A stretch of 64,000 nt of DNA from Alicycliphilus denitrificans K601 (GTDB taxonomy: Bacteria > Pseudomonadota > Gammaproteobacteria > Burkholderiales > Burkholderiaceae_C): assembly GCF_000204645.1 (NCBI RefSeq), contig NC_015422.1, positions 3,241,001-3,305,000 of the forward strand, written 5' to 3'. Positions 1-64,000 of this stretch are shown here, piece by piece. The notes under the pieces are model-generated. The model worked only from the letters and a program-made list of their open reading frames with translations. It ran no database searches and was not told the origin of the DNA. The translations under genes were made by a program, and so were the position numbers. Position 1 is the first letter of the stretch. Each line of letters starts with the position of its first letter.

Positions 1-82
1 CATCACCAAGCGCAAGGCCGCCCTGCCCGACGCCGACGAGTGGAACGGCACGCCCGGCAAGCTGAAGGACCTGGAGCGCTGA
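1..82 (+). CDS. fdxA: 7Fe ferredoxin FdxA, C-terminal end (partial)
   Basis: Only the last 26 codons lie in the window, read from position 2 to the TGA at 80-82. The visible tail, with [10 protein letters not shown] and the ending GKLKDLER, matches from memory the C-terminal extension of Azotobacter-type ferredoxin I (FdxA, one 3Fe-4S and one 4Fe-4S cluster), which ends in a similar LPDAEDWDG...LER string. The cluster-binding cysteines are outside the window. The next gene, 14 bases downstream, is a ferredoxin-NADP reductase type flavoprotein, so the pair plausibly forms one electron-transfer unit. The call rests on a short stretch plus context. Confidence 0.75.
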
Positions 83-96
83 TCCTGCCCCCGGCC

Positions 97-1143
97 ATGC
101 AAGCGCCCTCGGCCCCCGCACCGGCGCAGGCCGATGCCGTGGTGATCGGCGCGGGCCCGGTGGGCCTGTTCCAGGTGTTCCAGCTCGGGCTGCAGGGCAT
201 CGCAGCGCACCTCGTCGACGCCCTGCCCCACGTGGGCGGCCAGTGCGCCGAGCTCTATCCCGACAAGCCCATCTACGACATCCCCGGCGTTCCCGTGTGC
301 TCGGGCCGCGAACTGGTTGCGCTGCTGCAGCGGCAGATGGCGCCGTTCGCGCCCGCATGCCACCTGGGCCAGCAGGTCGAGACGCTGGCCGCGCAGGACG
401 ATGGCCGATTCCTGCTGCAGACCACCGCCGGCACCCGGCTGCTGGCGAAGAGCGTCTTCATCGCCGCCGGCGTGGGCGCCTTCGTGCCGCGCACCATCAA
501 GGTGGACGGCATCGCCGCTCTGGCGGGCGGCCAGGTGCTCTACCACCCCACGGATACCGGCGTCGCCAACGCCCGCCACGTGGTCGTGCATGGCGGCGAC
601 GAGGCCGCCGTGCAGGCTGCCATCGCCTGCGCGCCGCTGGCCGCCAGCGTCACGCTGCTGCATCGCCGCGACGTCTTCCAGGCCGAGCCCGCACTGCTGG
701 CCGAGCTGCAGACGCTGCGCGAGGGCGGGCGCATCCGCGTCGCCATAGGCCAGATCACGGGCGTGCAGGCCGCGCCGGACGGCCGCCTGCAGGCCCTCGT
801 GCTGCAACTGCCCGACGGCTCGCAGCAACACCTGCCGCTCGACCTGCTGCTGGCCTACCTGGGCATCTCCCCGCGCCTGGGGCCGGTCGCCGGCTGGGGC
901 TTGGCCATGGAGCGCAAGCAGATTGCCGTGGACACGGCCACGTTCGCCACCAGCGTGCCCGGCATCTACGCCGTGGGCGACGTCAACGGCTACCCCGGCA
1001 AACGCAAGCTCATCCTGTGCGGCTTCCACGAGGCCACGCTGGCCGCCTTCGCCGAGGCGGAGCGGCAGGCAGGCCACAGGCTGCCGCTGGAGTACACGAC
1101 CAGCAGCGAGCGGCTGCACGCGCGCCTGGGCGTGGGCGCATGA
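97..1143 (+). CDS. Ferredoxin--NADP(+) reductase, thioredoxin-reductase-like type
   Basis: A 348-residue FAD/NAD(P)-dependent oxidoreductase. The dinucleotide motif GAGPVG is at residues 18-23, and the C-terminal FAD motif [12 protein letters not shown] is near residue 295. The CxxC redox pair of true thioredoxin reductases is not seen, which fits the TrxR-like ferredoxin-NADP reductases (FNR2, YumC type). It follows the fdxA tail by 14 bases, so the two gene products are likely redox partners moving electrons between NADPH and ferredoxin in the cytoplasm. The ATG at 97 is preferred over an in-frame upstream start at 40, because 40 would overlap fdxA. The stop overlaps the next start as ATGA. 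Confidence 0.85.
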
Positions 1144-2411
1144 ACACCCTCGCCACCTCCCGCAACGAAGCCCTGGCCCCGCTGCCGGCCGGGCAGCGCG
1201 TGTTCCGCTGGCACGACCATGCATCGCTCTGGTTCAGCCTGGGCGTGGGGCTGCTGGTCATGCAGGTGGGCGCCTACCTGATGCCTGCCCTGGGTACGCA
1301 GCAGGCGCTCCTGGCCGTCGTGGTCGGCTCCGTCATCGGCGCGGGGCTGCTGGGCTGGGTGGCAAAAATAGGCTGCGACAGCGGCTTGGCCAGCGCGGGG
1401 CTGATGCACGCCGTCTACGGTCGGCGCTTCGCGGGTCTGCCCATCGTGCTCAACATCGTGCAGCTCGTGGGCTGGGGCACGTTCGAGCTCGTGGTGATGC
1501 GCGACGCCACCGTGGCCATAGGCCGGCAGTCCGGCATGCTCGCCGCCGGCGCATGGCCCGTGGCCGCCACGCTGCTGTGGGGCGGCGTGGTGCTGCTGCT
1601 CATCAGCGGCTCCATGGTGCAGCTGGTGCGCCGCGTCATCGCGCGCGTGGCGCTGCCGCTCGTCGTGCTGTCGCTGCTGTGGCTGTCCTGGCAGTTCATC
1701 GCCATGGCGCAGGCCCAGGGCCTGGCCCAGATCTGGCAGCGCCGCGGCAACGGCGGCATGGGCGTGATGCCGGCGCTCGACCTCGTGATCGCCATGCCCA
1801 TCTCGTGGCTGCCGCTCGTGGCTGACTACGCACGCCACGGCGTGAGCGGCGCGGACGCCCTGCGCGGCAGCTGGATCGGCTACGCGCTGGCCAACATCTG
1901 GTGCTATTGCCTGGGCGTGCTGGTGGCGCTGGTGCTGCCCAGCCAGGACCTGGTGACCGCCCTGCTGCTGGCCCAGGGCGGGCTGCTGGCGCTGTCGCTG
2001 ATCCTCATCGACGAGGTGGACAACGCCTACGGCGACATGTACTCCGGTGCCGTCTCGGCGCACAGCCTGCGCCCGCGCTGGAGCGTGCGCCGCTGGGGCC
2101 TGGGCCTGGCCGCGCTGTGCACCGCGCTGGCCCTGGTGCTGCCCATGCACAGCCTGGAGCCGTTCCTGCTGCTGCTCAGCTCGGTCTTCGTGCCGCTGTT
2201 CGGCGTGATCCTGGGGCGCCTGGCCTTCGGCGTTCCGGCGCACGCGGCGCTGCAGCGCGCCGCCGGCGTGCACGGGCTGCCCGTGGCGCTGTGGCTGGCT
2301 GGCATCGCCTGCTACCACCTGCTGCCGCGCGCGCTGCCGGCCCTGGGCGCGGCGCTGCCCACGCTGGCGCTGTGCTTCGCGCTGGCCTACCTCACGCGCC
2401 CGCGCGGCTGA
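1140..2411 (+). CDS. cytX: CytX-like NCS1 permease (putative hydroxymethylpyrimidine transporter)
   Basis: A 423-residue, very hydrophobic protein with about 12 membrane segments and the look of the nucleobase:cation symporter-1 family (CodB/CytX). It starts within the stop codon of the upstream reductase (ATGA), so the two are co-translated. In many proteobacteria CytX sits with thiamine genes and is proposed to import the pyrimidine moiety hydroxymethylpyrimidine. Here thiD and the riboswitch-controlled thi operon lie within 2 kb, which supports that substrate. No TPP riboswitch is seen directly upstream. Cytosine or another nucleobase remains possible. Confidence 0.75.
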
Positions 2412-2497
2412 GCTCGTCGCCACGCAGGCGGAACTTCGGGCGCGCGGAGGGCTCTCCCAAGGCATTCCCCCGTTCACCCATCAAGGAGCCGCCGCCC

Positions 2498-2974
2498 GTG
2501 TCCTTCGCACCGTCCCGCCTCGCCCGCACCCTCTCCACCGCCACGGCCGCCCTCGCGCTGGCCGCGCCGCTGCTGGCCCCGGCCACGGCCGGGGCGCGCG
2601 AATTCGTCAGCATCAAGAGCAACGCAGTCAACGTGCGGGCGCAGCCCACCACGCGCTCGGACACGCGCTGGGAGCTGGGCCGGGGCTACCCCCTGCAGGT
2701 CGAGCAGCGCCGGGGCCAGTGGCTCAAGGTGCGCGACTTCGAGGAATCGCTCGGCTGGGTGTTCGCCCCGCTCACCAGCAAGACGCCGCACCGCGTGGTG
2801 ACCGCGCCCAGCGCCCGCCTGCGCGCCGGCCCGGGCACGCAGCACAAGATCGTGGGCACGCTGCAGCAGCACGAAGTGGTGCGCAGCCTGGGCCAATCCG
2901 GCGCCTGGGCAAAGGTGCAGCGCGACGGCGGCCAGAAGGGCTGGGTGGCCAAGCGCCTCACCTGGGGCTGGTAG
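2498..2974 (+). CDS. Secreted SH3 domain protein (two bacterial SH3 repeats)
   Basis: A 158-residue protein with a basic start, a long Ala/Leu-rich signal segment (about residues 8-35, ending near ATAGA) and two SH3b-type repeats. The first is around SNAVNVRAQPTTRSDT and the second around SARLRAGPGTQHKIVG. Bacterial SH3 repeats are typical of periplasmic proteins that bind cell wall peptides or assist peptidoglycan enzymes. The start is a GTG at 2498, chosen because AAGGAG lies at 2483-2488 with good spacing and because it places the signal peptide at the N-terminus. The exact ligand is unknown. It ends 10 bases from the convergent thiD. Confidence 0.8.
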   Translation: MSFAPSRLARTLSTATAALALAAPLLAPATAGAREFVSIKSNAVNVRAQPTTRSDTRWELGRGYPLQVEQRRGQWLKVRDFEESLGWVFAPLTSKTPHRVVTAPSARLRAGPGTQHKIVGTLQQHEVVRSLGQSGAWAKVQRDGGQKGWVAKRLTWGW

Positions 2975-2984
2975 AGCCTGCGGC

Positions 2985-3833
2985 TCAGCCCTCCAGGATG
3001 CGCTGGGGCTGCGGCGCGTAGCCGTGGTTCAGCGGCCCGTGGCCGTGGCCCGTGCGCACGTCGGCACCCGCGGCGATCGCGCCCAGGATGTAGGCGCGCG
3101 CCTCCTCCACAGCCCGCACCAGGGGCAGGCCCAGCGCCAGGTGCGCAGCGATGGCGGACGACAGCGTGCAACCCGTGCCATGGCCGTTGTGCGTGGCGAT
3201 GCGCGCAGAGGCCAGGCGGTGGCGCTCGCCCCCGGGCAGCGCCAGCAGGTCCACCACGCGCTCGCCCGGCAGGTGCCCGCCCTTGAGCAGCGCGGCGCGC
3301 GCGCCCAGGGCCAGCAGGTCGCCGGCGGCCGCACCCAGCTCGTCCTCACCCGTGATCGGGCGGCCCAGCAGCCAGCCGGCCTCGTCCAGGTTGGGCGTGA
3401 CCACCGCGGCCAGCGGGAACAGCTCGCGCACCAGCGTGCCCACGGTTTCCTCGGCAATGAGCCTGTCGCCGCTGGTGGCCACCATCACCGGGTCCAGCAC
3501 CACGCTGGGCAGGCGGTGGCGGCGGATGGCCTCGGCCACCACCTGCACCACCTCGGGCGCGTGCAGCATGCCGATCTTCACGGCATCGACGCCTATGTCC
3601 TCGACCACCGCGTCGATCTGCGCGCGCAGGATGTCGGTGGGCACACCGTGGATGGCGCGCACGCCCTGGGTGTTCTGCGCCGTGATGGCGGTGATCGCCG
3701 TCATGCCATAGCAGCCCAGCGCGCAGAAGGTCTTGAGATCGGCCTGTATGCCCGCGCCCCCGCCGCTGTCGGAGCCCGCGATGGACAGCACGCGCGCATA
3801 GCGCCGGGTGGAAGTAGGTGTTTCTTGCGTCAT
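2985..3833 (-). CDS. thiD: Hydroxymethylpyrimidine/phosphomethylpyrimidine kinase ThiD
   Basis: A 282-residue ribokinase-fold enzyme that phosphorylates hydroxymethylpyrimidine and then its monophosphate to supply HMP-PP for thiamine synthesis. The N-terminal substrate motif IAGSDSGGGAGIQADLK is at residues 18-34, and the C-terminal phosphate-binding segment NGHGTGCTLSSA carries the anion-hole glycines. Length is normal for ThiD. The ATG at 3833 is preferred over an upstream in-frame codon. It is transcribed away from the thiO-S-G-E operon. The riboswitch lies on the opposite strand, upstream of thiO, so thiD is not obviously under its control. Confidence 0.95.
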   Translation of the reverse strand: MTQETPTSTRRYARVLSIAGSDSGGGAGIQADLKTFCALGCYGMTAITAITAQNTQGVRAIHGVPTDILRAQIDAVVEDIGVDAVKIGMLHAPEVVQVVAEAIRRHRLPSVVLDPVMVATSGDRLIAEETVGTLVRELFPLAAVVTPNLDEAGWLLGRPITGEDELGAAAGDLLALGARAALLKGGHLPGERVVDLLALPGGERHRLASARIATHNGHGTGCTLSSAIAAHLALGLPLVRAVEEARAYILGAIAAGADVRTGHGHGPLNHGYAPQPQRILEG

Positions 3834-3892
3834 GACAAAAATTATCGACCGTAAGGACACTACCGCTGTGCTGTAATTGCCGCCACGGACGA

Positions 3893-3978
3893 AACAGGGG
3901 TGTCCCCGCCATGTCGGCGGGCGACTGAGAAATACCCTTCACACCCGATCCAGGTCATGCTGGCGTGGGGAGTTTCCA
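3893..3978 (+). promoter_or_regulatory. TPP riboswitch (THI element)
   Basis: The stretch carries the hallmark THI-box pieces in order: GGGGTG at 3897-3902, a GC-rich variable hairpin, CTGAGAAATACCC at 3925-3937, then GATCCAGGTCATGCTGGCGTGGGGA at about 3947-3971. These are the conserved P2/P4/P5 parts of the thiamine pyrophosphate aptamer. It ends about 50 bases before the thiO start. TPP binding would be expected to reduce expression of thiO-thiS-thiG-thiE. Whether control is by termination or by SD sequestration cannot be decided by eye. Confidence 0.95.
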
Positions 3979-4027
3979 GCACCGGTGCCCAGCCCCGTTT
4001 TGTCCTCCATACAGGACTTGAACGACG

Positions 4028-5146
4028 ATGCTTGCGCACCCATCCCTCCGATCCCCCTCCTTCATCACCATCCTCGGCGCCGGCCTGATGGGCCGGCTGC
4101 TGGCCGTGGCGCTCGCGCGCCAGGGCCACAAGGTCGAGGTACACGAGGCCGGTAGCCGCGACGGCGCCACCAGCGCCGCCCACGTGGCCGCCGCCATGGT
4201 GGCGCCGCTGGCCGAGTCCATCGTGGCCGAGCCGGGCGTGGTGCGCATGGGCCAGCATTCCCTGGCGCGCTGGCCCGGGCTGCTGGCCCAGCTGGTGCAG
4301 CCCGTGTACTTCCAGCACAACGGCACGCTGATCGTCTGGCACCGCCAGGACGCGCCCGAGGCCGCGCGCCTGCGCCAGAAGTTCGAGCAGACCCAGGGCG
4401 CCGTTCCCCAGCTTCCGCACATGCAGCCGCTGGACGCCGCCGCGCTGGCCGAGCGCGAGCCGGCCCTGGCCGGGCGCTTCAGCCAGGGCCTGTACCTGCC
4501 CGGCGAGGGCCAGCTGGACAACCGCCAGCTCCTGGACGCCCTGGCCGCCACCATGGACGCGCTGGGCGTCGCGACGCACTGGCACAGCGCGCGCGCGCCG
4601 CAGGACTTCGCCCCCGGCGCCGCCGGCCAGCCCGACTGGCTGCTGGACTGCCGCGGCCTGGGCGCGCGCGAACAGTGGCAGGACCTGCGCGGCGTGCGCG
4701 GCGAGGTGGTCCGCCTGCACGCGCCGGACGTCACGCTGCAGCGCCCCACGCGCCTAGTGCATCCGCGCTACTCCATCTACCTGGCGCCCAAGGAGGACCA
4801 CCGCTTCGTCATCGGCGCGACCGAGATCGAGTCCGAGGACCTCTCGCCCGCCAGCGTGCGCTCCACGCTGGAGCTGCTCAGCGCCGCCTACGCCGTGCAC
4901 CCGGGCTTCGCCGAGGCGCGCATCACCGAGCTGACCACCCAGTGCCGCCCCACCCTGCCCGACAACCTGCCCGCCATCCGCATGCCGCGCGAGCGCGTGC
5001 TGCAGGTCAACGGCCTGTACCGCCACGGCTTCATGATCGCCCCGGCCATGCTGGACGTGGTCATGCAGCTGCTGGGCGAGGGACAATCGGCGCTGGCCCC
5101 CGATTTCGAACTCGCGCTGCAAGGCGGCGCCGCAACCGCTGCATGA
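4028..5146 (+). CDS. thiO: Glycine oxidase ThiO (FAD-dependent)
   Basis: A 372-residue D-amino-acid-oxidase-type flavoenzyme. The FAD-binding motif ITILGAGLMGRLL is at residues 13-25, and the conserved C-terminal segment NGLYRHGFMIAPAM is near residue 325. ThiO oxidises glycine to the imine (dehydroglycine) that feeds thiazole synthesis with ThiG and ThiS. It is the first gene after the TPP riboswitch, and its stop overlaps the thiS start. The presence of ThiO rather than ThiH indicates the oxygen-dependent route to dehydroglycine. Confidence 0.93.
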   Translation: MLAHPSLRSPSFITILGAGLMGRLLAVALARQGHKVEVHEAGSRDGATSAAHVAAAMVAPLAESIVAEPGVVRMGQHSLARWPGLLAQLVQPVYFQHNGTLIVWHRQDAPEAARLRQKFEQTQGAVPQLPHMQPLDAAALAEREPALAGRFSQGLYLPGEGQLDNRQLLDALAATMDALGVATHWHSARAPQDFAPGAAGQPDWLLDCRGLGAREQWQDLRGVRGEVVRLHAPDVTLQRPTRLVHPRYSIYLAPKEDHRFVIGATEIESEDLSPASVRSTLELLSAAYAVHPGFAEARITELTTQCRPTLPDNLPAIRMPRERVLQVNGLYRHGFMIAPAMLDVVMQLLGEGQSALAPDFELALQGGAATAA

Positions 5147-5340
5147 ACATCCTCATCAACCAGAACCCCGTGGAGCTGCCCGACGGCGCCAGCGTGGCCG
5201 ACGCCGTGGCCAGCCTCGACCCCACGCCCCCGTTCGCCGTAGCCGTCAACCTGCAGTTCGTGCCGCGCGCGGCCTACGCCACGCACCTGCTGCAGGCCGG
5301 CGACAGCGTGGAAATCATTGCCCCGGTCACCGGCGGCTGA
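5143..5340 (+). CDS. thiS: Sulfur carrier protein ThiS
   Basis: A 65-residue ubiquitin-fold protein ending in the diagnostic Gly-Gly (VTGG). The terminal glycine is adenylated and thiocarboxylated to carry sulfur to ThiG. MNILINQNPVELPDG at the start and the segment AGDSVEIIAPVTGG at the end are typical of the family. The start codon overlaps the thiO stop (ATGA) and thiG follows after 15 bases, so it is co-translated in the thi operon. No ThiF adenylyltransferase gene is in the window. Confidence 0.95.
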   Translation: MNILINQNPVELPDGASVADAVASLDPTPPFAVAVNLQFVPRAAYATHLLQAGDSVEIIAPVTGG

Positions 5341-5355
5341 AAGCGACCAGACACC

Positions 5356-6159
5356 ATGAACACTCCCAACGACGACGCCCTGGTGCTGTACGGCCAGCGC
5401 TTCGAAAGCCGGCTGCTGCTGGGCACGGCCCGCTACCCCTCGCCCGCCGCGCTGCAGGCCGCCGTGCAGCGCGCGCGCCCGGCCATGCTCACGGCGGCGC
5501 TGCGCCGCCAGGGCAGCATCGAGCAGGGCAAGAGCTTCTGGGCCATGCTCAAGGAACTGCAGGTGCCGGTGCTGCCCAACACCGCCGGCTGCCACAGCGT
5601 GCAGGAGGCCATCACCACCTCCCACATGGCGCGCGAGGTGTTCGACACCCCCTGGATCAAGCTGGAGGTGATCGGCGACGACTACACGCTGCAGCCCGAC
5701 ACGCTGAACCTGGTGCAGGCAGCCGAGCAGCTCGTGCGCGACGGCTTCTACGTGCTGCCCTACTGCACCGAGGACCTGGTGCTGTGCCAGCGCCTGGTGG
5801 ACGTGGGCTGCCAGGCCATCATGCCCTGGGCCGCGCCCATAGGCACGGGGCGCGGCCCCGTCAATCCCTACGCCATGCAGACGCTGCGCCAGCGTCTGGA
5901 CGTGCCCATGCTGGTGGACGCGGGCCTGGGCCTGCCCTCGCACGCCTGCCAGGTCATGGAGTGGGGCTTCGACGGCGTGCTGCTGAACACCGCCGTGGCC
6001 CAGGCCGCCGACCCCGTGCGCATGGCCGGCGCCTTTGCCGACGCCGTGGCCGCGGGCCGCGCCGCCCACCTGGCCGGCGCCATGCAGCCGCGGGAATCGG
6101 CCCAGCCCAGCACCCCCGTGCTGGGCACGCCGTTCTGGCACCACGCGCAGGAAGCCTGA
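5356..6159 (+). CDS. thiG: Thiazole synthase ThiG
   Basis: A 267-residue TIM-barrel enzyme that condenses 1-deoxyxylulose 5-phosphate, dehydroglycine and ThiS thiocarboxylate into the thiazole phosphate. Lys102 in WIKLEVIGDD is the expected imine-forming residue. Phosphate-binding glycine motifs PIGTGRGPVNP and the DAGLGLPSHA/DGVLLNTAVA segments are present. Length is normal. It lies third in the riboswitch operon, and its stop codon is immediately followed by the thiE ATG with no spacer. Confidence 0.96.
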   Translation: MNTPNDDALVLYGQRFESRLLLGTARYPSPAALQAAVQRARPAMLTAALRRQGSIEQGKSFWAMLKELQVPVLPNTAGCHSVQEAITTSHMAREVFDTPWIKLEVIGDDYTLQPDTLNLVQAAEQLVRDGFYVLPYCTEDLVLCQRLVDVGCQAIMPWAAPIGTGRGPVNPYAMQTLRQRLDVPMLVDAGLGLPSHACQVMEWGFDGVLLNTAVAQAADPVRMAGAFADAVAAGRAAHLAGAMQPRESAQPSTPVLGTPFWHHAQEA

Positions 6160-7062
6160 ATGCACGAAAGCCATGAGGCCATGGTGCAGGCCATCGTGCA
6201 CCACCACGGCGCCGCCTACGCGGACTTCCCGGCGCAGCCCGTGCCCGCCACCGCAACGGACGAGCCCGTATACCGCGCGGCCCTGGCCGCCTGCAGCGCG
6301 CTGGGCTTCATCGCCCACGACGCCGGCTGCCTGGCCCGCGCCTGGGCCGCGCAGACGCGGCGCCTGGGATCCTTCGACGCCGCCCGCTGGCCTGACGACC
6401 CCGCGGACTTCGGCTTGCAGCCGCGCCCCCATGCCCGGCCCTTCGCGCCCTGCCCGCAGCAGCTAGGCCTGTACGCCGTGCTGCCCGATGCCGCCTGGGT
6501 CGGCCGCATGGCGCGCGCCGGCGTGCCCACGGTGCAGCTGCGCTACAAGTCGCAGGACGGCGCCGCCATCGCGCGCGAGGTGCAGGCCGCCGTGCAGGCC
6601 GTGCGGGGCACGCCGGCACTGCTGTTCATCAACGACCATTGGCGCGCGGCCATCGACGCCGGCGCCTACGGCGTGCACCTGGGGCAGGAAGACCTGGACG
6701 CGCTGGGCCCCGACGACCTGCGCGCCATCCGCGAGGCCGGGCTGCGCCTGGGCGTGAGCACCCATGGCTACGCCGAGATGGTGCGCGCCGATGCCGCCAG
6801 CCCCAGCTACATCGCCATGGGCGCGGTCTTCCCGACCACGCTCAAGAAAATGGCCACCGTGCCCCAGGGCGTGGCGCGGCTGGTGGCCTATGCGCGGCTG
6901 ATGCGCGGCTACCCGCAGGTGGCCATAGGCGGCATTGGCCTGGAACAGTTCCCCCAGGTGCTCGCCACCGGCGTGGGCTCGATCGCCGTGGTGCGCGCCC
7001 TGGTCAATGCCGACGAGCCGGAAGCCTCTGCCGCACGGCTGATGCGCGCGATGCAGGCATAG
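6160..7062 (+). CDS. thiE: Thiamine phosphate synthase ThiE with N-terminal extension
   Basis: A 300-residue protein. The C-terminal two thirds, from about residue 100, is a ThiE TIM barrel with the motifs VQLRYKSQD and AYGVHLGQEDL and phosphate-binding glycines in GGIGLEQFP. It joins HMP-PP and thiazole phosphate to give thiamine phosphate. Ordinary ThiE is about 210 residues. Here some 100 extra residues precede the barrel, starting with MHESHEAMVQAIVHHHG, and I recognise no domain in them. The ATG abuts the thiG stop, which supports the long form, although translation from an internal codon is possible. Confidence 0.9.
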   Translation: MHESHEAMVQAIVHHHGAAYADFPAQPVPATATDEPVYRAALAACSALGFIAHDAGCLARAWAAQTRRLGSFDAARWPDDPADFGLQPRPHARPFAPCPQQLGLYAVLPDAAWVGRMARAGVPTVQLRYKSQDGAAIAREVQAAVQAVRGTPALLFINDHWRAAIDAGAYGVHLGQEDLDALGPDDLRAIREAGLRLGVSTHGYAEMVRADAASPSYIAMGAVFPTTLKKMATVPQGVARLVAYARLMRGYPQVAIGGIGLEQFPQVLATGVGSIAVVRALVNADEPEASAARLMRAMQA

Positions 7063-7072
7063 CCGCTGCTGC

Positions 7073-9091
7073 TCAGTACCGGCGGTTTTCCATGCGCTCC
7101 AGTTCGAAGCGCAGTTCCAGCTTGTCGTCGTCCATGGCGAACCCCACGGACTGGCCGTGCGCCGGCGCAGCGGCGCCGGCCTCCGGCTGGTGGTCGCGCA
7201 GCGTGAATTGCGCGGGCTCCGACAGGTCGACGTCGAGCATGTCCTCCACGGACGGCTGCTTTGCCAGCACGTCGTAGCCCGACGGCATCAGCGACAAGTC
7301 GCCCACGATGGAGTCGAGCGAGCGCGGGACCGCGGCCGCAGGGCCCAGGGGCGTCGTGCGCGCGCGCGGCGGCGGCGCGCCGCGCAGGTGCGCGGGCGTG
7401 GTCTGGGCGATGGCCAGCAACAGCAGCAGATCGTCGAAGGCGGCCAGATCGAACCGCTGCGCGTCCCGCCCATCGCCGCGGCGGAACAGGAATCCGTCAA
7501 GCACCCCCAGCACCTCGGGCGAAGACCACAGCGCCTCGATCTGCGCCAGCGCCTCCGGGTAGTCCTCCAGCGCATGCCCGCTTTCATGCCATTGCGTGTA
7601 CCGCGGGACCTGCACGTTGAAGCGTTCCTGGAACTGCCTGCGCAGTTGCTCGAAGCTGTCCGTGCGCCCCAGCATCTGGAAAAGGCGCAGCAGTTCGAGG
7701 TACACGGCCGGCATCGCGTCACCCTGCTCGGCGATGTGGCTGCGCAGCACCTGTATCGCCTGCTCGTGCTCGCCGATGGAAATGAAGAACTCCGCCTGCT
7801 GCTGGATGTCGAACAGCCCCTCGGGCTGGATGGCCTGCTGCCGCGGCGCAGCCAGCCGGGCGGCAGGCTCCGGCGCGGCCGTTTGCGCCGGGGCCGGGGG
7901 AATGGTGTCGGGCGCATCGGACGGGCCCGGGCCGGCCTCTTGCAGTTCCTCAGGTGGCACCGAGCTGGGATGCCAGGTGTCAGCCGCCTCGGGCTCGACC
8001 TGCCAGCGGACCTTGCCATCGGGCCCTTCGGAGACCACGGCGCCGTCCTTGAGCCCCTCGCTCAGCGCCACGGAGTTGTGCCATGCCTGGAGCGCCTCGC
8101 GCCGCGTGCGCCGCAGCAGCCAGGCGATCGCGGCCAGGGCCAGCACCAGCGCGCCCCCCAGCGCGTAGACCACGCCGGCCGAAAAGCTCTGTGACTGCAA
8201 CTGTTCGAGCTGCTGGCGCAGCCCGCTCGCCTCCGCGCGCCCGGCGTCCGCCTGCCTGCGGTGCGCCGCCGCATCGGCCTCCAGCCTGCCCAGGCGCTCC
8301 ATGGACTGCCGCAGGTCGGCGGGGGAGCTGTTGAGCACCTTCCACAGCGCCGCGAATTCTGCGCGCCGGGCCTCGTCGGGGGTGGAGAGCAAGAGCGGTT
8401 CCTCGCGCGACAGGCGCAGCTCCAGGGGGGCGTCGAGCCACAGGTCCAGCGGCTCCACGATGAGGCGCGCGGCCGCGGTCGGCACAGGCGCCGGCACCGT
8501 GGCCCGCGCGCGCGGCCGCGCCGGCTTGTCGGCCGCCTGGCCCGCGGACGCACCAGCCTGGGGCTTCTCGCGGCGGACGAGGGATTGCACGGCGGCAGCG
8601 CCCGCGGCGGCCGGTGTACGCGGGCCCGCCGCAGCCGCAACCGCATTTGCAGGGCGCGCGGCGAAGGTGCCCGGGTCGGCCGTGCCCAGCCGACCGATGT
8701 CCAGGGGGCCCTGCGTGTTCGCGGCGCCAGCGGCCGGCAGGTCGGCCAGGAAGGTGTAGGTGCGCGTCACGCGGCCTTCGCACCCTGCCGCGATGGTGAC
8801 GGTGAGCACGGGCTCGTCGGCCACCATGGTGGCCTGCACGCGCACCATAGGGATGACCCCGCCCTCGACAGGCGTGACGCGGACGCGTGAGTCCGCAATG
8901 CTTGTCGTGCCTGAAACCAGGTGCGCCGAGATGCACGAGGACGCCAGATCCTTGCCCGGATCGGGCCGCACCTCGAACCCGAGGTCGATCGCCGACCCGA
9001 GCACCACTGCGCCGCGGCTCGCCCCCAGCGAAAGCGCCGCCACGCCAGAGGCCGCGACGCACAGGCAGGCGCCCACGAGTACATTGCGCAT
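7073..9091 (-). CDS. FimV/HubP-like membrane protein
   Basis: A 672-residue protein with a signal peptide (about residues 1-19), then a domain beginning ALSLGASRGAVVLG and ending near residue 125 that resembles the N-terminal domain of Burkholderiales FimV proteins. An Ala/Pro-rich stretch follows, then a coiled coil around residues 240-300, one membrane segment near 305-325 (ALGGALVLALAAIAWLL), and a cytoplasmic part with a TPR-like region around QQQAEFFISIGEHEQAIQVL. FimV/HubP proteins organise type IV pili and polar complexes. No LysM domain is evident, so a FimV-related paralogue is possible. The ATG at 9091 is preferred to a GTG two codons upstream. Confidence 0.7.
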   Translation of the reverse strand: MRNVLVGACLCVAASGVAALSLGASRGAVVLGSAIDLGFEVRPDPGKDLASSCISAHLVSGTTSIADSRVRVTPVEGGVIPMVRVQATMVADEPVLTVTIAAGCEGRVTRTYTFLADLPAAGAANTQGPLDIGRLGTADPGTFAARPANAVAAAAGPRTPAAAGAAAVQSLVRREKPQAGASAGQAADKPARPRARATVPAPVPTAAARLIVEPLDLWLDAPLELRLSREEPLLLSTPDEARRAEFAALWKVLNSSPADLRQSMERLGRLEADAAAHRRQADAGRAEASGLRQQLEQLQSQSFSAGVVYALGGALVLALAAIAWLLRRTRREALQAWHNSVALSEGLKDGAVVSEGPDGKVRWQVEPEAADTWHPSSVPPEELQEAGPGPSDAPDTIPPAPAQTAAPEPAARLAAPRQQAIQPEGLFDIQQQAEFFISIGEHEQAIQVLRSHIAEQGDAMPAVYLELLRLFQMLGRTDSFEQLRRQFQERFNVQVPRYTQWHESGHALEDYPEALAQIEALWSSPEVLGVLDGFLFRRGDGRDAQRFDLAAFDDLLLLLAIAQTTPAHLRGAPPPRARTTPLGPAAAVPRSLDSIVGDLSLMPSGYDVLAKQPSVEDMLDVDLSEPAQFTLRDHQPEAGAAAPAHGQSVGFAMDDDKLELRFELERMENRRY

Positions 9092-9168
9092 AATCACAAT
9101 CGTTTCAAGATGTTTAACAATTTTGACACAAGCCTCGTGCTACCTCATTGCCGTCTGATAATTTGATC

Positions 9169-10689
9169 ATGAATGCGGCATTCACTTCGATAGGCATCGT
9201 CGGCACGGGCGCAATGGGCCGCGGTATCGCGCAGATAGCGGCCCAGGCCGGCAGCACGGTGTATCTTTTTGACACAAAACCCGGCGCGGTCGATGCGGCG
9301 CGGACGCATCTCCATGGGCAGTGGCAGCGCCTGGCGGACAAGGGGCGCATCGATGCGACCCAGGTGCCCGTCTTGCTGGAGCGGCTCGTGCGCGCCGCCT
9401 CGCTGCACGACCTGGCGGCCTGCGAACTGGTGGTGGAGGCCATCGCCGAGCGCCTGGACGCCAAGCGGGAGTTGCTGCTCGAACTCGAATACATCGTCGC
9501 GCCCGGGGCAGTGCTGGCCAGCAACACCTCGTCGCTGTCGATCACGGCGCTGGCGGCGCCGCTCACGCACCCGCAGCGCGTGGCGGGCTTTCACTTCTTC
9601 AACCCCGTGCCGCTCATGAAGGTGGTGGAAGTGGTGGCCGGGCTGCGCACCGAGGCCGTGGTCTGCGCGCGCCTGGCGCAGTACGCCCGCGCCATGGGCC
9701 ATACGCCCGTGATGGCGCAGGACACGCCGGGCTTCATCGTGAACCACGCGGGCCGGGGTTTCGGCACGGAGGCCCTGCGCATCGTGAGCGAGGGCGTGGC
9801 CGACTTCGCCACGGTGGACCGCATCCTGCGCGACCAGGCGGGCTTCAAGCTCGGGCCGTTCGAGCTCATGGACCTGACCGCCCTGGACGTGACGCACCCG
9901 GCGATGGAGTCCATCTACCACCAGTATTACGAAGAGCCGCGCTTTCGCCCCAGCCCGATCACTGCGCAGCGTCTGGCCGCGGGCCTGCTGGGCCGCAAGA
10001 CGGGCGAAGGCTTCTACCGCTACGTGGACGGCGCGGCCCAGGTGCCGGCCGAGCCGCCCGCGCCCCGGCCGGCAAGCCTTCCGCCGGTCTGGGTGTCCCC
10101 GCGCGCGGCGCGGCGCGCCGAGCTGTACCAGCTGCTCAAGAGCCTGGGCGCCACCATAGAGACTGGCGCCACGCCCTCGGCGGGTGCGCTGATCCTGGTG
10201 GCGCCGCTGGGCTTCGACGTGACCACGGTGGCCGTGGTCGAACGCCTGGACCCCACGCGCACTGTCGGCATCGACATGCTGATCGACGACGCGGCCACGC
10301 GCCGCCGCGTGCTGGCCACCAACCCCGCCACGCGCGAGGACATGCGCGATGCGGCGCACGCGCTGTTCGCGAGCGACGGCAAGGCCGTGAGCGTGATCCG
10401 CGACAGCGGCGGCTTCGTCACGCAGCGCGTGGTGGCCACCATCGTCAACATCGCGGCCGACATCTGCCAGCAGCGCATCTGCAGCCCGCAGGACCTGGAG
10501 ACCGCCGTGACCCTGGGCCTGGGCTACCCGCTGGGCCCGCTGGCCATGGGCGACCGCTGGGGGCCGACCAACATCCTCGAAGTGCTGTTCAACATGCAGA
10601 CCGTCTATGGCGACGCGCGCTACCGCCCCAGCCCCTGGCTGCGCCGCCGCGGCGCCATAGGCCTGAGCCTGACGCACGAAGAACCCTGA
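9169..10689 (+). CDS. 3-hydroxyacyl-CoA dehydrogenase (PaaH/FadB-C-terminal type)
   Basis: A 506-residue NAD-dependent dehydrogenase with the Rossmann motif GIVGTGAMGRG at residues 9-19, the catalytic-region signature FHFFNPVPLMKVVEVV, and a duplicated C-terminal 3HCDH domain (repeats around residues 190-290 and 400-500). This long form with a doubled C-terminal domain is typical of PaaH-like enzymes of phenylacetate and dicarboxylate degradation in Burkholderiales. It oxidises 3-hydroxyacyl-CoA to 3-oxoacyl-CoA. An enoyl-CoA hydratase gene follows after 10 bases. No other phenylacetate genes are present, so the pathway is not fixed. The ATG at 9169 is chosen over an upstream TTG at 9148. Confidence 0.88.
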   Translation: MNAAFTSIGIVGTGAMGRGIAQIAAQAGSTVYLFDTKPGAVDAARTHLHGQWQRLADKGRIDATQVPVLLERLVRAASLHDLAACELVVEAIAERLDAKRELLLELEYIVAPGAVLASNTSSLSITALAAPLTHPQRVAGFHFFNPVPLMKVVEVVAGLRTEAVVCARLAQYARAMGHTPVMAQDTPGFIVNHAGRGFGTEALRIVSEGVADFATVDRILRDQAGFKLGPFELMDLTALDVTHPAMESIYHQYYEEPRFRPSPITAQRLAAGLLGRKTGEGFYRYVDGAAQVPAEPPAPRPASLPPVWVSPRAARRAELYQLLKSLGATIETGATPSAGALILVAPLGFDVTTVAVVERLDPTRTVGIDMLIDDAATRRRVLATNPATREDMRDAAHALFASDGKAVSVIRDSGGFVTQRVVATIVNIAADICQQRICSPQDLETAVTLGLGYPLGPLAMGDRWGPTNILEVLFNMQTVYGDARYRPSPWLRRRGAIGLSLTHEEP

Positions 10690-10699
10690 CCCGACCGCC

Positions 10700-11479
10700 A
10701 TGACCGCAGAACTGCAAAGCACCAGCCACGGCCAGACCTTGGTCCTGACCCTGCGCGCGCCCCAGGCCCGCAATGCGCTGGACGGCGCCATCTGCGCCGC
10801 CGGCATCGAGGCCCTGAGCGTGGCCGAGCGCAGCGAAGAGGTGCGCTGCGTGGTCATCACCGGCGCGGACGGCGTCTTCAGCGCCGAGACCAGCCTGGAG
10901 CGCCTGCAGGCCAGGCGCCAGCAGCCGGCCCAGGCGCAGGCCCAGGGCGTGGAGCTGCTGCACCACTGGGTGGAGGCCGTGCGCACCCATCCCAAGCCTG
11001 TGATCGCCGCCGTGGAGGGCATGGCCGAGGGAGCCGGCTTCTCGCTGGCGCTGGCCTGCGACCTTGTCGTGGCGGCACGCAACGCGGCGTTCGCCATGGG
11101 CGGCGCCCGGCTGGGCCTGTCCCCCGCCGGCGGCGCGAGCTGGAACCTGCCGCGGAGCCTTCCGCACCAGATGGCCAGCGAGATCCTGCTGTGCGGCGAG
11201 CACATCGCGGCGCCGCGTCTGCACGCCCTCGGCCTGGTCAACCACCTGGCCGAGCCCGGCCGCGCGCTGCACGAGGCGCTGGCCCTGGCCCAGCGCCTGA
11301 ACGCGCGCGCGCCCAACGCGCTGGCCAGCATCAAGGAACTGGTAGGCGACGCGCCGCAGCGCAGCTTCACCGAGCAGCTGGCGCACGAGCGCGACCACTT
11401 GGTGCGCAGCCTGCAGCACGCGAATGCCGGGGAAGGCATTGCCGCGGCGCTCGAAAAGCGCACCCCAAACTACAAATAA
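10700..11479 (+). CDS. Enoyl-CoA hydratase/isomerase family protein
   Basis: A 259-residue crotonase-fold protein. The two oxyanion-hole regions are visible: the first near GADGVFSAETSLERL, and the second at AVEGMAEGAGFSLALACDLVVA (about residues 101-122). The position corresponding to the second catalytic glutamate falls in GLSPAGGASWNLPR and shows no Glu, so it may act as an isomerase or on an unusual substrate rather than as a classic hydratase. It lies 10 bases after the 3-hydroxyacyl-CoA dehydrogenase and is probably co-transcribed with it. Confidence 0.85.
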   Translation: MTAELQSTSHGQTLVLTLRAPQARNALDGAICAAGIEALSVAERSEEVRCVVITGADGVFSAETSLERLQARRQQPAQAQAQGVELLHHWVEAVRTHPKPVIAAVEGMAEGAGFSLALACDLVVAARNAAFAMGGARLGLSPAGGASWNLPRSLPHQMASEILLCGEHIAAPRLHALGLVNHLAEPGRALHEALALAQRLNARAPNALASIKELVGDAPQRSFTEQLAHERDHLVRSLQHANAGEGIAAALEKRTPNYK

Positions 11480-11520
11480 CGTAGCTGCAAGCGCCCTACC
11501 CACAAGCACTGCGGCCCTAA
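11479..11520 (+). repeat. Degenerate copy of the dispersed AGCGC hairpin repeat
   Basis: GTAGCTGCAAGCGCCC, a short spacer, then CAAGCACTGCGGCCC just after the enoyl-CoA hydratase stop. It resembles the better-preserved copies at 50445-50485 and 33755-33797, but the stem has decayed. It could be a weak terminator for the upstream operon. Confidence 0.5.
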
Positions 11521-11668
11521 AACGCCCAAAACCATGCGGCGCGCCGGCAGCGCCGCATGCCCGTTGCCGCGCCGCCCGCCGTGGCGACGCATACATGACA
11601 GCCCGGCCCTGCCGCGCCATCCGCGCGCGCGACAATGGTCCGCTCCCCAGTCACGCAAACGACAGACC

Positions 11669-12388
11669 ATGGACGAACCGATTCTTACCATCGAAGAACG
11701 CGAGGCGATCAACTCCGGTCGCTGGTTTTCCTCCCTCTCCCCTTCTTTGCGCCACGACATACTGCGATGCTCCTACGTCAAACGCTACAAGGACGGCACG
11801 CTCATCGCCGCGCGCGGCGACCCTCCCGAAGACTGGATCGCCTGTGCGCGCGGCGCCGTGCGCGTGAGCTCCACCAGCCTCTCGGGCAAGCAGATCACGC
11901 TGACCTACGTGGAGCCAGGCATCTGGTTCGGCGACGTGGCGATCTTCGACGGCGACCAGCGCACGCACGACGCCTACGCGCACGGGGACACCACCATCCT
12001 GTGCGTGACGCGGACCGACTTCCGCAAGATCCTCGCGCAGCACACCGAGCTCTACGAGGCCATGCTGCGCCTGCATGCGCGGCGCATCCGCCAGCTCTTC
12101 GGGCTGGTGGAGGACCTCAACACGCTGCCGCTGCGCTCGCGCCTGGCCAAGCAGCTGCTGCACCTGGTGCGCAGCTACGGCGTGCCCAGCCTGTCCGACG
12201 GCAGCGAGATCCGCATCGGCCTACAGCTGGCGCAGGAGGAGCTGGCGCAGCTGCTGGGCGCATCGCGCCAGCGCGTGAACCAGGAACTCAAGGCCATGGA
12301 GCGCGAGGACACTATCCGCATCGAGCCCGGCGGGCTCGTGGTGCGCGACCGCGAGGCGCTCATGCGCATTGCCGAGGCCAGCCCCTGA
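11669..12388 (+). CDS. Crp/Fnr family transcriptional regulator
   Basis: A 239-residue regulator with an N-terminal cyclic-nucleotide-binding fold (about residues 25-140, including GIWFGDVAIFDG) and a C-terminal winged HTH with the recognition segment LAQLLGASRQRVNQELKAME (about residues 193-212). There are no N-terminal cysteines for an Fe-S cluster, so it is not an FNR-type oxygen sensor. The effector is unknown. It lies between fatty-acid-type genes (upstream dehydrogenase/hydratase and downstream kinase-like/ACAD pair), which suggests a role in acyl-CoA metabolism, but no target is shown. The ATG at 11669 is the first good start with family-like N-terminus. Confidence 0.85.
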   Translation: MDEPILTIEEREAINSGRWFSSLSPSLRHDILRCSYVKRYKDGTLIAARGDPPEDWIACARGAVRVSSTSLSGKQITLTYVEPGIWFGDVAIFDGDQRTHDAYAHGDTTILCVTRTDFRKILAQHTELYEAMLRLHARRIRQLFGLVEDLNTLPLRSRLAKQLLHLVRSYGVPSLSDGSEIRIGLQLAQEELAQLLGASRQRVNQELKAMEREDTIRIEPGGLVVRDREALMRIAEASP

Positions 12389-12443
12389 CACGCTGAACGG
12401 CCGCCTTCCAGACCTCTTCCCTCCCGCAGGACATCTTCCCCCC

Positions 12444-13535
12444 ATGAGCAACTTCGACCACTTCATCGGCACCCGCCCCGTCTCCGGGCAGCACGCGTTC
12501 GACACCGGCGCGCTCGGCGCCTGGCTGTCACGGCACCTGGAGGACTTCGCCGGGCCGCTCACCGTGGAGATGTTCAAGGGCGGCCAGTCCAACCCCACCT
12601 ACAAGCTCATCACGCCCGCGCTCAGCTACGTGATGCGCGCCAAGCCGGGGCCGGTGGCCAAGCTGCTGCCCTCCGCCCACGCCATCGAGCGCGAGTACGC
12701 CGTGATGAGCGGCCTGGCCGGCACCGGCGTGCCCGTGCCGCGCATGTTCGCGCTGTGCGAGGACGAATCGGTCATCGGCCGCGCCTTCTACGTCATGGAG
12801 TTCATGCAGGGCCGCGTACTGTGGGACCAGTCCCTGCCCGGCCTGCAGCCGGCCGAGCGCGCCGCCATCTACGACGAGATGAACCGCGTGATCGCCGCGC
12901 TGCACACCGTCGACTTCGCCGCGCGGGGCCTGGCCGGCTACGGCAAGCCGGGCAACTACTTCGAGCGCCAGATCGGCCGCTGGAGCAAGCAGTACCTGGC
13001 CTCCGTCACCCAGCCAATCCCCGAGATGGACCGGCTCATGGAGTGGCTGCCGGCCCACATGCCCGCCAGCGCGCGCGACGACAGCCGCGTGTCCATCGTG
13101 CACGGCGACTACCGGCTCGACAACCTCATGTTCCACCCCACCGAGCCACGCGTGATCGCCGTGCTCGACTGGGAGCTGTCCACGCTCGGCCACCCGCTGG
13201 CCGACTTCGCCTACCACTGCATGAGCTGGCACATCCCCGCCTCGCTCAGCCGCGGCATCGGCGGACTGGACTTGGCCGCGCTGGGCATCCCGGCCGAGTC
13301 CGACTACATCCGCCGCTACTGCGAGCGCACCGGCATCGCCGACGTCGATGCACTGCGCGCCGACTGGAACTTCTACCTGGCCTACAACATGTTCCGCATC
13401 GCCGCCATCCTGCAGGGCATCGCCAAGCGCGTGGAGGCCGGCACCGCCGCCAGCGCCCAGGCCAAGGCCGCAGGCGCCACGGCGCGGCCCATGGCGCAGC
13501 TGGCCTGGTCGTTCGCGCAGCGCTCCCATTCCTGA
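12444..13535 (+). CDS. Phosphotransferase family protein (APH fold, ACAD-linked)
   Basis: A 363-residue aminoglycoside-phosphotransferase/choline-kinase-fold protein. The catalytic loop HGDYRLDNLMFHP is near residues 220-232, and the metal-binding DWELSTLGHPLADFAY follows. This subfamily is commonly encoded beside acyl-CoA dehydrogenases, and the two are fused in eukaryotic ACAD10/ACAD11, where the kinase domain phosphorylates 4-hydroxyacyl-CoAs. Here the dehydrogenase gene starts 15 bases downstream. A role in 4-hydroxy fatty acid breakdown is therefore a reasonable inference. It is not an antibiotic resistance gene by context. Confidence 0.88.
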   Translation: MSNFDHFIGTRPVSGQHAFDTGALGAWLSRHLEDFAGPLTVEMFKGGQSNPTYKLITPALSYVMRAKPGPVAKLLPSAHAIEREYAVMSGLAGTGVPVPRMFALCEDESVIGRAFYVMEFMQGRVLWDQSLPGLQPAERAAIYDEMNRVIAALHTVDFAARGLAGYGKPGNYFERQIGRWSKQYLASVTQPIPEMDRLMEWLPAHMPASARDDSRVSIVHGDYRLDNLMFHPTEPRVIAVLDWELSTLGHPLADFAYHCMSWHIPASLSRGIGGLDLAALGIPAESDYIRRYCERTGIADVDALRADWNFYLAYNMFRIAAILQGIAKRVEAGTAASAQAKAAGATARPMAQLAWSFAQRSHS

Positions 13536-13550
13536 CAACGAGGCAACGGC

Positions 13551-14792
<1,242 letters not shown>

Positions 14793-14869
14793 GGGCCCGT
14801 CCACGATCCGGGGCCACGCTTCGCGACCTCCAGGGCATGGGGCTGGAAATATAGGGTTTACCCCATAAC

Positions 14870-14924
14870 AAAGAAGGTGCAACCTTTGCGATATTCGCAG
14901 GCCTCATAGGTTGCACCCTTCTTT
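14870..14924 (+). promoter_or_regulatory. Inverted repeat with PutA-type GTTGCA operator boxes
   Basis: The arm at 14870-14885 and the arm at 14908-14924 form a near-perfect inverted repeat (one extra C in the right arm) around a 22-base centre. Each arm carries the hexamer GTTGCA or its complement (TGCAAC at 14878-14883, GTTGCA at 14910-14915). GTTGCA is the known core of PutA ribbon-helix-helix operators in enteric bacteria. The repeat ends 14 bases before the putA ATG, where PutA could repress its own gene. The first arm could also pair in RNA. Confidence 0.75.
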
Positions 14925-14937
14925 ACCCACCCCACCC

Positions 14938-17900
14938 ATGACCACCACGATCGGCATCAAGGTCGATGACCTTCTGCGCGAGCGCATCCGCGGCGCCGCC
15001 CAACGCATGAACCGCACCCCCCACTGGCTGATCAAGCAGGCCGTGGTGCAATACTTGGACGCGCTGGAGCGCGGCGCCACCACCATCCGCCTCTTCGGCG
15101 CCGACGAGGGTGTACCGGAGGATGGCGCGGAAATGGTACAACCCGCCGCCCAGGAGGTGCAACCCTTCCTCGCCTTCGCCCAGTCCATCCTGCCCCAGAC
15201 CGAGTTGCGCGCCGCCATCACCGCCGCCTGGCACCGGCCCGAGACCGAATGCCTGCCGGCCCTGCTGCCGCTGGCGCGCACGCAGGACGAGGAACAGGCG
15301 GCCAAGGTGCGCGAACTCGCCACCCGCCTGGTGCAGGGCCTGCGCGATGCGCCCGTGACCAGCGGCGTGGCCGCCCTGGTGCAGGAGTTCTCGCTCTCCA
15401 GCCAGGAAGGCGTGGCGCTGATGTGCCTGGCCGAGGCGCTCCTGCGCATACCCGACAAGGCCACGCGCGACGCGCTCATCCGCGACAAGATCAGCAAGGG
15501 CGACTGGCGCGCCCACGTGGGCCGCTCGCCGTCCCTGTTCGTCAACGCGGCGGCCTGGGGCCTGGTGCTCACGGGCAAGCTGACCTCCACCAGCAGCGAA
15601 AAGAGCCTGTCGGCCGCCCTGACCCGCGTGATCGGCAAGGGCGGCGAGCCGCTGATCCGCCAAGGCGTGCACCGCGCGATGAAGCTCATGGGCGAGCAGT
15701 TCGTCACCGGCCAGCACATCGCCGAGGCGCTGGCCAACAGCCGCGCCTATGAGAAGCAGGGCTTTCGCTACAGCTACGACATGCTGGGCGAGGCCGCCGC
15801 GACGGACGCCGACGCGCAGCGCTACCTGCGCGACTACGAGCAGGCCATCCACGCGATCGGCGCGGCGTCCGCCGGGCGCGGCATCTTCGAGGGCCCGGGC
15901 ATCTCCATCAAGCTCTCGGCCCTGCACCCGCGCTATTCGCGCGCGCAGTACGAGCGCGTGATGCAGGAGCTGCTGCCGCGCGTGCTGCACCTGGCGGAGC
16001 TGGCCAAGCAGTACGACATCGGCATGAACATCGACGCCGAGGAGGCCGACCGCCTGGAGCTGTCGCTGGACCTGATGGAGGCCCTGTGCGCCGCGCCCAG
16101 CCTGAAGGGCTGGAGCGGCATCGGCTTCGTGGTGCAGGCCTACCAGAAGCGCTGCCCCTATGTCATCGAATACCTGATCGACCTGGCGCGGCGCAGCCGC
16201 CGCCGCCTGATGGTGCGCCTGGTCAAGGGTGCTTACTGGGACAGCGAGATCAAGCGCGCCCAGATCGACGGCCTGGCGGGCTACCCCGTCTACACGCGCA
16301 AGGTCTACACCGACGTGAGCTACCTGGCCTGCGCCAGGAAGCTGCTGGAAGCGCCCGACGCCGTCTACCCCCAGTTCGCCACGCACAACGCGCAGACGCT
16401 GGCCAGCATCTACCAGCTCGCGCAGAGCGTGGGCGGCAGCTACTACAGCGGGCAGTACGAGTTCCAGTGCCTGCACGGCATGGGCGAGCCGCTGTACGCG
16501 CAGGTCACCGGCCCCGCCGCCGAGGGCAAGCTGGCGCGCCCCTGCCGCATCTACGCCCCGGTGGGCAGCCACGAGACGCTGCTCGCCTACCTGGTGCGCC
16601 GCCTGCTGGAGAACGGCGCCAACACCTCGTTCGTGAACCGCATCGGCGATGCCGGCGTGCCCGTGGCCGATCTGGTGGCCGACCCGGTCGGGGAAGTGCT
16701 GGAGATCGCGCGCACCGAAGGCCGCCTGGGCGCGCCGCACCCGCGCATCCCGCTGCCGGCCGAGCTGTTCGGCGGCCCGGGCGGGCAGGCCCGCGCCAAT
16801 TCGCGCGGCCTGAACCTGGCGCACGAGCAGCAGCTGGCCTCGCTGGCTGCGGCGCTGCTGCACAGCACGCGCCAGGCCTGGCTGGCCGCGCCGCCCGACG
16901 TTCCCCTGCCCGCCGACCCGGCCGCCACGCCCGGCTGGCAGGCCCTGCCCAACCCGGCCGAGCTGGCCGACACCGTGGGCTGGGTGCACGAGGCCACCGA
17001 GGCCCAGGTGCAGGCCGCGACCGGGCGCGCCGCGCAGGCCGCGCCCATCTGGGCCGGCACGCCCCCGGCCGCGCGCGCCGATGTGCTAGCGCGCGCCGCC
17101 GACCTGCTGGAGCAGCGCAGCCAGCCGCTCATGGGCCTGATCATGCGCGAGGCCGGCAAGACCCTGCCCAACGCCATCGCCGAGATCCGCGAGGCCGTGG
17201 ACTTTCTGCGCTACTACGGCGCCCAGGTGGCGGCGCAGTTCGACAACGCCAGGGAGCGCCCGCTGGGCGTGGTCCTGGCCATCAGCCCGTGGAATTTCCC
17301 GCTCGCCATCTTCACCGGCCAGGTGGCCGCGGCCCTGGCCGCGGGCAACGCGGTGCTGGCCAAGCCAGCCGAGCAGACGCCGCTCACCGCCGCCGCCATG
17401 GTCGCCATCCTGCACGAGGCGGGCGTGCCGCAGGGCGCGCTGCAGCTCATGCCGGGCCGGGGCGAGACCGTGGGCGCGGCCCTGGTGGCGCACCCGCAGG
17501 TGGCGGGCGTGATGTTCACCGGCTCGACCGAGGTGGCGCGCCTCATCGCGCGCCAGCTGGCCCGGCGCCTGTCGCCGAGCGGCCATCCCATCCCGCTGAT
17601 CGCCGAGACCGGCGGGCAGAACGCAATGATCGTGGACTCCTCGGCCCTGGCCGAGCAGGTGGTGGCCGACGTGCTGGCCTCGGCCTTCGACTCGGCCGGC
17701 CAGCGCTGCTCGGCGCTGCGCCTGCTGTGCCTGCAGGAGGAGGTGGCCGACCGCACCCTGACCATGCTGCGCGACGCGCTGCAGGAGTGGCAGCTCGGCA
17801 ATCCCGACCGCCTGAGCACCGACGTGGGCCCGGTGATCGACGCCGATGCGCGCGCGCAGATCGAGGCGCACATCGAGCGCATGCAGGCCGCGGGCCAGAA

Positions 17901-18933
17901 GGTCACGCGCGTGGAGCGCCGGGACGGCAGCCTGAACGGCCATTTCGTCGCCCCCACGATCATCGAAATCGATAGCACGTCGCGCTTGACCCGTGAGGTT
18001 TTCGGCCCCGTCCTGCATGTAATCCGCTACGCCAGGGAGCAGCTCGACGCCCTGGTGGACGACATCAACGCCACCGGCTACGGCCTGACCTTCGGCGTGC
18101 ACAGCCGCATCGACGAGACCATCGCCCACCTGAGCGGGCGCATCGCGGCCGGCAACATCTACGTGAACCGCAACGTCATCGGCGCGGTGGTGGGCGTGCA
18201 GCCCTTCGGCGGCATGGACCTGTCGGGCACCGGCCCCAAGGCCGGCGGCCCACTGTACCTGCACCGCCTGGTGCAGGGCGAGCCCAACGCGGCCCTGCAG
18301 GCCCTGCCGCGCGCCGATGCCGGGCAACCCCAGCCAGCCCTGGAGCTGCTGGCCCGGCTGCAGCAGGCGGTGCTGCCCGGCGTCGGGCAGGACCAGGCCC
18401 GCATGGCCTGCGATGCGGCGCTGGCCGCCTCGCGCCTGGGCGCGGGCCAGCTGCTGCCCGGCCCCACGGGGGAATCCAACCGTTATCGCCTGCTGCCGCG
18501 CGGCCCAGTGTGGGCGCTGCCACGCACGCCGCTGGGCCTGGTGCATCAGGTGGCGGCCAGCCTTGCCAGCGGCAACCCCTGCCACGTAGTGCTGCCACAG
18601 GACGACGACGGCTGCGCGGCGCTGTGGCAGGCGCTGCGCGCCGCGGCCGGCGACACCGGCGCGGCCTGGCTGCACGGCGCCGACGCCGCCGCCCTCGGCG
18701 ACGGCACCGCCGCCATGTCGGCCCTGCTGTTCGAGGGCGACGGCGACGCGCTCCTGCAGGTGGGCGCCCAGGTGGCGGCGCGCGAAGGCGCCATCGTGCG
18801 CGTGGAAAGCCGCAGCAGCGACGAGCTGCAGGCCGGCCGCGGCTACGACCTGGCCGCGCTGTGCCACGAGCAGTCCATCAGCACCAACACGGCGGCGGCC
18901 GGCGGCAATGCCCAGCTAATGACCATGGCCTGA
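14938..18933 (+). CDS. putA: Trifunctional PutA: repressor/proline dehydrogenase/P5C dehydrogenase
   Basis: A 1331-residue protein, the size of trifunctional PutA. Residues 1-50 form a ribbon-helix-helix DNA-binding domain (TTTIGIKVDDLLRERIRGAA). The proline dehydrogenase barrel covers roughly 250-570 (YWDSEIKRAQ, FATHNAQT, QYEFQCLHGMGEPLY). The P5C dehydrogenase domain covers roughly 640-1120, with SPWNFPLAIFTGQ, Glu890 in ETGGQNAM and catalytic Cys924 in GQRCSALRL. A C-terminal ALDH-superfamily-like extension closes the protein. It converts proline to glutamate with intramolecular channelling. The ATG at 14938 keeps the DNA-binding domain complete. Putative operator boxes lie just upstream and possibly within the gene. 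Confidence 0.97.
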   Translation: MTTTIGIKVDDLLRERIRGAAQRMNRTPHWLIKQAVVQYLDALERGATTIRLFGADEGVPEDGAEMVQPAAQEVQPFLAFAQSILPQTELRAAITAAWHRPETECLPALLPLARTQDEEQAAKVRELATRLVQGLRDAPVTSGVAALVQEFSLSSQEGVALMCLAEALLRIPDKATRDALIRDKISKGDWRAHVGRSPSLFVNAAAWGLVLTGKLTSTSSEKSLSAALTRVIGKGGEPLIRQGVHRAMKLMGEQFVTGQHIAEALANSRAYEKQGFRYSYDMLGEAAATDADAQRYLRDYEQAIHAIGAASAGRGIFEGPGISIKLSALHPRYSRAQYERVMQELLPRVLHLAELAKQYDIGMNIDAEEADRLELSLDLMEALCAAPSLKGWSGIGFVVQAYQKRCPYVIEYLIDLARRSRRRLMVRLVKGAYWDSEIKRAQIDGLAGYPVYTRKVYTDVSYLACARKLLEAPDAVYPQFATHNAQTLASIYQLAQSVGGSYYSGQYEFQCLHGMGEPLYAQVTGPAAEGKLARPCRIYAPVGSHETLLAYLVRRLLENGANTSFVNRIGDAGVPVADLVADPVGEVLEIARTEGRLGAPHPRIPLPAELFGGPGGQARANSRGLNLAHEQQLASLAAALLHSTRQAWLAAPPDVPLPADPAATPGWQALPNPAELADTVGWVHEATEAQVQAATGRAAQAAPIWAGTPPAARADVLARAADLLEQRSQPLMGLIMREAGKTLPNAIAEIREAVDFLRYYGAQVAAQFDNARERPLGVVLAISPWNFPLAIFTGQVAAALAAGNAVLAKPAEQTPLTAAAMVAILHEAGVPQGALQLMPGRGETVGAALVAHPQVAGVMFTGSTEVARLIARQLARRLSPSGHPIPLIAETGGQNAMIVDSSALAEQVVADVLASAFDSAGQRCSALRLLCLQEEVADRTLTMLRDALQEWQLGNPDRLSTDVGPVIDADARAQIEAHIERMQAAGQKVTRVERRDGSLNGHFVAPTIIEIDSTSRLTREVFGPVLHVIRYAREQLDALVDDINATGYGLTFGVHSRIDETIAHLSGRIAAGNIYVNRNVIGAVVGVQPFGGMDLSGTGPKAGGPLYLHRLVQGEPNAALQALPRADAGQPQPALELLARLQQAVLPGVGQDQARMACDAALAASRLGAGQLLPGPTGESNRYRLLPRGPVWALPRTPLGLVHQVAASLASGNPCHVVLPQDDDGCAALWQALRAAAGDTGAAWLHGADAAALGDGTAAMSALLFEGDGDALLQVGAQVAAREGAIVRVESRSSDELQAGRGYDLAALCHEQSISTNTAAAGGNAQLMTMA

Positions 18934-19067
18934 GCCTGGACGGACGGCCACGGCTTCCCTCCACCGGGAGGAAGGCCGCGGCGCGGGCGGACGGCCCCGG
19001 CCAACGACGAGACGGAGCTGCGCCCCGGCACCCTCCTTCACGCCTCCCCGACCGGGAGGATTTCATA

Positions 19068-19118
19068 CAAAAAGAGCATCCAGCGCTTTCCTGGCAAGCG
19101 CTTCAAGCTATCAGAAAG
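19068..19118 (+). repeat. Dispersed AGCGC hairpin repeat copy upstream of putP
   Basis: AGCGCTT at 19082-19088, a short loop, then AAGCGCT at 19095-19101, followed by CAAGCTATCAGAAA, matching the AGCTATCA end of the repeat family in this window. It lies in the 202-base gap between putA and putP, about 20 bases before the putP start, so it would sit in the putP 5' leader or act as a partial terminator between the two genes. The rest of the gap shows no gene. Confidence 0.65.
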
Positions 19119-19135
19119 ATAGAGAGAGACCCCTC

Positions 19136-20638
19136 ATGCAATTTTCCTGGAACGACCCCACGGCGATCATGTTCGCCATCTATCTGGTGGCCATGCTGGG
19201 CATTGGCGCGCTGGGCTACCTGGGCACCAAGAACCTGTCGGACTACATCCTGGGCGGGCGCAGCCTGGGCAGCTTCGTCACGGCGCTGTCGGCGGGCGCC
19301 TCGGACATGAGCGGCTGGCTGCTCATGGGCCTGCCCGGCGCGATCTTCGTCTCGGGCCTGTCCGAATCGTGGATCGCCATCGGCCTGGTCGCCGGCGCCT
19401 ACCTCAACTGGCGCCTAGTGGCCGCGCGGCTGCGCCTGTACACCGAGCGCGCGGGCAACGCCCTCACGCTGCCCGACTACCTGGCCAACCGCTTCGAGGA
19501 CAAAAGCAACCTGCTGCGCATCGTCACCGCGCTGGTGATCCTGGTGTTCTTCACGCTGTACTGCGCCTCGGGCGTGGTGGCGGGCGCGCGCCTGTTCGAG
19601 AACATGTTCGGCATGCCCTACGCCACCGCGCTGTGGGTGGGCGCGGCCTGCACCATCGCCTACGTGCTGATCGGCGGCTTCCTGGCCGTGAGCTGGACCG
19701 ACACCATCCAGGCCTCGCTGATGATCACGGCCCTGATCCTCGCCCCCATCATGGCCTGGCTGGCCGTGCAAGGCCAGCTGCAGCCGGGCCAGGACTGGCA
19801 CGCCATCGTCGCGCCCGAGAAGTTCGACATGCTGCGCGGCGCCAGCCTCGTGGGCATCGTCTCGCTGCTGGCCTGGGGCCTGGGCTACTTCGGCCAGCCG
19901 CACATCCTCGTGCGCTTCATGGCCGCCTCGTCGGTGCAGACCATTCCCAACGCCCGGCGCATCAGCATGACCTGGATGGTCCTGTGCCTGGCGGGCGCCG
20001 TGGCCGTGGGCTTCGTCGGCATCCCCTTCTTCACCGCCGGCCAGGCCGGCGCCGACGCCGTGCACGCCAACGGCGAGACGGTGTTCATGGAGATCGCCAA
20101 GCAGCTCTTCAACCCCTGGATCGCCGGCGCCCTGCTGGCCGCCATCCTGGCCGCCGTGATGAGCACGCTGTCGTGCCAGCTGCTGGTGTGCTCCAGCGCG
20201 CTGACCGAGGACATCTACCGCGCCTTCCTGCGCAAGAACGCGAGCGAGCAGGAGCTGGTCTGGATCGGCCGCGCCATGGTGCTGCTGATCGCCGTGATCG
20301 CCATCGCCATCGCCAGCAACCCCGAGTCCAAGGTGCTCGGCATGGTCAGCTACGCCTGGGCAGGCTTCGGCGCCGCCTTCGGGCCAGTGATCATCCTGTC
20401 GCTGTTCTGGGAGCGCATGACGCGCGGCGGCGCGCTCGCCGGCATCGTCGTGGGAGCCGTCACCGTGCTCGTGTGGAAGCAAGGGGGCTGGCTCGGCCTG
20501 TACGAGATCGTACCCGGCTTCATCTTGGGCTGGCTGGCCGTGGTCGTGACGAGCCTACTCGGCACCCCGCCGTCGCATAGCATGCGCAAGGCCCATGCCG
20601 CGGTGCAGCAGGAGTTCGCGCGCATAGGCGCGCGCTGA
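19136..20638 (+). CDS. putP: Sodium/proline symporter PutP
   Basis: A 500-residue sodium:solute symporter family protein with about 13 membrane segments. The motif YILGGRSLGSFVTALSAGAS in the second membrane segment, with the Ser-rich SAGASDMSGW sodium-site region, is characteristic of PutP. The segment LLAWGLGYFGQPHILVRFMA is also family-typical. It takes up proline with sodium and supplies the upstream PutA. The gap from putA is 202 bases and contains a hairpin repeat, so putP may have its own promoter. No GTTGCA box was seen in that gap. Confidence 0.95.
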   Translation: MQFSWNDPTAIMFAIYLVAMLGIGALGYLGTKNLSDYILGGRSLGSFVTALSAGASDMSGWLLMGLPGAIFVSGLSESWIAIGLVAGAYLNWRLVAARLRLYTERAGNALTLPDYLANRFEDKSNLLRIVTALVILVFFTLYCASGVVAGARLFENMFGMPYATALWVGAACTIAYVLIGGFLAVSWTDTIQASLMITALILAPIMAWLAVQGQLQPGQDWHAIVAPEKFDMLRGASLVGIVSLLAWGLGYFGQPHILVRFMAASSVQTIPNARRISMTWMVLCLAGAVAVGFVGIPFFTAGQAGADAVHANGETVFMEIAKQLFNPWIAGALLAAILAAVMSTLSCQLLVCSSALTEDIYRAFLRKNASEQELVWIGRAMVLLIAVIAIAIASNPESKVLGMVSYAWAGFGAAFGPVIILSLFWERMTRGGALAGIVVGAVTVLVWKQGGWLGLYEIVPGFILGWLAVVVTSLLGTPPSHSMRKAHAAVQQEFARIGAR

Positions 20639-20721
20639 CCAGCGCCGGGCATTTTCTTGCACGAGGCACGATTGCTTTTCACCAGATAAGATCACCGGCT
20701 TTCGCAACCGATGTGATCTCC

Positions 20722-21534
20722 ATGAAGAAAAGCCCCGCGGACATGACCGCCAAGCCCAACGTCCAAGTGCTGGAACGCATGTTCCAGCTGATCGACGTGC
20801 TGGCAGCAAAGGAGGAGTCCGTTTCGCTCAAGGAGATCAGCGAGAAGACGGGACTGCACCCTTCCACCGCGCACCGCATCCTCAACGACCTGACGATAGG
20901 GCGCTTCGTCGACCGGCCCGAATCGGGCAGCTACCGCCTAGGCATGCGCCTGCTGGAGCTGGGCAACCTAGTCAAGGCGCGCCTGTCCGTGCGCGACGCT
21001 GCCATGGCGCCCATGCGCCAGCTGCACAAGCTGATCCAGCAGCCCGTCAACCTGAGCGTGCGCCAGGGCGACGAAATCGTCTACATCGAGCGCGCTTACA
21101 GCGAGCGCTCGGGCATGCAGGTGGTGCGCGCCATCGGCGGGCATGCGCCGCTGCACCTGACCTCCACCGGCAAGCTGTTCCTGGCTGCGGACGACCCCCA
21201 GCGCGTGCGCGCCTACGCCACGCGCACCGGACTGCCGGGCCACACGCGCAACAGCATCACCCAGCTGCTCCTGCTCGAACGCGAGCTCAGCAAGGCACGG
21301 CAATACGGCGTGGCGCGCGACAACGAAGAACTGGAGCTGGGCGTGCGCTGCATGGCGGCGGGCGTGTACGACGACCAGGGGCAGCTGGTCGCCGGCCTGT
21401 CGATCTCTGCGCCCGCCGACCGCCTGGACGAAGGCTGGCTGCCCAAGCTGCAGGCGACGGCCCGGGAGATTTCGCTGGCCATGGGCTATACGACGGGCAT
21501 GCGCACGGCGCTCAACGGCCCGGAAAAGTCGTAA
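20722..21534 (+). CDS. IclR family transcriptional regulator
   Basis: A 270-residue regulator with an N-terminal winged HTH (SLKEISEKTGLHPSTAHRIL, about residues 36-55) and a C-terminal IclR effector domain (RQGDEIVYIERAYS, HLTSTGKLFLA). IclR proteins bind small organic acids and usually control neighbouring catabolic genes. It lies 83 bases after putP on the same strand, and involvement in proline or amino-acid use is possible but not shown. An in-frame GTG at 20713 is an alternative start. The ATG at 20722 is preferred. Confidence 0.88.
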   Translation: MKKSPADMTAKPNVQVLERMFQLIDVLAAKEESVSLKEISEKTGLHPSTAHRILNDLTIGRFVDRPESGSYRLGMRLLELGNLVKARLSVRDAAMAPMRQLHKLIQQPVNLSVRQGDEIVYIERAYSERSGMQVVRAIGGHAPLHLTSTGKLFLAADDPQRVRAYATRTGLPGHTRNSITQLLLLERELSKARQYGVARDNEELELGVRCMAAGVYDDQGQLVAGLSISAPADRLDEGWLPKLQATAREISLAMGYTTGMRTALNGPEKS

Positions 21535-21571
21535 CGGCCGCCCCACGCTGGCGGCGCGGTGCTCCGCCGCG

Positions 21572-22666
21572 TCAGCTGCTGGGCGACGTCACGCCCAGAT
21601 GCAGACTGGCGCTGCTGCCGGGGTGGCCCTTCTCCACCCAGGAGCGCACCCGCTCCGCGTCGCCCAGGCGGCTGAATTTGCCGGCCGAGTCGAGGAACAC
21701 CATGATCAGCTTGCGGCCGGCAACCTGCGCCTGCATCACCAGGCAGCGCCCGGCCTCGGAGATGTAGCCGGTCTTCTGCAGGCCGATGTCCCACGAGGGG
21801 CTCTTCACGAGGCGGTTGGTGTTGTTGTACTGCAGCACACGCTGGCCCACGGCGACCTCATGGCTGGGCGACGTGGACAGCTCGCGCAGCAGCGGGTCGC
21901 CATGCGCCACGTTGACCAGCGTGGCCAAGTCGTGTGCGCTGGACTGGTTCTTGCTGGAAAGGCCCGTGGGCTCGACGTAGCGCGTCTCCGTCATGCCCAG
22001 CAGCCTGGCCTTGGCGTTCATGCGCTGCACGAACACCGCCAGCCCGCCGGGATAGGTGCGCCCGAGGGCATGGGCCGCCCGGTTCTCGCTGGACATCAGG
22101 GCCAGGTGCAGCAGCTCCCCGCGCGACAGGGTGGTGCCCACCGTCAGGCGCGAGCCGCTGCCCTTCTCGGTGTCCACGTCGTCCTGGGTGATGGTGATGG
22201 GCTCGTCCATGGGCAGGCGCGCCTCGGAAATCAGCAGGCCCGTCATGAGCTTGGTCAGCGAAGCGATCGGCAGCACCGCATGGTCGTTCTTGCTGAGCAG
22301 AACCTCCTTGGTGTCCTGGTCGATCACCAGGGCCACGCTGGATTTCAGATCGAGCGGATCGCTGACCTCGTGCAGGCCCGCCAGCTGGCCGAACGACAGC
22401 CGCGCCGGCTCCGCCACCATGCGTACCGGCGCCCTGGCGCTGCGCGCGGACACGCGCGTGGCCTTGGCCGAAACCGTCTTGTGCCGGACCTTGACGGCCG
22501 CCTGCCTGGGCGCCGCGCGTTTGGCGGCGACGGTGGTGGAATGTTTCTTGGCGACCGCGTGCTTGCGCTCTGCCGCATGGGCGCCGGGAGAGGCCAGCGC
22601 GACCCCTACGGCCAGGAGAGCCAGAGCATGGGAAAGACGGGAGGCGATGCGGAATCGGGCGTGCAT
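21572..22666 (-). CDS. pbpG: D-alanyl-D-alanine endopeptidase (PBP7-like, peptidase S11)
   Basis: A 364-residue periplasmic serine peptidase. After a signal peptide (cleavage near residue 31) comes an unusually long Ala/Lys/Arg-rich linker to about residue 85, then the S11 catalytic domain with S136-LTK139, S193-EN195 and K298-TG300. These three motifs define the active site of low-molecular-weight penicillin-binding proteins that cut D-Ala-mDAP cross-links. GGAG precedes two adjacent ATG codons (22669 and 22666). The second gives better spacing and was chosen. Confidence 0.92.
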   Translation of the reverse strand: MHARFRIASRLSHALALLAVGVALASPGAHAAERKHAVAKKHSTTVAAKRAAPRQAAVKVRHKTVSAKATRVSARSARAPVRMVAEPARLSFGQLAGLHEVSDPLDLKSSVALVIDQDTKEVLLSKNDHAVLPIASLTKLMTGLLISEARLPMDEPITITQDDVDTEKGSGSRLTVGTTLSRGELLHLALMSSENRAAHALGRTYPGGLAVFVQRMNAKARLLGMTETRYVEPTGLSSKNQSSAHDLATLVNVAHGDPLLRELSTSPSHEVAVGQRVLQYNNTNRLVKSPSWDIGLQKTGYISEAGRCLVMQAQVAGRKLIMVFLDSAGKFSRLGDAERVRSWVEKGHPGSSASLHLGVTSPSS

Positions 22667-22697
22667 CATATGCTCCAAACTGCAAAAACTGTGTGCC

Positions 22698-22726
22698 AGT
22701 GTACAGAATTGAAAAAAGCCGCGCAA
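22698..22726 (-). promoter_or_regulatory. Candidate sigma-70 promoter for pbpG
   Basis: On the minus strand TTGCGC (22726-22721), a 17-base spacer, then TACACT (22703-22698), about 30 bases before the pbpG start. Only three and four of six bases match the consensus hexamers, so support is weak. The -35 box would lie inside the leuA terminator stem. Confidence 0.3.
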
Positions 22727-22745
22727 GATCAATATCTTGCGCGAC
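22712..22745 (-). terminator. Intrinsic terminator downstream of leuA
   Basis: A perfect 10-bp stem (CGCGCAAGAT / ATCTTGCGCG, 22720-22729 and 22734-22743) with a 4-base loop. On the minus strand the stem is followed by GGC and six T (the A run at 22712-22717). It lies about 40 bases after the stop of the short leuA. Confidence 0.85.
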
Positions 22746-22781
22746 TCTTTTAAAAAGCTGCCTGAATTATAGGCGCGGCAT

Positions 22782-24323
22782 TCAGCCTTGTGCAGCCACT
22801 CGTTCCGCTTTACTTTGTAACTTGTTCAGGGCACTCAGGTAGGCCTTGGCCGACGCGACCACGATGTCCGGGTCGGCCCCCACGCCGTTGACCACGCGGC
22901 CGGCGTTCTGCAGGCGCACCGTCACCTCGCCCTGGCTCTCGGTGGAGCCGCTGATGGCGTTGACGGAGTACAGCACCATCTCGGCGCCGCTTTGCACATG
23001 CGCCTCGATCGCCTTGAGCGATGCATCGACGGGGCCGTTGCCTTCGGAGGAACTGCGCACCTCCTTGCCATTCATGGTGAAGACGATGCTGGCCTGCGGG
23101 CGCTCGCCGGTCTCGCTGTGCTGGGCAAGCGAGACGAAGCCGAACTGCTCCTTGTCGCCGTGCATGCTCTCGTCGCTGACCAGGGCCAGGATGTCCTCGT
23201 CGAAGATCTCGCTCTTGCGATCGGCCAGTTCCTTGAACCTGGCGAAGGCTGCATTGATCTCGCCCTCGCTCTCCAGCTCCACGCCCAGTTCCTGCAGGCG
23301 CTGCTTGAAGGCGTTGCGGCCCGAGAGCTTGCCGAGCACGATCTTGTTGGTGCTCCAGCCCACGTCCTCGGCGCGCATGATCTCGTAGGTGTCGCGCGCC
23401 TTGAGCACGCCGTCCTGGTGGATGCCGGAGGCATGCGCGAAGGCGTTCGCCCCGACCACGGCCTTATTGGGCTGCACGACGAAGCCCGTGGTCTGGCTGA
23501 CCATGCGGCTCGCGGCCAGCAGGTGCTTGGCGTCTATGCCCACCTCCAGGCCGAAGTAGTCGCGCCGCGTCTTGACGGCCATCACCACCTCTTCGAGCGA
23601 ACAGTTGCCCGCGCGCTCGCCCAGGCCGTTGATGGTGCATTCCACCTGGCGCGCGCCGCCAATCTTCACGCCCGCCAGCGAATTGGCCACGGCCATGCCC
23701 AGGTCGTTGTGGCAGTGCACGCTCCAGACCGCCTTGTCGCTGTTGGGCACGCGCTCGCGCAGGTTCTTGATGAAACTACCGTACAGCTCGGGTATGGCGT
23801 AGCCCACGGTGTCGGGAATGTTGATGGTGGTGGCGCCCTCCTCGATGGCCGCCTCGACCACGCGGCACAGGAAGTCCGGGTCGCTGCGGTAGCCGTCCTC
23901 GGCGCTGAACTCGATATCTTCCGCGAGGTTGCGCGCGAAGCGCGTGGACAGGCGCGACTGCTCCAGCACCTGCTCGGGCGTCATGCGCAGCTTCTTCTCC
24001 ATGTGCAGCGGGCTGGTGGCGATGAAGAGGTGGATGCGGGCGCGGCCCGCGTCCTTGAGCGCCTCCGCGGCACGCGTGATGTCGCGATCGTTGGTGCGCG
24101 CCAGCGAGCAGACCGTGGAGTCCTTGATGGCGCGGGCAATCGCCTGCACGCACTCGAAGTCGCCGTTGGAGCTGGCGGCAAAGCCGGCCTCGATCACGTC
24201 CACCTTCAGACGTTCGAGCTGGCGCGCGATGCGCAGCTTCTCGTCGCGCGTCATGGAGGCGCCCGGCGACTGCTCGCCGTCGCGCAAGGTGGTGTCGAAG
24301 ATGATGAGTTTGTCTGTGCTCAT
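22782..24323 (-). CDS. leuA: 2-isopropylmalate synthase, LeuA type 1
   Basis: A 513-residue enzyme condensing acetyl-CoA with 2-ketoisovalerate, the first step of leucine synthesis. The motif [12 protein letters not shown] is at residues 10-21, the metal-binding HCHNDLGMA is near residue 210, and a C-terminal regulatory LeuA dimer domain covers about residues 390-500. This is the short proteobacterial form. A second, long-form isopropylmalate synthase gene lies only 35 bases upstream on the same strand, so both are probably on one mRNA under the leucine attenuator. Citramalate synthase is a less likely alternative. Confidence 0.93.
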
Positions 24324-24358
24324 GGGGTGCCTCTGTCGTGTGAGCGAAAAGCAGGACT

Positions 24359-26026
24359 TTACGCGACGGCAGCCTGCACCTGCGGCACGCGCTCCAGGCC
24401 CGAGAGGATGGCGCGGATGGACGCGGAGACGATGTTGGCGTCCATGCCCACGCCGTACACCGTGTGCTGCCCGTCGATGCGCATCTCCACATAGGCCACA
24501 GCCTTGGCGCCGGCGCCCTCGCCGATGGCGTGCTCGCTGTAGTCGAGCACGCGCACGTCACGATCGAACGCCGAGGACACGGCCTGCACGAAGGCATCGA
24601 TGGGCCCCGTCCCCTCGCCTTCGATCTCCAGCGGCTCGCCCTGCCACTGCAGGCTGGCGCGCAGCGAGAAGCCGCCGTCCTGCTCCTGCATGCGGTAGGC
24701 CGGTGCAGCCACCGACTTGAAGCGATACTCCTGCTGGAACAGGTTCCAGAGGTCCTCCGCCGTCAGCTCCTTGCCGCTGGCGTCCATCTCGCGCTGCACG
24801 GCCTGGCTGAACTCGATCTGCAGGCGGCGTGGCAACTGCAAGCCGTATTCGCTCTCCAGCAGGTAGGAGATGCCGCCCTTGCCGGACTGGCTGTTGACGC
24901 GGATGACGGCCTCGTAGCTGCGGCCCAGGTCCTTGGGGTCGATTGGCAGATAGGGCATGTCCCAGATGTCGCCCTCCCGGCGCTCGGCAAAGGCCTTCTT
25001 GATCGCATCCTGGTGCGAGCCCGAGAACGAGGTGTAGACGAGGTCGCCCACATAGGGATGGCGCGGGTGCACGGGCAACTGGTTGCAATACTCCACCGTG
25101 CTGCGGATGCCGTCGATGTCCGAGAAGTCCAGCCCCGGCGACACGCCCTGGGTGTACATGTTGAGCGCCACGTTCACCACGTCGAGGTTGCCGGTGCGCT
25201 CGCCGTTGCCGAACAGGCAGCCTTCGAGGCGGTCGGCGCCGGCCATCAAGGCCAGCTCGGCGGATGCGGTGCCCGTGCCGCGGTCATTGTGCGGGTGCAC
25301 GGACAGAACGATGCTGTCCCGGCGCTGCACGTGGCGATGCGTCCACTCCACCATGTCGGCGAAGATGTTGGGCGTGGAATGCTCCACCGTGGTGGGCAGG
25401 TTGATGATGCATTTCTTCTGCGGCGTGGGCTGCCACACGTCGGTCACGGCATCGATCACGCGCTTGGAGAATTCCAGCTCGGTGTCCGAATACATCTCGG
25501 GCGAGTACTCGAAGGTCCAGTCCGTCGCGCGCTGCTTCGCCGCCAGTTCCTTGAACAGCCGCGCGTGGCTGACGGCCAGATCGACGATTTCGTCCTTGCT
25601 CATGCCCAGCACCACGCGGCGCATCACGGGCGCGGTGGCGTTGTAGAGGTGCACGATGGCGCGCGGCGCGCCCACCAGCGCCTCGAAGGTGCGGTGGATC
25701 AACGGCTCGCGCGCTTGGGTCAATACCTGGATGGTCACGTCGTCGGGGATACGGTCTTCCTCGATGAGCTTGCGCACGAAGTCGAACTCGATCTGCGACG
25801 CGGAGGGGAAGCCGACCTCGATCTCCTTGAAGCCGATCTTCACCAGTTGCTCGAACATGCGCATCTTGCGCGCTATGTCCATGGGCTCGATCAAGGCCTG
25901 GTTGCCGTCGCGCAGGTCGACGCTGCACCAGATGGGGGCCTTGGTGATCACCGCATCGGGCCAGGTGCGATCCGTGAGGCGCACGGGAGCGGCGGGGCGG
26001 TACTTGGCGGCGGGGTTGTGCAACAT
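24359..26026 (-). CDS. leuA: 2-isopropylmalate synthase, LeuA type 2 (long form)
   Basis: A 555-residue alpha-isopropylmalate synthase of the long clade. The N-terminal motif [15 protein letters not shown] takes the place of the DTTLRDGEQ form, and [13 protein letters not shown] carries the metal histidines. A C-terminal LeuA dimer domain includes [18 protein letters not shown]. The start at 26026 gives the usual N-terminus [11 protein letters not shown]. It follows an 18-codon leucine-rich leader and terminator, and precedes the type 1 leuA. Having both forms in tandem suggests different feedback sensitivity, which is inference. Confidence 0.93.
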
Positions 26027-26088
26027 CGGGGCTCTCTCTTTCAGATGGAACAAGGAAACGAATCCGGCCTGTGCTCCAGCGACCCCGA

Positions 26089-26129
26089 GAAAAAACAAAA
26101 ACGGCCCGTCGCTGGTGCTCACGGGCCGT
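26089..26129 (-). terminator. Leucine attenuator terminator upstream of leuA
   Basis: A perfect 9-bp stem (ACGGCCCGT at 26129-26121 pairing with ACGGGCCGT at 26109-26101, minus strand), an 11-base loop, then TTTTTGTTTTTT-like U tract. It lies between the leader peptide stop and the type 2 leuA start. The last six bases of its 5' arm (GCCCGT) can alternatively pair with ACGGGC in leader codons 13-15 (26171-26166), giving a plausible antiterminator. Confidence 0.92.
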
Positions 26130-26154
26130 GGAAGTAGGTGTGTGTACGCGCGCG

Positions 26155-26211
26155 CTACTGTGCCTGCCCGTTGGACAAGTTGAGTAGTAGTGCTAGCGAC
26201 AGGAAATGCAT
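26155..26211 (-). CDS. leuL: leu operon leader peptide
   Basis: An 18-codon open frame, [18 protein letters not shown] followed by TAG. Six of 18 residues are Leu, encoded by CTG, CTA, CTA, CTA, CTC and TTG, three of them consecutive. CTA is rare in this GC-rich genome. The intrinsic terminator begins 26 bases after the stop. The layout is that of a classic amino-acid attenuator: slow translation at the Leu codons would free ACGGGC to pair with the terminator arm and let transcription enter leuA. A weak GAG precedes the ATG by 8 bases. It starts 23 bases after the stop of the upstream LysR gene. Confidence 0.88.
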
Positions 26212-26233
26212 GGAGTGCACTCTAGCACAAAAA

Positions 26234-27142
26234 CTAAGCGCTGCCAGCCCTTCCGTCCATCAGCCGCTCTTCGAGAAAGGTACGGAACCCCTGCGCCGCC
26301 GGTGACGGCGCCCTGCCGCGGCGCGTGAAGATCCAGAAGCTGCGCTCCACCACCGGGTCGCCCACCGGCCGCATGACCAGCCCGAACTGCTCGACGAGCG
26401 AGCGCGCATAGGGCATGCACAGCGTGATGCCCAGGCCCGCGCGCGCCAGCGCCAGCGCCGTGGTCATGAAGGTCACCTGCATGAAGGCCTCCTTGTGCAG
26501 GCCGCGCGCGGCCTCGCCCACGTCGCTCACCAGCAGGTCCGTGAACTGACCCTGCAGGGTGATCAGCGACTGCCCGGAAAGGTCGTGCCACTGCAGCGTG
26601 CGCCGGCGCGCCAGCACATGGCCCGGCGGCATCACGGCCATAAAGGGCATGCAGAAGAGCCGGTCGGCCGCGATGTCCGAATTGGTCTCGCGCTCCGGGC
26701 CTATGCCTATGTCCACCTCGCCGGAAAACACCCGCGCCATCACGCTCTCGACCGCGCAATCGACCAAGCGCAGGTGCACGCCCGGGTGCTGCGCACGAAA
26801 CCCGGCCATCAGCTCGGGCAGCAGCGTGCAGGCGAGCAGCTGCGGCACAGCCACGCGCACGCTGCCGCGCTGCAGCGCCTTGAGGTTGCCTACCTCGCTG
26901 ACCACGCCATCCAGGTCGTGCAGGATCTTCTCGATCTGCGGATAGAGCTCGCGCGCCGTGTCGGACAGGCGCAGGCGGCGCGTGCTGCGGTCGAAGAGGC
27001 GCAGGCCCAGGGACGCCTCCAGCTCCTTGATCAGGCCGCTCAAGGCCGACTGGGTGATGAAAAGCCGCTCGGCCGCCAGCGTGAAGCTGCCGGTCTCGGC
27101 CACCGCCACGAAGGCACTCAACTGGCGCAGCGTCACATTCAT
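26234..27142 (-). CDS. LysR family transcriptional regulator
   Basis: A 302-residue LysR protein with an N-terminal winged HTH (residues 1-60, AAERLFITQSALSGLIKELE) and a C-terminal effector-binding domain. It is divergent from the VOC/transporter/hydrolase genes, with 132 bases between starts, the classic arrangement for a LysR activator of an aromatic catabolic operon. A TGAT-N11-ATCA dyad at 27147-27165 in that gap is a possible binding site. Its stop is only 23 bases before the leucine leader peptide on the same strand. Confidence 0.9.
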   Translation of the reverse strand: MNVTLRQLSAFVAVAETGSFTLAAERLFITQSALSGLIKELEASLGLRLFDRSTRRLRLSDTARELYPQIEKILHDLDGVVSEVGNLKALQRGSVRVAVPQLLACTLLPELMAGFRAQHPGVHLRLVDCAVESVMARVFSGEVDIGIGPERETNSDIAADRLFCMPFMAVMPPGHVLARRRTLQWHDLSGQSLITLQGQFTDLLVSDVGEAARGLHKEAFMQVTFMTTALALARAGLGITLCMPYARSLVEQFGLVMRPVGDPVVERSFWIFTRRGRAPSPAAQGFRTFLEERLMDGRAGSA

Positions 27143-27146
27143 CAGA

Positions 27147-27165
27147 TGATCTTATAAGTGCATCA
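27147..27165. promoter_or_regulatory. Possible LysR-type operator dyad
   Basis: TGAT at 27147-27150 and ATCA at 27162-27165 form a short dyad with an AT-rich centre (CTTATAAGTGC), just upstream of the LysR gene start and before the candidate promoter of the divergent operon. Position and shape fit LysR sites, but the arms are only four bases. Confidence 0.4.
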
Positions 27166-27176
27166 CTAAATACCGT

Positions 27177-27205
27177 TTGAATGATAAATCCATGGGGACT
27201 TTAAT
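27177..27205 (+). promoter_or_regulatory. Candidate sigma-70 promoter for the VOC-MFS-FAH operon
   Basis: TTGAAT at 27177-27182, a 17-base spacer, then TTTAAT at 27200-27205 (four and five of six consensus bases). It lies 69 bases before the VOC gene and just downstream of the possible LysR dyad. Confidence 0.6.
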
Positions 27206-27218
27206 ACACCTCATTCTT

Positions 27219-27253
27219 CAAGCCGATGCAATCCCTCCAACGGCTTGTTTTTT
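27219..27253 (+). terminator. Terminator-like hairpin in the 5' leader of the VOC operon
   Basis: CAAGCCG (27219-27225) pairs perfectly with CGGCTTG (27241-27247) around a 15-base loop, followed by six T (27248-27253). It sits after the candidate promoter and before the AAGGAG at 27263-27268. It could attenuate transcription of the catabolic operon. Confidence 0.55.
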
Positions 27254-27274
27254 CAACCTACCAAGGAGACAACC

Positions 27275-27829
27275 ATGGCCTTCCTCAATGGCGTCCACCA
27301 CGTCGCTTACCGCTGCAAGAACGCTAAAGCAACCGTCGAGTGGTACCAAAAGTACCTGGACGCGAATTTCATCCTCGCCATCGCCGAAAACCAGGTGCCC
27401 TCGACCAAGGAGCCCGACCCCTACATGCACATCTTTATCGACATCGGCGGCGGCAACATCCTGGCCTTCTTCGAACTGCCCACCAAGCCCGAGATGATCG
27501 CGCCCTCGGATGCCAACACCCCGTCCTGGACACAGCACTTGGCGCTCAAGGTCGATTCCATCGAAACGATGATGAAGGTCAAGGCCAGGATGGAAGCCGA
27601 CGGCATCCAGGTCATAGGCCCCACCAATCACACGATCTTCCAGTCCATCTACTTCCGCGATCCCTCAGGCCACCGGCTGGAGCTGGCCGTGAACACCGCC
27701 ACGCCGCAAATGGACAAGGCACTCGACGACGTGAAGTGGGACATGCTCAACGAGTGGGACCGCACCAAGAAGGCCCCCACCCACGCGCGCTGGATGCACG
27801 ATGGCTCGGGCCGCATCGGATCGGACTGA
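27275..27829 (+). CDS. VOC family protein (glyoxalase/extradiol dioxygenase fold)
   Basis: A 184-residue protein of the vicinal oxygen chelate superfamily. Candidate metal ligands fall in the expected places: His in GVHHVAYRC (residues 7-15), His in WTQHLALKV (near 90) and Glu in GHRLELAV (near 135). A full His-His-Glu set is consistent with a metal-dependent dioxygenase, isomerase or lyase. It is the first gene of an operon with an aromatic acid transporter, a fumarylacetoacetase-type hydrolase and a maleylacetoacetate isomerase-type GST. AAGGAG at 27263-27268 supports the ATG at 27275. The reaction is unknown; a ring-cleavage step is possible. Confidence 0.85.
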   Translation: MAFLNGVHHVAYRCKNAKATVEWYQKYLDANFILAIAENQVPSTKEPDPYMHIFIDIGGGNILAFFELPTKPEMIAPSDANTPSWTQHLALKVDSIETMMKVKARMEADGIQVIGPTNHTIFQSIYFRDPSGHRLELAVNTATPQMDKALDDVKWDMLNEWDRTKKAPTHARWMHDGSGRIGSD

Positions 27830-27857
27830 CTCTTTCCCACAGAGATCGGAAAACGCC

Positions 27858-29231
27858 ATGACAGCCCATTCCCTCAACCCGTCGCAAGCACCGCAGATCA
27901 ACGTGACCGAGTTGATCGACCGCAATCACATTGGCGTTCGCCAGTGGATGATTCTCATCCTGTGCGGTGCCTGCATGGTGATGGACGGATTTGACGTGCA
28001 GGCCATTGGCTATGTGGCGCCAGCCATTCTTCAGGAATGGAATATCGAGAAATCCGCCATGGGCCCGGTGTTTGGCGCTGGCCTGTCTGGCCTGCTGGTG
28101 GGCTCATTGGTGCTGAGCGTGCTGTCCGACAAGATCGGGCGCCGCCCGGTGCTGATCGCGTCGACATTCTTCTTTGCCGTGTGCATGCTGGTGACCCCGC
28201 TGGCGGACAACGTAGAGCACCTGGTGGTTCTGCGCTTCGTCACCGGCCTCGGCCTGGGCGCCATCATGCCCAACACGATGGCCCTGTGCGGCGAGTTCAG
28301 CCCGCAACGCCGCCGCGTGTTCGTGATGATGTTGATCTCGTGCGGCTTCACCGTCGGCGCGATGCTCGGGGGCATGGTCGCTGCTGCGCTTATTCCCTCC
28401 TTCGGTTGGAAATCGGTGTTCTATGCAGGCGGCGCGATTCCGCTGATCATCGCCATCACAATGATGTTCTGGCTTCCTGAATCCGTACAGTTCCAGGCAC
28501 TGCATGGTGTTCCCGCCGGACGCATCCTGCCCGTGGTGCGCCGATTGTTGCCGCAAGAGCACATCCCCGCAAACGCCGAAATCGCACGCCCTGCAGCAAA
28601 ACCCAAGGGTGCACCCATGGTCAGGTTGTTTGCGGAAGGCCGCACCACCGGCACCCTCACCATCTGGTGCATCAGCTTCCTCAACATGATCGGCCTGTAC
28701 TTCCTATCGCAATGGCTACCCACATTGGCCAAAGGAGCAGGGTTGACGATCCAGACCGCGGTGCTGCTGGGAACAATGCTGCAGCTTGGTGGAACGATCG
28801 GCACCATCCTGATGGGAGCGCTCATCGACAAATATGGCTTCAAACCCGTGCTGCTGGGTTGCTTCATACTGGCTTTCATTTCCGTGGCTTCCATTGGCCA
28901 CGCATCGAATGAACTGGTCGTGCTGTTTACCAGCGTGTTCGTGGCAGGTTTCATGGTGATCGGCGGCCAGCCGGCGATCAATGCGCTCGCCGCCAGCTAT
29001 TACCCCACTGCCCTGCGCACCACGGGTGTCGGCTGGAGCCTCGGCGTCGGACGCATCGGCTCGGTTTTGGGACCTGTGGTCGGTGGCCAGCTCATCGCGC
29101 TGAGTTGGTCGCAAGCCAACCTATTCCATGTGGTGGCAATACCGTCGCTGTTGATTCTGGGCCTGCTGCTCTTTGGCGTCCAGGTGACTCGCAAGCCCCT
29201 GTCGGCAGCCGAAGCCCCTGCTGCTCACTGA
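27858..29231 (+). CDS. MFS transporter, aromatic acid:H+ symporter (AAHS) type
   Basis: A 457-residue major facilitator with 12 predicted membrane segments. The AAHS hallmark DGFDVQAIGYVAP is in the first membrane segment (D..D pair), and the loop motif SDKIGRRPVLI follows segment 2. AAHS proteins import benzoate-type acids (PcaK, BenK, GenK). It lies between the VOC gene and the FAH-family hydrolase, pointing to uptake of the ring compound degraded by this cluster. By eye its base composition is less GC-rich than that of its neighbours, a hint of separate ancestry. Confidence 0.9.
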   Translation: MTAHSLNPSQAPQINVTELIDRNHIGVRQWMILILCGACMVMDGFDVQAIGYVAPAILQEWNIEKSAMGPVFGAGLSGLLVGSLVLSVLSDKIGRRPVLIASTFFFAVCMLVTPLADNVEHLVVLRFVTGLGLGAIMPNTMALCGEFSPQRRRVFVMMLISCGFTVGAMLGGMVAAALIPSFGWKSVFYAGGAIPLIIAITMMFWLPESVQFQALHGVPAGRILPVVRRLLPQEHIPANAEIARPAAKPKGAPMVRLFAEGRTTGTLTIWCISFLNMIGLYFLSQWLPTLAKGAGLTIQTAVLLGTMLQLGGTIGTILMGALIDKYGFKPVLLGCFILAFISVASIGHASNELVVLFTSVFVAGFMVIGGQPAINALAASYYPTALRTTGVGWSLGVGRIGSVLGPVVGGQLIALSWSQANLFHVVAIPSLLILGLLLFGVQVTRKPLSAAEAPAAH

Positions 29232-29306
29232 CATTTCAAAACTTCCTTTCCATCAACGGATTGCCGGGGCTGAACCTCCATCGTCCCCGCACCAAAGAGA
29301 ACGAAC

Positions 29307-30320
29307 ATGAAACTCGCCACCCTGCAACAAGGCGGCCGCGACGGCACGCTAGTCGTCGTCAGCCGCGACCTCGCACACTGCCGCGCCGTGCCCGCCATCG
29401 CCCGCACCCTGCTCGCCGCGCTGGACGACTGGGCCACGGTCGAACCCCAACTGCGCCAGGTCTACGAGGCCCTGAACAGCGGCGCCATCAAGGGCGATCC
29501 CTTCGACCAGGCCGCCTGCCACTCGCCGCTGCCCCGCACTTGGCAGTGGGCCGATGGCTCGGCCTACATCAACCACGTGGAGCTGGTGCGCCGCGCGCGC
29601 AATGCCGAGGTGCCCGAGAGCTTCTACACCGACCCGCTCATGTACCAGGGCGGCAGCGACGGCTTCATCCCCCCTTATGGCAAGATCGTGGCCCAGGATG
29701 CCTGGGGCATCGACTTCGAGGCCGAGGTCGCCGTGGTCACCGGCGACGTGCCCATGGGCGCCACGCCCGAGGAGGCCGCGAAGGCCATCCGCCTAGTGAT
29801 GCTGGTGAACGACGTGTCGCTGCGCAACCTGATCCCGTCCGAGCTGGCCAAGGGTTTCGGCTTCTTCCAGAGCAAACCCGCCAGCGCCTTCAGCCCCGTG
29901 GCCGTCACGCCCGACGAGCTGGGCGACGCCTGGCGGGACGCGAAGGTGCACCTGCCGCTTGTAGTGCACCTGAACGGCCAGCTGTTCGGCAAGCCCGATG
30001 CGGGCGTGGACATGACCTTCGATTTCGGCCGGCTCATCGCCCACGTGGCCAAGACGCGCACCCTGTGCGCGGGCTCGATCATCGGATCGGGCACGGTGTC
30101 GAACAAGCAGGGCAGCCTGTGGGGCTCGTCGATCGCCAACGGCGGCGTGGGCTACTGCTGCCTGGCCGAGGTGCGCACCTACGAGGCCATCGAACAGGGC
30201 AAGCCCGCCACGCCCTTCATGAAGCACGGCGACACGGTGCGCATAGAGATGTTCGACGGCCAGGGCCGCAGCGTCTTCGGCGCGATCGAAAACCAGGTGG
30301 ATACGCGCAGCGCCGCCTGA
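29307..30320 (+). CDS. Fumarylacetoacetate hydrolase family protein
   Basis: A 337-residue FAH-fold enzyme. The metal-binding acidic region IDFEAEVAVVTGDVP, the segment LVNDVSLRNLIPSE and the C-terminal glycine-rich SIIGSGTVSNKQGS are present. FAH-family enzymes hydrolyse the C-C bond of fumarylacetoacetate (homogentisate route) or fumarylpyruvate (gentisate route). A maleylacetoacetate isomerase-type gene follows after 10 bases, so the pair carries out cis-trans isomerisation and hydrolysis of a ring-cleavage product. Which of the two substrates is used cannot be decided, because no homogentisate or gentisate dioxygenase of the known cupin families is in the window. Confidence 0.9.
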   Translation: MKLATLQQGGRDGTLVVVSRDLAHCRAVPAIARTLLAALDDWATVEPQLRQVYEALNSGAIKGDPFDQAACHSPLPRTWQWADGSAYINHVELVRRARNAEVPESFYTDPLMYQGGSDGFIPPYGKIVAQDAWGIDFEAEVAVVTGDVPMGATPEEAAKAIRLVMLVNDVSLRNLIPSELAKGFGFFQSKPASAFSPVAVTPDELGDAWRDAKVHLPLVVHLNGQLFGKPDAGVDMTFDFGRLIAHVAKTRTLCAGSIIGSGTVSNKQGSLWGSSIANGGVGYCCLAEVRTYEAIEQGKPATPFMKHGDTVRIEMFDGQGRSVFGAIENQVDTRSAA

Positions 30321-30330
30321 TCCTGCCCCC

Positions 30331-30999
30331 ATGCTCAAGCTTTACTCCTACTTCCGCAGCTCCGCGGCCTACCGCGTGCGCATCGCCCTGGCGCTCAAAA
30401 GCCTGGCCTACGACACCATCCCCGTGCATCTGCTCAGGGATGGCGGCCAGCACAACGGCAGCGCCTACCGCGGCGCCAACCCGCAGGGGCTGGTGCCCGC
30501 CCTGCAGATGGCCGAAAGGGGGCCGGTGCTGGCGCAGTCGCTGGCCATCATGGAGTACCTCGACGAGGTGCACCCCGCGCCCGCCCTGCTGCCCGCCGAC
30601 GCTCTGGGCCGCGCGCGCGTGCGCGGCCTGGCGCACATGGTGGCCTGCGAGATCCACCCGCTCAACAACCTGCGCGTGCTGAACTACCTGACGCAGGAGC
30701 TGGGCGTGTCCGGCGCGCAGAAGGACGCCTGGTACGCCCACTGGGTGGCGCTGGGGCTGCGGGCCGTGGAAGACGTTCTCGCGCGCAGCGGCGACACAGG
30801 GCGCTTCTGCCATGGCGACACCCCCGGCCTGGCCGACTGCTGCCTGGTGCCCCAGGTGTTCAACGCGCGGCGCTTCAACTGCGCGCTGGACGCCTACCCC
30901 ACCATCGCGCGCATCGTCGATGCCTGCGAGCAATTGCCCGCGTTCCGACAGGCCGCGCCGGACATGCAGCCGGATGCGGAGCACGCCCTCGCCCGTTGA
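30331..30999 (+). CDS. maiA: Maleylacetoacetate (or maleylpyruvate) isomerase, zeta-class GST
   Basis: A 222-residue zeta-class glutathione S-transferase. The N-terminal active-site motif RSSAAYRVRIAL is at residues 9-20, and the cis-Pro glutathione site lies in GLVPALQ. These enzymes isomerise maleylacetoacetate to fumarylacetoacetate, or maleylpyruvate to fumarylpyruvate, using glutathione. The gene ends the catabolic operon and converges on pssA with 24 bases between the stops. The symbol maiA is by family; a gentisate-pathway NagL-type role is an equal alternative. Confidence 0.88.
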   Translation: MLKLYSYFRSSAAYRVRIALALKSLAYDTIPVHLLRDGGQHNGSAYRGANPQGLVPALQMAERGPVLAQSLAIMEYLDEVHPAPALLPADALGRARVRGLAHMVACEIHPLNNLRVLNYLTQELGVSGAQKDAWYAHWVALGLRAVEDVLARSGDTGRFCHGDTPGLADCCLVPQVFNARRFNCALDAYPTIARIVDACEQLPAFRQAAPDMQPDAEHALAR

Positions 31000-31023
31000 C
31001 CACGGCGCCCGCGCCGCGGAGGT

Positions 31024-31860
31024 TCAGTGGTGCAGGCCCTGCTCGTCCGGCTCGTCGGTCGAGGTGCTGATCACGCTGGTGTGCTGGCCCTTGGCCTTGC
31101 GCCAGACATAGACGGCATAGCCAGAAAGACCGTAGAGCACGAACACGCCGAACAGCACCGTTGGCGTGTGGATGTTGATCACGGCGATGCCCAGGGCGAT
31201 GAGCACGATGGCCGAAAAGGGCACGCTTTTCTTCATGTGCAAATCCTTGAAGCTGTAGAAGGGGACGTTGGTGACCATGGTCAGCCCCGCATAGAGCGTG
31301 AAGCCGAACATCACCCAGGTGATCTGCCCCCAGGACAGGCTGAGCACGCCCTGCCCCGGGCGCACGCCCGCGTCGGTCAGCAGCCAGATGAAGCCCATGA
31401 CCAGGGCCGCCGCCGCCGGCGATGGCAGTCCCTGAAAGTAGCGCTTGTCCACCACGCCCGTATTCACGTTGAAGCGCGCCAGCCGCAGCGCGGCGCAGGC
31501 ACAGTAGACGAAGGCCGCGATCCAGCCCCAGCGCCCCAGGCCCTGCAGCGCCCACACATAGGCGATGAGCGCGGGCGCGGCGCCGAAGGACACCATGTCG
31601 GACAGCGAGTCCATCTGCTCGCCGAAGGCGCTCTGCGTATTGGTCATGCGCGCCACACGCCCGTCCAGGCTGTCGAGCACCATGGCGCAGAACACGCCGA
31701 TGGACGCCATCTCGAAACGCCCGTTCATGGCCATGACGATGGCGTAGAACCCGCCGAACAGCGCCGCCAGGGTGAACAGGTTGGGCAGGATGTAAATGCC
31801 CTTGCGGCGCTTGCGCACCAGCACGCCCGTGCCTTCGCCGACATCGTTGCCATCATGCAT
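31024..31860 (-). CDS. pssA: CDP-diacylglycerol--serine O-phosphatidyltransferase PssA
   Basis: A 278-residue integral membrane enzyme that makes phosphatidylserine, the precursor of phosphatidylethanolamine. The CDP-alcohol phosphatidyltransferase signature DG-x2-AR-x8-G-x3-D-x3-D is intact (DGRVAR, FGEQMDSLSD; about residues 67-89). Six to eight membrane segments follow. It is downstream of ilvC on the same strand, as in many beta-proteobacteria. The ATG at 31860 is preferred, with GGAGG 8 bases upstream; that GGAGG lies at the edge of a repeat copy. Confidence 0.93.
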   Translation of the reverse strand: MHDGNDVGEGTGVLVRKRRKGIYILPNLFTLAALFGGFYAIVMAMNGRFEMASIGVFCAMVLDSLDGRVARMTNTQSAFGEQMDSLSDMVSFGAAPALIAYVWALQGLGRWGWIAAFVYCACAALRLARFNVNTGVVDKRYFQGLPSPAAAALVMGFIWLLTDAGVRPGQGVLSLSWGQITWVMFGFTLYAGLTMVTNVPFYSFKDLHMKKSVPFSAIVLIALGIAVINIHTPTVLFGVFVLYGLSGYAVYVWRKAKGQHTSVISTSTDEPDEQGLHH

Positions 31861-31864
31861 TGAA

Positions 31865-31911
31865 CAGGCCTCCAAGGCTTGATGGATAAGTGCAATAAGC
31901 TATTAATTTTA
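31865..31911 (-). repeat. Dispersed hairpin repeat copy upstream of pssA
   Basis: On the minus strand, AATAGCTTATTGCACTTATCCATCAAGCC followed by TTGGAGGCC resembles the repeat family (AATAGCT...GCGCTT-TCCATCAAGCGC...GGAGGCC) with decayed stem bases. Its GGAGG lies 8 bases before the pssA ATG and would serve as the Shine-Dalgarno. Confidence 0.6.
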
Positions 31912-31971
31912 TAGTCATCGTTTTTGCAGGTGCGGCGCGAAAGGACGCAGTGTAGCCCTGCCGCGCCACGC

Positions 31972-31995
31972 AAAAAAGGCCACCGAAGTGGCCTT
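31972..31995 (-). terminator. Intrinsic terminator downstream of ilvC
   Basis: AAGGCCAC-TTCG-GTGGCCTT on the minus strand (8-bp perfect stem with a stable TTCG loop) runs into TTTT. It lies about 40 bases after the ilvC stop and separates ilvBNC from pssA. Confidence 0.9.
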
Positions 31996-32037
31996 GGGTG
32001 CATGATGGGTGGCGCAGCCTCGGCCGCGCCGCCGGCA

Positions 32038-33614
<1,577 letters not shown>

Positions 33615-33754
33615 GAGATGTGCTTCCTCTTTTTGCGACGACAGCACGATCAAAAAAATGGTCGCTGAAAACTGTCGTTTTTCGCTGCCCTCCCCCGGCG
33701 CCGGTAAGCGCCAGGCTTGGCAGGCAATAGATTCGTCAAAGAATGCTATTCGAT

Positions 33755-33797
33755 GAATAGCTACTAGCGCTTGCCCAGCAAGCGTTTGCTGCCGGTT
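33755..33797 (-). repeat. Dispersed hairpin repeat copy between ilvB and ilvN
   Basis: ATAGCTACTAGCGCTTGCCCAGCAAGCGTTTGCTGCCGGTTT. AGCGCTTG and CAAGCGTT form a stem around a short loop. It starts a few bases after the ilvB stop (33802) on the minus strand, inside the 187-base gap before ilvN, and could attenuate read-through or stabilise the ilvB mRNA end. Confidence 0.7.
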
Positions 33798-33801
33798 TCC
33801 C

Positions 33802-35595
33802 TTACAGGTCTTCCGATCCCAGCAGCATTTCGGTGATGCCCTTGCCCGCCTGCACCATGGGGAACACGTTCTCGGTCGGGTCGGTGCGGAAGTCCAGGAA
33901 CACGGTGCGGTCCTTGAGCTTGCGCGCCTCGCGCAGCGCGGGCTCCACGTCCTGCGGGCGCTCGATCAGCATGCCCACGTGGCCGTAGGCCTCGGCCAGC
34001 TTCACGAAGTTGGGCAGCGCATCCATGTAGCTGTGGCTGTAGCGGCCCGAGTACTCGATCTCCTGCCACTGGCGCACCATGCCGAGATACCGGTTGTTCA
34101 GCGACAGGATCTTGATCGGCGTGTTGTACTGCAGGCAGGTGGACAGTTCCTGGATGTTCATCTGCACCGAGCCCTCGCCCGTCACGCAGAACACCTCGGC
34201 GTCGGGCTTGGCCAGCTTGATGCCCATGGCGTAGGGAATGCCCACGCCCATGGTGCCCAGGCCGCCCGAGTTGATCCAGCGACGCGGCTCGTCGAACTTG
34301 TAATACTGCGCGGCCCACATCTGGTGCTGGCCCACGTCGGAGGTGATGTAGGCGTCAGCATCCTTCGTCATGTTCCACAGCGTCTCGATCACGTGCTGCG
34401 GCTTGATGACCTCGGTGTTGCCACGGTCGTACTTCAGGCAGTCGCGGCCGCGCCAGGCCTCGATCTGGTCCCACCAGGCGGACAGGGCGCCGGCATCGGG
34501 GCGCGTGGTGCTCTCGCGGATCATGGAGATCAGCTCGGTCAGCACCTCCTTGACGTCGCCGACGATCGGGATGTCGACCTTCACGCGCTTGGAGATCGAC
34601 GAAGGATCGATGTCAATGTGGATGATCTTGCGGTCGTTTTGCGCGAAATGCTTGGGGTTGCCGATCACGCGGTCGTCGAAGCGCGCGCCCACGGCCAGCA
34701 GCACGTCGCAGTTCTGCATGGTGTTGTTGGCCTCGATCGTGCCGTGCATGCCCAGCATGCCGAGGAACTTGCGGTCCGTGGCCGGGTAGGCGCCCAGGCC
34801 CATCAGCGTGTTCGTGACCGGGTAGCCCAACATGTCCACCAGGGCGCGCAGCTCCTGCGTGGCATTGCCCAGCAGCACGCCGCCGCCGGTATAGATATAG
34901 GGGCGCTTGGCACCCAGGAGCAGCTGCAAGGCCTTGCGGATCTGACCCGCATGGCCCTTCTTGACCGGGTTGTAGGAGCGCATCTCCACGCTCTGCGGGT
35001 AGCCGTGGTAGGCCGTCTTCTTGAACGAGACATCCTTGGGAATGTCCACCACCACGGGGCCGGGCCGGCCGGTGCGCGCGATGTGGAATGCTTTCTTGAG
35101 CGTCAGCGCCAGATCGCGCACGTCCTTGACCAGGAAGTTGTGCTTGACGATGGGGCGCGTGATGCCGACGGTGTCGCACTCCTGGAATGCGTCCAGCCCG
35201 ATGGCGGGCGTGGGCACCTGGCCGGAGATGATCACCATGGGAATCGAATCCATGTAGGCCGTCGCGATGCCCGTGACCGCGTTCGTCAGCCCGGGGCCCG
35301 ACGTGACCAGCGCCACACCCACCTCGCCCGTGGCGCGCGCGTAGCCGTCGGCCGCGTGCACGGCAGCCTGCTCGTGACGCACCAGCACATGCTGGATGCT
35401 TTCCTGCTTGTACAGCGCATCGTAGATGTAGAGCACGGCGCCGCCGGGATAGCCCCACATGTACTGCACGTTCTCGGCCTGCAACGCCTTGACGAGGATT
35501 TCGGCGCCCATGAGTTCCTGGGTGCCCGATGCGTGGGGGTTGCCGCCGCGTGCGGCCTGTGCTGCCGAGCTGATTTCGGCCTTGGAGATTTCCAT
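33802..35595 (-). CDS. ilvB: Acetolactate synthase large (catalytic) subunit IlvB/IlvI
   Basis: A 597-residue thiamine-diphosphate enzyme making acetolactate and acetohydroxybutyrate. The N-terminal TPP domain has [15 protein letters not shown] and the catalytic Glu in [16 protein letters not shown]. The C-terminal cofactor motif reads TGEGSVQMN...LNN, with GEG instead of the usual GDG, which I recall as common in beta-proteobacteria. The ATG at 35595 is chosen. It is divergent from the ECF sigma gene across 288 bases in which I see no further gene and no leader peptide. Confidence 0.96.
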
Positions 35596-35859
35596 GATCA
35601 ACCTTTGCGAATTTCTCTAACGAAAAACCTTGGGTGCCCCTCGTGCGCGCTCTTGTGAAGCCGACTTGGAACTTGAGGCCTCGGCCATGGGCGACATGAG
35701 TGCTGCGCCGGACCGGGACCCGTTTGCCTTTTTGAATTGCAGCCACGATTATTGCACTGCACACATGCGCTTGCGCGGCGCCGGTACAAAAAAATACGGC
35801 CCAGATGCCATAATCCGCCATTCGCAACCTGCATTCGTGCCCGTTGCGCCGCTTCAACC

Positions 35860-35885
35860 GGCCCGTCACGGGCCTTTTGTCTTTT
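35860..35885 (+). terminator. Terminator-like hairpin abutting the sigma factor start
   Basis: GGCCCGT-C-ACGGGCC at 35860-35874 followed by TTTTGTCTTTT. It looks like an intrinsic terminator, but its T tract runs into the TTG start of the sigma gene at 35884, so it lies in that gene's leader. It may attenuate the sigma gene or cover its initiation site. Confidence 0.6.
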
Positions 35886-36453
35886 GGCTACCGAACACGA
35901 GCTTTCCGACTTCCTCAAGAGCGTGGACAAGCGTGCCTTCAAGCGCACGCTGTACCACGTTCGCAACGAGGAAGCGGCCCTGGACATCGTTCAGGACAGC
36001 ATGCTCAAGCTCGCGGAGCACTACGGCGACAAGCCTCCGGGCGAACTGCCCATGCTGTTCCAGCGCATTCTCACGAACTGCACGCTGGACTGGTTCCGCC
36101 GGCAAAAGACCCGCAATGCGCTGTTTTCCAGCCTGAGCGACTTCGAAGGGCCGGGCGAAGACGGGGCCGACTTCGACCTGCTCGAAGTCCACGCCGGCCT
36201 CCCCGAGGGCGAAACCGCGCAAAGCGCCGAAGATACCCTTCGGCGAACGCAGGTTCTGCAGGCCATCGAAATAGAGATACAACAATTACCCGCGCGTCAA
36301 CGAGAAGCTTTTTTGATGCGTTACTGGGAGGAAATGGACGTCTCGGAAACGGCAGCCGCCATGGGCTGCTCCGAGGGCAGCGTAAAGACGCATTGCTTCC
36401 GCGCCGTCCAATCGCTCAGCAAGGCACTGAAGGCCAAAGGAATCGTGCTATGA
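35884..36453 (+). CDS. ECF-type RNA polymerase sigma factor
   Basis: A 189-residue sigma-70 family protein. Region 2 is near residues 10-80 (EEAALDIVQDSMLKLAEHY, DWFRRQKTRNA) and region 4 at about 128-180 (LPARQREAFLMRYWEEMDV, MGCSEGSVKTHCFRAVQSL). The start is taken as the TTG at 35884, giving the ATEHELSDFLK N-terminus I recall for the Burkholderiales family; no clear SD precedes it. The next gene (DUF3619) overlaps as ATGA. No classic anti-sigma protein is evident, but the DUF3619 membrane protein is a candidate partner. Confidence 0.88.
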   Translation: MATEHELSDFLKSVDKRAFKRTLYHVRNEEAALDIVQDSMLKLAEHYGDKPPGELPMLFQRILTNCTLDWFRRQKTRNALFSSLSDFEGPGEDGADFDLLEVHAGLPEGETAQSAEDTLRRTQVLQAIEIEIQQLPARQREAFLMRYWEEMDVSETAAAMGCSEGSVKTHCFRAVQSLSKALKAKGIVL

Positions 36454-36911
36454 ACCGCACCACCGAACCCACCATGCAAGCCGCCCAGGCAGCAGACGCC
36501 TACGCGCGCCGCCTCGCTGCGCGCCTGACGCACGGCAACGCCGACCTGCCCTACGACATCACCGAGCGGCTGCGCGCCGCGCGCATGCAGGCGCTGGCCA
36601 GGCGCAAGCGCCCCGTGAGCCTGCCCGTGCGGGAAACGGCGGCGGCCCCGCAGGTGGTGTCCAACGGGTCCACCGCCGCGCTGGGCGGCTGGGGCCGGGA
36701 AGACGGCACCTGGTGGCGCGCCCTGGTATCGGCCGTGCCCCTGGCGGCGCTGGTCGTCGGCCTGTTCTTCGTCAACATGGTGCAAGACGATGCCGTGGCC
36801 ACCGAGATCGCCGAGGTGGATGCCGCCCTGCTGACGGACGACCTGCCGCCCTCGGCCTATGCCGACCCGGGCTTCCTGCAATTCCTCAAGTCGGCGAACC
36901 AGACCCGGTAA
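36450..36911 (+). CDS. DUF3619 family membrane protein
   Basis: A 153-residue protein with a soluble N-terminal half (DAYARRLAARLTHG, DITERLRAARMQAL), one membrane segment at about residues 91-110 (ALVSAVPLAALVVGLFFVNM) and an acidic C-terminal tail. It matches the DUF3619 family, which I recall as always next to this sigma factor in Burkholderiales. The ATGA overlap with the sigma gene implies translational coupling. The layout (cytoplasmic N-terminus, one membrane pass) is that of an anti-sigma factor, but no such function is established here. Confidence 0.8.
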   Translation: MNRTTEPTMQAAQAADAYARRLAARLTHGNADLPYDITERLRAARMQALARRKRPVSLPVRETAAAPQVVSNGSTAALGGWGREDGTWWRALVSAVPLAALVVGLFFVNMVQDDAVATEIAEVDAALLTDDLPPSAYADPGFLQFLKSANQTR

Positions 36912-36934
36912 CGCGAGCCGACTCCCCAGCCTGC

Positions 36935-37759
36935 ATGCACGCACCGTCCGGCTCTACGCCTGCCTACACACTGCCAGCCTTCCTGCTGGCTTTTGTATTG
37001 CTGAGCGCGCTGGCGGCGGCGGGCTGGTGGATGGCGATCTACGTGCGCATCGCACCCAGCACCCCCGTGCCGGCGCAGGCGCTGCACGCCGGCAAGCACC
37101 GGGTGCTCGGCGAGCCCCGGCTGCCGCCCCAGCCGGAGGCGGGCCCGCCGTGGACTGCCCTGACAACCGCGCAGAAAGAGGCCCTGTACCCGCTGGCCGA
37201 CCGCTGGAGCGTGCTCAGCGAGGTGCAGAAGCGCAACTGGCTGAGCCTCGCGGCGGGCTTTCACGCGCTCTCGCCCGAGGAGCAGCAGAAGATGCTGGCC
37301 CGCATCACCGACTGGGCCAGCCTGAGCGCCCAGCAGCGTAGCCAGGCGCGGTTGAACTACGCGGCCGCAGCCCAGCTCCCCGCGGACAGCAGGCGCGCCC
37401 AATGGGAGGCCTACCAGGCGCTGAGCGCCGAGGAAAAGAAGCGCCTGGCAGCCAAGGCCGCGCCCAGGCCCCGGGGCGCGGCCACCGCCGTGCGCCCCGT
37501 TTCGCCCAAGAAGCTGGCCCGCGTGCCCGCGGCGGCCGACACGCCGCCGGCCGTGCCCAACCCGCCGAAGATCGTGGCACCGGAGCTCATCCACACGCCC
37601 CAGGTGCTGCCCGCGCCCGCGCCGGCGGTGGTAGAGACGGCCCCCATCGCCACGCCATCGGCCGTGCCGGCCTCTCTGCCCCCCCTGCAGCCTGCCTCCG
37701 TGCCCGATGCGCGGGAGGAGCCCGTCCGCGACCTGACGCCACTGCATCCGCCACAATAG
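36935..37759 (+). CDS. DUF3106 domain protein
   Basis: A 274-residue protein with an N-terminal membrane anchor (about residues 10-33, PAFLLAFVLLSALAAAGWWM). A region of repeated W..L...Q...W..L spacing follows (PPWTALTTAQKEAL, RWSVLSEVQKRNWLSLA, ITDWASLSAQQRSQAR), characteristic of DUF3106. The last 100 residues are Pro/Ala-rich. The W/L/Q repeats suggest a helical periplasmic domain. It lies 23 bases after the DUF3619 gene in the sigma factor block. The function is unknown. Confidence 0.8.
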   Translation: MHAPSGSTPAYTLPAFLLAFVLLSALAAAGWWMAIYVRIAPSTPVPAQALHAGKHRVLGEPRLPPQPEAGPPWTALTTAQKEALYPLADRWSVLSEVQKRNWLSLAAGFHALSPEEQQKMLARITDWASLSAQQRSQARLNYAAAAQLPADSRRAQWEAYQALSAEEKKRLAAKAAPRPRGAATAVRPVSPKKLARVPAAADTPPAVPNPPKIVAPELIHTPQVLPAPAPAVVETAPIATPSAVPASLPPLQPASVPDAREEPVRDLTPLHPPQ

Positions 37760-37786
37760 CGCTCCCGAACCCCGCGCTCTTCCCGC

Positions 37787-38359
37787 ATGCACGCCCCCAG
37801 CCAGCCAGGCTCCACCCAGTCATCCAACGCCGCGACACCCTCCCCGCCGGCCCCGTCGGCGGGCACCATGGCCCCCCCACTGTACCGCCGCATGGCCTGC
37901 TGGCTGTACGAGGGCATGCTGATGTTCGGCGTGGTGTTCATCGCCGGCTACCTGTTCGGCACGCTGACGCAGACCCGCCATGCGCTGGACAACCGCCATG
38001 CGCTGCAGGCCTTCCTGTTCGTCGTCTTCGGCATCTACTTCGTCTGGTTCTGGTCCCGGGGGCATACCTTGGCCATGAAGACCTGGCACATCCGCGTGGT
38101 GGACAGCCAGGGCCGCGCCATCAGCCAGTGGCGTGCGCTGCTGCGCTACCTGCTGAGCTGGCTGTGGTTCCTGCCGCCGCTGGCGGCGTACGCGGCAGGC
38201 ATACCCGTGCTGGCGACCCTCCTGCTGCTGACCCTGTGGGTCATCTTCTGGGCCCTGGCCAGCTATCTCCACCCGCAGCGCCAGTTCTGGCACGATGCGC
38301 TGGCGGGCACCCGCCTGGTGCATCACGAGCTGCCGCCGCGCCCGCGCAAGAACAAATGA
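37787..38359 (+). CDS. RDD family membrane protein
   Basis: A 190-residue protein with a Pro/Ser-rich N-terminus and three to four membrane segments. RDD features are visible: an Arg in LYRRMACWLYEGML at the first membrane segment, the segment HTLAMKTWHIRVVDSQG, and the final Asp in FWHDALAGTRLV. RDD proteins are small membrane proteins, some of which act in ion or solute exchange. It ends the sigma factor-DUF3619-DUF3106 block. The precise role is unknown. Confidence 0.85.
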   Translation: MHAPSQPGSTQSSNAATPSPPAPSAGTMAPPLYRRMACWLYEGMLMFGVVFIAGYLFGTLTQTRHALDNRHALQAFLFVVFGIYFVWFWSRGHTLAMKTWHIRVVDSQGRAISQWRALLRYLLSWLWFLPPLAAYAAGIPVLATLLLLTLWVIFWALASYLHPQRQFWHDALAGTRLVHHELPPRPRKNK

Positions 38360-38421
38360 CGGGCAGCGCCCCGGCCACGGTCGTGCCGGGGCCGCCCCAT
38401 CGCCCACCGACGCCACCGCCC

Positions 38422-38820
38422 ATGTCCCTGCCGCCCGCCAGCCCCCACCCGCACAAGCAGCGCACCGGCCTGAACCGGCTGTGGCATGCCACGAGCTACT
38501 CCGTCGCGGGGCTGCGCGCGGGCTGGGGCGAGAAGGCCTTCCGCCAGGAGCTGTGCCTGGCCGCCGTGCTGCTGCCGCTGGCGTTCTGGCTCGGCAACGG
38601 CTGGACGGAGACCGCGCTGCTAGCCGGCACTGTGGTGCTGGTGCTGATCACCGAACTGCTCAACTCGGGCATAGAGGCGGCCATCGACCGCATCGGCCCC
38701 GAACTGCACGAACTGTCCAAGCGCGCCAAGGACATGGGTAGCGCCGCCGTGCTGCTGAGCCTGCTGCTGTGCGGCGCGACCTGGGCCGCCGCGCTCTACC
38801 AAAGGTTTATCCATGGCTGA
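38422..38820 (+). CDS. dgkA: Diacylglycerol kinase DgkA
   Basis: A 132-residue membrane kinase with three transmembrane helices. The catalytic core ELLNSGIEAAIDRIG is present with the following H-E-L-S-K-R-A-K-D-M-G-S-A-A stretch. It phosphorylates diacylglycerol released during envelope polymer synthesis and recycles it to phosphatidic acid. The ATG at 38422 gives normal length. Its end overlaps the LOG-family gene by 8 bases, so the two are translationally linked. Confidence 0.95.
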   Translation: MSLPPASPHPHKQRTGLNRLWHATSYSVAGLRAGWGEKAFRQELCLAAVLLPLAFWLGNGWTETALLAGTVVLVLITELLNSGIEAAIDRIGPELHELSKRAKDMGSAAVLLSLLLCGATWAAALYQRFIHG

Positions 38821-39406
38821 TGCTGCCTTTTCCATCTGCGTGTACCTGGGCTCGCGTCCCGGCAACAACTCCTTGTTCACCGAGGCCGCCGTGGCCGTGG
38901 GCCGCTGGATCGGCCAGCATGGCGGGCAACTGGTCTATGGCGGCGGGCGCAGCGGCCTGATGGGCACGGTGGCCGAGGCCACGCGCTTGGCGGGCGGGCG
39001 CGTGGTCGGCATCATTCCCCAGGCGCTGGTGGACAAAGAGCTGGCCAACCACCTGTGCGACGAGCTGCACGTCGTCACGAGCATGCACGAACGCAAGGCC
39101 ATGATGGCCGAGCGCAGCGACGCCTTCCTGGCACTGCCCGGCGGCATAGGCACGCTGGAGGAGCTGTTCGAGGTCTGGACCTGGCGCCAGCTGGGCTACC
39201 ACGACAAGCCCGTAGGCCTGCTCGATACCAATGGCTACTACGGCGGCCTGCTGGACTTCCTGCGGCACTCCGAGCGCTGCGGCCTCATGAGCGAGTGGCA
39301 GATGGGGCTGATCCGCACGGGCATCGAGCCTGCGGCCCTGCTCGCCGCGCTGGTGCAGGACGCTGGCCTCAGCGCCAGCACGATCCCCCTGCGCGACGTG
39401 ATCTGA
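38813..39406 (+). CDS. LOG family protein (nucleoside 5'-monophosphate phosphoribohydrolase)
   Basis: A 197-residue Rossmann-like protein of the TIGR00730/LOG family. It has the nucleotide-binding YGGGRSGLMG (about residues 42-51) and the active-site PGGIGTLEELFEVWTW (about 109-124), including the conserved PGGxGTxxE. Members hydrolyse AMP-type or cytokinin ribotides to the free base and ribose 5-phosphate. In non-plant-associated bacteria the physiological role is uncertain. It overlaps the dgkA end by 8 bases and converges on the P-II gene. Confidence 0.92.
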   Translation: MADAAFSICVYLGSRPGNNSLFTEAAVAVGRWIGQHGGQLVYGGGRSGLMGTVAEATRLAGGRVVGIIPQALVDKELANHLCDELHVVTSMHERKAMMAERSDAFLALPGGIGTLEELFEVWTWRQLGYHDKPVGLLDTNGYYGGLLDFLRHSERCGLMSEWQMGLIRTGIEPAALLAALVQDAGLSASTIPLRDVI

Positions 39407-39415
39407 CCGATACGG

Positions 39416-41463
<2,048 letters not shown>

Positions 41464-41490
41464 ACGGGCGGGAACGGGCAGAGGGAGGGG

Positions 41491-41726
41491 GACGTGGATT
41501 ATGTCACCCGGCCCACAAGCTGGCGGGCCGGCGGCTGGGCCGCCTTCCAGGACGGCGCCACCTACGCGCAGAGCCGCGAAACGGCATCGGCGAGCGCCTG
41601 AAGCTGTCGGTGAACATCAACAACCTGTTCGACCGCGTCTATTGGGAGCGCGCAGGCACCGCCACGCGCAGCAACTACTACGGCCTGCCCCGCAGCGCCA
41701 TGCTCACGCTGCGCGCCAATTTCTGA
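41491..41726 (+). pseudogene. Decayed C-terminal end of a TonB-dependent receptor
   Basis: One frame reads DYVTRPTSWRAGGWAAFQDG up to about 41575. After a frame change near 41575-41582, a second frame reads ERLKLSVNINNLFDRVYW and ends NYYGLPRSAMLTLRANF with a stop at 41724-41726. The NINNLFDRVYW segment and the terminal aromatic residue are hallmarks of the last beta strands of outer-membrane TonB-dependent siderophore receptors. No N-terminal plug or barrel remains, because nadE occupies the upstream DNA. This is a remnant left by deletion or rearrangement. Confidence 0.75.
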
Positions 41727-41757
41727 CGGCCAGCGCGGGGCTGCGCACTGTGGCACC

Positions 41758-42981
41758 ATGGCCCGCCCCGAACCCCTGCACCAGCCCTTGCCCGCCCCGA
41801 CCTACGAACTGCGCGTGGCCGATTCCCCCGCGCACATCGACTCCGCCGCCTGGGACGCCCTGCTCGCACGGCAAAGCCACCCCACGCCCTTCCTGCGCCA
41901 CGCCTACCTTGCGGCCCTGCACGACAGCAGCAGCGCCACGCCGCGCACCGGCTGGGCGCCGCGCTTTGTTACGCTGTGGCAGGGCGGCGTGCTGGCGGCA
42001 GCCTGCGCGCTGTACCTCAAGAGCCACTCCTACGGCGAATACGTGTTCGACTGGGCCTGGGCCAACGCCTACGAGCAGCATGGCGTGCCCTACTACCCCA
42101 AGGCGGTGGCCGCCGTGCCCTTCACGCCCGTGCCGGGCACGCGGCTGCTGGCGCGCGACGCGGCGGCGCGCTCGGCGCTGCTGCGCGCGCTGGTGGACTG
42201 GTGCCGGGCGCAGGATCTGTCGTCGCTACACCTGCTGTTCATGGCGCAGGAGGACGTGCAGGAGGCGCAGGCCCAGGGCCTGATGCTGCGCCACACGGTG
42301 CAGTTCCACTGGCAGAACGCGGGCTACCGCGACTTCGACGATTTCCTGGCCTCGCTCTCGCAGGACAAGCGCAAGAAGATCCGCCAGGAGCGCCACAAGG
42401 TGCAGGAAGCGGGCGTCACGTTCCGCTGGGCACGCGGCGCGCAGATCACGCCGGCAGACTGGGATTTCTTCTACCGCTGCTACGAGCGGACCTACCTGGA
42501 GCACGGCAACCCGCCCTACCTCGCACGCGACTTCTTCGCGCGCATGGCGGCGCACCTACCCGAGGCGTGGCTGCTGTTCGTAGCCGAGCGCAGCGGGCGA
42601 CCCATAGCTAGCAGTTTGATAGCTATAAGCGCTTTCCCATCAAGCGCTGAATGTCAAAAAAACCCTGAACCTCTGGTGGCCTACGGCCGCTACTGGGGCG
42701 CGCTGGAGCGGGTGGACTGCCTGCATTTCGAGGCCTGCTACTACCAGCCCCTGCAATGGTGCATCGCACACGGCGTGCGGCGCTTCGAGGGCGGCGCGCA
42801 GGGCGAGCACAAGATGGCCCGCGCGCTGATGCCGGTGCAGGCCACCAGCGCGCACTGGCTGGCCCACCCGGCGTTCGCCGACGCGGTGCAGCGCTTCCTG
42901 GAGCGCGAGGGCGAAGGCGTTGCGCACTACCTGGAGGAGCTGCACGCGCACAGCCCGTTCAGGCGGGAAGCCGGCGGCTAG
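41758..42981 (+). CDS. FemAB/GNAT-like N-acyltransferase (DUF482 type)
   Basis: A 407-residue protein of the peptidoglycan-biosynthesis-like GNAT family (COG3146). Typical segments are [51 protein letters not shown] and [18 protein letters not shown]. The biochemical role is unknown; acyl or aminoacyl transfer is implied by the fold. Between [10 protein letters not shown] and [11 protein letters not shown] there is an extra stretch ([16 protein letters not shown]), encoded by a copy of the dispersed repeat at 42612-42663. The remainder is collinear with the family as I recall it, so the insertion appears tolerated. Confidence 0.85.
42612..42663 (+). repeat. Dispersed hairpin repeat copy inside the GNAT gene
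   Basis: AGTTTGATAGCTATAAGCGC then TTTCCCATCAAGCGCTGAATGTCAAAAAAAC. It has the TGATAGCTAT end, the AGCGCTT/AAGCGCT stem and a poly-A end, as in the intergenic copies. It is read through in frame without a stop and adds about 14-17 residues to the protein. Confidence 0.85.
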
Positions 42982-44735
42982 AAGCTCTCCCAGTCGTCGT
43001 CATTCTTGGGCACGACTGCGAGCCTGGGCCGCTGCGCAGCCGGCGCCGCCGCATTCGGCGCGGGTGCGGCAGGCTTGCGCGGCGGCGCGGCCTTGGGCGC
43101 CGGCGCAGGTGCCGCCACGCGCGGCTGCGGCGCTGCCGCTGGCACCGCCGCGGCAGGGCTGGGGCGCGGCGCGATGGCCCCGCCGCCACCCTGCGCCAGC
43201 CGGAACACGGCCACGGCCTGCACGAGCTGCGCGGCCTGGGCCTTGAGGCTGCTGGCGGCCGCGGCGCTTTCCTCCACCAGCGCGGCGTTCCGCTGCGTGG
43301 CCTGGTCCATCTGCGTGATGGCCTCGCCCACCTGGGCCACGCCGCTGCTCTGCTCGCTGCTGGCCGCGCTGATCTCGCCCACGATGTCGGTGACGCGCCG
43401 GATGGCTCCGACCACTTCGGTCATGGTCTCGCCGGCCTTGTCCACGAGCTGCGTGCCCTGCTCCACGCGCTCGACGCTCGCGGTGATGAGCTGCTTGATT
43501 TCCTTGGCCGCCTCGGCACTGCGCTGCGCAAGGCTGCGCACCTCGCCCGCCACCACGGCGAAGCCCCGGCCCTGTTCGCCCGCGCGCGCGGCCTCCACCG
43601 CCGCGTTGAGCGCCAGGATGTTGGTCTGGAACGCGATGCCGTCGATCACGCCGATGATGTCGGCGATCTTGCGGCTCGCGTCGTTGATGCCGCGCATGGT
43701 GTCCACCACTTCGGAGACGACTTCGCCGCCCTGCGCGGCGACGGTGCTCGCGCTCATGGCCAGCTGGTTGGCCTGGGCGGCGTTGTCGGCGTTCTGGCGC
43801 ACGGTGGCGCCCAGCTGTTCCATGGAGGCGGCCGTCTCCTGCAGCGCGCTGGCCTGGCTTTCGGTGCGCGCCGACAGGTCGCCGTTGCCCTGCGCGATCT
43901 GGGCGCTGGCCGTGGCCACGCTCTCGGCGTTGGCGCGCACGTCGGACACCACGCGGGCCAGGTTGGCCTGCATGTCGACGAGGGCCTGCGTGAGCTGGCC
44001 CAGCTCGTCCCTGCCGTGCACGGACAGGCTCGCGGCCAGGTTGCCCTGGGCGATCTCGCGCGCCGCCTGCACGGCATGGGCCACGGGCCTGGTGACCAGG
44101 CGCGTGATCCACAGCCCCAGCGCGATGGCGGCCGCGATCACCACCGCCAGCACCGCGATCACCGAGCCGCGCGCCGAGCCGAAGGTCTGCTGCGACTCGG
44201 CATAGGCTGCCTGCGAGCCTTCGTGGCTGGCGCGCGAGAGCTTGCCGATCGTCTCGGCCATGTTGATGAAGGTCTTCTGCGATTCGCCGTAGAGCATGTG
44301 CGCGGCCTCGGCGCGGCGCGACTCGTCGGCCACCATCTCCATGAGCCGTGCCTGCGCGCGCAGGTAGGCGTCGCGGTGGTTCTTGAACTCGGCGTAGAGC
44401 GGCGCCTCGGACGGCGCCACCATGGGCGCGTAGCGCTGCTCCGCTTCGCCCAGCAGCCTGCCCACGGCAGCCACGTCCTCGCGCAGCCGGGGCACCAGCT
44501 GCGGGTCGGAGCCGAGCACCGCGCCGATCTCGCTCGCGCGCAGGCGGTTGGCCGTGGCGCGCATGTCGCCCAGCGCCTGTACGCTGGGCAGCCATTTGTT
44601 GGCGATCTCGCGCGTGTCCTCGTTGACGTGGCCCAGCCACACCACGGCCAGGCCGCCCAGCACCAGGTTGAGCAGCGCCATGGCGGCGAAGGCCAGCCCC
44701 AGCTTCACGCCGACGCGCATGTCGGACAGACGCAT
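42978..44735 (-). CDS. Methyl-accepting chemotaxis protein
   Basis: A 585-residue MCP. Membrane segment 1 is at about residues 11-37, a periplasmic four-helix-type sensor domain reaches about 190, membrane segment 2 is at about 190-212, then HAMP and the signalling domain with the hairpin tip [19 protein letters not shown]. An Ala/Pro-rich linker of about 60 residues leads to the C-terminal DWESF, a variant of the CheR/CheB-binding pentapeptide NWETF. The ligand is unknown. cheW lies directly upstream (12 bases), so the pair is likely one operon. Confidence 0.93.
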
Positions 44736-44747
44736 GATCAAGCGCCC

Positions 44748-45254
44748 TCAGGCCACCGCGACGGATTGGACCAGCCCCATCTCGGCGCTGCTGAGCAGCG
44801 ATTCGATGTCCATCACGATCAGCATGCGCTTGTCCACCGTGGCGATGCCGCGCACGAACGCGGCGTCCACCTGCCCCTGGAACTGCGGCGCGGGCTTGAT
44901 GGCGTCGGCCGGCAGGGCCACCACGTCGGCCACCGCGTCCACCACCGCGCCAAGCACGGTGCCGCCCACGTTGAGGATGATGACCACGGTGAAGTCGGTG
45001 TATTCGGCCGTCGCGCAGTGCAGCTTCAGGCGCAGGTCGACGATGGGCACGATGACGCCGCGCAGGTCGATTACGCCCTTGATGAACTCCGGCGCATGGG
45101 CCATGCGCGTGGGCTGTTCGTAGGAGCGGATCTCCTGCACGCGCAGGATGTCGATGCCGTATTCCTCCTGGCCCAGGCGGAAGGTCAGGAACTCCGCCGC
45201 GGCGCTGGCGGCGGCACTGCCGGTGGAAGGACGCTGGGCGGCAGAGGACAGCAT
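44748..45254 (-). CDS. cheW: Chemotaxis coupling protein CheW
   Basis: A 168-residue CheW-domain protein (FLTFRLGQEEYGIDILRVQEI, LRGVIVPIVDLRLKL, DVVALPADAIKPAP). It links receptors to the CheA kinase. AAGGAG precedes the ATG at 45254. It is followed by an MCP gene, and no cheA, cheY or flagellar genes are in the window, so the pair may be dedicated coupling for this receptor or a satellite of a chemotaxis system elsewhere. Confidence 0.93.
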   Translation of the reverse strand: MLSSAAQRPSTGSAAASAAAEFLTFRLGQEEYGIDILRVQEIRSYEQPTRMAHAPEFIKGVIDLRGVIVPIVDLRLKLHCATAEYTDFTVVIILNVGGTVLGAVVDAVADVVALPADAIKPAPQFQGQVDAAFVRGIATVDKRMLIVMDIESLLSSAEMGLVQSVAVA

Positions 45255-45387
45255 GGCAACTCCTTGGGAAATGAATCTTGGGCAACTCGAGTGCGCGCGC
45301 CGGCCCCGCGCCGGCATCCGTGCTCGATACCTCGCCAGCATAGCAGTTCGCGGTTACTTATTCTGACATTTGACGTTATCCGCACAC

Positions 45388-45421
45388 AAAAAAGCCTGCT
45401 GGCTGGTTGCGAGCAGGCTTT
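45388..45421 (-). terminator. Intrinsic terminator downstream of ppa
   Basis: AAAGCCTGCT / AGCAGGCTTT (10-bp perfect stem, 45391-45400 and 45412-45421) with an 11-base loop, followed on the minus strand by a T run (A run at 45388-45393). It lies 35 bases after the ppa stop and before cheW. Confidence 0.9.
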
Positions 45422-45455
45422 CATGCAACCGGCAGCCAGGGCGGCTGCGGCGGGC

Positions 45456-45989
45456 TCAGAGGCTCTTCTTGTAGTTCTCGACGCCGTCCAGCACCTCCTT
45501 GTTCGCGGCGTCCACGCCTTCCCAGCCCAGCACCTTGACCCACTTGCCCTCTTCCAGGTCCTTGTAGTGCTCGAAGAAATGGCTGATGGCCTTCAGGCGC
45601 ATGGGGTTCACATCCTGCACGGACTTCCAGTTCTCGTACATCTTCAGGATCTTGGTGGTGGGCACCGCCAGCACCTTGCCGTCCACGCCGGCCTCATCCT
45701 CCATTTTGAGGATGCCCAGGGCGCGGCAGGGCACGACCACGCCGGGATGCAACGGGTAGGGCGTGATGACCAGCACGTCCACCGGGTCGCCGTCGCCCGA
45801 CAGGGTCTGGGGTACGTAGCCGTAGTTGCAAGGGTAGTACATGGCCGTGGTCAGGAAGCGGTCCACGAAGACGGCGCCGGACTCCTTGTCCACCTCGTAC
45901 TTCACGGGATCGGATTCCGCGGGGATCTCGATCACCACGTTGAAGGCTTCGGGAATGTTCTTGCCAGGCTTGACGTTGTTCAGAGACAT
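45456..45989 (-). CDS. ppa: Inorganic pyrophosphatase (soluble, family I)
   Basis: A 177-residue family I pyrophosphatase. The signature DGDPVDVLV is near residues 65-73, and the substrate-binding region includes [13 protein letters not shown]. It hydrolyses pyrophosphate from biosynthetic reactions in the cytoplasm. It is divergent from hppA, the membrane pyrophosphatase, with 214 bases between their starts. A strong terminator follows. Confidence 0.97.
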
Positions 45990-46114
45990 GGTTGGGGGTC
46001 TAGGTGTGAATTACGGGGCGGATTTTAGGCGCTCGCCCCTTGCTGCTTGCTTGCAACGCCGGGTTTGGCGTTAAATGCCCCTGTTGGCCAATCGTCTCCC
46101 GGAACCGGGCACGA

Positions 46115-46156
46115 GGAAGCAACGCTGGGCAAGCCCTTCGCCTGCGTTGTGCTTCC
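46115..46156 (+). promoter_or_regulatory. Structured hairpin in the 5' leader of hppA
   Basis: GGAAGCAACGC (46115-46125) can pair with GCGTT and GCTTCC (46144-46148, 46151-46156) with a two-base bulge, and the inside holds GGGC-AA-GCCC. No T run follows. It lies 48 bases before the hppA start in the ppa-hppA gap. A regulatory role is unproven. Confidence 0.4.
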
Positions 46157-46203
46157 CAATCCGTGTAACCAAGAACCCATTCCATGTTCTGAGGAGATCG
46201 AGA

Positions 46204-48285
<2,082 letters not shown>

Positions 48286-48345
48286 AGTCTTACTATCAAA
48301 AGCGAAGCTGCCAGCGCCCATTAAATGGGCGCTGGCAGCTTTTTT
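48286..48345 (+). terminator. Repeat-derived strong terminator of hppA
   Basis: A 17-bp perfect stem (AAGCTGCCAGCGCCCAT, 48305-48321, with ATGGGCGCTGGCAGCTT, 48325-48341) around a TAA loop, then TTTTTT. The arms contain the AGCTGCCAGCGC core of the dispersed repeat, and TACTATCAAAAGC just upstream matches its other end. Confidence 0.92.
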
Positions 48346-48449
48346 CATATACAAGCCAGCGCGGGCGGCGACTCCCCGTCTCGCAGAAGAAGAAGGCACG
48401 GCCCAACCGGCCCCTGCACGCCGCGCGCACCTGCCGCACAATAGGCCGC

Positions 48450-49883
48450 ATGCAGCTCCACTACATCGCCAACGCGGGCGTGGCCTCGGCCTCGGGCCGC
48501 ACCATCGCCGTTATCGACCCCTCCGACGGTCAGCCCTATGACGAGATCCAGCGCGGAACGGCCGAGGACATAGACGCCGCCGTGCGGGCCGCGCAGCAGT
48601 GCTACGACACCGTCTGGCGCAAGCTGGCCCCGGCCGAGCGCGGACGGCTGCTGCAGCGCCTGTCGGCCAAGATCACCGAGCATGCCGAGGAGCTCGCCGC
48701 CATCGAGCAGCGCGACTGCGGCAAGCCCACGCGCCAGGCGCGTGCCGACGCCGCCGCCCTGGCGCGCTACTTCGAGTTCTACGCCGGCGCCTGCGACAAG
48801 CTGCATGGCGAGACCATCCCCTACCAGGATGGCTTCAGCGTGTTGACCTGGCGCGAGCCCCATGGCGTGACCGGCCACATCGTGCCCTGGAACTACCCCA
48901 TGCAGATCTTCGGCCGCTGCGTGGGCGCGGCCCTGGCCGCGGGCAACGTGTGCGTGGTCAAGCCGGCCGAGGATGCCTGCCTGTCACTGCTGCGCGTGGC
49001 CCAGCTCGCGGCCGAGGCGGGCTTTCCCGCGGGCGCGCTCAACATCGTGACCGGCTACGGGCACGAGGTGGGCGACGCGCTGGCGCGCCACCCGGGCATA
49101 CACCACATCAGCTTCACCGGCAGCCCCAAGGTGGGCACGCTGATCCAGCAGGCCGCCGCCGAGCGCCACTGCCCCGTGACGCTGGAGCTGGGCGGCAAGA
49201 GCCCGCAGATCATCTTCGCCGACGCCGACCTGGACGCCGCCGTGCCCGTGGTCATCAACGCCATCGTGCAGAACGCCGGCCAGACCTGCTCGGCCGGCTC
49301 GCGCGTGCTCATCGACTCGCTCATCTACGAACCCCTGCTGGAGCGCCTGGGCCAGGCCTTCGAGAAGCTCCGCGTGGGCCCCGCCGCCATGGACCTGGAC
49401 GTGGGCCCGCTGATCCGCCAGACGCAGCAGCAGCGCGTGTGGGACTTCCTGTCGGACGCGCAGGTGGCCGGCATCCCCATGGTGGCCCAGGGCGTGGTGG
49501 TGGATGAAGCCCCCGAGACCGGCTACTACCAGGCCCCCACCCTGCTGCGCGACGTGCCCGTAGGCCACCGGCTAGCGCAGGAAGAGGTCTTCGGCCCCGT
49601 GCTCTCGGCCATGGCCTTTCAGGACGAGGACCACGCGGTGGAGCTGGCCAACGCCACGCAGTTCGGCTTGGTGGCCGGCATCTGGACGCGCGACGGCGCG
49701 CGCCAGTTCCGCATGGCGCGACGCGTCGCCAGCGGCCAAGTATTCATCAACAACTACGGCGCCGGCGGCGGCGTGGAGCTGCCGTTCGGCGGCGTCAAGT
49801 CGAGCGGCCACGGCCGCGAGAAGGGCTTTGAGGCGCTCTACGGCTTCACCACGCTCAAGACCGTCGCCATCCGCCACGGCTGA
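48450..49883 (+). CDS. Aldehyde dehydrogenase family protein
   Basis: A 477-residue NAD(P)-dependent aldehyde dehydrogenase. The motifs are VPWNYPMQIF, SFTGSPKVGT, Glu in LELGGKSPQ and the catalytic Cys in NAGQTCSAGSRVL (near residue 285). The substrate is not evident; the closest-looking groups are betaine-aldehyde or gamma-aminobutyraldehyde-type enzymes. No partner oxidoreductase is adjacent. The DUF2889 gene follows after 9 bases. The start at 48450 is the first ATG giving normal length. Confidence 0.9.
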   Translation: MQLHYIANAGVASASGRTIAVIDPSDGQPYDEIQRGTAEDIDAAVRAAQQCYDTVWRKLAPAERGRLLQRLSAKITEHAEELAAIEQRDCGKPTRQARADAAALARYFEFYAGACDKLHGETIPYQDGFSVLTWREPHGVTGHIVPWNYPMQIFGRCVGAALAAGNVCVVKPAEDACLSLLRVAQLAAEAGFPAGALNIVTGYGHEVGDALARHPGIHHISFTGSPKVGTLIQQAAAERHCPVTLELGGKSPQIIFADADLDAAVPVVINAIVQNAGQTCSAGSRVLIDSLIYEPLLERLGQAFEKLRVGPAAMDLDVGPLIRQTQQQRVWDFLSDAQVAGIPMVAQGVVVDEAPETGYYQAPTLLRDVPVGHRLAQEEVFGPVLSAMAFQDEDHAVELANATQFGLVAGIWTRDGARQFRMARRVASGQVFINNYGAGGGVELPFGGVKSSGHGREKGFEALYGFTTLKTVAIRHG

Positions 49884-49892
49884 TCCCGCCCC

Positions 49893-50450
49893 ATGCCCCT
49901 GTCTCCCCCAGCACCCCGCACCGCCAGACACATCCGCCGCATCACCTACCAGGGCTTCGAACGCGAGGACGGTCTCTGGGACATCGAAGGCGAGCTGCAC
50001 GACAGCAAGACGCACGATCTGCCGTCGCGGCGCAACCCCGGCAGGACGCGCCGCGCCGGCGAGCCCATACACCACATGTGGCTGCGCGTGACGGTGGACC
50101 GCAACCTGGTCGTGCAGGCCATCGAATCTGCCATGGACGACCATCCCCTGGCCGGCTGCCCCCAGGCCCAGCGCGCCCTGCAGGCCATGGTGGGCTGCAG
50201 CATGACGCGCGGCTGGCGCCAGTCCATCCAGATCCACCTGGGCGGCGTGGCCAGCTGCACCCACCTGCGCGAACTGCTGTTCAACCTGGCCACGGCCACG
50301 TTCCAGAGCGTCGAATCGGCATTCCAGAGCCAGGGCGACGAGCCGCCGCGCCACCTGGGCCAGTGCACGGGCTGGGACTTTCACGGCCAGGCCGTGAAGG
50401 AACACTACCCGCAGTTCTACGGCCACACGCCGCAGCTCCTGAAAAAATAG
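49893..50450 (+). CDS. DUF2889 domain protein
   Basis: A 185-residue protein matching DUF2889 (RRITYQGFEREDGLWDIEG, HHMWLRVTVDRNLVV, GCMT/HLRELLF-like region with CTHLRELLFNLA). The family is widespread in beta-proteobacteria and its function is unknown. The Cys and His in AMVGCSMTRGW and SCTHLREL are conserved-looking and could bind metal. The TAG stop lies in the left edge of a hairpin repeat copy (AAAAAATAGCTATCAGC). Confidence 0.85.
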   Translation: MPLSPPAPRTARHIRRITYQGFEREDGLWDIEGELHDSKTHDLPSRRNPGRTRRAGEPIHHMWLRVTVDRNLVVQAIESAMDDHPLAGCPQAQRALQAMVGCSMTRGWRQSIQIHLGGVASCTHLRELLFNLATATFQSVESAFQSQGDEPPRHLGQCTGWDFHGQAVKEHYPQFYGHTPQLLKK

Positions 50451-50486
50451 CTATCAGCGCTTGATAAACAAGCGCTGATGGCCTTT
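50445..50486. terminator. Repeat-derived bidirectional terminator
   Basis: A perfect 11-bp stem (ATCAGCGCTTG, 50453-50463, with CAAGCGCTGAT, 50469-50479) and a 5-base loop. On the plus strand it is followed by GGCCTTTTT; on the minus strand by AGCTATTTTTT. It lies between convergent genes (DUF2889 and the PilJ-domain gene) and is the best-preserved single copy of the dispersed repeat. Confidence 0.92.
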
Positions 50487-50498
50487 TTCGCTCAAAGA

Positions 50499-51341
50499 TC
50501 AGCCCAACAGATCCCGCAGGGCCGCCTCGTACAGCGCGGTGAGGCCGTCCATCACCTCCAGCAGGCGCTCGCTGGTGGTGGCCACCTCCTCCAGCCCGCG
50601 GCCGTCGGGCTGGCGCTTGAGGGCGGCATCGAAGAACAGCCACTGCGCCTGGCCCAGCTCCAGCGCCGAGCGGATGGCGGGCGTGGAGATGGGCGCCTCG
50701 CTCAGCCGCGCCATGGCGCGCTGGAACTCGTCGGCGTCGCCCGCCAGCTGTTCGCGCACCGTGCGGCCGTCCAGCCCCGCGGCCGCCAGCTCGTAGTTCT
50801 TGGCCATGCGCTGCGAGAGCATGCGCTGGCGGCCCGCGGTGTTCACCAGCCGCGCCGTGGGGACCTGAGCCTGGCGTTCCAGGGCCTGCGTGGCGGTGTC
50901 GGCAAGCGCGAGCATCTGGTCGGCCTGCGCCGACACGGCCTGGAAGACACTCCTGGAGGGCGCCTGCTCCGCCAGCGCATTCAGGCGGTCCGCGCTGCGG
51001 CGCACGTCCGCCAGCAGGCGCGCCACCTCGGGCGGCCAGCCCGGGTGCGCCATGTCCTCGAAGCCCGAGCGCACCTGGCGCCGCGTGTGCTCGAGCACGT
51101 CGCGGGCGCGCACCGGCCTCACGTTCAGGTACAGCTGGCCATAGGCCTTGGCCATGCGCTGCGACAAGGCCCGAAAGCGCGCCGTGCGGTTGATGGCCGT
51201 GGCCAGCGCCATGCGCGCCTGCGCCGACAGCGGCAGCGCAGGCGCCAGCAGGCCGGTGCCCAGCACGCGCAGCGCCAAGCGGCGGTCACGGCGGCGGCAG
51301 GCCGCGGAGGACGGGACGGGAAGGAAGCAGGTATCGCGCAT
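50499..51341 (-). CDS. PilJ-type (type IV pili MCP N-terminal) sensor-like protein
   Basis: A 280-residue exported protein. The N-terminus [26 protein letters not shown] looks like a signal peptide, possibly Tat-type. Two PilJ-type repeats follow, each with an LSQRMAK core: [20 protein letters not shown] (near residue 60) and [20 protein letters not shown] (near 165). These modules occur in NarX/NarQ and PilJ and bind small anions such as nitrate. There is no output domain, so this is a stand-alone periplasmic protein. It is divergent from moaA, and an FNR-like box lies in the gap. Confidence 0.75.
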
Positions 51342-51420
51342 GGGCCGGATTCTCCGGCCGGCGCGGCGCGCCGCCACTGACGCCGCTCAAACGACGGCCT
51401 GTGCGCGGCGCCATCGCCAA

Positions 51421-51434
51421 TTGATCGGCGTCAA
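51421..51434. promoter_or_regulatory. FNR/ANR-like box between moaA and the PilJ-domain gene
   Basis: TTGATCGGCGTCAA matches the FNR consensus TTGAT-N4-ATCAA in nine of ten defined bases. It lies 53 bases before the moaA start and 80 bases from the divergent PilJ-domain gene. Molybdopterin genes are FNR-controlled in other bacteria, so oxygen control is plausible. Confidence 0.6.
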
Positions 51435-51486
51435 TTTTCACGCCCGTACGCATACCCCTACGCCCCCCATGGGGCACAATTTGGCC

Positions 51487-52638
51487 ATGGCTGAACGTGT
51501 CATTCCTCTCGTGGACCACCGCAGCAGGCCGCTGCGGCCCGCCGTGCCGGCGACCGCCGCCGCGGCCGCCATGCCCGCCACGGGAGAGCTGTACGACACG
51601 CGCGCGCGGCCGCTGCGCGACCTGCGCATCAGCGTGACCGACCGCTGCAACTTCCGCTGCAGCTACTGCATGCCCAAGGAAGTGTTCGACAAGCACTACC
51701 GCTACCTGCCGCACAGCGACCTGCTGAGCTTCGAGGAGATCACGCGGCTGGCGCGGCTGTTCATGGCGCACGGGGTGCACAAGATCCGCCTGACGGGCGG
51801 CGAGCCGCTGCTGCGCAAGGACCTGGAGCTGCTGGTCGAACAGCTGGCCGGGCTGCGCACCACCGAGGGTCGCGTGCCCGACCTCACGCTCACCACCAAC
51901 GGCTCGCTGCTGGCGCGCAAGGCGCGCGCGCTCAAGGCCGCGGGCCTGCAGCGCGTCACCGTCAGCCTGGACAGCCTGGACGACGCCGTGTTCCGCCGCA
52001 TGAACGACGTGGACTTCCCCGTGGCCGAGGTGCTGGCCGGCATCGAGGCCGCGCAGGCCGCGGGCTTCGGCACCATCAAGGTCAACATGGTGGTCAAGCG
52101 CGGCACCAACGATCACGAGATCCTGCGCATGGCGCGGCACTTCCGCGGCACCGGCATCACGCTGCGCTTCATCGAGTTCATGGACGTGGGCGCCACCAAC
52201 GGCTGGCGCATGGACCAGGTCGTGCCGTCGCGCGAGGTCATCGCGCGCCTGCAGTCCGAACTGCCGCTGGTGCCGCTCTCGCCCACCGCCGTGGGCGAGA
52301 CCGCGCAGCGCTGGGGCTACGCGGGCGCCGACGGCCGCCACGACCCGTCGCTGGGCGAGGTGGGCGTGATCGGCAGCGTTACCCAGGCCTTCTGCGGCGA
52401 CTGCAACCGCGCCCGCCTGTCCATGGAGGGGCGTCTGTACCTGTGCCTGTTCGCCACCCAGGGCTGGGACCTGCGCAGCCTGCTGCGTAGCGACGCCAGC
52501 GACGCGCAGATCAGCGCCGCCATCGCCCACATCTGGCAGGGCCGCGGCGACCGCTATTCCGAGCTGCGCGCCAGCCTGCCGCCCGACCAGGGCGAGGAGC
52601 GCGGGCGGCGCATAGAAATGAGCTACATCGGTGGCTGA
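51487..52638 (+). CDS. moaA: GTP 3',8-cyclase MoaA
   Basis: A 383-residue radical SAM enzyme that starts molybdenum cofactor synthesis from GTP. The N-terminal cluster cysteines C54, C58 and C61 lie in [12 protein letters not shown]. The C-terminal cluster is [11 protein letters not shown] followed by LYLCLF, and the protein ends in the Gly-Gly (IGG) needed for activity. About 30 low-complexity Ala/Pro residues precede the core. An upstream in-frame ATG at 51469 is possible. mobA follows after 3 bases. Confidence 0.95.
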
Positions 52639-52641
52639 CCA

Positions 52642-53274
52642 ATGATCGACACCCACGACATCACGGGCCTCATCCTCGCCGGCGGCCGCGGCTCGCGCAT
52701 GGGCGGCGTGGACAAGGGCCTGCAGAACTTTCGCGGCATGCCGCTGGCGCTGCACGCACTCATGCGGCTCTCACCCCAGGTGGGCAGCGTGATGATCAAC
52801 GCCAACCGCAACCTGTCGGCCTACGAATCGTTCGGCATGCCCGTCTGGCCCGACGGCTTGGCCGACTATGCCGGCCCGCTGGCAGGCTTCCTCTGCGGGC
52901 TGGAGCGCTGCGAGACCCCCTGGCTGCTCACCGTGCCCTGCGACACGCCGCTGTTCCCGGCCGATCTGGCCAGCCGCCTGGCCGCCGCCGCAGCGATCCA
53001 GGGCGCCGACATCGCCATGGCCTCGGCCCCCGAGCAGGAGGACGACGGCAGCACGCGCGTGCGCACCCAGCCGGTGTTCTGCCTGCTGCGCGTGAGCCTG
53101 CTGGAGAGCCTGATGCGCTTCACCCAGGAGGGCGGGCGCAAGATCGACCGCTGGACCGCGCAGCACCCCTGCGCCATCGTGGCCTTCGACCAGCCTGGCG
53201 ACGACCCGCTGGCCTTCCGCAACGCCAACACCCTGGCCGAGCTGCACGCGCTGGAGGGCCAGGGGTCGCCATGA
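52642..53274 (+). CDS. mobA: Molybdenum cofactor guanylyltransferase MobA
   Basis: A 210-residue nucleotidyltransferase. [18 protein letters not shown] at residues 10-27 is the signature GTP-binding loop, and VPCDTPLFP is the metal-site Asp motif. It adds GMP to molybdopterin to form the bis-MGD used by nitrate reductase and formate dehydrogenase-type enzymes. It lies between moaA and moeA and overlaps the following GNAT gene by ATGA. Confidence 0.94.
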
Positions 53275-53846
53275 CGCGGGAGCCTGCCGCCGCCCCGCGC
53301 ATCACCGTCCTGGCAGCCGCGCACGCACCGGCCTACAAGGCGCTGCGCGACGAGGCCCTGCGCTGCGCCCCCGAGGCCTTCACCAGCGACTACGCCACGG
53401 CCGTGCAGCGGCCGGCCCAGTCCTACGCGCCGCGCCTGTCCATGCCCGCGGACGAAGGCTTTTTCCTGGGCGCGTGGGATGCGGACGGCGCGCTGCTGGG
53501 CAGCATCGGCTGCCAGCGCGAGGAACGGGCGCAGCAGCGCCACATGGCCACCGTGGTCGCCATGATGGTGGCGCCGCAGGCGCAGCGCCGCGGCATCGGC
53601 CGGCAGCTGCTGCGCGCCTGCCTGGCGCAGGCCGAGCGCATGGCCGGCCTGGAGCAGCTGGTGCTTACGGTCACGGCCGGCAACGCGCACGCCGTGCGCC
53701 TGTACCAGCGCGCGGGCTTCACGCCCTACGGCCTGCTGCCGCGGGCCATCGTGGTGGCGGGCGTGGGCCACGACAAGCTGCACATGCTGCGGCTCCTTCC
53801 CTCATCGCCCCTGTGGCAACCCATTGCACCCCATGAAGACCATTGA
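53271..53846 (+). CDS. GNAT family N-acetyltransferase
   Basis: A 191-residue acetyltransferase with the acetyl-CoA binding motif [19 protein letters not shown] (about residues 100-118) and the typical [17 protein letters not shown] segment. The substrate is unknown. It is locked between mobA and moeA with a 4-base overlap on one side and 14 bases on the other, which points to co-translation with Mo-cofactor genes; a functional link is not established. Confidence 0.9.
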
Positions 53847-55191
53847 CCAGATCGCCGCCGAACTGCAGGGCTACGACCCGCAGGCGCTGCGCGCGGCCGA
53901 CGTGAACGCCTTCCTGCAGCGCCTCGTGGCGCCCGTCGCCGAGGCCGAGGAGGTCGGCATCTTCGACGCCCTGGGCCGCGTGCTGGCGCGCGACGTGGTC
54001 TCGCCCATCAGCGTGCCACCACACGACAACTCGGCCATGGACGGCTATGCCTTCGACGGCGCGCAGCTCGCGTCCGGCCACGCGCTGCTGCTGCGCCCCG
54101 TGGGCCCCACGGCCTTCGCCGGCGCGGCCTGGACGGGCCGGGTGGGCGCGGGCGAATGCGTGAAGATCATGACCGGCGCCATCATGCCCGCGGGGCTGGA
54201 CACGGTGGTGCCGCAGGAACTCACCAGCGCCGGGCCGGACGGCACCATCCATATCGCCGCCAGCGTGCTGCGCCGCGGGGACAACCGGCGCCTGCTCGGC
54301 GAAGACCTCATGCAGGGTTGCGTGGCGCTCTCGAAAGGCGAGCTGCTCACGCCTGCCGCCATTGGCCTGGTGGCCAGCCTGGGCCTCAAGACGGTCACCG
54401 TCCACCGGCGCCTGCGCGTGGCCTACTTCTCCACCGGCGACGAGATCCTGAGCCTGGGCGAACCGCCGCGCGAGGGCGCGGTGTACGACAGCAACCGCTA
54501 CACCGTCTTCGGCCTGCTCACGCGGCTGGGCGTACAGGTGATCGACCTGGGCGTGGTGCGCGACGACCCCGCGCTGCTGGAGGCCGCCTTTCGCCGCGCG
54601 GCCGCCGAGGCCGACGCCATCATCACCAGCGGCGGCGTGAGCGTGGGCGAGGCCGACCACACGCGCACCATGATGCGGCAGCTGGGCGACGTGGCCTTCT
54701 GGCGCATCGCCATGCGCCCGGGCCGGCCCATGGCCGTGGGGCGCATCCGATCGGAATTGCAAGGAAAAACGGCCTCCAACGACCACCAGCCAAGCGTCAG
54801 CAGCTATCAAAACGAAAGTACCCATGGCGCAGCGGGCGGCAGCGTGCTGTTCGGCCTCCCAGGCAACCCGGTGGCGGTGATGGTCACCTTTCTGGCCTTC
54901 GTGCGCCCCGCCCTGCTGCGCATGATGGGCTGCACGCGAGCCGCGCCGCCGCTGCTGCGCGCCACCAGCGCCGAGCCCATGCGCAAGAAGGCGGGCCGCA
55001 CCGAATACCAGCGCGGCCTGGTCACCCAGGCGGCCGACGGCACGCTGCAGGTGCGCACCACGGGCAACCAGGGCTCGGGCGTGCTCAGCTCCATGGTGCA
55101 GGCCAACGGCCTGATCGTGCTGCACCACGAGCAAGGCAACGTGGCCGCGGGCGACATGGTGGACGTGATGATGTTCGACGGAGTGATCTGA
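53833..55191 (+). CDS. moeA: Molybdopterin molybdenumtransferase MoeA (with repeat-encoded insertion)
   Basis: A 452-residue MoeA that inserts molybdate into adenylated molybdopterin. Family motifs are PPHDNSAMDGYAF, IMTGAIMPAGLDTVVPQE and SGGVSVGEADHT. Just before FGLPGNPVAVMVTF there is an extra segment of about 30 residues starting RSELQGKTASNDHQPS, encoded by a copy of the dispersed repeat at 54755-54817. Homologues as I recall them run directly from the MRPGRPMAVG region to the GLPGNP motif. The insertion is in frame and the downstream sequence is intact, so the enzyme is probably functional. Confidence 0.94.
   Translation: MKTIDQIAAELQGYDPQALRAADVNAFLQRLVAPVAEAEEVGIFDALGRVLARDVVSPISVPPHDNSAMDGYAFDGAQLASGHALLLRPVGPTAFAGAAWTGRVGAGECVKIMTGAIMPAGLDTVVPQELTSAGPDGTIHIAASVLRRGDNRRLLGEDLMQGCVALSKGELLTPAAIGLVASLGLKTVTVHRRLRVAYFSTGDEILSLGEPPREGAVYDSNRYTVFGLLTRLGVQVIDLGVVRDDPALLEAAFRRAAAEADAIITSGGVSVGEADHTRTMMRQLGDVAFWRIAMRPGRPMAVGRIRSELQGKTASNDHQPSVSSYQNESTHGAAGGSVLFGLPGNPVAVMVTFLAFVRPALLRMMGCTRAAPPLLRATSAEPMRKKAGRTEYQRGLVTQAADGTLQVRTTGNQGSGVLSSMVQANGLIVLHHEQGNVAAGDMVDVMMFDGVI
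54755..54817 (+). repeat. Dispersed hairpin repeat copy inside moeA
   Basis: GGCCTCCAACGACCACCAGC then CAAGCGTCAGCAGCTATCAAAACG. It has the GGCCTCCA end and the AGCAGCTATCAAAA end of the family with a partly decayed stem. It is read in frame. Confidence 0.8.
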
Positions 55192-55192
55192 C

Positions 55193-55519
55193 ATGCCTTT
55201 TGCCGCCACCCATCTCACCCAGCCGCCCACGCGCGAAGCCGTTGACCAGTTGCAAGGCCCCGCCGTGCTCGAATTCGGCACGCCCTGGTGCGGCCATTGC
55301 CAGCGCGCCCAGCCGCTCATCGAGCAGGCCCTCAAGGACCAGGCCGGCGTGCAGCACCTCAAGGTCGAGGACGGCCCTGGCCGCCCCCTGGGCCGCAGCT
55401 ACCGCGTCAAGCTCTGGCCCACGCTCATCTTTCTGCGCAACGGCCAGGAGGCGGCCCGCCTAGTGCGCCCGCAGACGGCGCGCGAGATCGAGGAGGCGCT
55501 GCGAGGCATTGCGCCATGA
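55193..55519 (+). CDS. Thioredoxin family protein
   Basis: A 108-residue thioredoxin-fold protein with the active site TPWCGHCQRAQPL at residues 30-42 (CGHC, as in protein disulfide isomerases, rather than the CGPC of thioredoxin) and the cis-Pro in LWPTLIFLRNGQE. There is no signal peptide, so it acts in the cytoplasm. It starts 1 base after the moeA stop and overlaps the next gene by ATGA, so it ends the moa-mob-moe transcription unit together with that gene. Confidence 0.9.
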   Translation: MPFAATHLTQPPTREAVDQLQGPAVLEFGTPWCGHCQRAQPLIEQALKDQAGVQHLKVEDGPGRPLGRSYRVKLWPTLIFLRNGQEAARLVRPQTAREIEEALRGIAP

Positions 55520-55902
55520 CGCCCCTCGCCGAACCGGATCTGCGCCGCCTCGCAGCCGAAGCCGCGGCGCGGCCGCGCTGCGCCGACTGCGCCGGCCTGC
55601 AAAGACCGGGCTGGGAATCGATCTCGGGCGCGACGAATACCGCGCACCTCGAATGCCTGGGGCCGCTGGGCACCGAGGCCGACTGGGACCGGCTGGACGA
55701 ATACCACCCGCACGGCACGAACCTCTGGTCGCCCGACGCGCCCATCGCCCTGGGCTGGCACCCGTACACCCGCTGCGCGCTGTGGCGCTGCCCGCGCTGC
55801 GCGGGAGCCTATCTGCGCTATACGGAATATGGCGGCTATTACGAGGAGGAGCGCATCCGGCCTCTGCGCTCCGAGCTGATCGCGAGCCTCAATCCACCTT
55901 GA
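55516..55902 (+). CDS. Hypothetical protein with cysteine pairs
   Basis: A 128-residue acidic protein that I do not recognise. It has an N-terminal RCADCAGLQRPGWESISG and a later ALWRCPRCAGAYLRYTEYGG, two CxxC pairs that could form a zinc or disulfide site, and aromatic-rich segments. It overlaps the thioredoxin-family gene (ATGA), so the two are co-translated and may work together in thiol chemistry (inference). Its last 14 bases overlap the convergent Bug-family gene. Confidence 0.7.
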   Translation: MTPLAEPDLRRLAAEAAARPRCADCAGLQRPGWESISGATNTAHLECLGPLGTEADWDRLDEYHPHGTNLWSPDAPIALGWHPYTRCALWRCPRCAGAYLRYTEYGGYYEEERIRPLRSELIASLNPP

Positions 55903-56875
55903 CACCCGTCTGGTCGGCCAGCGACTTCCAGAAAGGGATTTCTTCCTGCACGAACCTGGCGAACCTGGCGAACCCGGCAACGTCCAGGTCGGACGCCCGG
56001 GAGTCGAGCTTGCGCAGGCTCTCCACGATCTCGGGCGACTTCACCACCTGCCGCAGGCCGGCATTGAGCCGCGCGACGAGGGCGTCCGGCGTTTTCGCGG
56101 GCACGAACACGCCGTACCAGTTGGTCGCGACGAACTTTGGGTGCCCCAGCTCCTTCATCGTCGGCACCGTGGACAAGACGTTCGAGCGCGCCGCGCCGGT
56201 GGTGGCAAGCGCCTTCACCTTGCCCCCCGCGACGTGCGGCGCGATGGCGCTGGTGCCCTCGAACGCGAAGGCGACGTGGCCGGCGATCACGTCCTGGATG
56301 GCCGGCCCGGAGCCCTTGTAGGGGATGTGCTCGGCCTGCAGGCCGAACTCGATCTTCATCATCTCGGTGAGCAGCTGGTGGGTGCTGCCGCTGCCCGGCG
56401 ACGCGTAGGAATACTTGCCCGGGTTCTTGCGCAGCAGCGCGATGAATTCATCGAAGGTTTTGACGGGCAGGTTCGCGTTGACGTACAGCACCATAGGCAC
56501 GGCCGCCGCCTCGGCTACGGGCTTGAGGTATTCGACCGGGTCGTGGGTCAGCTTGTACAGGTTGCGGCTGACCACGATGTTGGAGCTGTTGCCCAGCAGC
56601 CAGGTGCAGCCGTCGCTCTCGGCCGCGCTGACCTGGGCGGTGCCGATGTTGCCCACCGCGCCGGCCTTGTTCTCGACGACGACGGTGGTGTCCAGCAGCT
56701 TGTTCATGCCCGGCACCAGCATGCGGGCCAGCAGGTCGCTGGAGCCGCCCGGCGGATAGGGGACGACGAACTTGACGATCTTGCAGGGGAAGGCCGCGGA
56801 GGCCTGGGCGAAGGCCGCGCCGCTGGCGGCCGCGGCCAGCAGGGCGCACGCGAGGGAAATGCGGCGAGGGCACAT
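55889..56875 (-). CDS. Bug family (TctC) solute-binding protein
   Basis: A 328-residue periplasmic binding protein. A signal peptide (about residues 1-22, ACALLAAAASGAAFA) is followed by the Bug fold motifs VVPYPPGGSSDLLAR, VVENKAGAVGNIG and the C-terminal GVFVPAKTPDALVARLN. Bug proteins capture carboxylates; most are orphan copies without TctAB membrane partners, as here. AGGAGA precedes the ATG at 56875. The RraA-type gene is just upstream on the same strand, separated by a repeat copy, so the ligand may be a carboxylate used by this cluster. Confidence 0.93.
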   Translation of the reverse strand: MCPRRISLACALLAAAASGAAFAQASAAFPCKIVKFVVPYPPGGSSDLLARMLVPGMNKLLDTTVVVENKAGAVGNIGTAQVSAAESDGCTWLLGNSSNIVVSRNLYKLTHDPVEYLKPVAEAAAVPMVLYVNANLPVKTFDEFIALLRKNPGKYSYASPGSGSTHQLLTEMMKIEFGLQAEHIPYKGSGPAIQDVIAGHVAFAFEGTSAIAPHVAGGKVKALATTGAARSNVLSTVPTMKELGHPKFVATNWYGVFVPAKTPDALVARLNAGLRQVVKSPEIVESLRKLDSRASDLDVAGFARFARFVQEEIPFWKSLADQTGVKVD

Positions 56876-56903
56876 GTTTGTCTCCTGGATGGAAATTTGA
56901 GTG

Positions 56904-56952
56904 AAACAGCCCCTAGCGCCCGTCCATCGGACGTAAGCAGCTATCACTTTTG
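56904..56952 (-). repeat. Dispersed hairpin repeat copy between RraA and Bug genes
   Basis: CCCCTAGCGCCCGTCCATCG then GACGTAAGCAGCTATCACTTTT. The CCCTAGCGC end, the central TCCATC and the AGCAGCTATCA end match the family, though the stem is partly decayed. It lies just after the RraA stop (56955) on the minus strand. Confidence 0.7.
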
Positions 56953-56954
56953 AG

Positions 56955-57632
56955 TTATTTCTGCGAAACGGCGATCGCCTCGAATTCCTTGTCGTGCATC
57001 ACCTCCTCGACGGAGCGTCCGGCGATGACCGCCTGCACCATGCCGTCCTGGCGGCGCGCGATGCGCTCGCCCAGGTCCAGCACTTCCCCAATGCACGCGG
57101 CGGGCACGAAGACCGTGCCGCAGCGGTCGGCGATGACATAGTCGTCCTGCGCCACCCGCACGCCAGCCATCGTGACCGGCTCTCCGGACGAGACCTGCAC
57201 GGCGCGGTTGCGCGCGCTGATCATGGTGATGCCGCGCCCGTAGACGGGGTAGCCGATGGCTTCGCTGCCCTCGATGTCGCGGCTGCAGCCGTCGATCACC
57301 GTGCCGCGGATGCCCTTGGCCTTGGCCGCGTTGGCCACGATGTCGCCCCAGCACGAGATGCCTTCCAGGCCGCCGGCAATGACGAGGATACGGTCGCAGC
57401 CTTTGCTGGCGGCGATCACCGGCGTGATGGGGTGCACGGTGGCGCCGCCGCCGGTCTTGGGTGCGAACTGCAGCGTGGAGGCCCGGCCCACGATCCTGGG
57501 ACAGTTCCACAGCGGCCGGATACCGAAGGTGGCGCCGGGCAGGCCAAAGAAATCGAGAGCGTCGGACACGGTATTCGAGTCCAGCGCCTGCAGGCGGGCG
57601 AGGTGTGCCTCCACGTGGGCGGTATCGGTCAT
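56955..57632 (-). CDS. RraA family protein (class II pyruvate aldolase-like), copy 1
   Basis: A 225-residue protein of the RraA/HMG-CHA aldolase family. The aldolase motif D-x20-R-D is intact, between WGD and CSRD. Members cleave 4-hydroxy-4-methyl-2-oxoglutarate or 4-carboxy-4-hydroxy-2-oxoadipate to pyruvate plus a second keto acid, or decarboxylate oxaloacetate. The intact motif favours an enzyme over an RNase E inhibitor. It is on the minus strand with two solute-binding protein genes, and two more RraA genes lie 2 kb away on the other strand. Confidence 0.88.
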   Translation of the reverse strand: MTDTAHVEAHLARLQALDSNTVSDALDFFGLPGATFGIRPLWNCPRIVGRASTLQFAPKTGGGATVHPITPVIAASKGCDRILVIAGGLEGISCWGDIVANAAKAKGIRGTVIDGCSRDIEGSEAIGYPVYGRGITMISARNRAVQVSSGEPVTMAGVRVAQDDYVIADRCGTVFVPAACIGEVLDLGERIARRQDGMVQAVIAGRSVEEVMHDKEFEAIAVSQK

Positions 57633-57667
57633 CGTCTTGTCCTTGAAAGGTCTGGGAGAAAACGGGG

Positions 57668-58570
57668 CTATGGGGCCTGGAAGGTTTCCATGGGCAGGTC
57701 GCTGGGGTGCGCCCACAGGCGCTGCAGCGATTCGGGCGGCGCCATGTCCAGCGCCACGCCGCGCGGCGGAATCGGCGCCTGGAACCATTTCTTCCACAGG
57801 ACCTGCATCTCGCCGCTGGCCAGCAGCTTGCGAATGGTCACGTCCACCGCGCGCTTGAAGCCGGGGTCGTCCTTGCGCACCATGATCGCGATGGGCTCGG
57901 CGTTGAGCACCTCGCCCACGACGGAAAAGGCGGAGGACTGGCGCGCGTTGGCGATGGATGCACGCAGCACGCCCTGGTCGAGCACCCACGCATCGGCCCT
58001 GCCCGACTCCAGCAGCAGGAAGCTGTCCGCGTGGTCCTTGCCCAGCGACACGTCCTTGAGCTCCAACCCCAGCTCGCGCACCTTGCGGCGCAGGTGCTGC
58101 ACGGAGGTCGTGCCCGTGGTCGCCACCACGACCTTGCCTGCCAGGTCGCGCACCGACCGGATGCCGGAATCGGCGCGCACGGCCAGCCGCACCTCCTCGA
58201 CGTAGGTCGTGAGCGCGAACGCCACCTCCTTCTGCCGCGCCTGCGTGTTCGTGGTGGAGCCGCATTCGATGTCGATCGTGCCGTTGGCCACGAGCGGGAT
58301 ACGGTTCTGCGACGTGACCAACTGGTACCGGGTCTCCAGCCGCGCCAGGCCCAGTTGCGCCTGCACGTCCTCCAGCACCTTGCGGCAGATGTCGACGTGG
58401 AACCCGATGGGCGCGCCATCGGCCCCGGCGTAGGACAGCGGAATCGAGCTATCGCGCACGCCCATGGTGACGGCGCCCGAGGCCTTGATCTTCTCCAGGG
58501 TCTGCGCTTGCACCGGCACGTGCAGGAAGCCCTGCGCCACGAGGGCGCAGGCTGCGAGGTATTTCTTCAT
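57668..58570 (-). CDS. ABC transporter substrate-binding protein (amino-acid type, family 3)
   Basis: A 300-residue periplasmic binding protein with a signal peptide (residues 1-22, ending PVQA). The family 3 motifs are KIKASGAVTMGVRDSSIPLSY, GFHVDICRKVLEDV and the segment GSTTNTQARQKEVAFA, typical of glutamate/aspartate-binding GltI-type proteins. No permease or ATPase gene is adjacent. It stands 36 bases upstream of the RraA copy 1 gene on the same strand and likely forms one transcript with it, so the ligand may be the glutamate-like precursor of the RraA substrate. Confidence 0.9.
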   Translation of the reverse strand: MKKYLAACALVAQGFLHVPVQAQTLEKIKASGAVTMGVRDSSIPLSYAGADGAPIGFHVDICRKVLEDVQAQLGLARLETRYQLVTSQNRIPLVANGTIDIECGSTTNTQARQKEVAFALTTYVEEVRLAVRADSGIRSVRDLAGKVVVATTGTTSVQHLRRKVRELGLELKDVSLGKDHADSFLLLESGRADAWVLDQGVLRASIANARQSSAFSVVGEVLNAEPIAIMVRKDDPGFKRAVDVTIRKLLASGEMQVLWKKWFQAPIPPRGVALDMAPPESLQRLWAHPSDLPMETFQAP

Positions 58571-58723
58571 GGCCTTGTCTCCATGACCTGCCAGCAGGTC
58601 GCGTGTCGTTAAGGGTGTGGCTCCTCTCCCGGCGGCAGGTGCCATGCCGGGAGCCACGCCGACTGTCCACGCCGGGAGCGCCGCCGTAAATTCCGTTTTA
58701 CGGAATGCTGTGATACGCGAAGG

Positions 58724-59650
58724 CTATGGCCTGGGTGTACGGCCCTGGCGGCCCTGTGCGCGCAGCCAGTCCACGGCCTCGTCCACCATCGGATGATGCC
58801 GGCGCGTGTTCCACGCGGCGGCGGCCGTGATCACCATGACCTTTTCCTTCAGCGGCCGCACCACCACGTTGGCGGGCGCCAGCTTGCGCATGGACGCGGG
58901 CACCAGCGCCACGCCCTGGCCGCAGCCCACGTAGGCGATCTGCGAGGTGACGGAGCGCACCTCGTGCAGCACGCGCGGAGAAAAGCCCTGCGTGCGGCAG
59001 ATGTTGACGAGCAGGTCGAAATACGCCGGGGCGACCTGCCGGGCCGGCATCACCCACTGCTCCTCGGCCAGCGACTTCAGCCGCACGCGCGGCTGCGCCG
59101 CCAATGCATGGTCGTGGGACGTCGCGACCGCCAGCCGGTCCTCCATGAGCGGGAGCACGGCGATGCCGCCGCTGCTCACCTCGCCGTCGATGCGCACGAA
59201 GGCCAGGTCCAGCTCGCCCGCCTCCAGGCCGGAGATGGCGTCCACGCTGTCGATCTCGCGCACGAACACCGTCAGGCGCGGATGCGTGCGCCGCAGATGG
59301 TCGAGCAGCGGCGGCACCGTGTCGAGCATGGCCGACGTGATGGCGCCCACGTGCAGCACGCCCGACTGCCCGGCCGCCACCTCGCGCACCACGCGCTCCA
59401 GGTGCTCCACCTGTCGAGCGAACTGGCGCACCGCCGGCAGGATGGCCGCGCCCGCGGGGCTGAGCTGCGTGCCGCGCCGCGAGCGCTCGAACAACTGCAG
59501 CCGCAGCGAGTGCTCCAGAACCTTGATCTGCTCGGTCAGCGGCGGCTGCGACATGGCCAGCCGCGCGGCCGCGCGCCCGAAGTTCTGCTCCTCGGCCACG
59601 GCCAGAAACATCCAGAGTTGGCGGATCAGGCGAAAGTCGATGGTGCTCAT
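58724..59650 (-). CDS. LysR family transcriptional regulator
   Basis: A 308-residue LysR protein with the N-terminal winged HTH (NFGRAAARLAMSQPPLTEQI, about residues 23-42) and an effector domain ending in a basic tail (RRHHPMVDEAVDWLRAQG). GAGGAG precedes the ATG at 59650. It is divergent from RraA copy 2, with 138 bases between starts, and a dyad at 59711-59736 lies in that gap. It probably controls the RraA-aminotransferase operon in response to a pathway acid. Confidence 0.92.
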   Translation of the reverse strand: MSTIDFRLIRQLWMFLAVAEEQNFGRAAARLAMSQPPLTEQIKVLEHSLRLQLFERSRRGTQLSPAGAAILPAVRQFARQVEHLERVVREVAAGQSGVLHVGAITSAMLDTVPPLLDHLRRTHPRLTVFVREIDSVDAISGLEAGELDLAFVRIDGEVSSGGIAVLPLMEDRLAVATSHDHALAAQPRVRLKSLAEEQWVMPARQVAPAYFDLLVNICRTQGFSPRVLHEVRSVTSQIAYVGCGQGVALVPASMRKLAPANVVVRPLKEKVMVITAAAAWNTRRHHPMVDEAVDWLRAQGRQGRTPRP

Positions 59651-59710
59651 GGGGTGCTCTCCTCGCGGCGATTGTGGCGGGCTCCGCTCATCCGCAAACG
59701 GTATCACCCA

Positions 59711-59736
59711 GATAGGTTCATCGTATTTCAACTATC
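59711..59736. promoter_or_regulatory. Candidate LysR operator dyad
   Basis: GATAGGTT at 59711-59718 and AACTATC at 59730-59736 form an imperfect dyad around TCATCGTATTTC, between the LysR gene and RraA copy 2. Shape and location fit a LysR recognition site. It lies about 60 bases from the LysR start and 50 from the RraA start. Confidence 0.5.
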
Positions 59737-59788
59737 AGCATGGCCGCGCCATGATGCCCCCATCCATCCACACGAAGGCCGCTTGACG

Positions 59789-60463
59789 ATGAACCGACAT
59801 ATGCACGCACAGGACCAGGAACTGGTCGCCCTCTTCGACGGCCTGGACACGCCGGGCGTCTCCGACGCCATGGACAAGCTGGGCCTGCACGGCCAGGCGC
59901 TGGGCATCATGCCGCTGGCCAACTACGCCAGGGCCGTGGCGGGCCCGGCCTTCACCGTCAAGTACGTGCCCTCAAGCAACCCGCCCGGCACGGTGGGCGA
60001 CTTCATCGACGATGTGGCGCCCGGCGACGTGATCGTGATCGACAACGACGGCCGTACCGACTGCACCGTCTGGGGCGACATCATGACCCAGTACGCGGGC
60101 CTGCGCGGCATCGCGGCCACGGTGATCGACGGCGTATGCCGCGACGTGGGCAAGGCGCTGGGCGACGGCTACCCCATGTTCACCGCCGGCCGCTTCATGC
60201 GCACGGGCAAGGACCGCGTGCAGGTCGAAACGGTGAACGGCACCGTGGCCATCGGCACCGTGCGCGTGGCCGCGCGCGACATCGTGGTGGCCGATGCAAA
60301 CGGCGTGGTCGTCGTTCCGCGCGGCCACGCCCGAGAGGTGGCCGAGACCGCCCGCAGGATCGAGGAAACCGAATCGCGCATCCGCGAACAGATCGTGCAG
60401 GGCAAGACCCTGGGCGAAGCGCGCGCCGCGCTGGGCTACCACAAGCTGCAGGCCAAGGAGTGA
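59789..60463 (+). CDS. RraA family protein (class II pyruvate aldolase-like), copy 2
   Basis: A 224-residue RraA-fold protein. The aldolase motif D-x20-R-D is intact (VWGD to VCRD, about residues 93-115). The N-terminus DTPGVSDAMDKLGLHGQALG is family-typical, as is the C-terminal helix ETARRIEETESRIREQI. It starts an operon (copy 2, copy 3, aminotransferase) divergent from a LysR gene. Substrate candidates are 4-hydroxy-2-oxo acids. The ATG at 59789 is used; an in-frame ATG four codons later is possible. Confidence 0.88.
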   Translation: MNRHMHAQDQELVALFDGLDTPGVSDAMDKLGLHGQALGIMPLANYARAVAGPAFTVKYVPSSNPPGTVGDFIDDVAPGDVIVIDNDGRTDCTVWGDIMTQYAGLRGIAATVIDGVCRDVGKALGDGYPMFTAGRFMRTGKDRVQVETVNGTVAIGTVRVAARDIVVADANGVVVVPRGHAREVAETARRIEETESRIREQIVQGKTLGEARAALGYHKLQAKE

Positions 60464-60468
60464 GCGCC

Positions 60469-61101
60469 ATGGCCTACAGCGCCGCGCAACTGGAGCAGGC
60501 CCGCAAGCTGGGCACGTCCACACTGTTCGAGGCCTCGGGCTTGGCCACCGGCGCCGCCAACGCGGCCATCCGCCCCGTGTGGGCCGGAGCATCGATCGCC
60601 GGGCCGGCCTATCCGCTCGAATGCTCGCCGGGGGACAACCTGGCCATCCACATCGCGATGGAGAAGGCGCCGCGCGGCAGCATCCTTGTCATCTCCACCG
60701 GCGGCTTCGTCGCGGGCTACTGGGGCGAAGTGCTGACGGTGGCGGCCGAGGCGGCGGGCATCGCGGGCCTGGTCATCGACGGCGGCGTGCGCGACGTCGC
60801 GGCGCTCACCAGCCGGCGCTTCGCGGTGTTCACGCGCGGCATCTCGATGCGCGGCACCATCAAGGCCAGCGCGCCTTCCGTCGGCCAGCCCATCAGCCTC
60901 ACCGGCACGCCCGTAGCACCGGGTGATCTGGTGGTTGCCGACGACGACGGCGTGCTGGTCATTCCGGCCGCGCACGTCGAGCACGCCTTGGCGAACGGCC
61001 AGGCCCGTGCGGACAAGGAAGCCCGCATGATGGAAGCGCTGGCGCAAGGCAAATCCACGCTGGAACTCATGGGCCTGACGAGCTGGAGACAAGCCCGATG
61101 A
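60469..61101 (+). CDS. RraA family protein, copy 3 (variant motif)
   Basis: A 210-residue RraA-fold protein, six bases after copy 2. The usual D-x20-R-D motif reads E-x20-R-D here (YWGE to GVRD), so the first acidic residue is Glu instead of Asp. Other family segments (VIDGGVRDVAAL, DDDGVLVIPAAHVEHAL) are present. The change may alter specificity or make it a partner subunit of copy 2. Its stop overlaps the aminotransferase start (ATGA), so they are co-translated. Confidence 0.85.
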   Translation: MAYSAAQLEQARKLGTSTLFEASGLATGAANAAIRPVWAGASIAGPAYPLECSPGDNLAIHIAMEKAPRGSILVISTGGFVAGYWGEVLTVAAEAAGIAGLVIDGGVRDVAALTSRRFAVFTRGISMRGTIKASAPSVGQPISLTGTPVAPGDLVVADDDGVLVIPAAHVEHALANGQARADKEARMMEALAQGKSTLELMGLTSWRQAR

Positions 61102-62315
61102 ATGCGTCGGTCCATGCGTTGAACCGCTTCCTGGCCCAAGCCAAGCCTTCGGCCACCTACAAAGTGATGGACCGTGTGGCCGCGCGCCGTTCGGCGGGCG
61201 CCCAGGTGATCTCGCTGTGCGCGGGCGAGCCGGACTTCGATACGCCCGGCCATGTGCGCGAGGCCGGCATCGCCGCCATCCGCGCCGGCCATACCCGCTA
61301 CACGCAGGTGGCCGGGCTGCGCGCCCTGCGCGAAGCGATTGCCGCCAAGTTCCAGCGCGAGAACGGGCTGGAGCTGGACTGGCGCGGCACCCTGGTGTGC
61401 AGCGGCGGCAAGCAGGCGATCTTCAACGCGCTGGCCGCCACACTGAACGAGGGCGACGAGGTCATCATGCCCGCGCCGTACTGGGTGAGCTACCCCGAGA
61501 TCGTGCAGCTGTGCGGCAGCAAGGCCATCACCGTGGCCTGCAATGCCGGGAACGGCTTCAAGCTCACCCCCGCCGCGCTGCAAGCCGCGATCACGCCGCG
61601 CACGCGCTGGCTCATCCTCAATTCGCCCTCCAACCCGACGGGCGCGGTCTACAGCCGCGCGGAACTGCAGGCACTGGCCGAGGTGCTGCTCGCGCACCCG
61701 CATGTACTGGTGCTGTCCGACGACATATACGAACACCTGATCTTCGACGGCCTGGCGTTCTTCACCATCGCCCAGGTGGAGCCGCGCCTGCGCGAACGCG
61801 TGCTGACCATGAACGGCGTTTCCAAGGCCTATGCCATGACCGGCTGGCGCATCGGGTTCTGCACGGGGCCTGGCTGGCTGATCGAAGCCATGGAGAAGCT
61901 GCAAGGCCAGCAGACCTCGGGGGCGTGCACCATCTCGCAACATGCGGCGCTGGCCGCGCTGACCGGACCGCAAGACTTCATCCAGCAATCGCGCACAGCC
62001 TTCCAGCGGCGGCGCGACATGGTGGTCGAGTCGCTGAACCAGGCGCCAGGCCTGCATTGCGAAGTGCCGCAAGGCGCGTTCTACGCATTCGCCTCCTGCG
62101 AGGGCCTGATCGGCAAGACTACCCCCGGGGGCACGCAGCTGGACACGGACGAGGCGGTGGCCACTGCCTTGCTGGGCGAGGCGGGCGTGGCCGCCGTGCA
62201 CGGCAGCGCCTTTGGCCTGGGGCCCTACCTGCGCGTCGCCTACGCCATCGACGATGCGGCACTGCGCGGCGCCTGCGAGGCAATTCGGCACTTCTGCACC
62301 CGCCTGGCGGACTAG
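61098..62315 (+). CDS. PLP-dependent aminotransferase (class I, aspartate-type)
   Basis: A 405-residue fold-type I aminotransferase of subgroup I-gamma. It shows AGEPDFDTPGHV, LNSPSNPTGAVYSRAEL and the PLP lysine in GVSKAYAMTGWRIGF, with the arginine carboxylate site in the C-terminal domain (LRVAYAID). It is coupled by an ATGA overlap to RraA copy 3. Together with an amino-acid-type binding protein in the cluster, it suggests transamination of a hydroxylated glutamate-like amino acid to a 4-hydroxy-2-oxo acid that the RraA proteins cleave. This is inference. Confidence 0.92.
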   Translation: MNASVHALNRFLAQAKPSATYKVMDRVAARRSAGAQVISLCAGEPDFDTPGHVREAGIAAIRAGHTRYTQVAGLRALREAIAAKFQRENGLELDWRGTLVCSGGKQAIFNALAATLNEGDEVIMPAPYWVSYPEIVQLCGSKAITVACNAGNGFKLTPAALQAAITPRTRWLILNSPSNPTGAVYSRAELQALAEVLLAHPHVLVLSDDIYEHLIFDGLAFFTIAQVEPRLRERVLTMNGVSKAYAMTGWRIGFCTGPGWLIEAMEKLQGQQTSGACTISQHAALAALTGPQDFIQQSRTAFQRRRDMVVESLNQAPGLHCEVPQGAFYAFASCEGLIGKTTPGGTQLDTDEAVATALLGEAGVAAVHGSAFGLGPYLRVAYAIDDAALRGACEAIRHFCTRLAD

Positions 62316-62321
62316 CGCTAC

Positions 62322-62412
62322 CGACTTGATAGCTACCAGCGCCTTTCATTTCCAGGTTTTCCATATAAAACTATGTGAAATCCTTTTATGAAAAGCGCTG
62401 GCAGCTATCAAA
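62322..62412. repeat. Two inverted copies of the dispersed repeat between convergent genes
   Basis: TTGATAGCTACCAGCGCC at 62326-62343 and GCGCTGGCAGCTATCAA at 62395-62411 face each other, extended by TTTCAT and ATGAAAA, around an AT-rich centre. The whole can form one long hairpin. It fills the gap between the aminotransferase and rnhA and probably terminates both. Confidence 0.85.
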
Positions 62413-62417
62413 TTCGA

Positions 62418-62864
62418 TTACCGTCCCAGCGCCTGCTCCACACCCTTGTTGGCCAGCGCATCGGCACGCTCGTTGCCCGGGTCGCCCGCGTGGCCCTTCA
62501 CCCAGTGCCATTCGATGCGGTGGCCCGCCTTGTGCGCCAGCTCGTCCAGGCGCTGCCACAGCTCCACGTTCTTGACCGGCTGGCCCGCAGCGGTGCGCCA
62601 GCCCTTTTTCTTCCAGCCATGGATCCATTCGGTGATGCCCTGGCGCACGTACTGGCTGTCAAGGTACAGCGCCACCTGGCAGGGGCGCTTGAGCGCCGCC
62701 AGCGCCTGGATGACGGCCATCAGCTCCATGCGGTTGTTGGTGGTCCCCAGCTCGCCGCCGAACAGCTCCTTCTCGAGCTCGCCCGAGCGCAGCACCACCC
62801 CCCAGCCGCCGGGGCCCGGATTGCCCTTGCACGCACCGTCGGTATAGATCACCACCTGATTCAA
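62418..62864 (-). CDS. rnhA: Ribonuclease HI
   Basis: A 148-residue RNase HI that cuts the RNA strand of RNA-DNA hybrids. The DEDD catalytic residues are visible: Asp in [12 protein letters not shown], Glu in NNRMELMA, Asp in LYLDSQYV and Asp in [12 protein letters not shown]. The start is a TTG at 62864, chosen because AGGAG lies six bases upstream and because the protein then begins NQVVIYTDG, as in homologues. A hairpin separates it from the upstream methyltransferase. Confidence 0.95.
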
Positions 62865-62888
62865 AAAAGACTCCTGAAGAAACAAGAA

Positions 62889-62907
62889 ACCCACCGTCCC
62901 GGTGGGT
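62889..62907 (-). terminator. Hairpin between the methyltransferase and rnhA
   Basis: ACCCACCG / CGGTGGGT (8-bp perfect stem, 62889-62896 and 62900-62907) with a 3-base loop, followed on the minus strand by TTCTTGTTTCTT. The T tract is interrupted, so termination may be partial and let some transcripts reach rnhA. Confidence 0.55.
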
Positions 62908-62909
62908 GC

Positions 62910-63692
62910 TCAATGCCGCCGCGCGACCTGTACCTGCGCGGCCGCGGCCTTCGGCGCCTTGCGCCACGAGGGCTCCAGCAGCCGCATGCCCTGCACGCGC
63001 TTGGCAGCGACGATTACGTAGGCGGCCCCGAGTATCGGCCACCAGCGCGCGCCCAGCCCGTCCATCCAGCCGTAATGCTCCAGCCAGCGCTCGCTGGCCG
63101 CCGCGGGCCGGTAGCAGCCGAAGCTGATCGACTCCAGCTCGAACCCCAGCAGGCGCAGCCAGTCGCGCAGGCGCCCTGGCGTGATGAACTCCCCCACGTC
63201 CGGCAGGTAAAGCTGCCCCCCCCCGCCGCAGCGCTGATACAGCCGCGCGCGCCACTGGCGCAGGCCCCACAGGCTCAAGGGATTCAGGCCGCTGATCACC
63301 GCCCTGCCCTCGGGCACCAGCACGCGGTACACCTCGCGCAGCGCCGCGTGCGGGTCGACGCTGAGCTCCAGCGTGTGGGGCATGGCCACCAGGTCCAGGC
63401 TGCCCTCGGCAAACGGCAGGGCCACGGCCTCGGCCAGCAGGGCCACGGCCGGCGCCTCGGCGGGCGACGCCTCGCGCGGCAGCAATCGCGCCTCTTCGCC
63501 GCCCAGCGCCAGCCAGCGGTGCGGCATGCGATTGGCGCGCAGGCCCTGCAGGCCCGGCATGCCGAGCTGCAGCGCGTGGTAGCCGAAGATGTCGGCCACC
63601 AGTTCGTCGTAGCGCTCCTGCTCCCAGGCGAGCAGGTAGCGCCCGGGGGGGGAGCCAAACCAGTGGTGTAAACCTATAATTTCGCCGCTCAT
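62910..63692 (-). CDS. SAM-dependent methyltransferase (YafS-like)
   Basis: A 260-residue class I methyltransferase-fold protein. The N-terminus has SPPGRYLLAWEQERYDE, a family hallmark. The SAM-binding region is degenerate around VALLAEAVALPFAEGSLDLV with LPFAEGSLDLV as the acidic post-I motif, and NPLSLWGLRQWR follows. It lies between rnhA and gloB, the same neighbourhood as yafS in enterics. Its substrate is unknown. The ATG at 63692 overlaps the gloB start on the other strand, so a downstream start is possible. Confidence 0.85.
   Translation of the reverse strand: MSGEIIGLHHWFGSPPGRYLLAWEQERYDELVADIFGYHALQLGMPGLQGLRANRMPHRWLALGGEEARLLPREASPAEAPAVALLAEAVALPFAEGSLDLVAMPHTLELSVDPHAALREVYRVLVPEGRAVISGLNPLSLWGLRQWRARLYQRCGGGGQLYLPDVGEFITPGRLRDWLRLLGFELESISFGCYRPAAASERWLEHYGWMDGLGARWWPILGAAYVIVAAKRVQGMRLLEPSWRKAPKAAAAQVQVARRH
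63675..63680 (+). promoter_or_regulatory. TATAAT -10 box next to the gloB start
   Basis: A perfect TATAAT at 63675-63680, ten bases before the gloB ATG. No good -35 box is visible at 63652-63657. Transcription would start a few bases before or at the ATG, giving a nearly leaderless mRNA. Confidence 0.4.
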
Positions 63693-64000
63693 GAACTTGC
63701 TGCCGCTGCCCGCCTTCTCCGATAACTACATCTGGATGCTGCACGACGCTCGCCATGCACTCGTCGTGGACCCGGGCGACGCCGCGCCGGTATTGCAGGC
63801 ACTGCATGGCATGGGGCTGTCACTGCGGACGATTCTAGTCACGCACCACCATGGCGACCATGTGGGCGGGGTGAACGCCCTGCGCGAAGCCACCGGCGCC
63901 GCCATCTACGGCCCCGCGGGCGAGGCGATGCCCGAGCCCATCACGCGCCTGCGCCATGGCGAGGCCGTCACCGCGCTGGGCCTGCGCTTCGCGGTGATCG
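63691..64000 (+). CDS. gloB: Hydroxyacylglutathione hydrolase (glyoxalase II), N-terminal part
   Basis: The first 103 residues of a metallo-beta-lactamase-fold glyoxalase II; the gene runs off the window. MNLLPLPAFSDNYIWML is the family N-terminus, and the metal-binding motif THHHGDHVGG (THxHxDH) is present near residue 51. It hydrolyses S-lactoylglutathione to lactate and glutathione in methylglyoxal detoxification. It is head to head with the methyltransferase, their start codons overlapping on opposite strands. Confidence 0.95.
   Translation, partial: MNLLPLPAFSDNYIWMLHDARHALVVDPGDAAPVLQALHGMGLSLRTILVTHHHGDHVGGVNALREATGAAIYGPAGEAMPEPITRLRHGEAVTALGLRFAVI

Follow-up and report, generated by a model that had tools for sequence, protein, structure and literature searches.

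The 64,000-nt stretch of Alicycliphilus denitrificans K601 DNA analysed here (the window) carries on its minus strand two tandem, unlike 2-isopropylmalate synthase genes (22782–26026) behind one short element. The reading that fits this element best is a ribosome-mediated leucine attenuator, presumably one that responds to leucine. The full account, to which we give a probability of roughly 0.8, is that of a charged-Leu-tRNA attenuator of leuA with a leaderless start and with a post-terminator helix in the read-through RNA. An attenuator had been proposed at this place in an earlier note on the DNA; that reading is supported, though incomplete, and it had overlooked both the probable leaderless start and the conserved post-terminator pairing. 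Between 26227 and 26026, the minus strand presents in order the −10 box, the leader ORF, a GC-rich spacer, the terminator, and the U tract, followed by leuA (Table 1). The terminator loop is 11 nt long, and leuA starts 63 nt past the U tract. The gene for the type 1 synthase begins 35 nt downstream of that for the type 2 enzyme and, by position, belongs to the same operon. On the other side of the element, a block of genes (26234–30999) separates pssA from leuA, comprising a LysR regulator, an aromatic-acid type transporter, a protein with weak matches to fumarylacetoacetate hydrolase, and a maleylacetoacetate isomerase.

Table 1. Features of the leuA upstream region and of the genes behind it, in the order in which they are transcribed (window coordinates)
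Feature	Position	Strand	Remark
Candidate −35 hexamer CTGGCA, in the 3′ end of the LysR gene	26242..26247	−	Found by eye
Extended −10 box TGC-TAGAGT	26219..26227	−	Ends 7 nt before the leader ATG
Leader ORF, 18 codons and TAG	26155..26211	−	ATG at 26211, TAG at 26157–26155
Leu-codon segment CTACT, protector 5′ arm	26186..26190	−	Predicted to pair with 26159–26155 without a ribosome
ACGGGC, antiterminator arm, leader codons 14–16	26166..26171	−	6 pairs to GCCCGT, 26126–26121
AGTAG at the leader stop codon	26155..26159	−	Partner: Leu codons (protector) or CTACT 26137–26133 (base of the antiterminator)
CTACT upstream of the terminator	26133..26137	−	Antiterminator partner of AGTAG
Terminator 5′ arm, ACGGCCCGT	26121..26129	−	9 perfect pairs; doubles as antiterminator 3′ arm
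CCAGCGAC, part of the terminator loop and first 2 nt of the 3′ arm	26108..26115	−	Loop-side strand of the helix
Terminator 3′ arm, ACGGGCCGT	26101..26109	−
U tract, TTTTGTTTTTT	26090..26100	−
GTCGCTGG (segment 4), past the U tract	26076..26083	−	Read-through RNA only; complementary to the terminator loop
Purine-rich leuA Shine-Dalgarno region, AAAGAGAGAG	26032..26041	−	Role assigned by eye
leuA, 2-isopropylmalate synthase type 2, 555 aa	24359..26026	−	NCBIfam NF002991, TIGR00970 above cut-off
2-isopropylmalate synthase type 1, 513 aa	22782..24323	−	NCBIfam NF002087, NF002086, TIGR00973 above cut-off

For the upstream comparison, 80 named relatives of type 2 LeuA were fetched. By a simple rule that calls for an ATG-started leader, a Leu-rich leader stands upstream of leuA in 72 of these 80 loci, an unconvincing one (L106) among them, and the eight misses include two loci (L089 and L097) that come almost without upstream DNA. 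With these two dropped for too little upstream DNA and L106 because it has no terminator of this kind, the window and the other 77 loci made up 78 rows, 62 of which were left by a 95% redundancy cut; alignment A1, from which L092 was left out by hand, holds 61 rows (the window and 60 relatives). A covariance model was built from 59 rows (A2, with L107 and L090 also out), with the terminator as its only structure. At E ≤ 0.001, the model has matches in 343 of the 398 genomes from the window's own family, including 306 of the 349 that are of good quality, and a well-supported leucine attenuator is thereby assigned to most of the genomes searched in one family; the window's own genome yields just one element. 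Outside the family, four matches above 60 bits were obtained among 399 genomes of the order, all in genus g150 of family f10. A leuA gene of type 2 or type 1 lies directly downstream at all 62 strong-match loci examined, some of them overlapping, and none was present in the fetched stretch at any of 15 loci with weak matches (≤33.9 bits). The element finder, which requires GGCCCG..CGGGCC, gave 170 elements, reduced to 165 by the removal of matches not at leuA and to 121 by a 90% redundancy cut; variant stems (at least those of L170, L208, L210, and L217) stand outside these 121.

The leader frame, whose absence from relatives had been named beforehand as a ground for abandoning the attenuator reading, thus recurs in them together with the terminator and the antiterminator arm, and a chance origin is very unlikely because of this conservation. 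The same observations bear on a simpler explanation, namely that the hairpin merely terminates the upstream LysR gene and that the leader ORF is a product of chance. The LysR stop codon does lie only 22 nt upstream of the leader ATG; in five relatives, however, translation of the upstream frame reveals a PssA-like C-terminus, not LysR, directly before the leuA leader, and yet leader and terminator are in place. Given that leader, promoter, and terminator recur widely and that the leader frame is rich in CTA, we find this explanation scarcely credible.

The leader itself had been described as 18 codons long, with six Leu codons including three rare CTA, and both the letters and the codon counts agree with that description. 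The six are CTG, CTA, CTA, CTA, CTC, and TTG. In six genes of the window, CTA accounts for none of 226 Leu codons, as against 285 of the 532 Leu codons (54%) in the 121 non-redundant leaders. Leaders of the form ..GRRR are frequent among relatives, where this is one of two common forms. The codon-position entropies of 67 leaders of equal length (1.09, 0.80, and 1.12) give a weak coding signature, and the rare CTA codons are a stronger sign of coding than these entropies.

Immediately upstream of the leader lies a putative promoter. Of 119 non-redundant leaders, 101 have their best-scoring extended −10 box ending 6–8 nt ahead of the ATG, compared with 9% for shuffled upstream DNA, a count from which the two GTG-started leaders of the 121 were omitted; TGNTANNNT ends at this distance in 97 of the 119, and the TG motif of the extended −10 is present in 115. 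An SD-like 4-mer at the usual place occurs in a single one of them. The candidate −35 hexamer of the window, CTGGCA, shares four of six positions with TTGACA at a spacer of 17 nt, and a stricter promoter scan did not report it. Given that the −10 box sits 6–8 nt from the ATG and that SD-like motifs are almost absent, the leader mRNA is probably leaderless, with transcription starting at or next to the A of the ATG, which points to the occurrence of leaderless leader peptides in the window's group. There are precedents in the available text of two reports: the trpL RNA of Sinorhizobium meliloti (rnTrpL) has its 5′ end at the ATG of its leader ORF, as we suppose for the window's element (PMC7298713), and leaderless transcripts are known from Burkholderia cenocepacia (PMC4603805).

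Downstream of the leader, a perfect 9-bp terminator with a U tract had been claimed, and it can be read as such from the minus-strand letters. Its pairs are formed in 99.1% of cells over the 61 aligned rows. A consensus terminator scan, which admits loops of 3–8 nt, missed the terminator of the window with its loop of 11. RNAalifold returned the terminator alone, crossing helices lying outside its model. As to the alternative fold, the complementarity between ACGGGC in the leader and GCCCGT in the 5′ arm of the terminator is as had been stated, and only the assignment of ACGGGC to leader codons 13–15 needs correction, the codons being 14–16 (AAC GGG CAG). The antiterminator helix is formed in 91.8% of cells over the 61 rows and in 90.4% in shuffles; since its columns hardly vary, what they display is conservation and not covariation, and covariation thus neither supports nor refutes this helix.

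The choice between the two folds was modelled on RNA that does not yet include the 3′ arm of the terminator, with the bases covered by a ribosome held unpaired. For the window, a ribosome whose A site holds Leu codon 6 or 8 gives an antiterminator probability in silico of 0.998, one at Leu codon 9 or 10 gives 0.997, and the value falls to 0.50 at Leu codon 4 and to 0.016 at Leu codon 12. The last of these codons would not regulate because a ribosome there covers the antiterminator arm. With the ribosome at the stop codon the probability is 0.003, and without any ribosome it is 0.10, so the prior claim that the antiterminator would form only when a ribosome stalls on the Leu codons holds in silico. 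In the ribosome-free RNA of the window, the Leu codons are predicted to pair with AGTAG, forming a protector hairpin. Over the 121 elements, the median antiterminator probability is 0.98 at the best Leu stall and 0.02 at the stop codon; it exceeds 0.5 at the stop codon in 10 of 121 and without a ribosome in 42 of 121, and the protector hairpin would for this reason not be general. All 121 exceed 0.5 at their best stall, a lenient criterion because 66% of controls with shuffled leader tails pass it as well. In equilibrium folds of the RNA up to the U tract, the terminator wins over the antiterminator in every one of the 121 elements, from which it follows that the switch would have to be kinetic, as in classical attenuators.

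On these grounds, the following course of events may be proposed, with the alternative pairings taken from folding in silico and the response to leucine presumed. RNA polymerase would start at the leader ATG or 1–2 nt from it, and the ribosome would load on the 5′ end of the RNA. With ample leucine, the ribosome would reach the stop codon and cover ACGGGC, the terminator would form, and transcription would end some 115–120 nt into the transcript. When charged Leu-tRNA is scarce, the ribosome would stall at the rare CTA codons, leaving ACGGGC and AGTAG to pair with the 5′ arm of the terminator and the segment before it, and the antiterminated polymerase would proceed into both leuA genes.

Transcripts that read through would carry a further pairing, that of the terminator loop with segment 4 beyond the U tract. 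In the window, 26115–26108 and 26083–26076 are complementary at all eight positions. The helix columns of A1 are paired in 88.6% of cells, with 65 cells changed on both sides against 23.7 in shuffles, and the helix score of 0.357 compares with 0.161 after shuffling and with at most 0.094 when the partner is slid by 1–3 columns. In an alignment-free comparison, the match of an element to its own downstream sequence outdoes at least 95% of shuffles in 106 of the 121 cases, and own partners give 22.03 compared with 17.48 for permuted ones, the largest of 2000 permutations reaching 18.38. The 21 elements before type 1 leuA behave alike (own 21.40, permuted 19.05, largest 20.83). In a set of 74 elements whose terminator region is found in no named locus nor in the window, own partners give 21.84 against 18.01 permuted, a value reached by none of 5000 permutations, and 64 of the 74 are individually significant. 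With a single representative per distinct loop core (27 in all), own partners give 20.03 against 15.96 (0 of 10000 permutations reach it), with the own partner ranked first in 8 and among the top three in 15. Without a redundancy cut, 171 of 214 leucine attenuators pass the loop-downstream test compared with 16 of 159 other terminator-like hairpins, a comparison list in which some hairpins stand at several stem lengths and in which six of the 16 passing rows are leucine attenuators with variant stems.

L208, a variant element, has its terminator stem changed on both arms (ACGGCTCGT/ACGAGCCGT) and retains the loop pairing, and genome G044, which possesses two elements (L185 and L015), one before each leuA type, has differing terminator loops and correspondingly differing downstream segments. 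A parsimony count on the leuA tree, in which several rows were out of register, gave the helix no support: 4 double and 14 single changes keep a pair, 14 single changes restore one, and 38 changes break one, and with the columns slid by one as a control, 3 double changes still keep a pair. No significant downstream partner was detected for 15 of the 121 elements (e.g., L169, L214, L222, and L223), which keep leader and terminator. Taken as a whole, the loop-downstream pairing predicted for the read-through RNA is supported by conservation and by matched variation. Eight positions are paired at frequencies of 0.90–0.99, with 0.90 at position 0 and 0.19 at +1, values that describe the edge of the helix in the 106 significant elements and do not test it. 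Position +1 is the G that directly follows the initial C of CGGGCC, and the edge lies at the terminator stem. Given that pairing stops where the stem begins, with a junction of zero nt, we read the helix as a putative H-type pseudoknot on the terminator hairpin, or, when the antiterminator has formed, as a simple hairpin.

As the helix is present only after the polymerase has passed the U tract, it cannot decide termination. Most likely, it would form in cis and shape the leader of the leuA mRNA, through either translation or stability. Our tentative proposal, held at somewhat below even odds, goes further: the terminator loop would be the first strand of a conserved pseudoknot (or of a pairing in trans) made only upon read-through, and leucine attenuation in the window's family would thereby have a second layer of control on the leuA message. 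Such a layer after read-through was not found for any amino-acid attenuator in the available parts of the literature searched.

The main rival to a role in cis is action in trans by the terminated leader RNA, whose loop would pair with the segment before leuA in the read-through mRNA and lower leuA expression when leucine is plentiful, which would add a small-RNA layer. Conserved complementarity would be expected equally in cis and in trans, and S. meliloti offers a parallel: rnTrpL, an RNA concerned with tryptophan, is reported in the available text to act in trans on trpDC mRNA, whereas in the window's element such action is at most conceivable (PMC7298713). However, the median distance from segment 4 to the leuA start is 37 nt over 71 loci, which puts the segment mostly outside the usual initiation site, and the cross pairings between the two elements of G044, at 16.0 and 19.5, are lower than their own pairings, at 24.0 and 20.8, although by little in one direction. 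Action in trans is thus unlikely, and a helix formed in cis remains the preferred reading.

The helix could also terminate transcription a second time or assist termination, as a hairpin made after read-through and followed by T-rich DNA. The frequency of T is 0.36–0.39 over the four positions that directly follow segment 4 and 0.18 further on, and at least 5 T are found within the 8 nt after segment 4 in 15 of 106 elements. However, 44 of the 106 have 0 or 1 T there, and the corresponding 8 nt of the window are free of T; the excess of T, confined to a minority of elements, may in part simply extend the helix, and a terminator so placed would oppose antitermination. We regard this role as quite improbable and have rejected it. 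Still another candidate is a lock, whereby antiterminator and helix, once segment 4 is made, together form the most stable fold and keep the terminator from re-forming in the mRNA. With a stalled ribosome and RNA reaching just past segment 4, the window conforms to it in silico, with probabilities of 0.06 for the terminator, 0.91 for the antiterminator, and 0.94 for the helix. However, in nested folds only 14 of 106 elements do so, against 3 with segment 4 shuffled; moreover, the helix avoids the very terminator arm that locking would require, and once the RNA of the window is extended to leuA, competing folds favour the terminator again. The lock, true in the window, is therefore doubtful as an explanation and was rejected as a model for the family. 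Two further candidates were set aside. Masking of the leuA start by segment 4 is not a general role, the pairing being found in 13 of 71 loci, nine of which are from Variovorax, and a DNA operator disagrees with a spacing between the two strands of the helix that varies from 17 to 39 nt and with the retention of complementarity rather than sequence. The preferred reading, a helix in cis that shapes the leuA message, brings up the question of what the loop of an intrinsic terminator does once the polymerase is past; if the helix does control this message, attenuators of this kind would be two-stage switches, and the 15 partnerless elements are natural tests of the need for it.

We know of no loop-to-downstream helix in the leu element of E. 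coli, from which the element of the window further differs in being probably leaderless and in having an antiterminator that reaches into codons 14–16, besides the conservation of its loop-downstream helix. Comparative predictions of bacterial amino-acid attenuators are reportedly given, to judge from the titles, by Vitreschak et al. (2004) and by Seliverstov, Lyubetsky and co-workers (Mol Biol 2010), and these may already list leuA attenuators of the window's family. According to the available text on the leu attenuator of E. coli and Salmonella, a leader peptide containing Leu residues and a terminator before leuA are combined there with leader translation that picks the fold; the first two are shared by the window's element and the third probably so, and the leader there has 28 aa as compared with 18 in the window (PMC6123439). 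A second system, the actinobacterial LEU element, is likewise described, in the part of its report that is available, as having Leu codons in a leader peptide and, ahead of leuA, a conserved pseudoknot, so that it resembles the window's element with its leader peptide and its putative pseudoknot close to leuA (PMC1262725). Its Leu codons, however, pair with the Shine-Dalgarno box of leuA and the other parts of an attenuator are said to be missing, with no obvious terminator (PMC1262725), whereas the window's element is built around a terminator, from whose loop the pairing sets out. Neither a leucine attenuator of the window's family nor such a loop pairing was found in the literature searched, which consisted mostly of papers outside subscription and was available in part (including PMC2965389, PMC8632094, and PMC4833913). 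The element of the window has what can be tested for in a ribosome-mediated leucine attenuator, namely the leader, the terminator, and, in silico, the antiterminator.

Rfam includes a leucine leader family. At the element of the window, no Rfam family reached its threshold, the best sub-threshold match being CC0196 with 15.7 bits against 35, and a scan of ten relatives likewise gave no family at threshold; the leucine attenuator described here thus lies in a family of bacteria where, in the window and these ten, no Rfam family matched. Elsewhere in the window, an ilvH RNA (RF02993, 86.3 bits) was seen at 33670–33737 on the minus strand, between the genes for the large and small subunits of acetolactate synthase, and a TPP riboswitch (RF00059, 59.4 bits) at 3886–3988 on the plus strand. 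A hairpin of the form GGCCCG..CGGGCC, with a T-rich stretch after it, also lies at 35860–35886 on the plus strand; it was read on the minus strand, shares its stem core with the leu terminator, and is located near a plus-strand gene that, labelled by eye, may encode a sigma factor.
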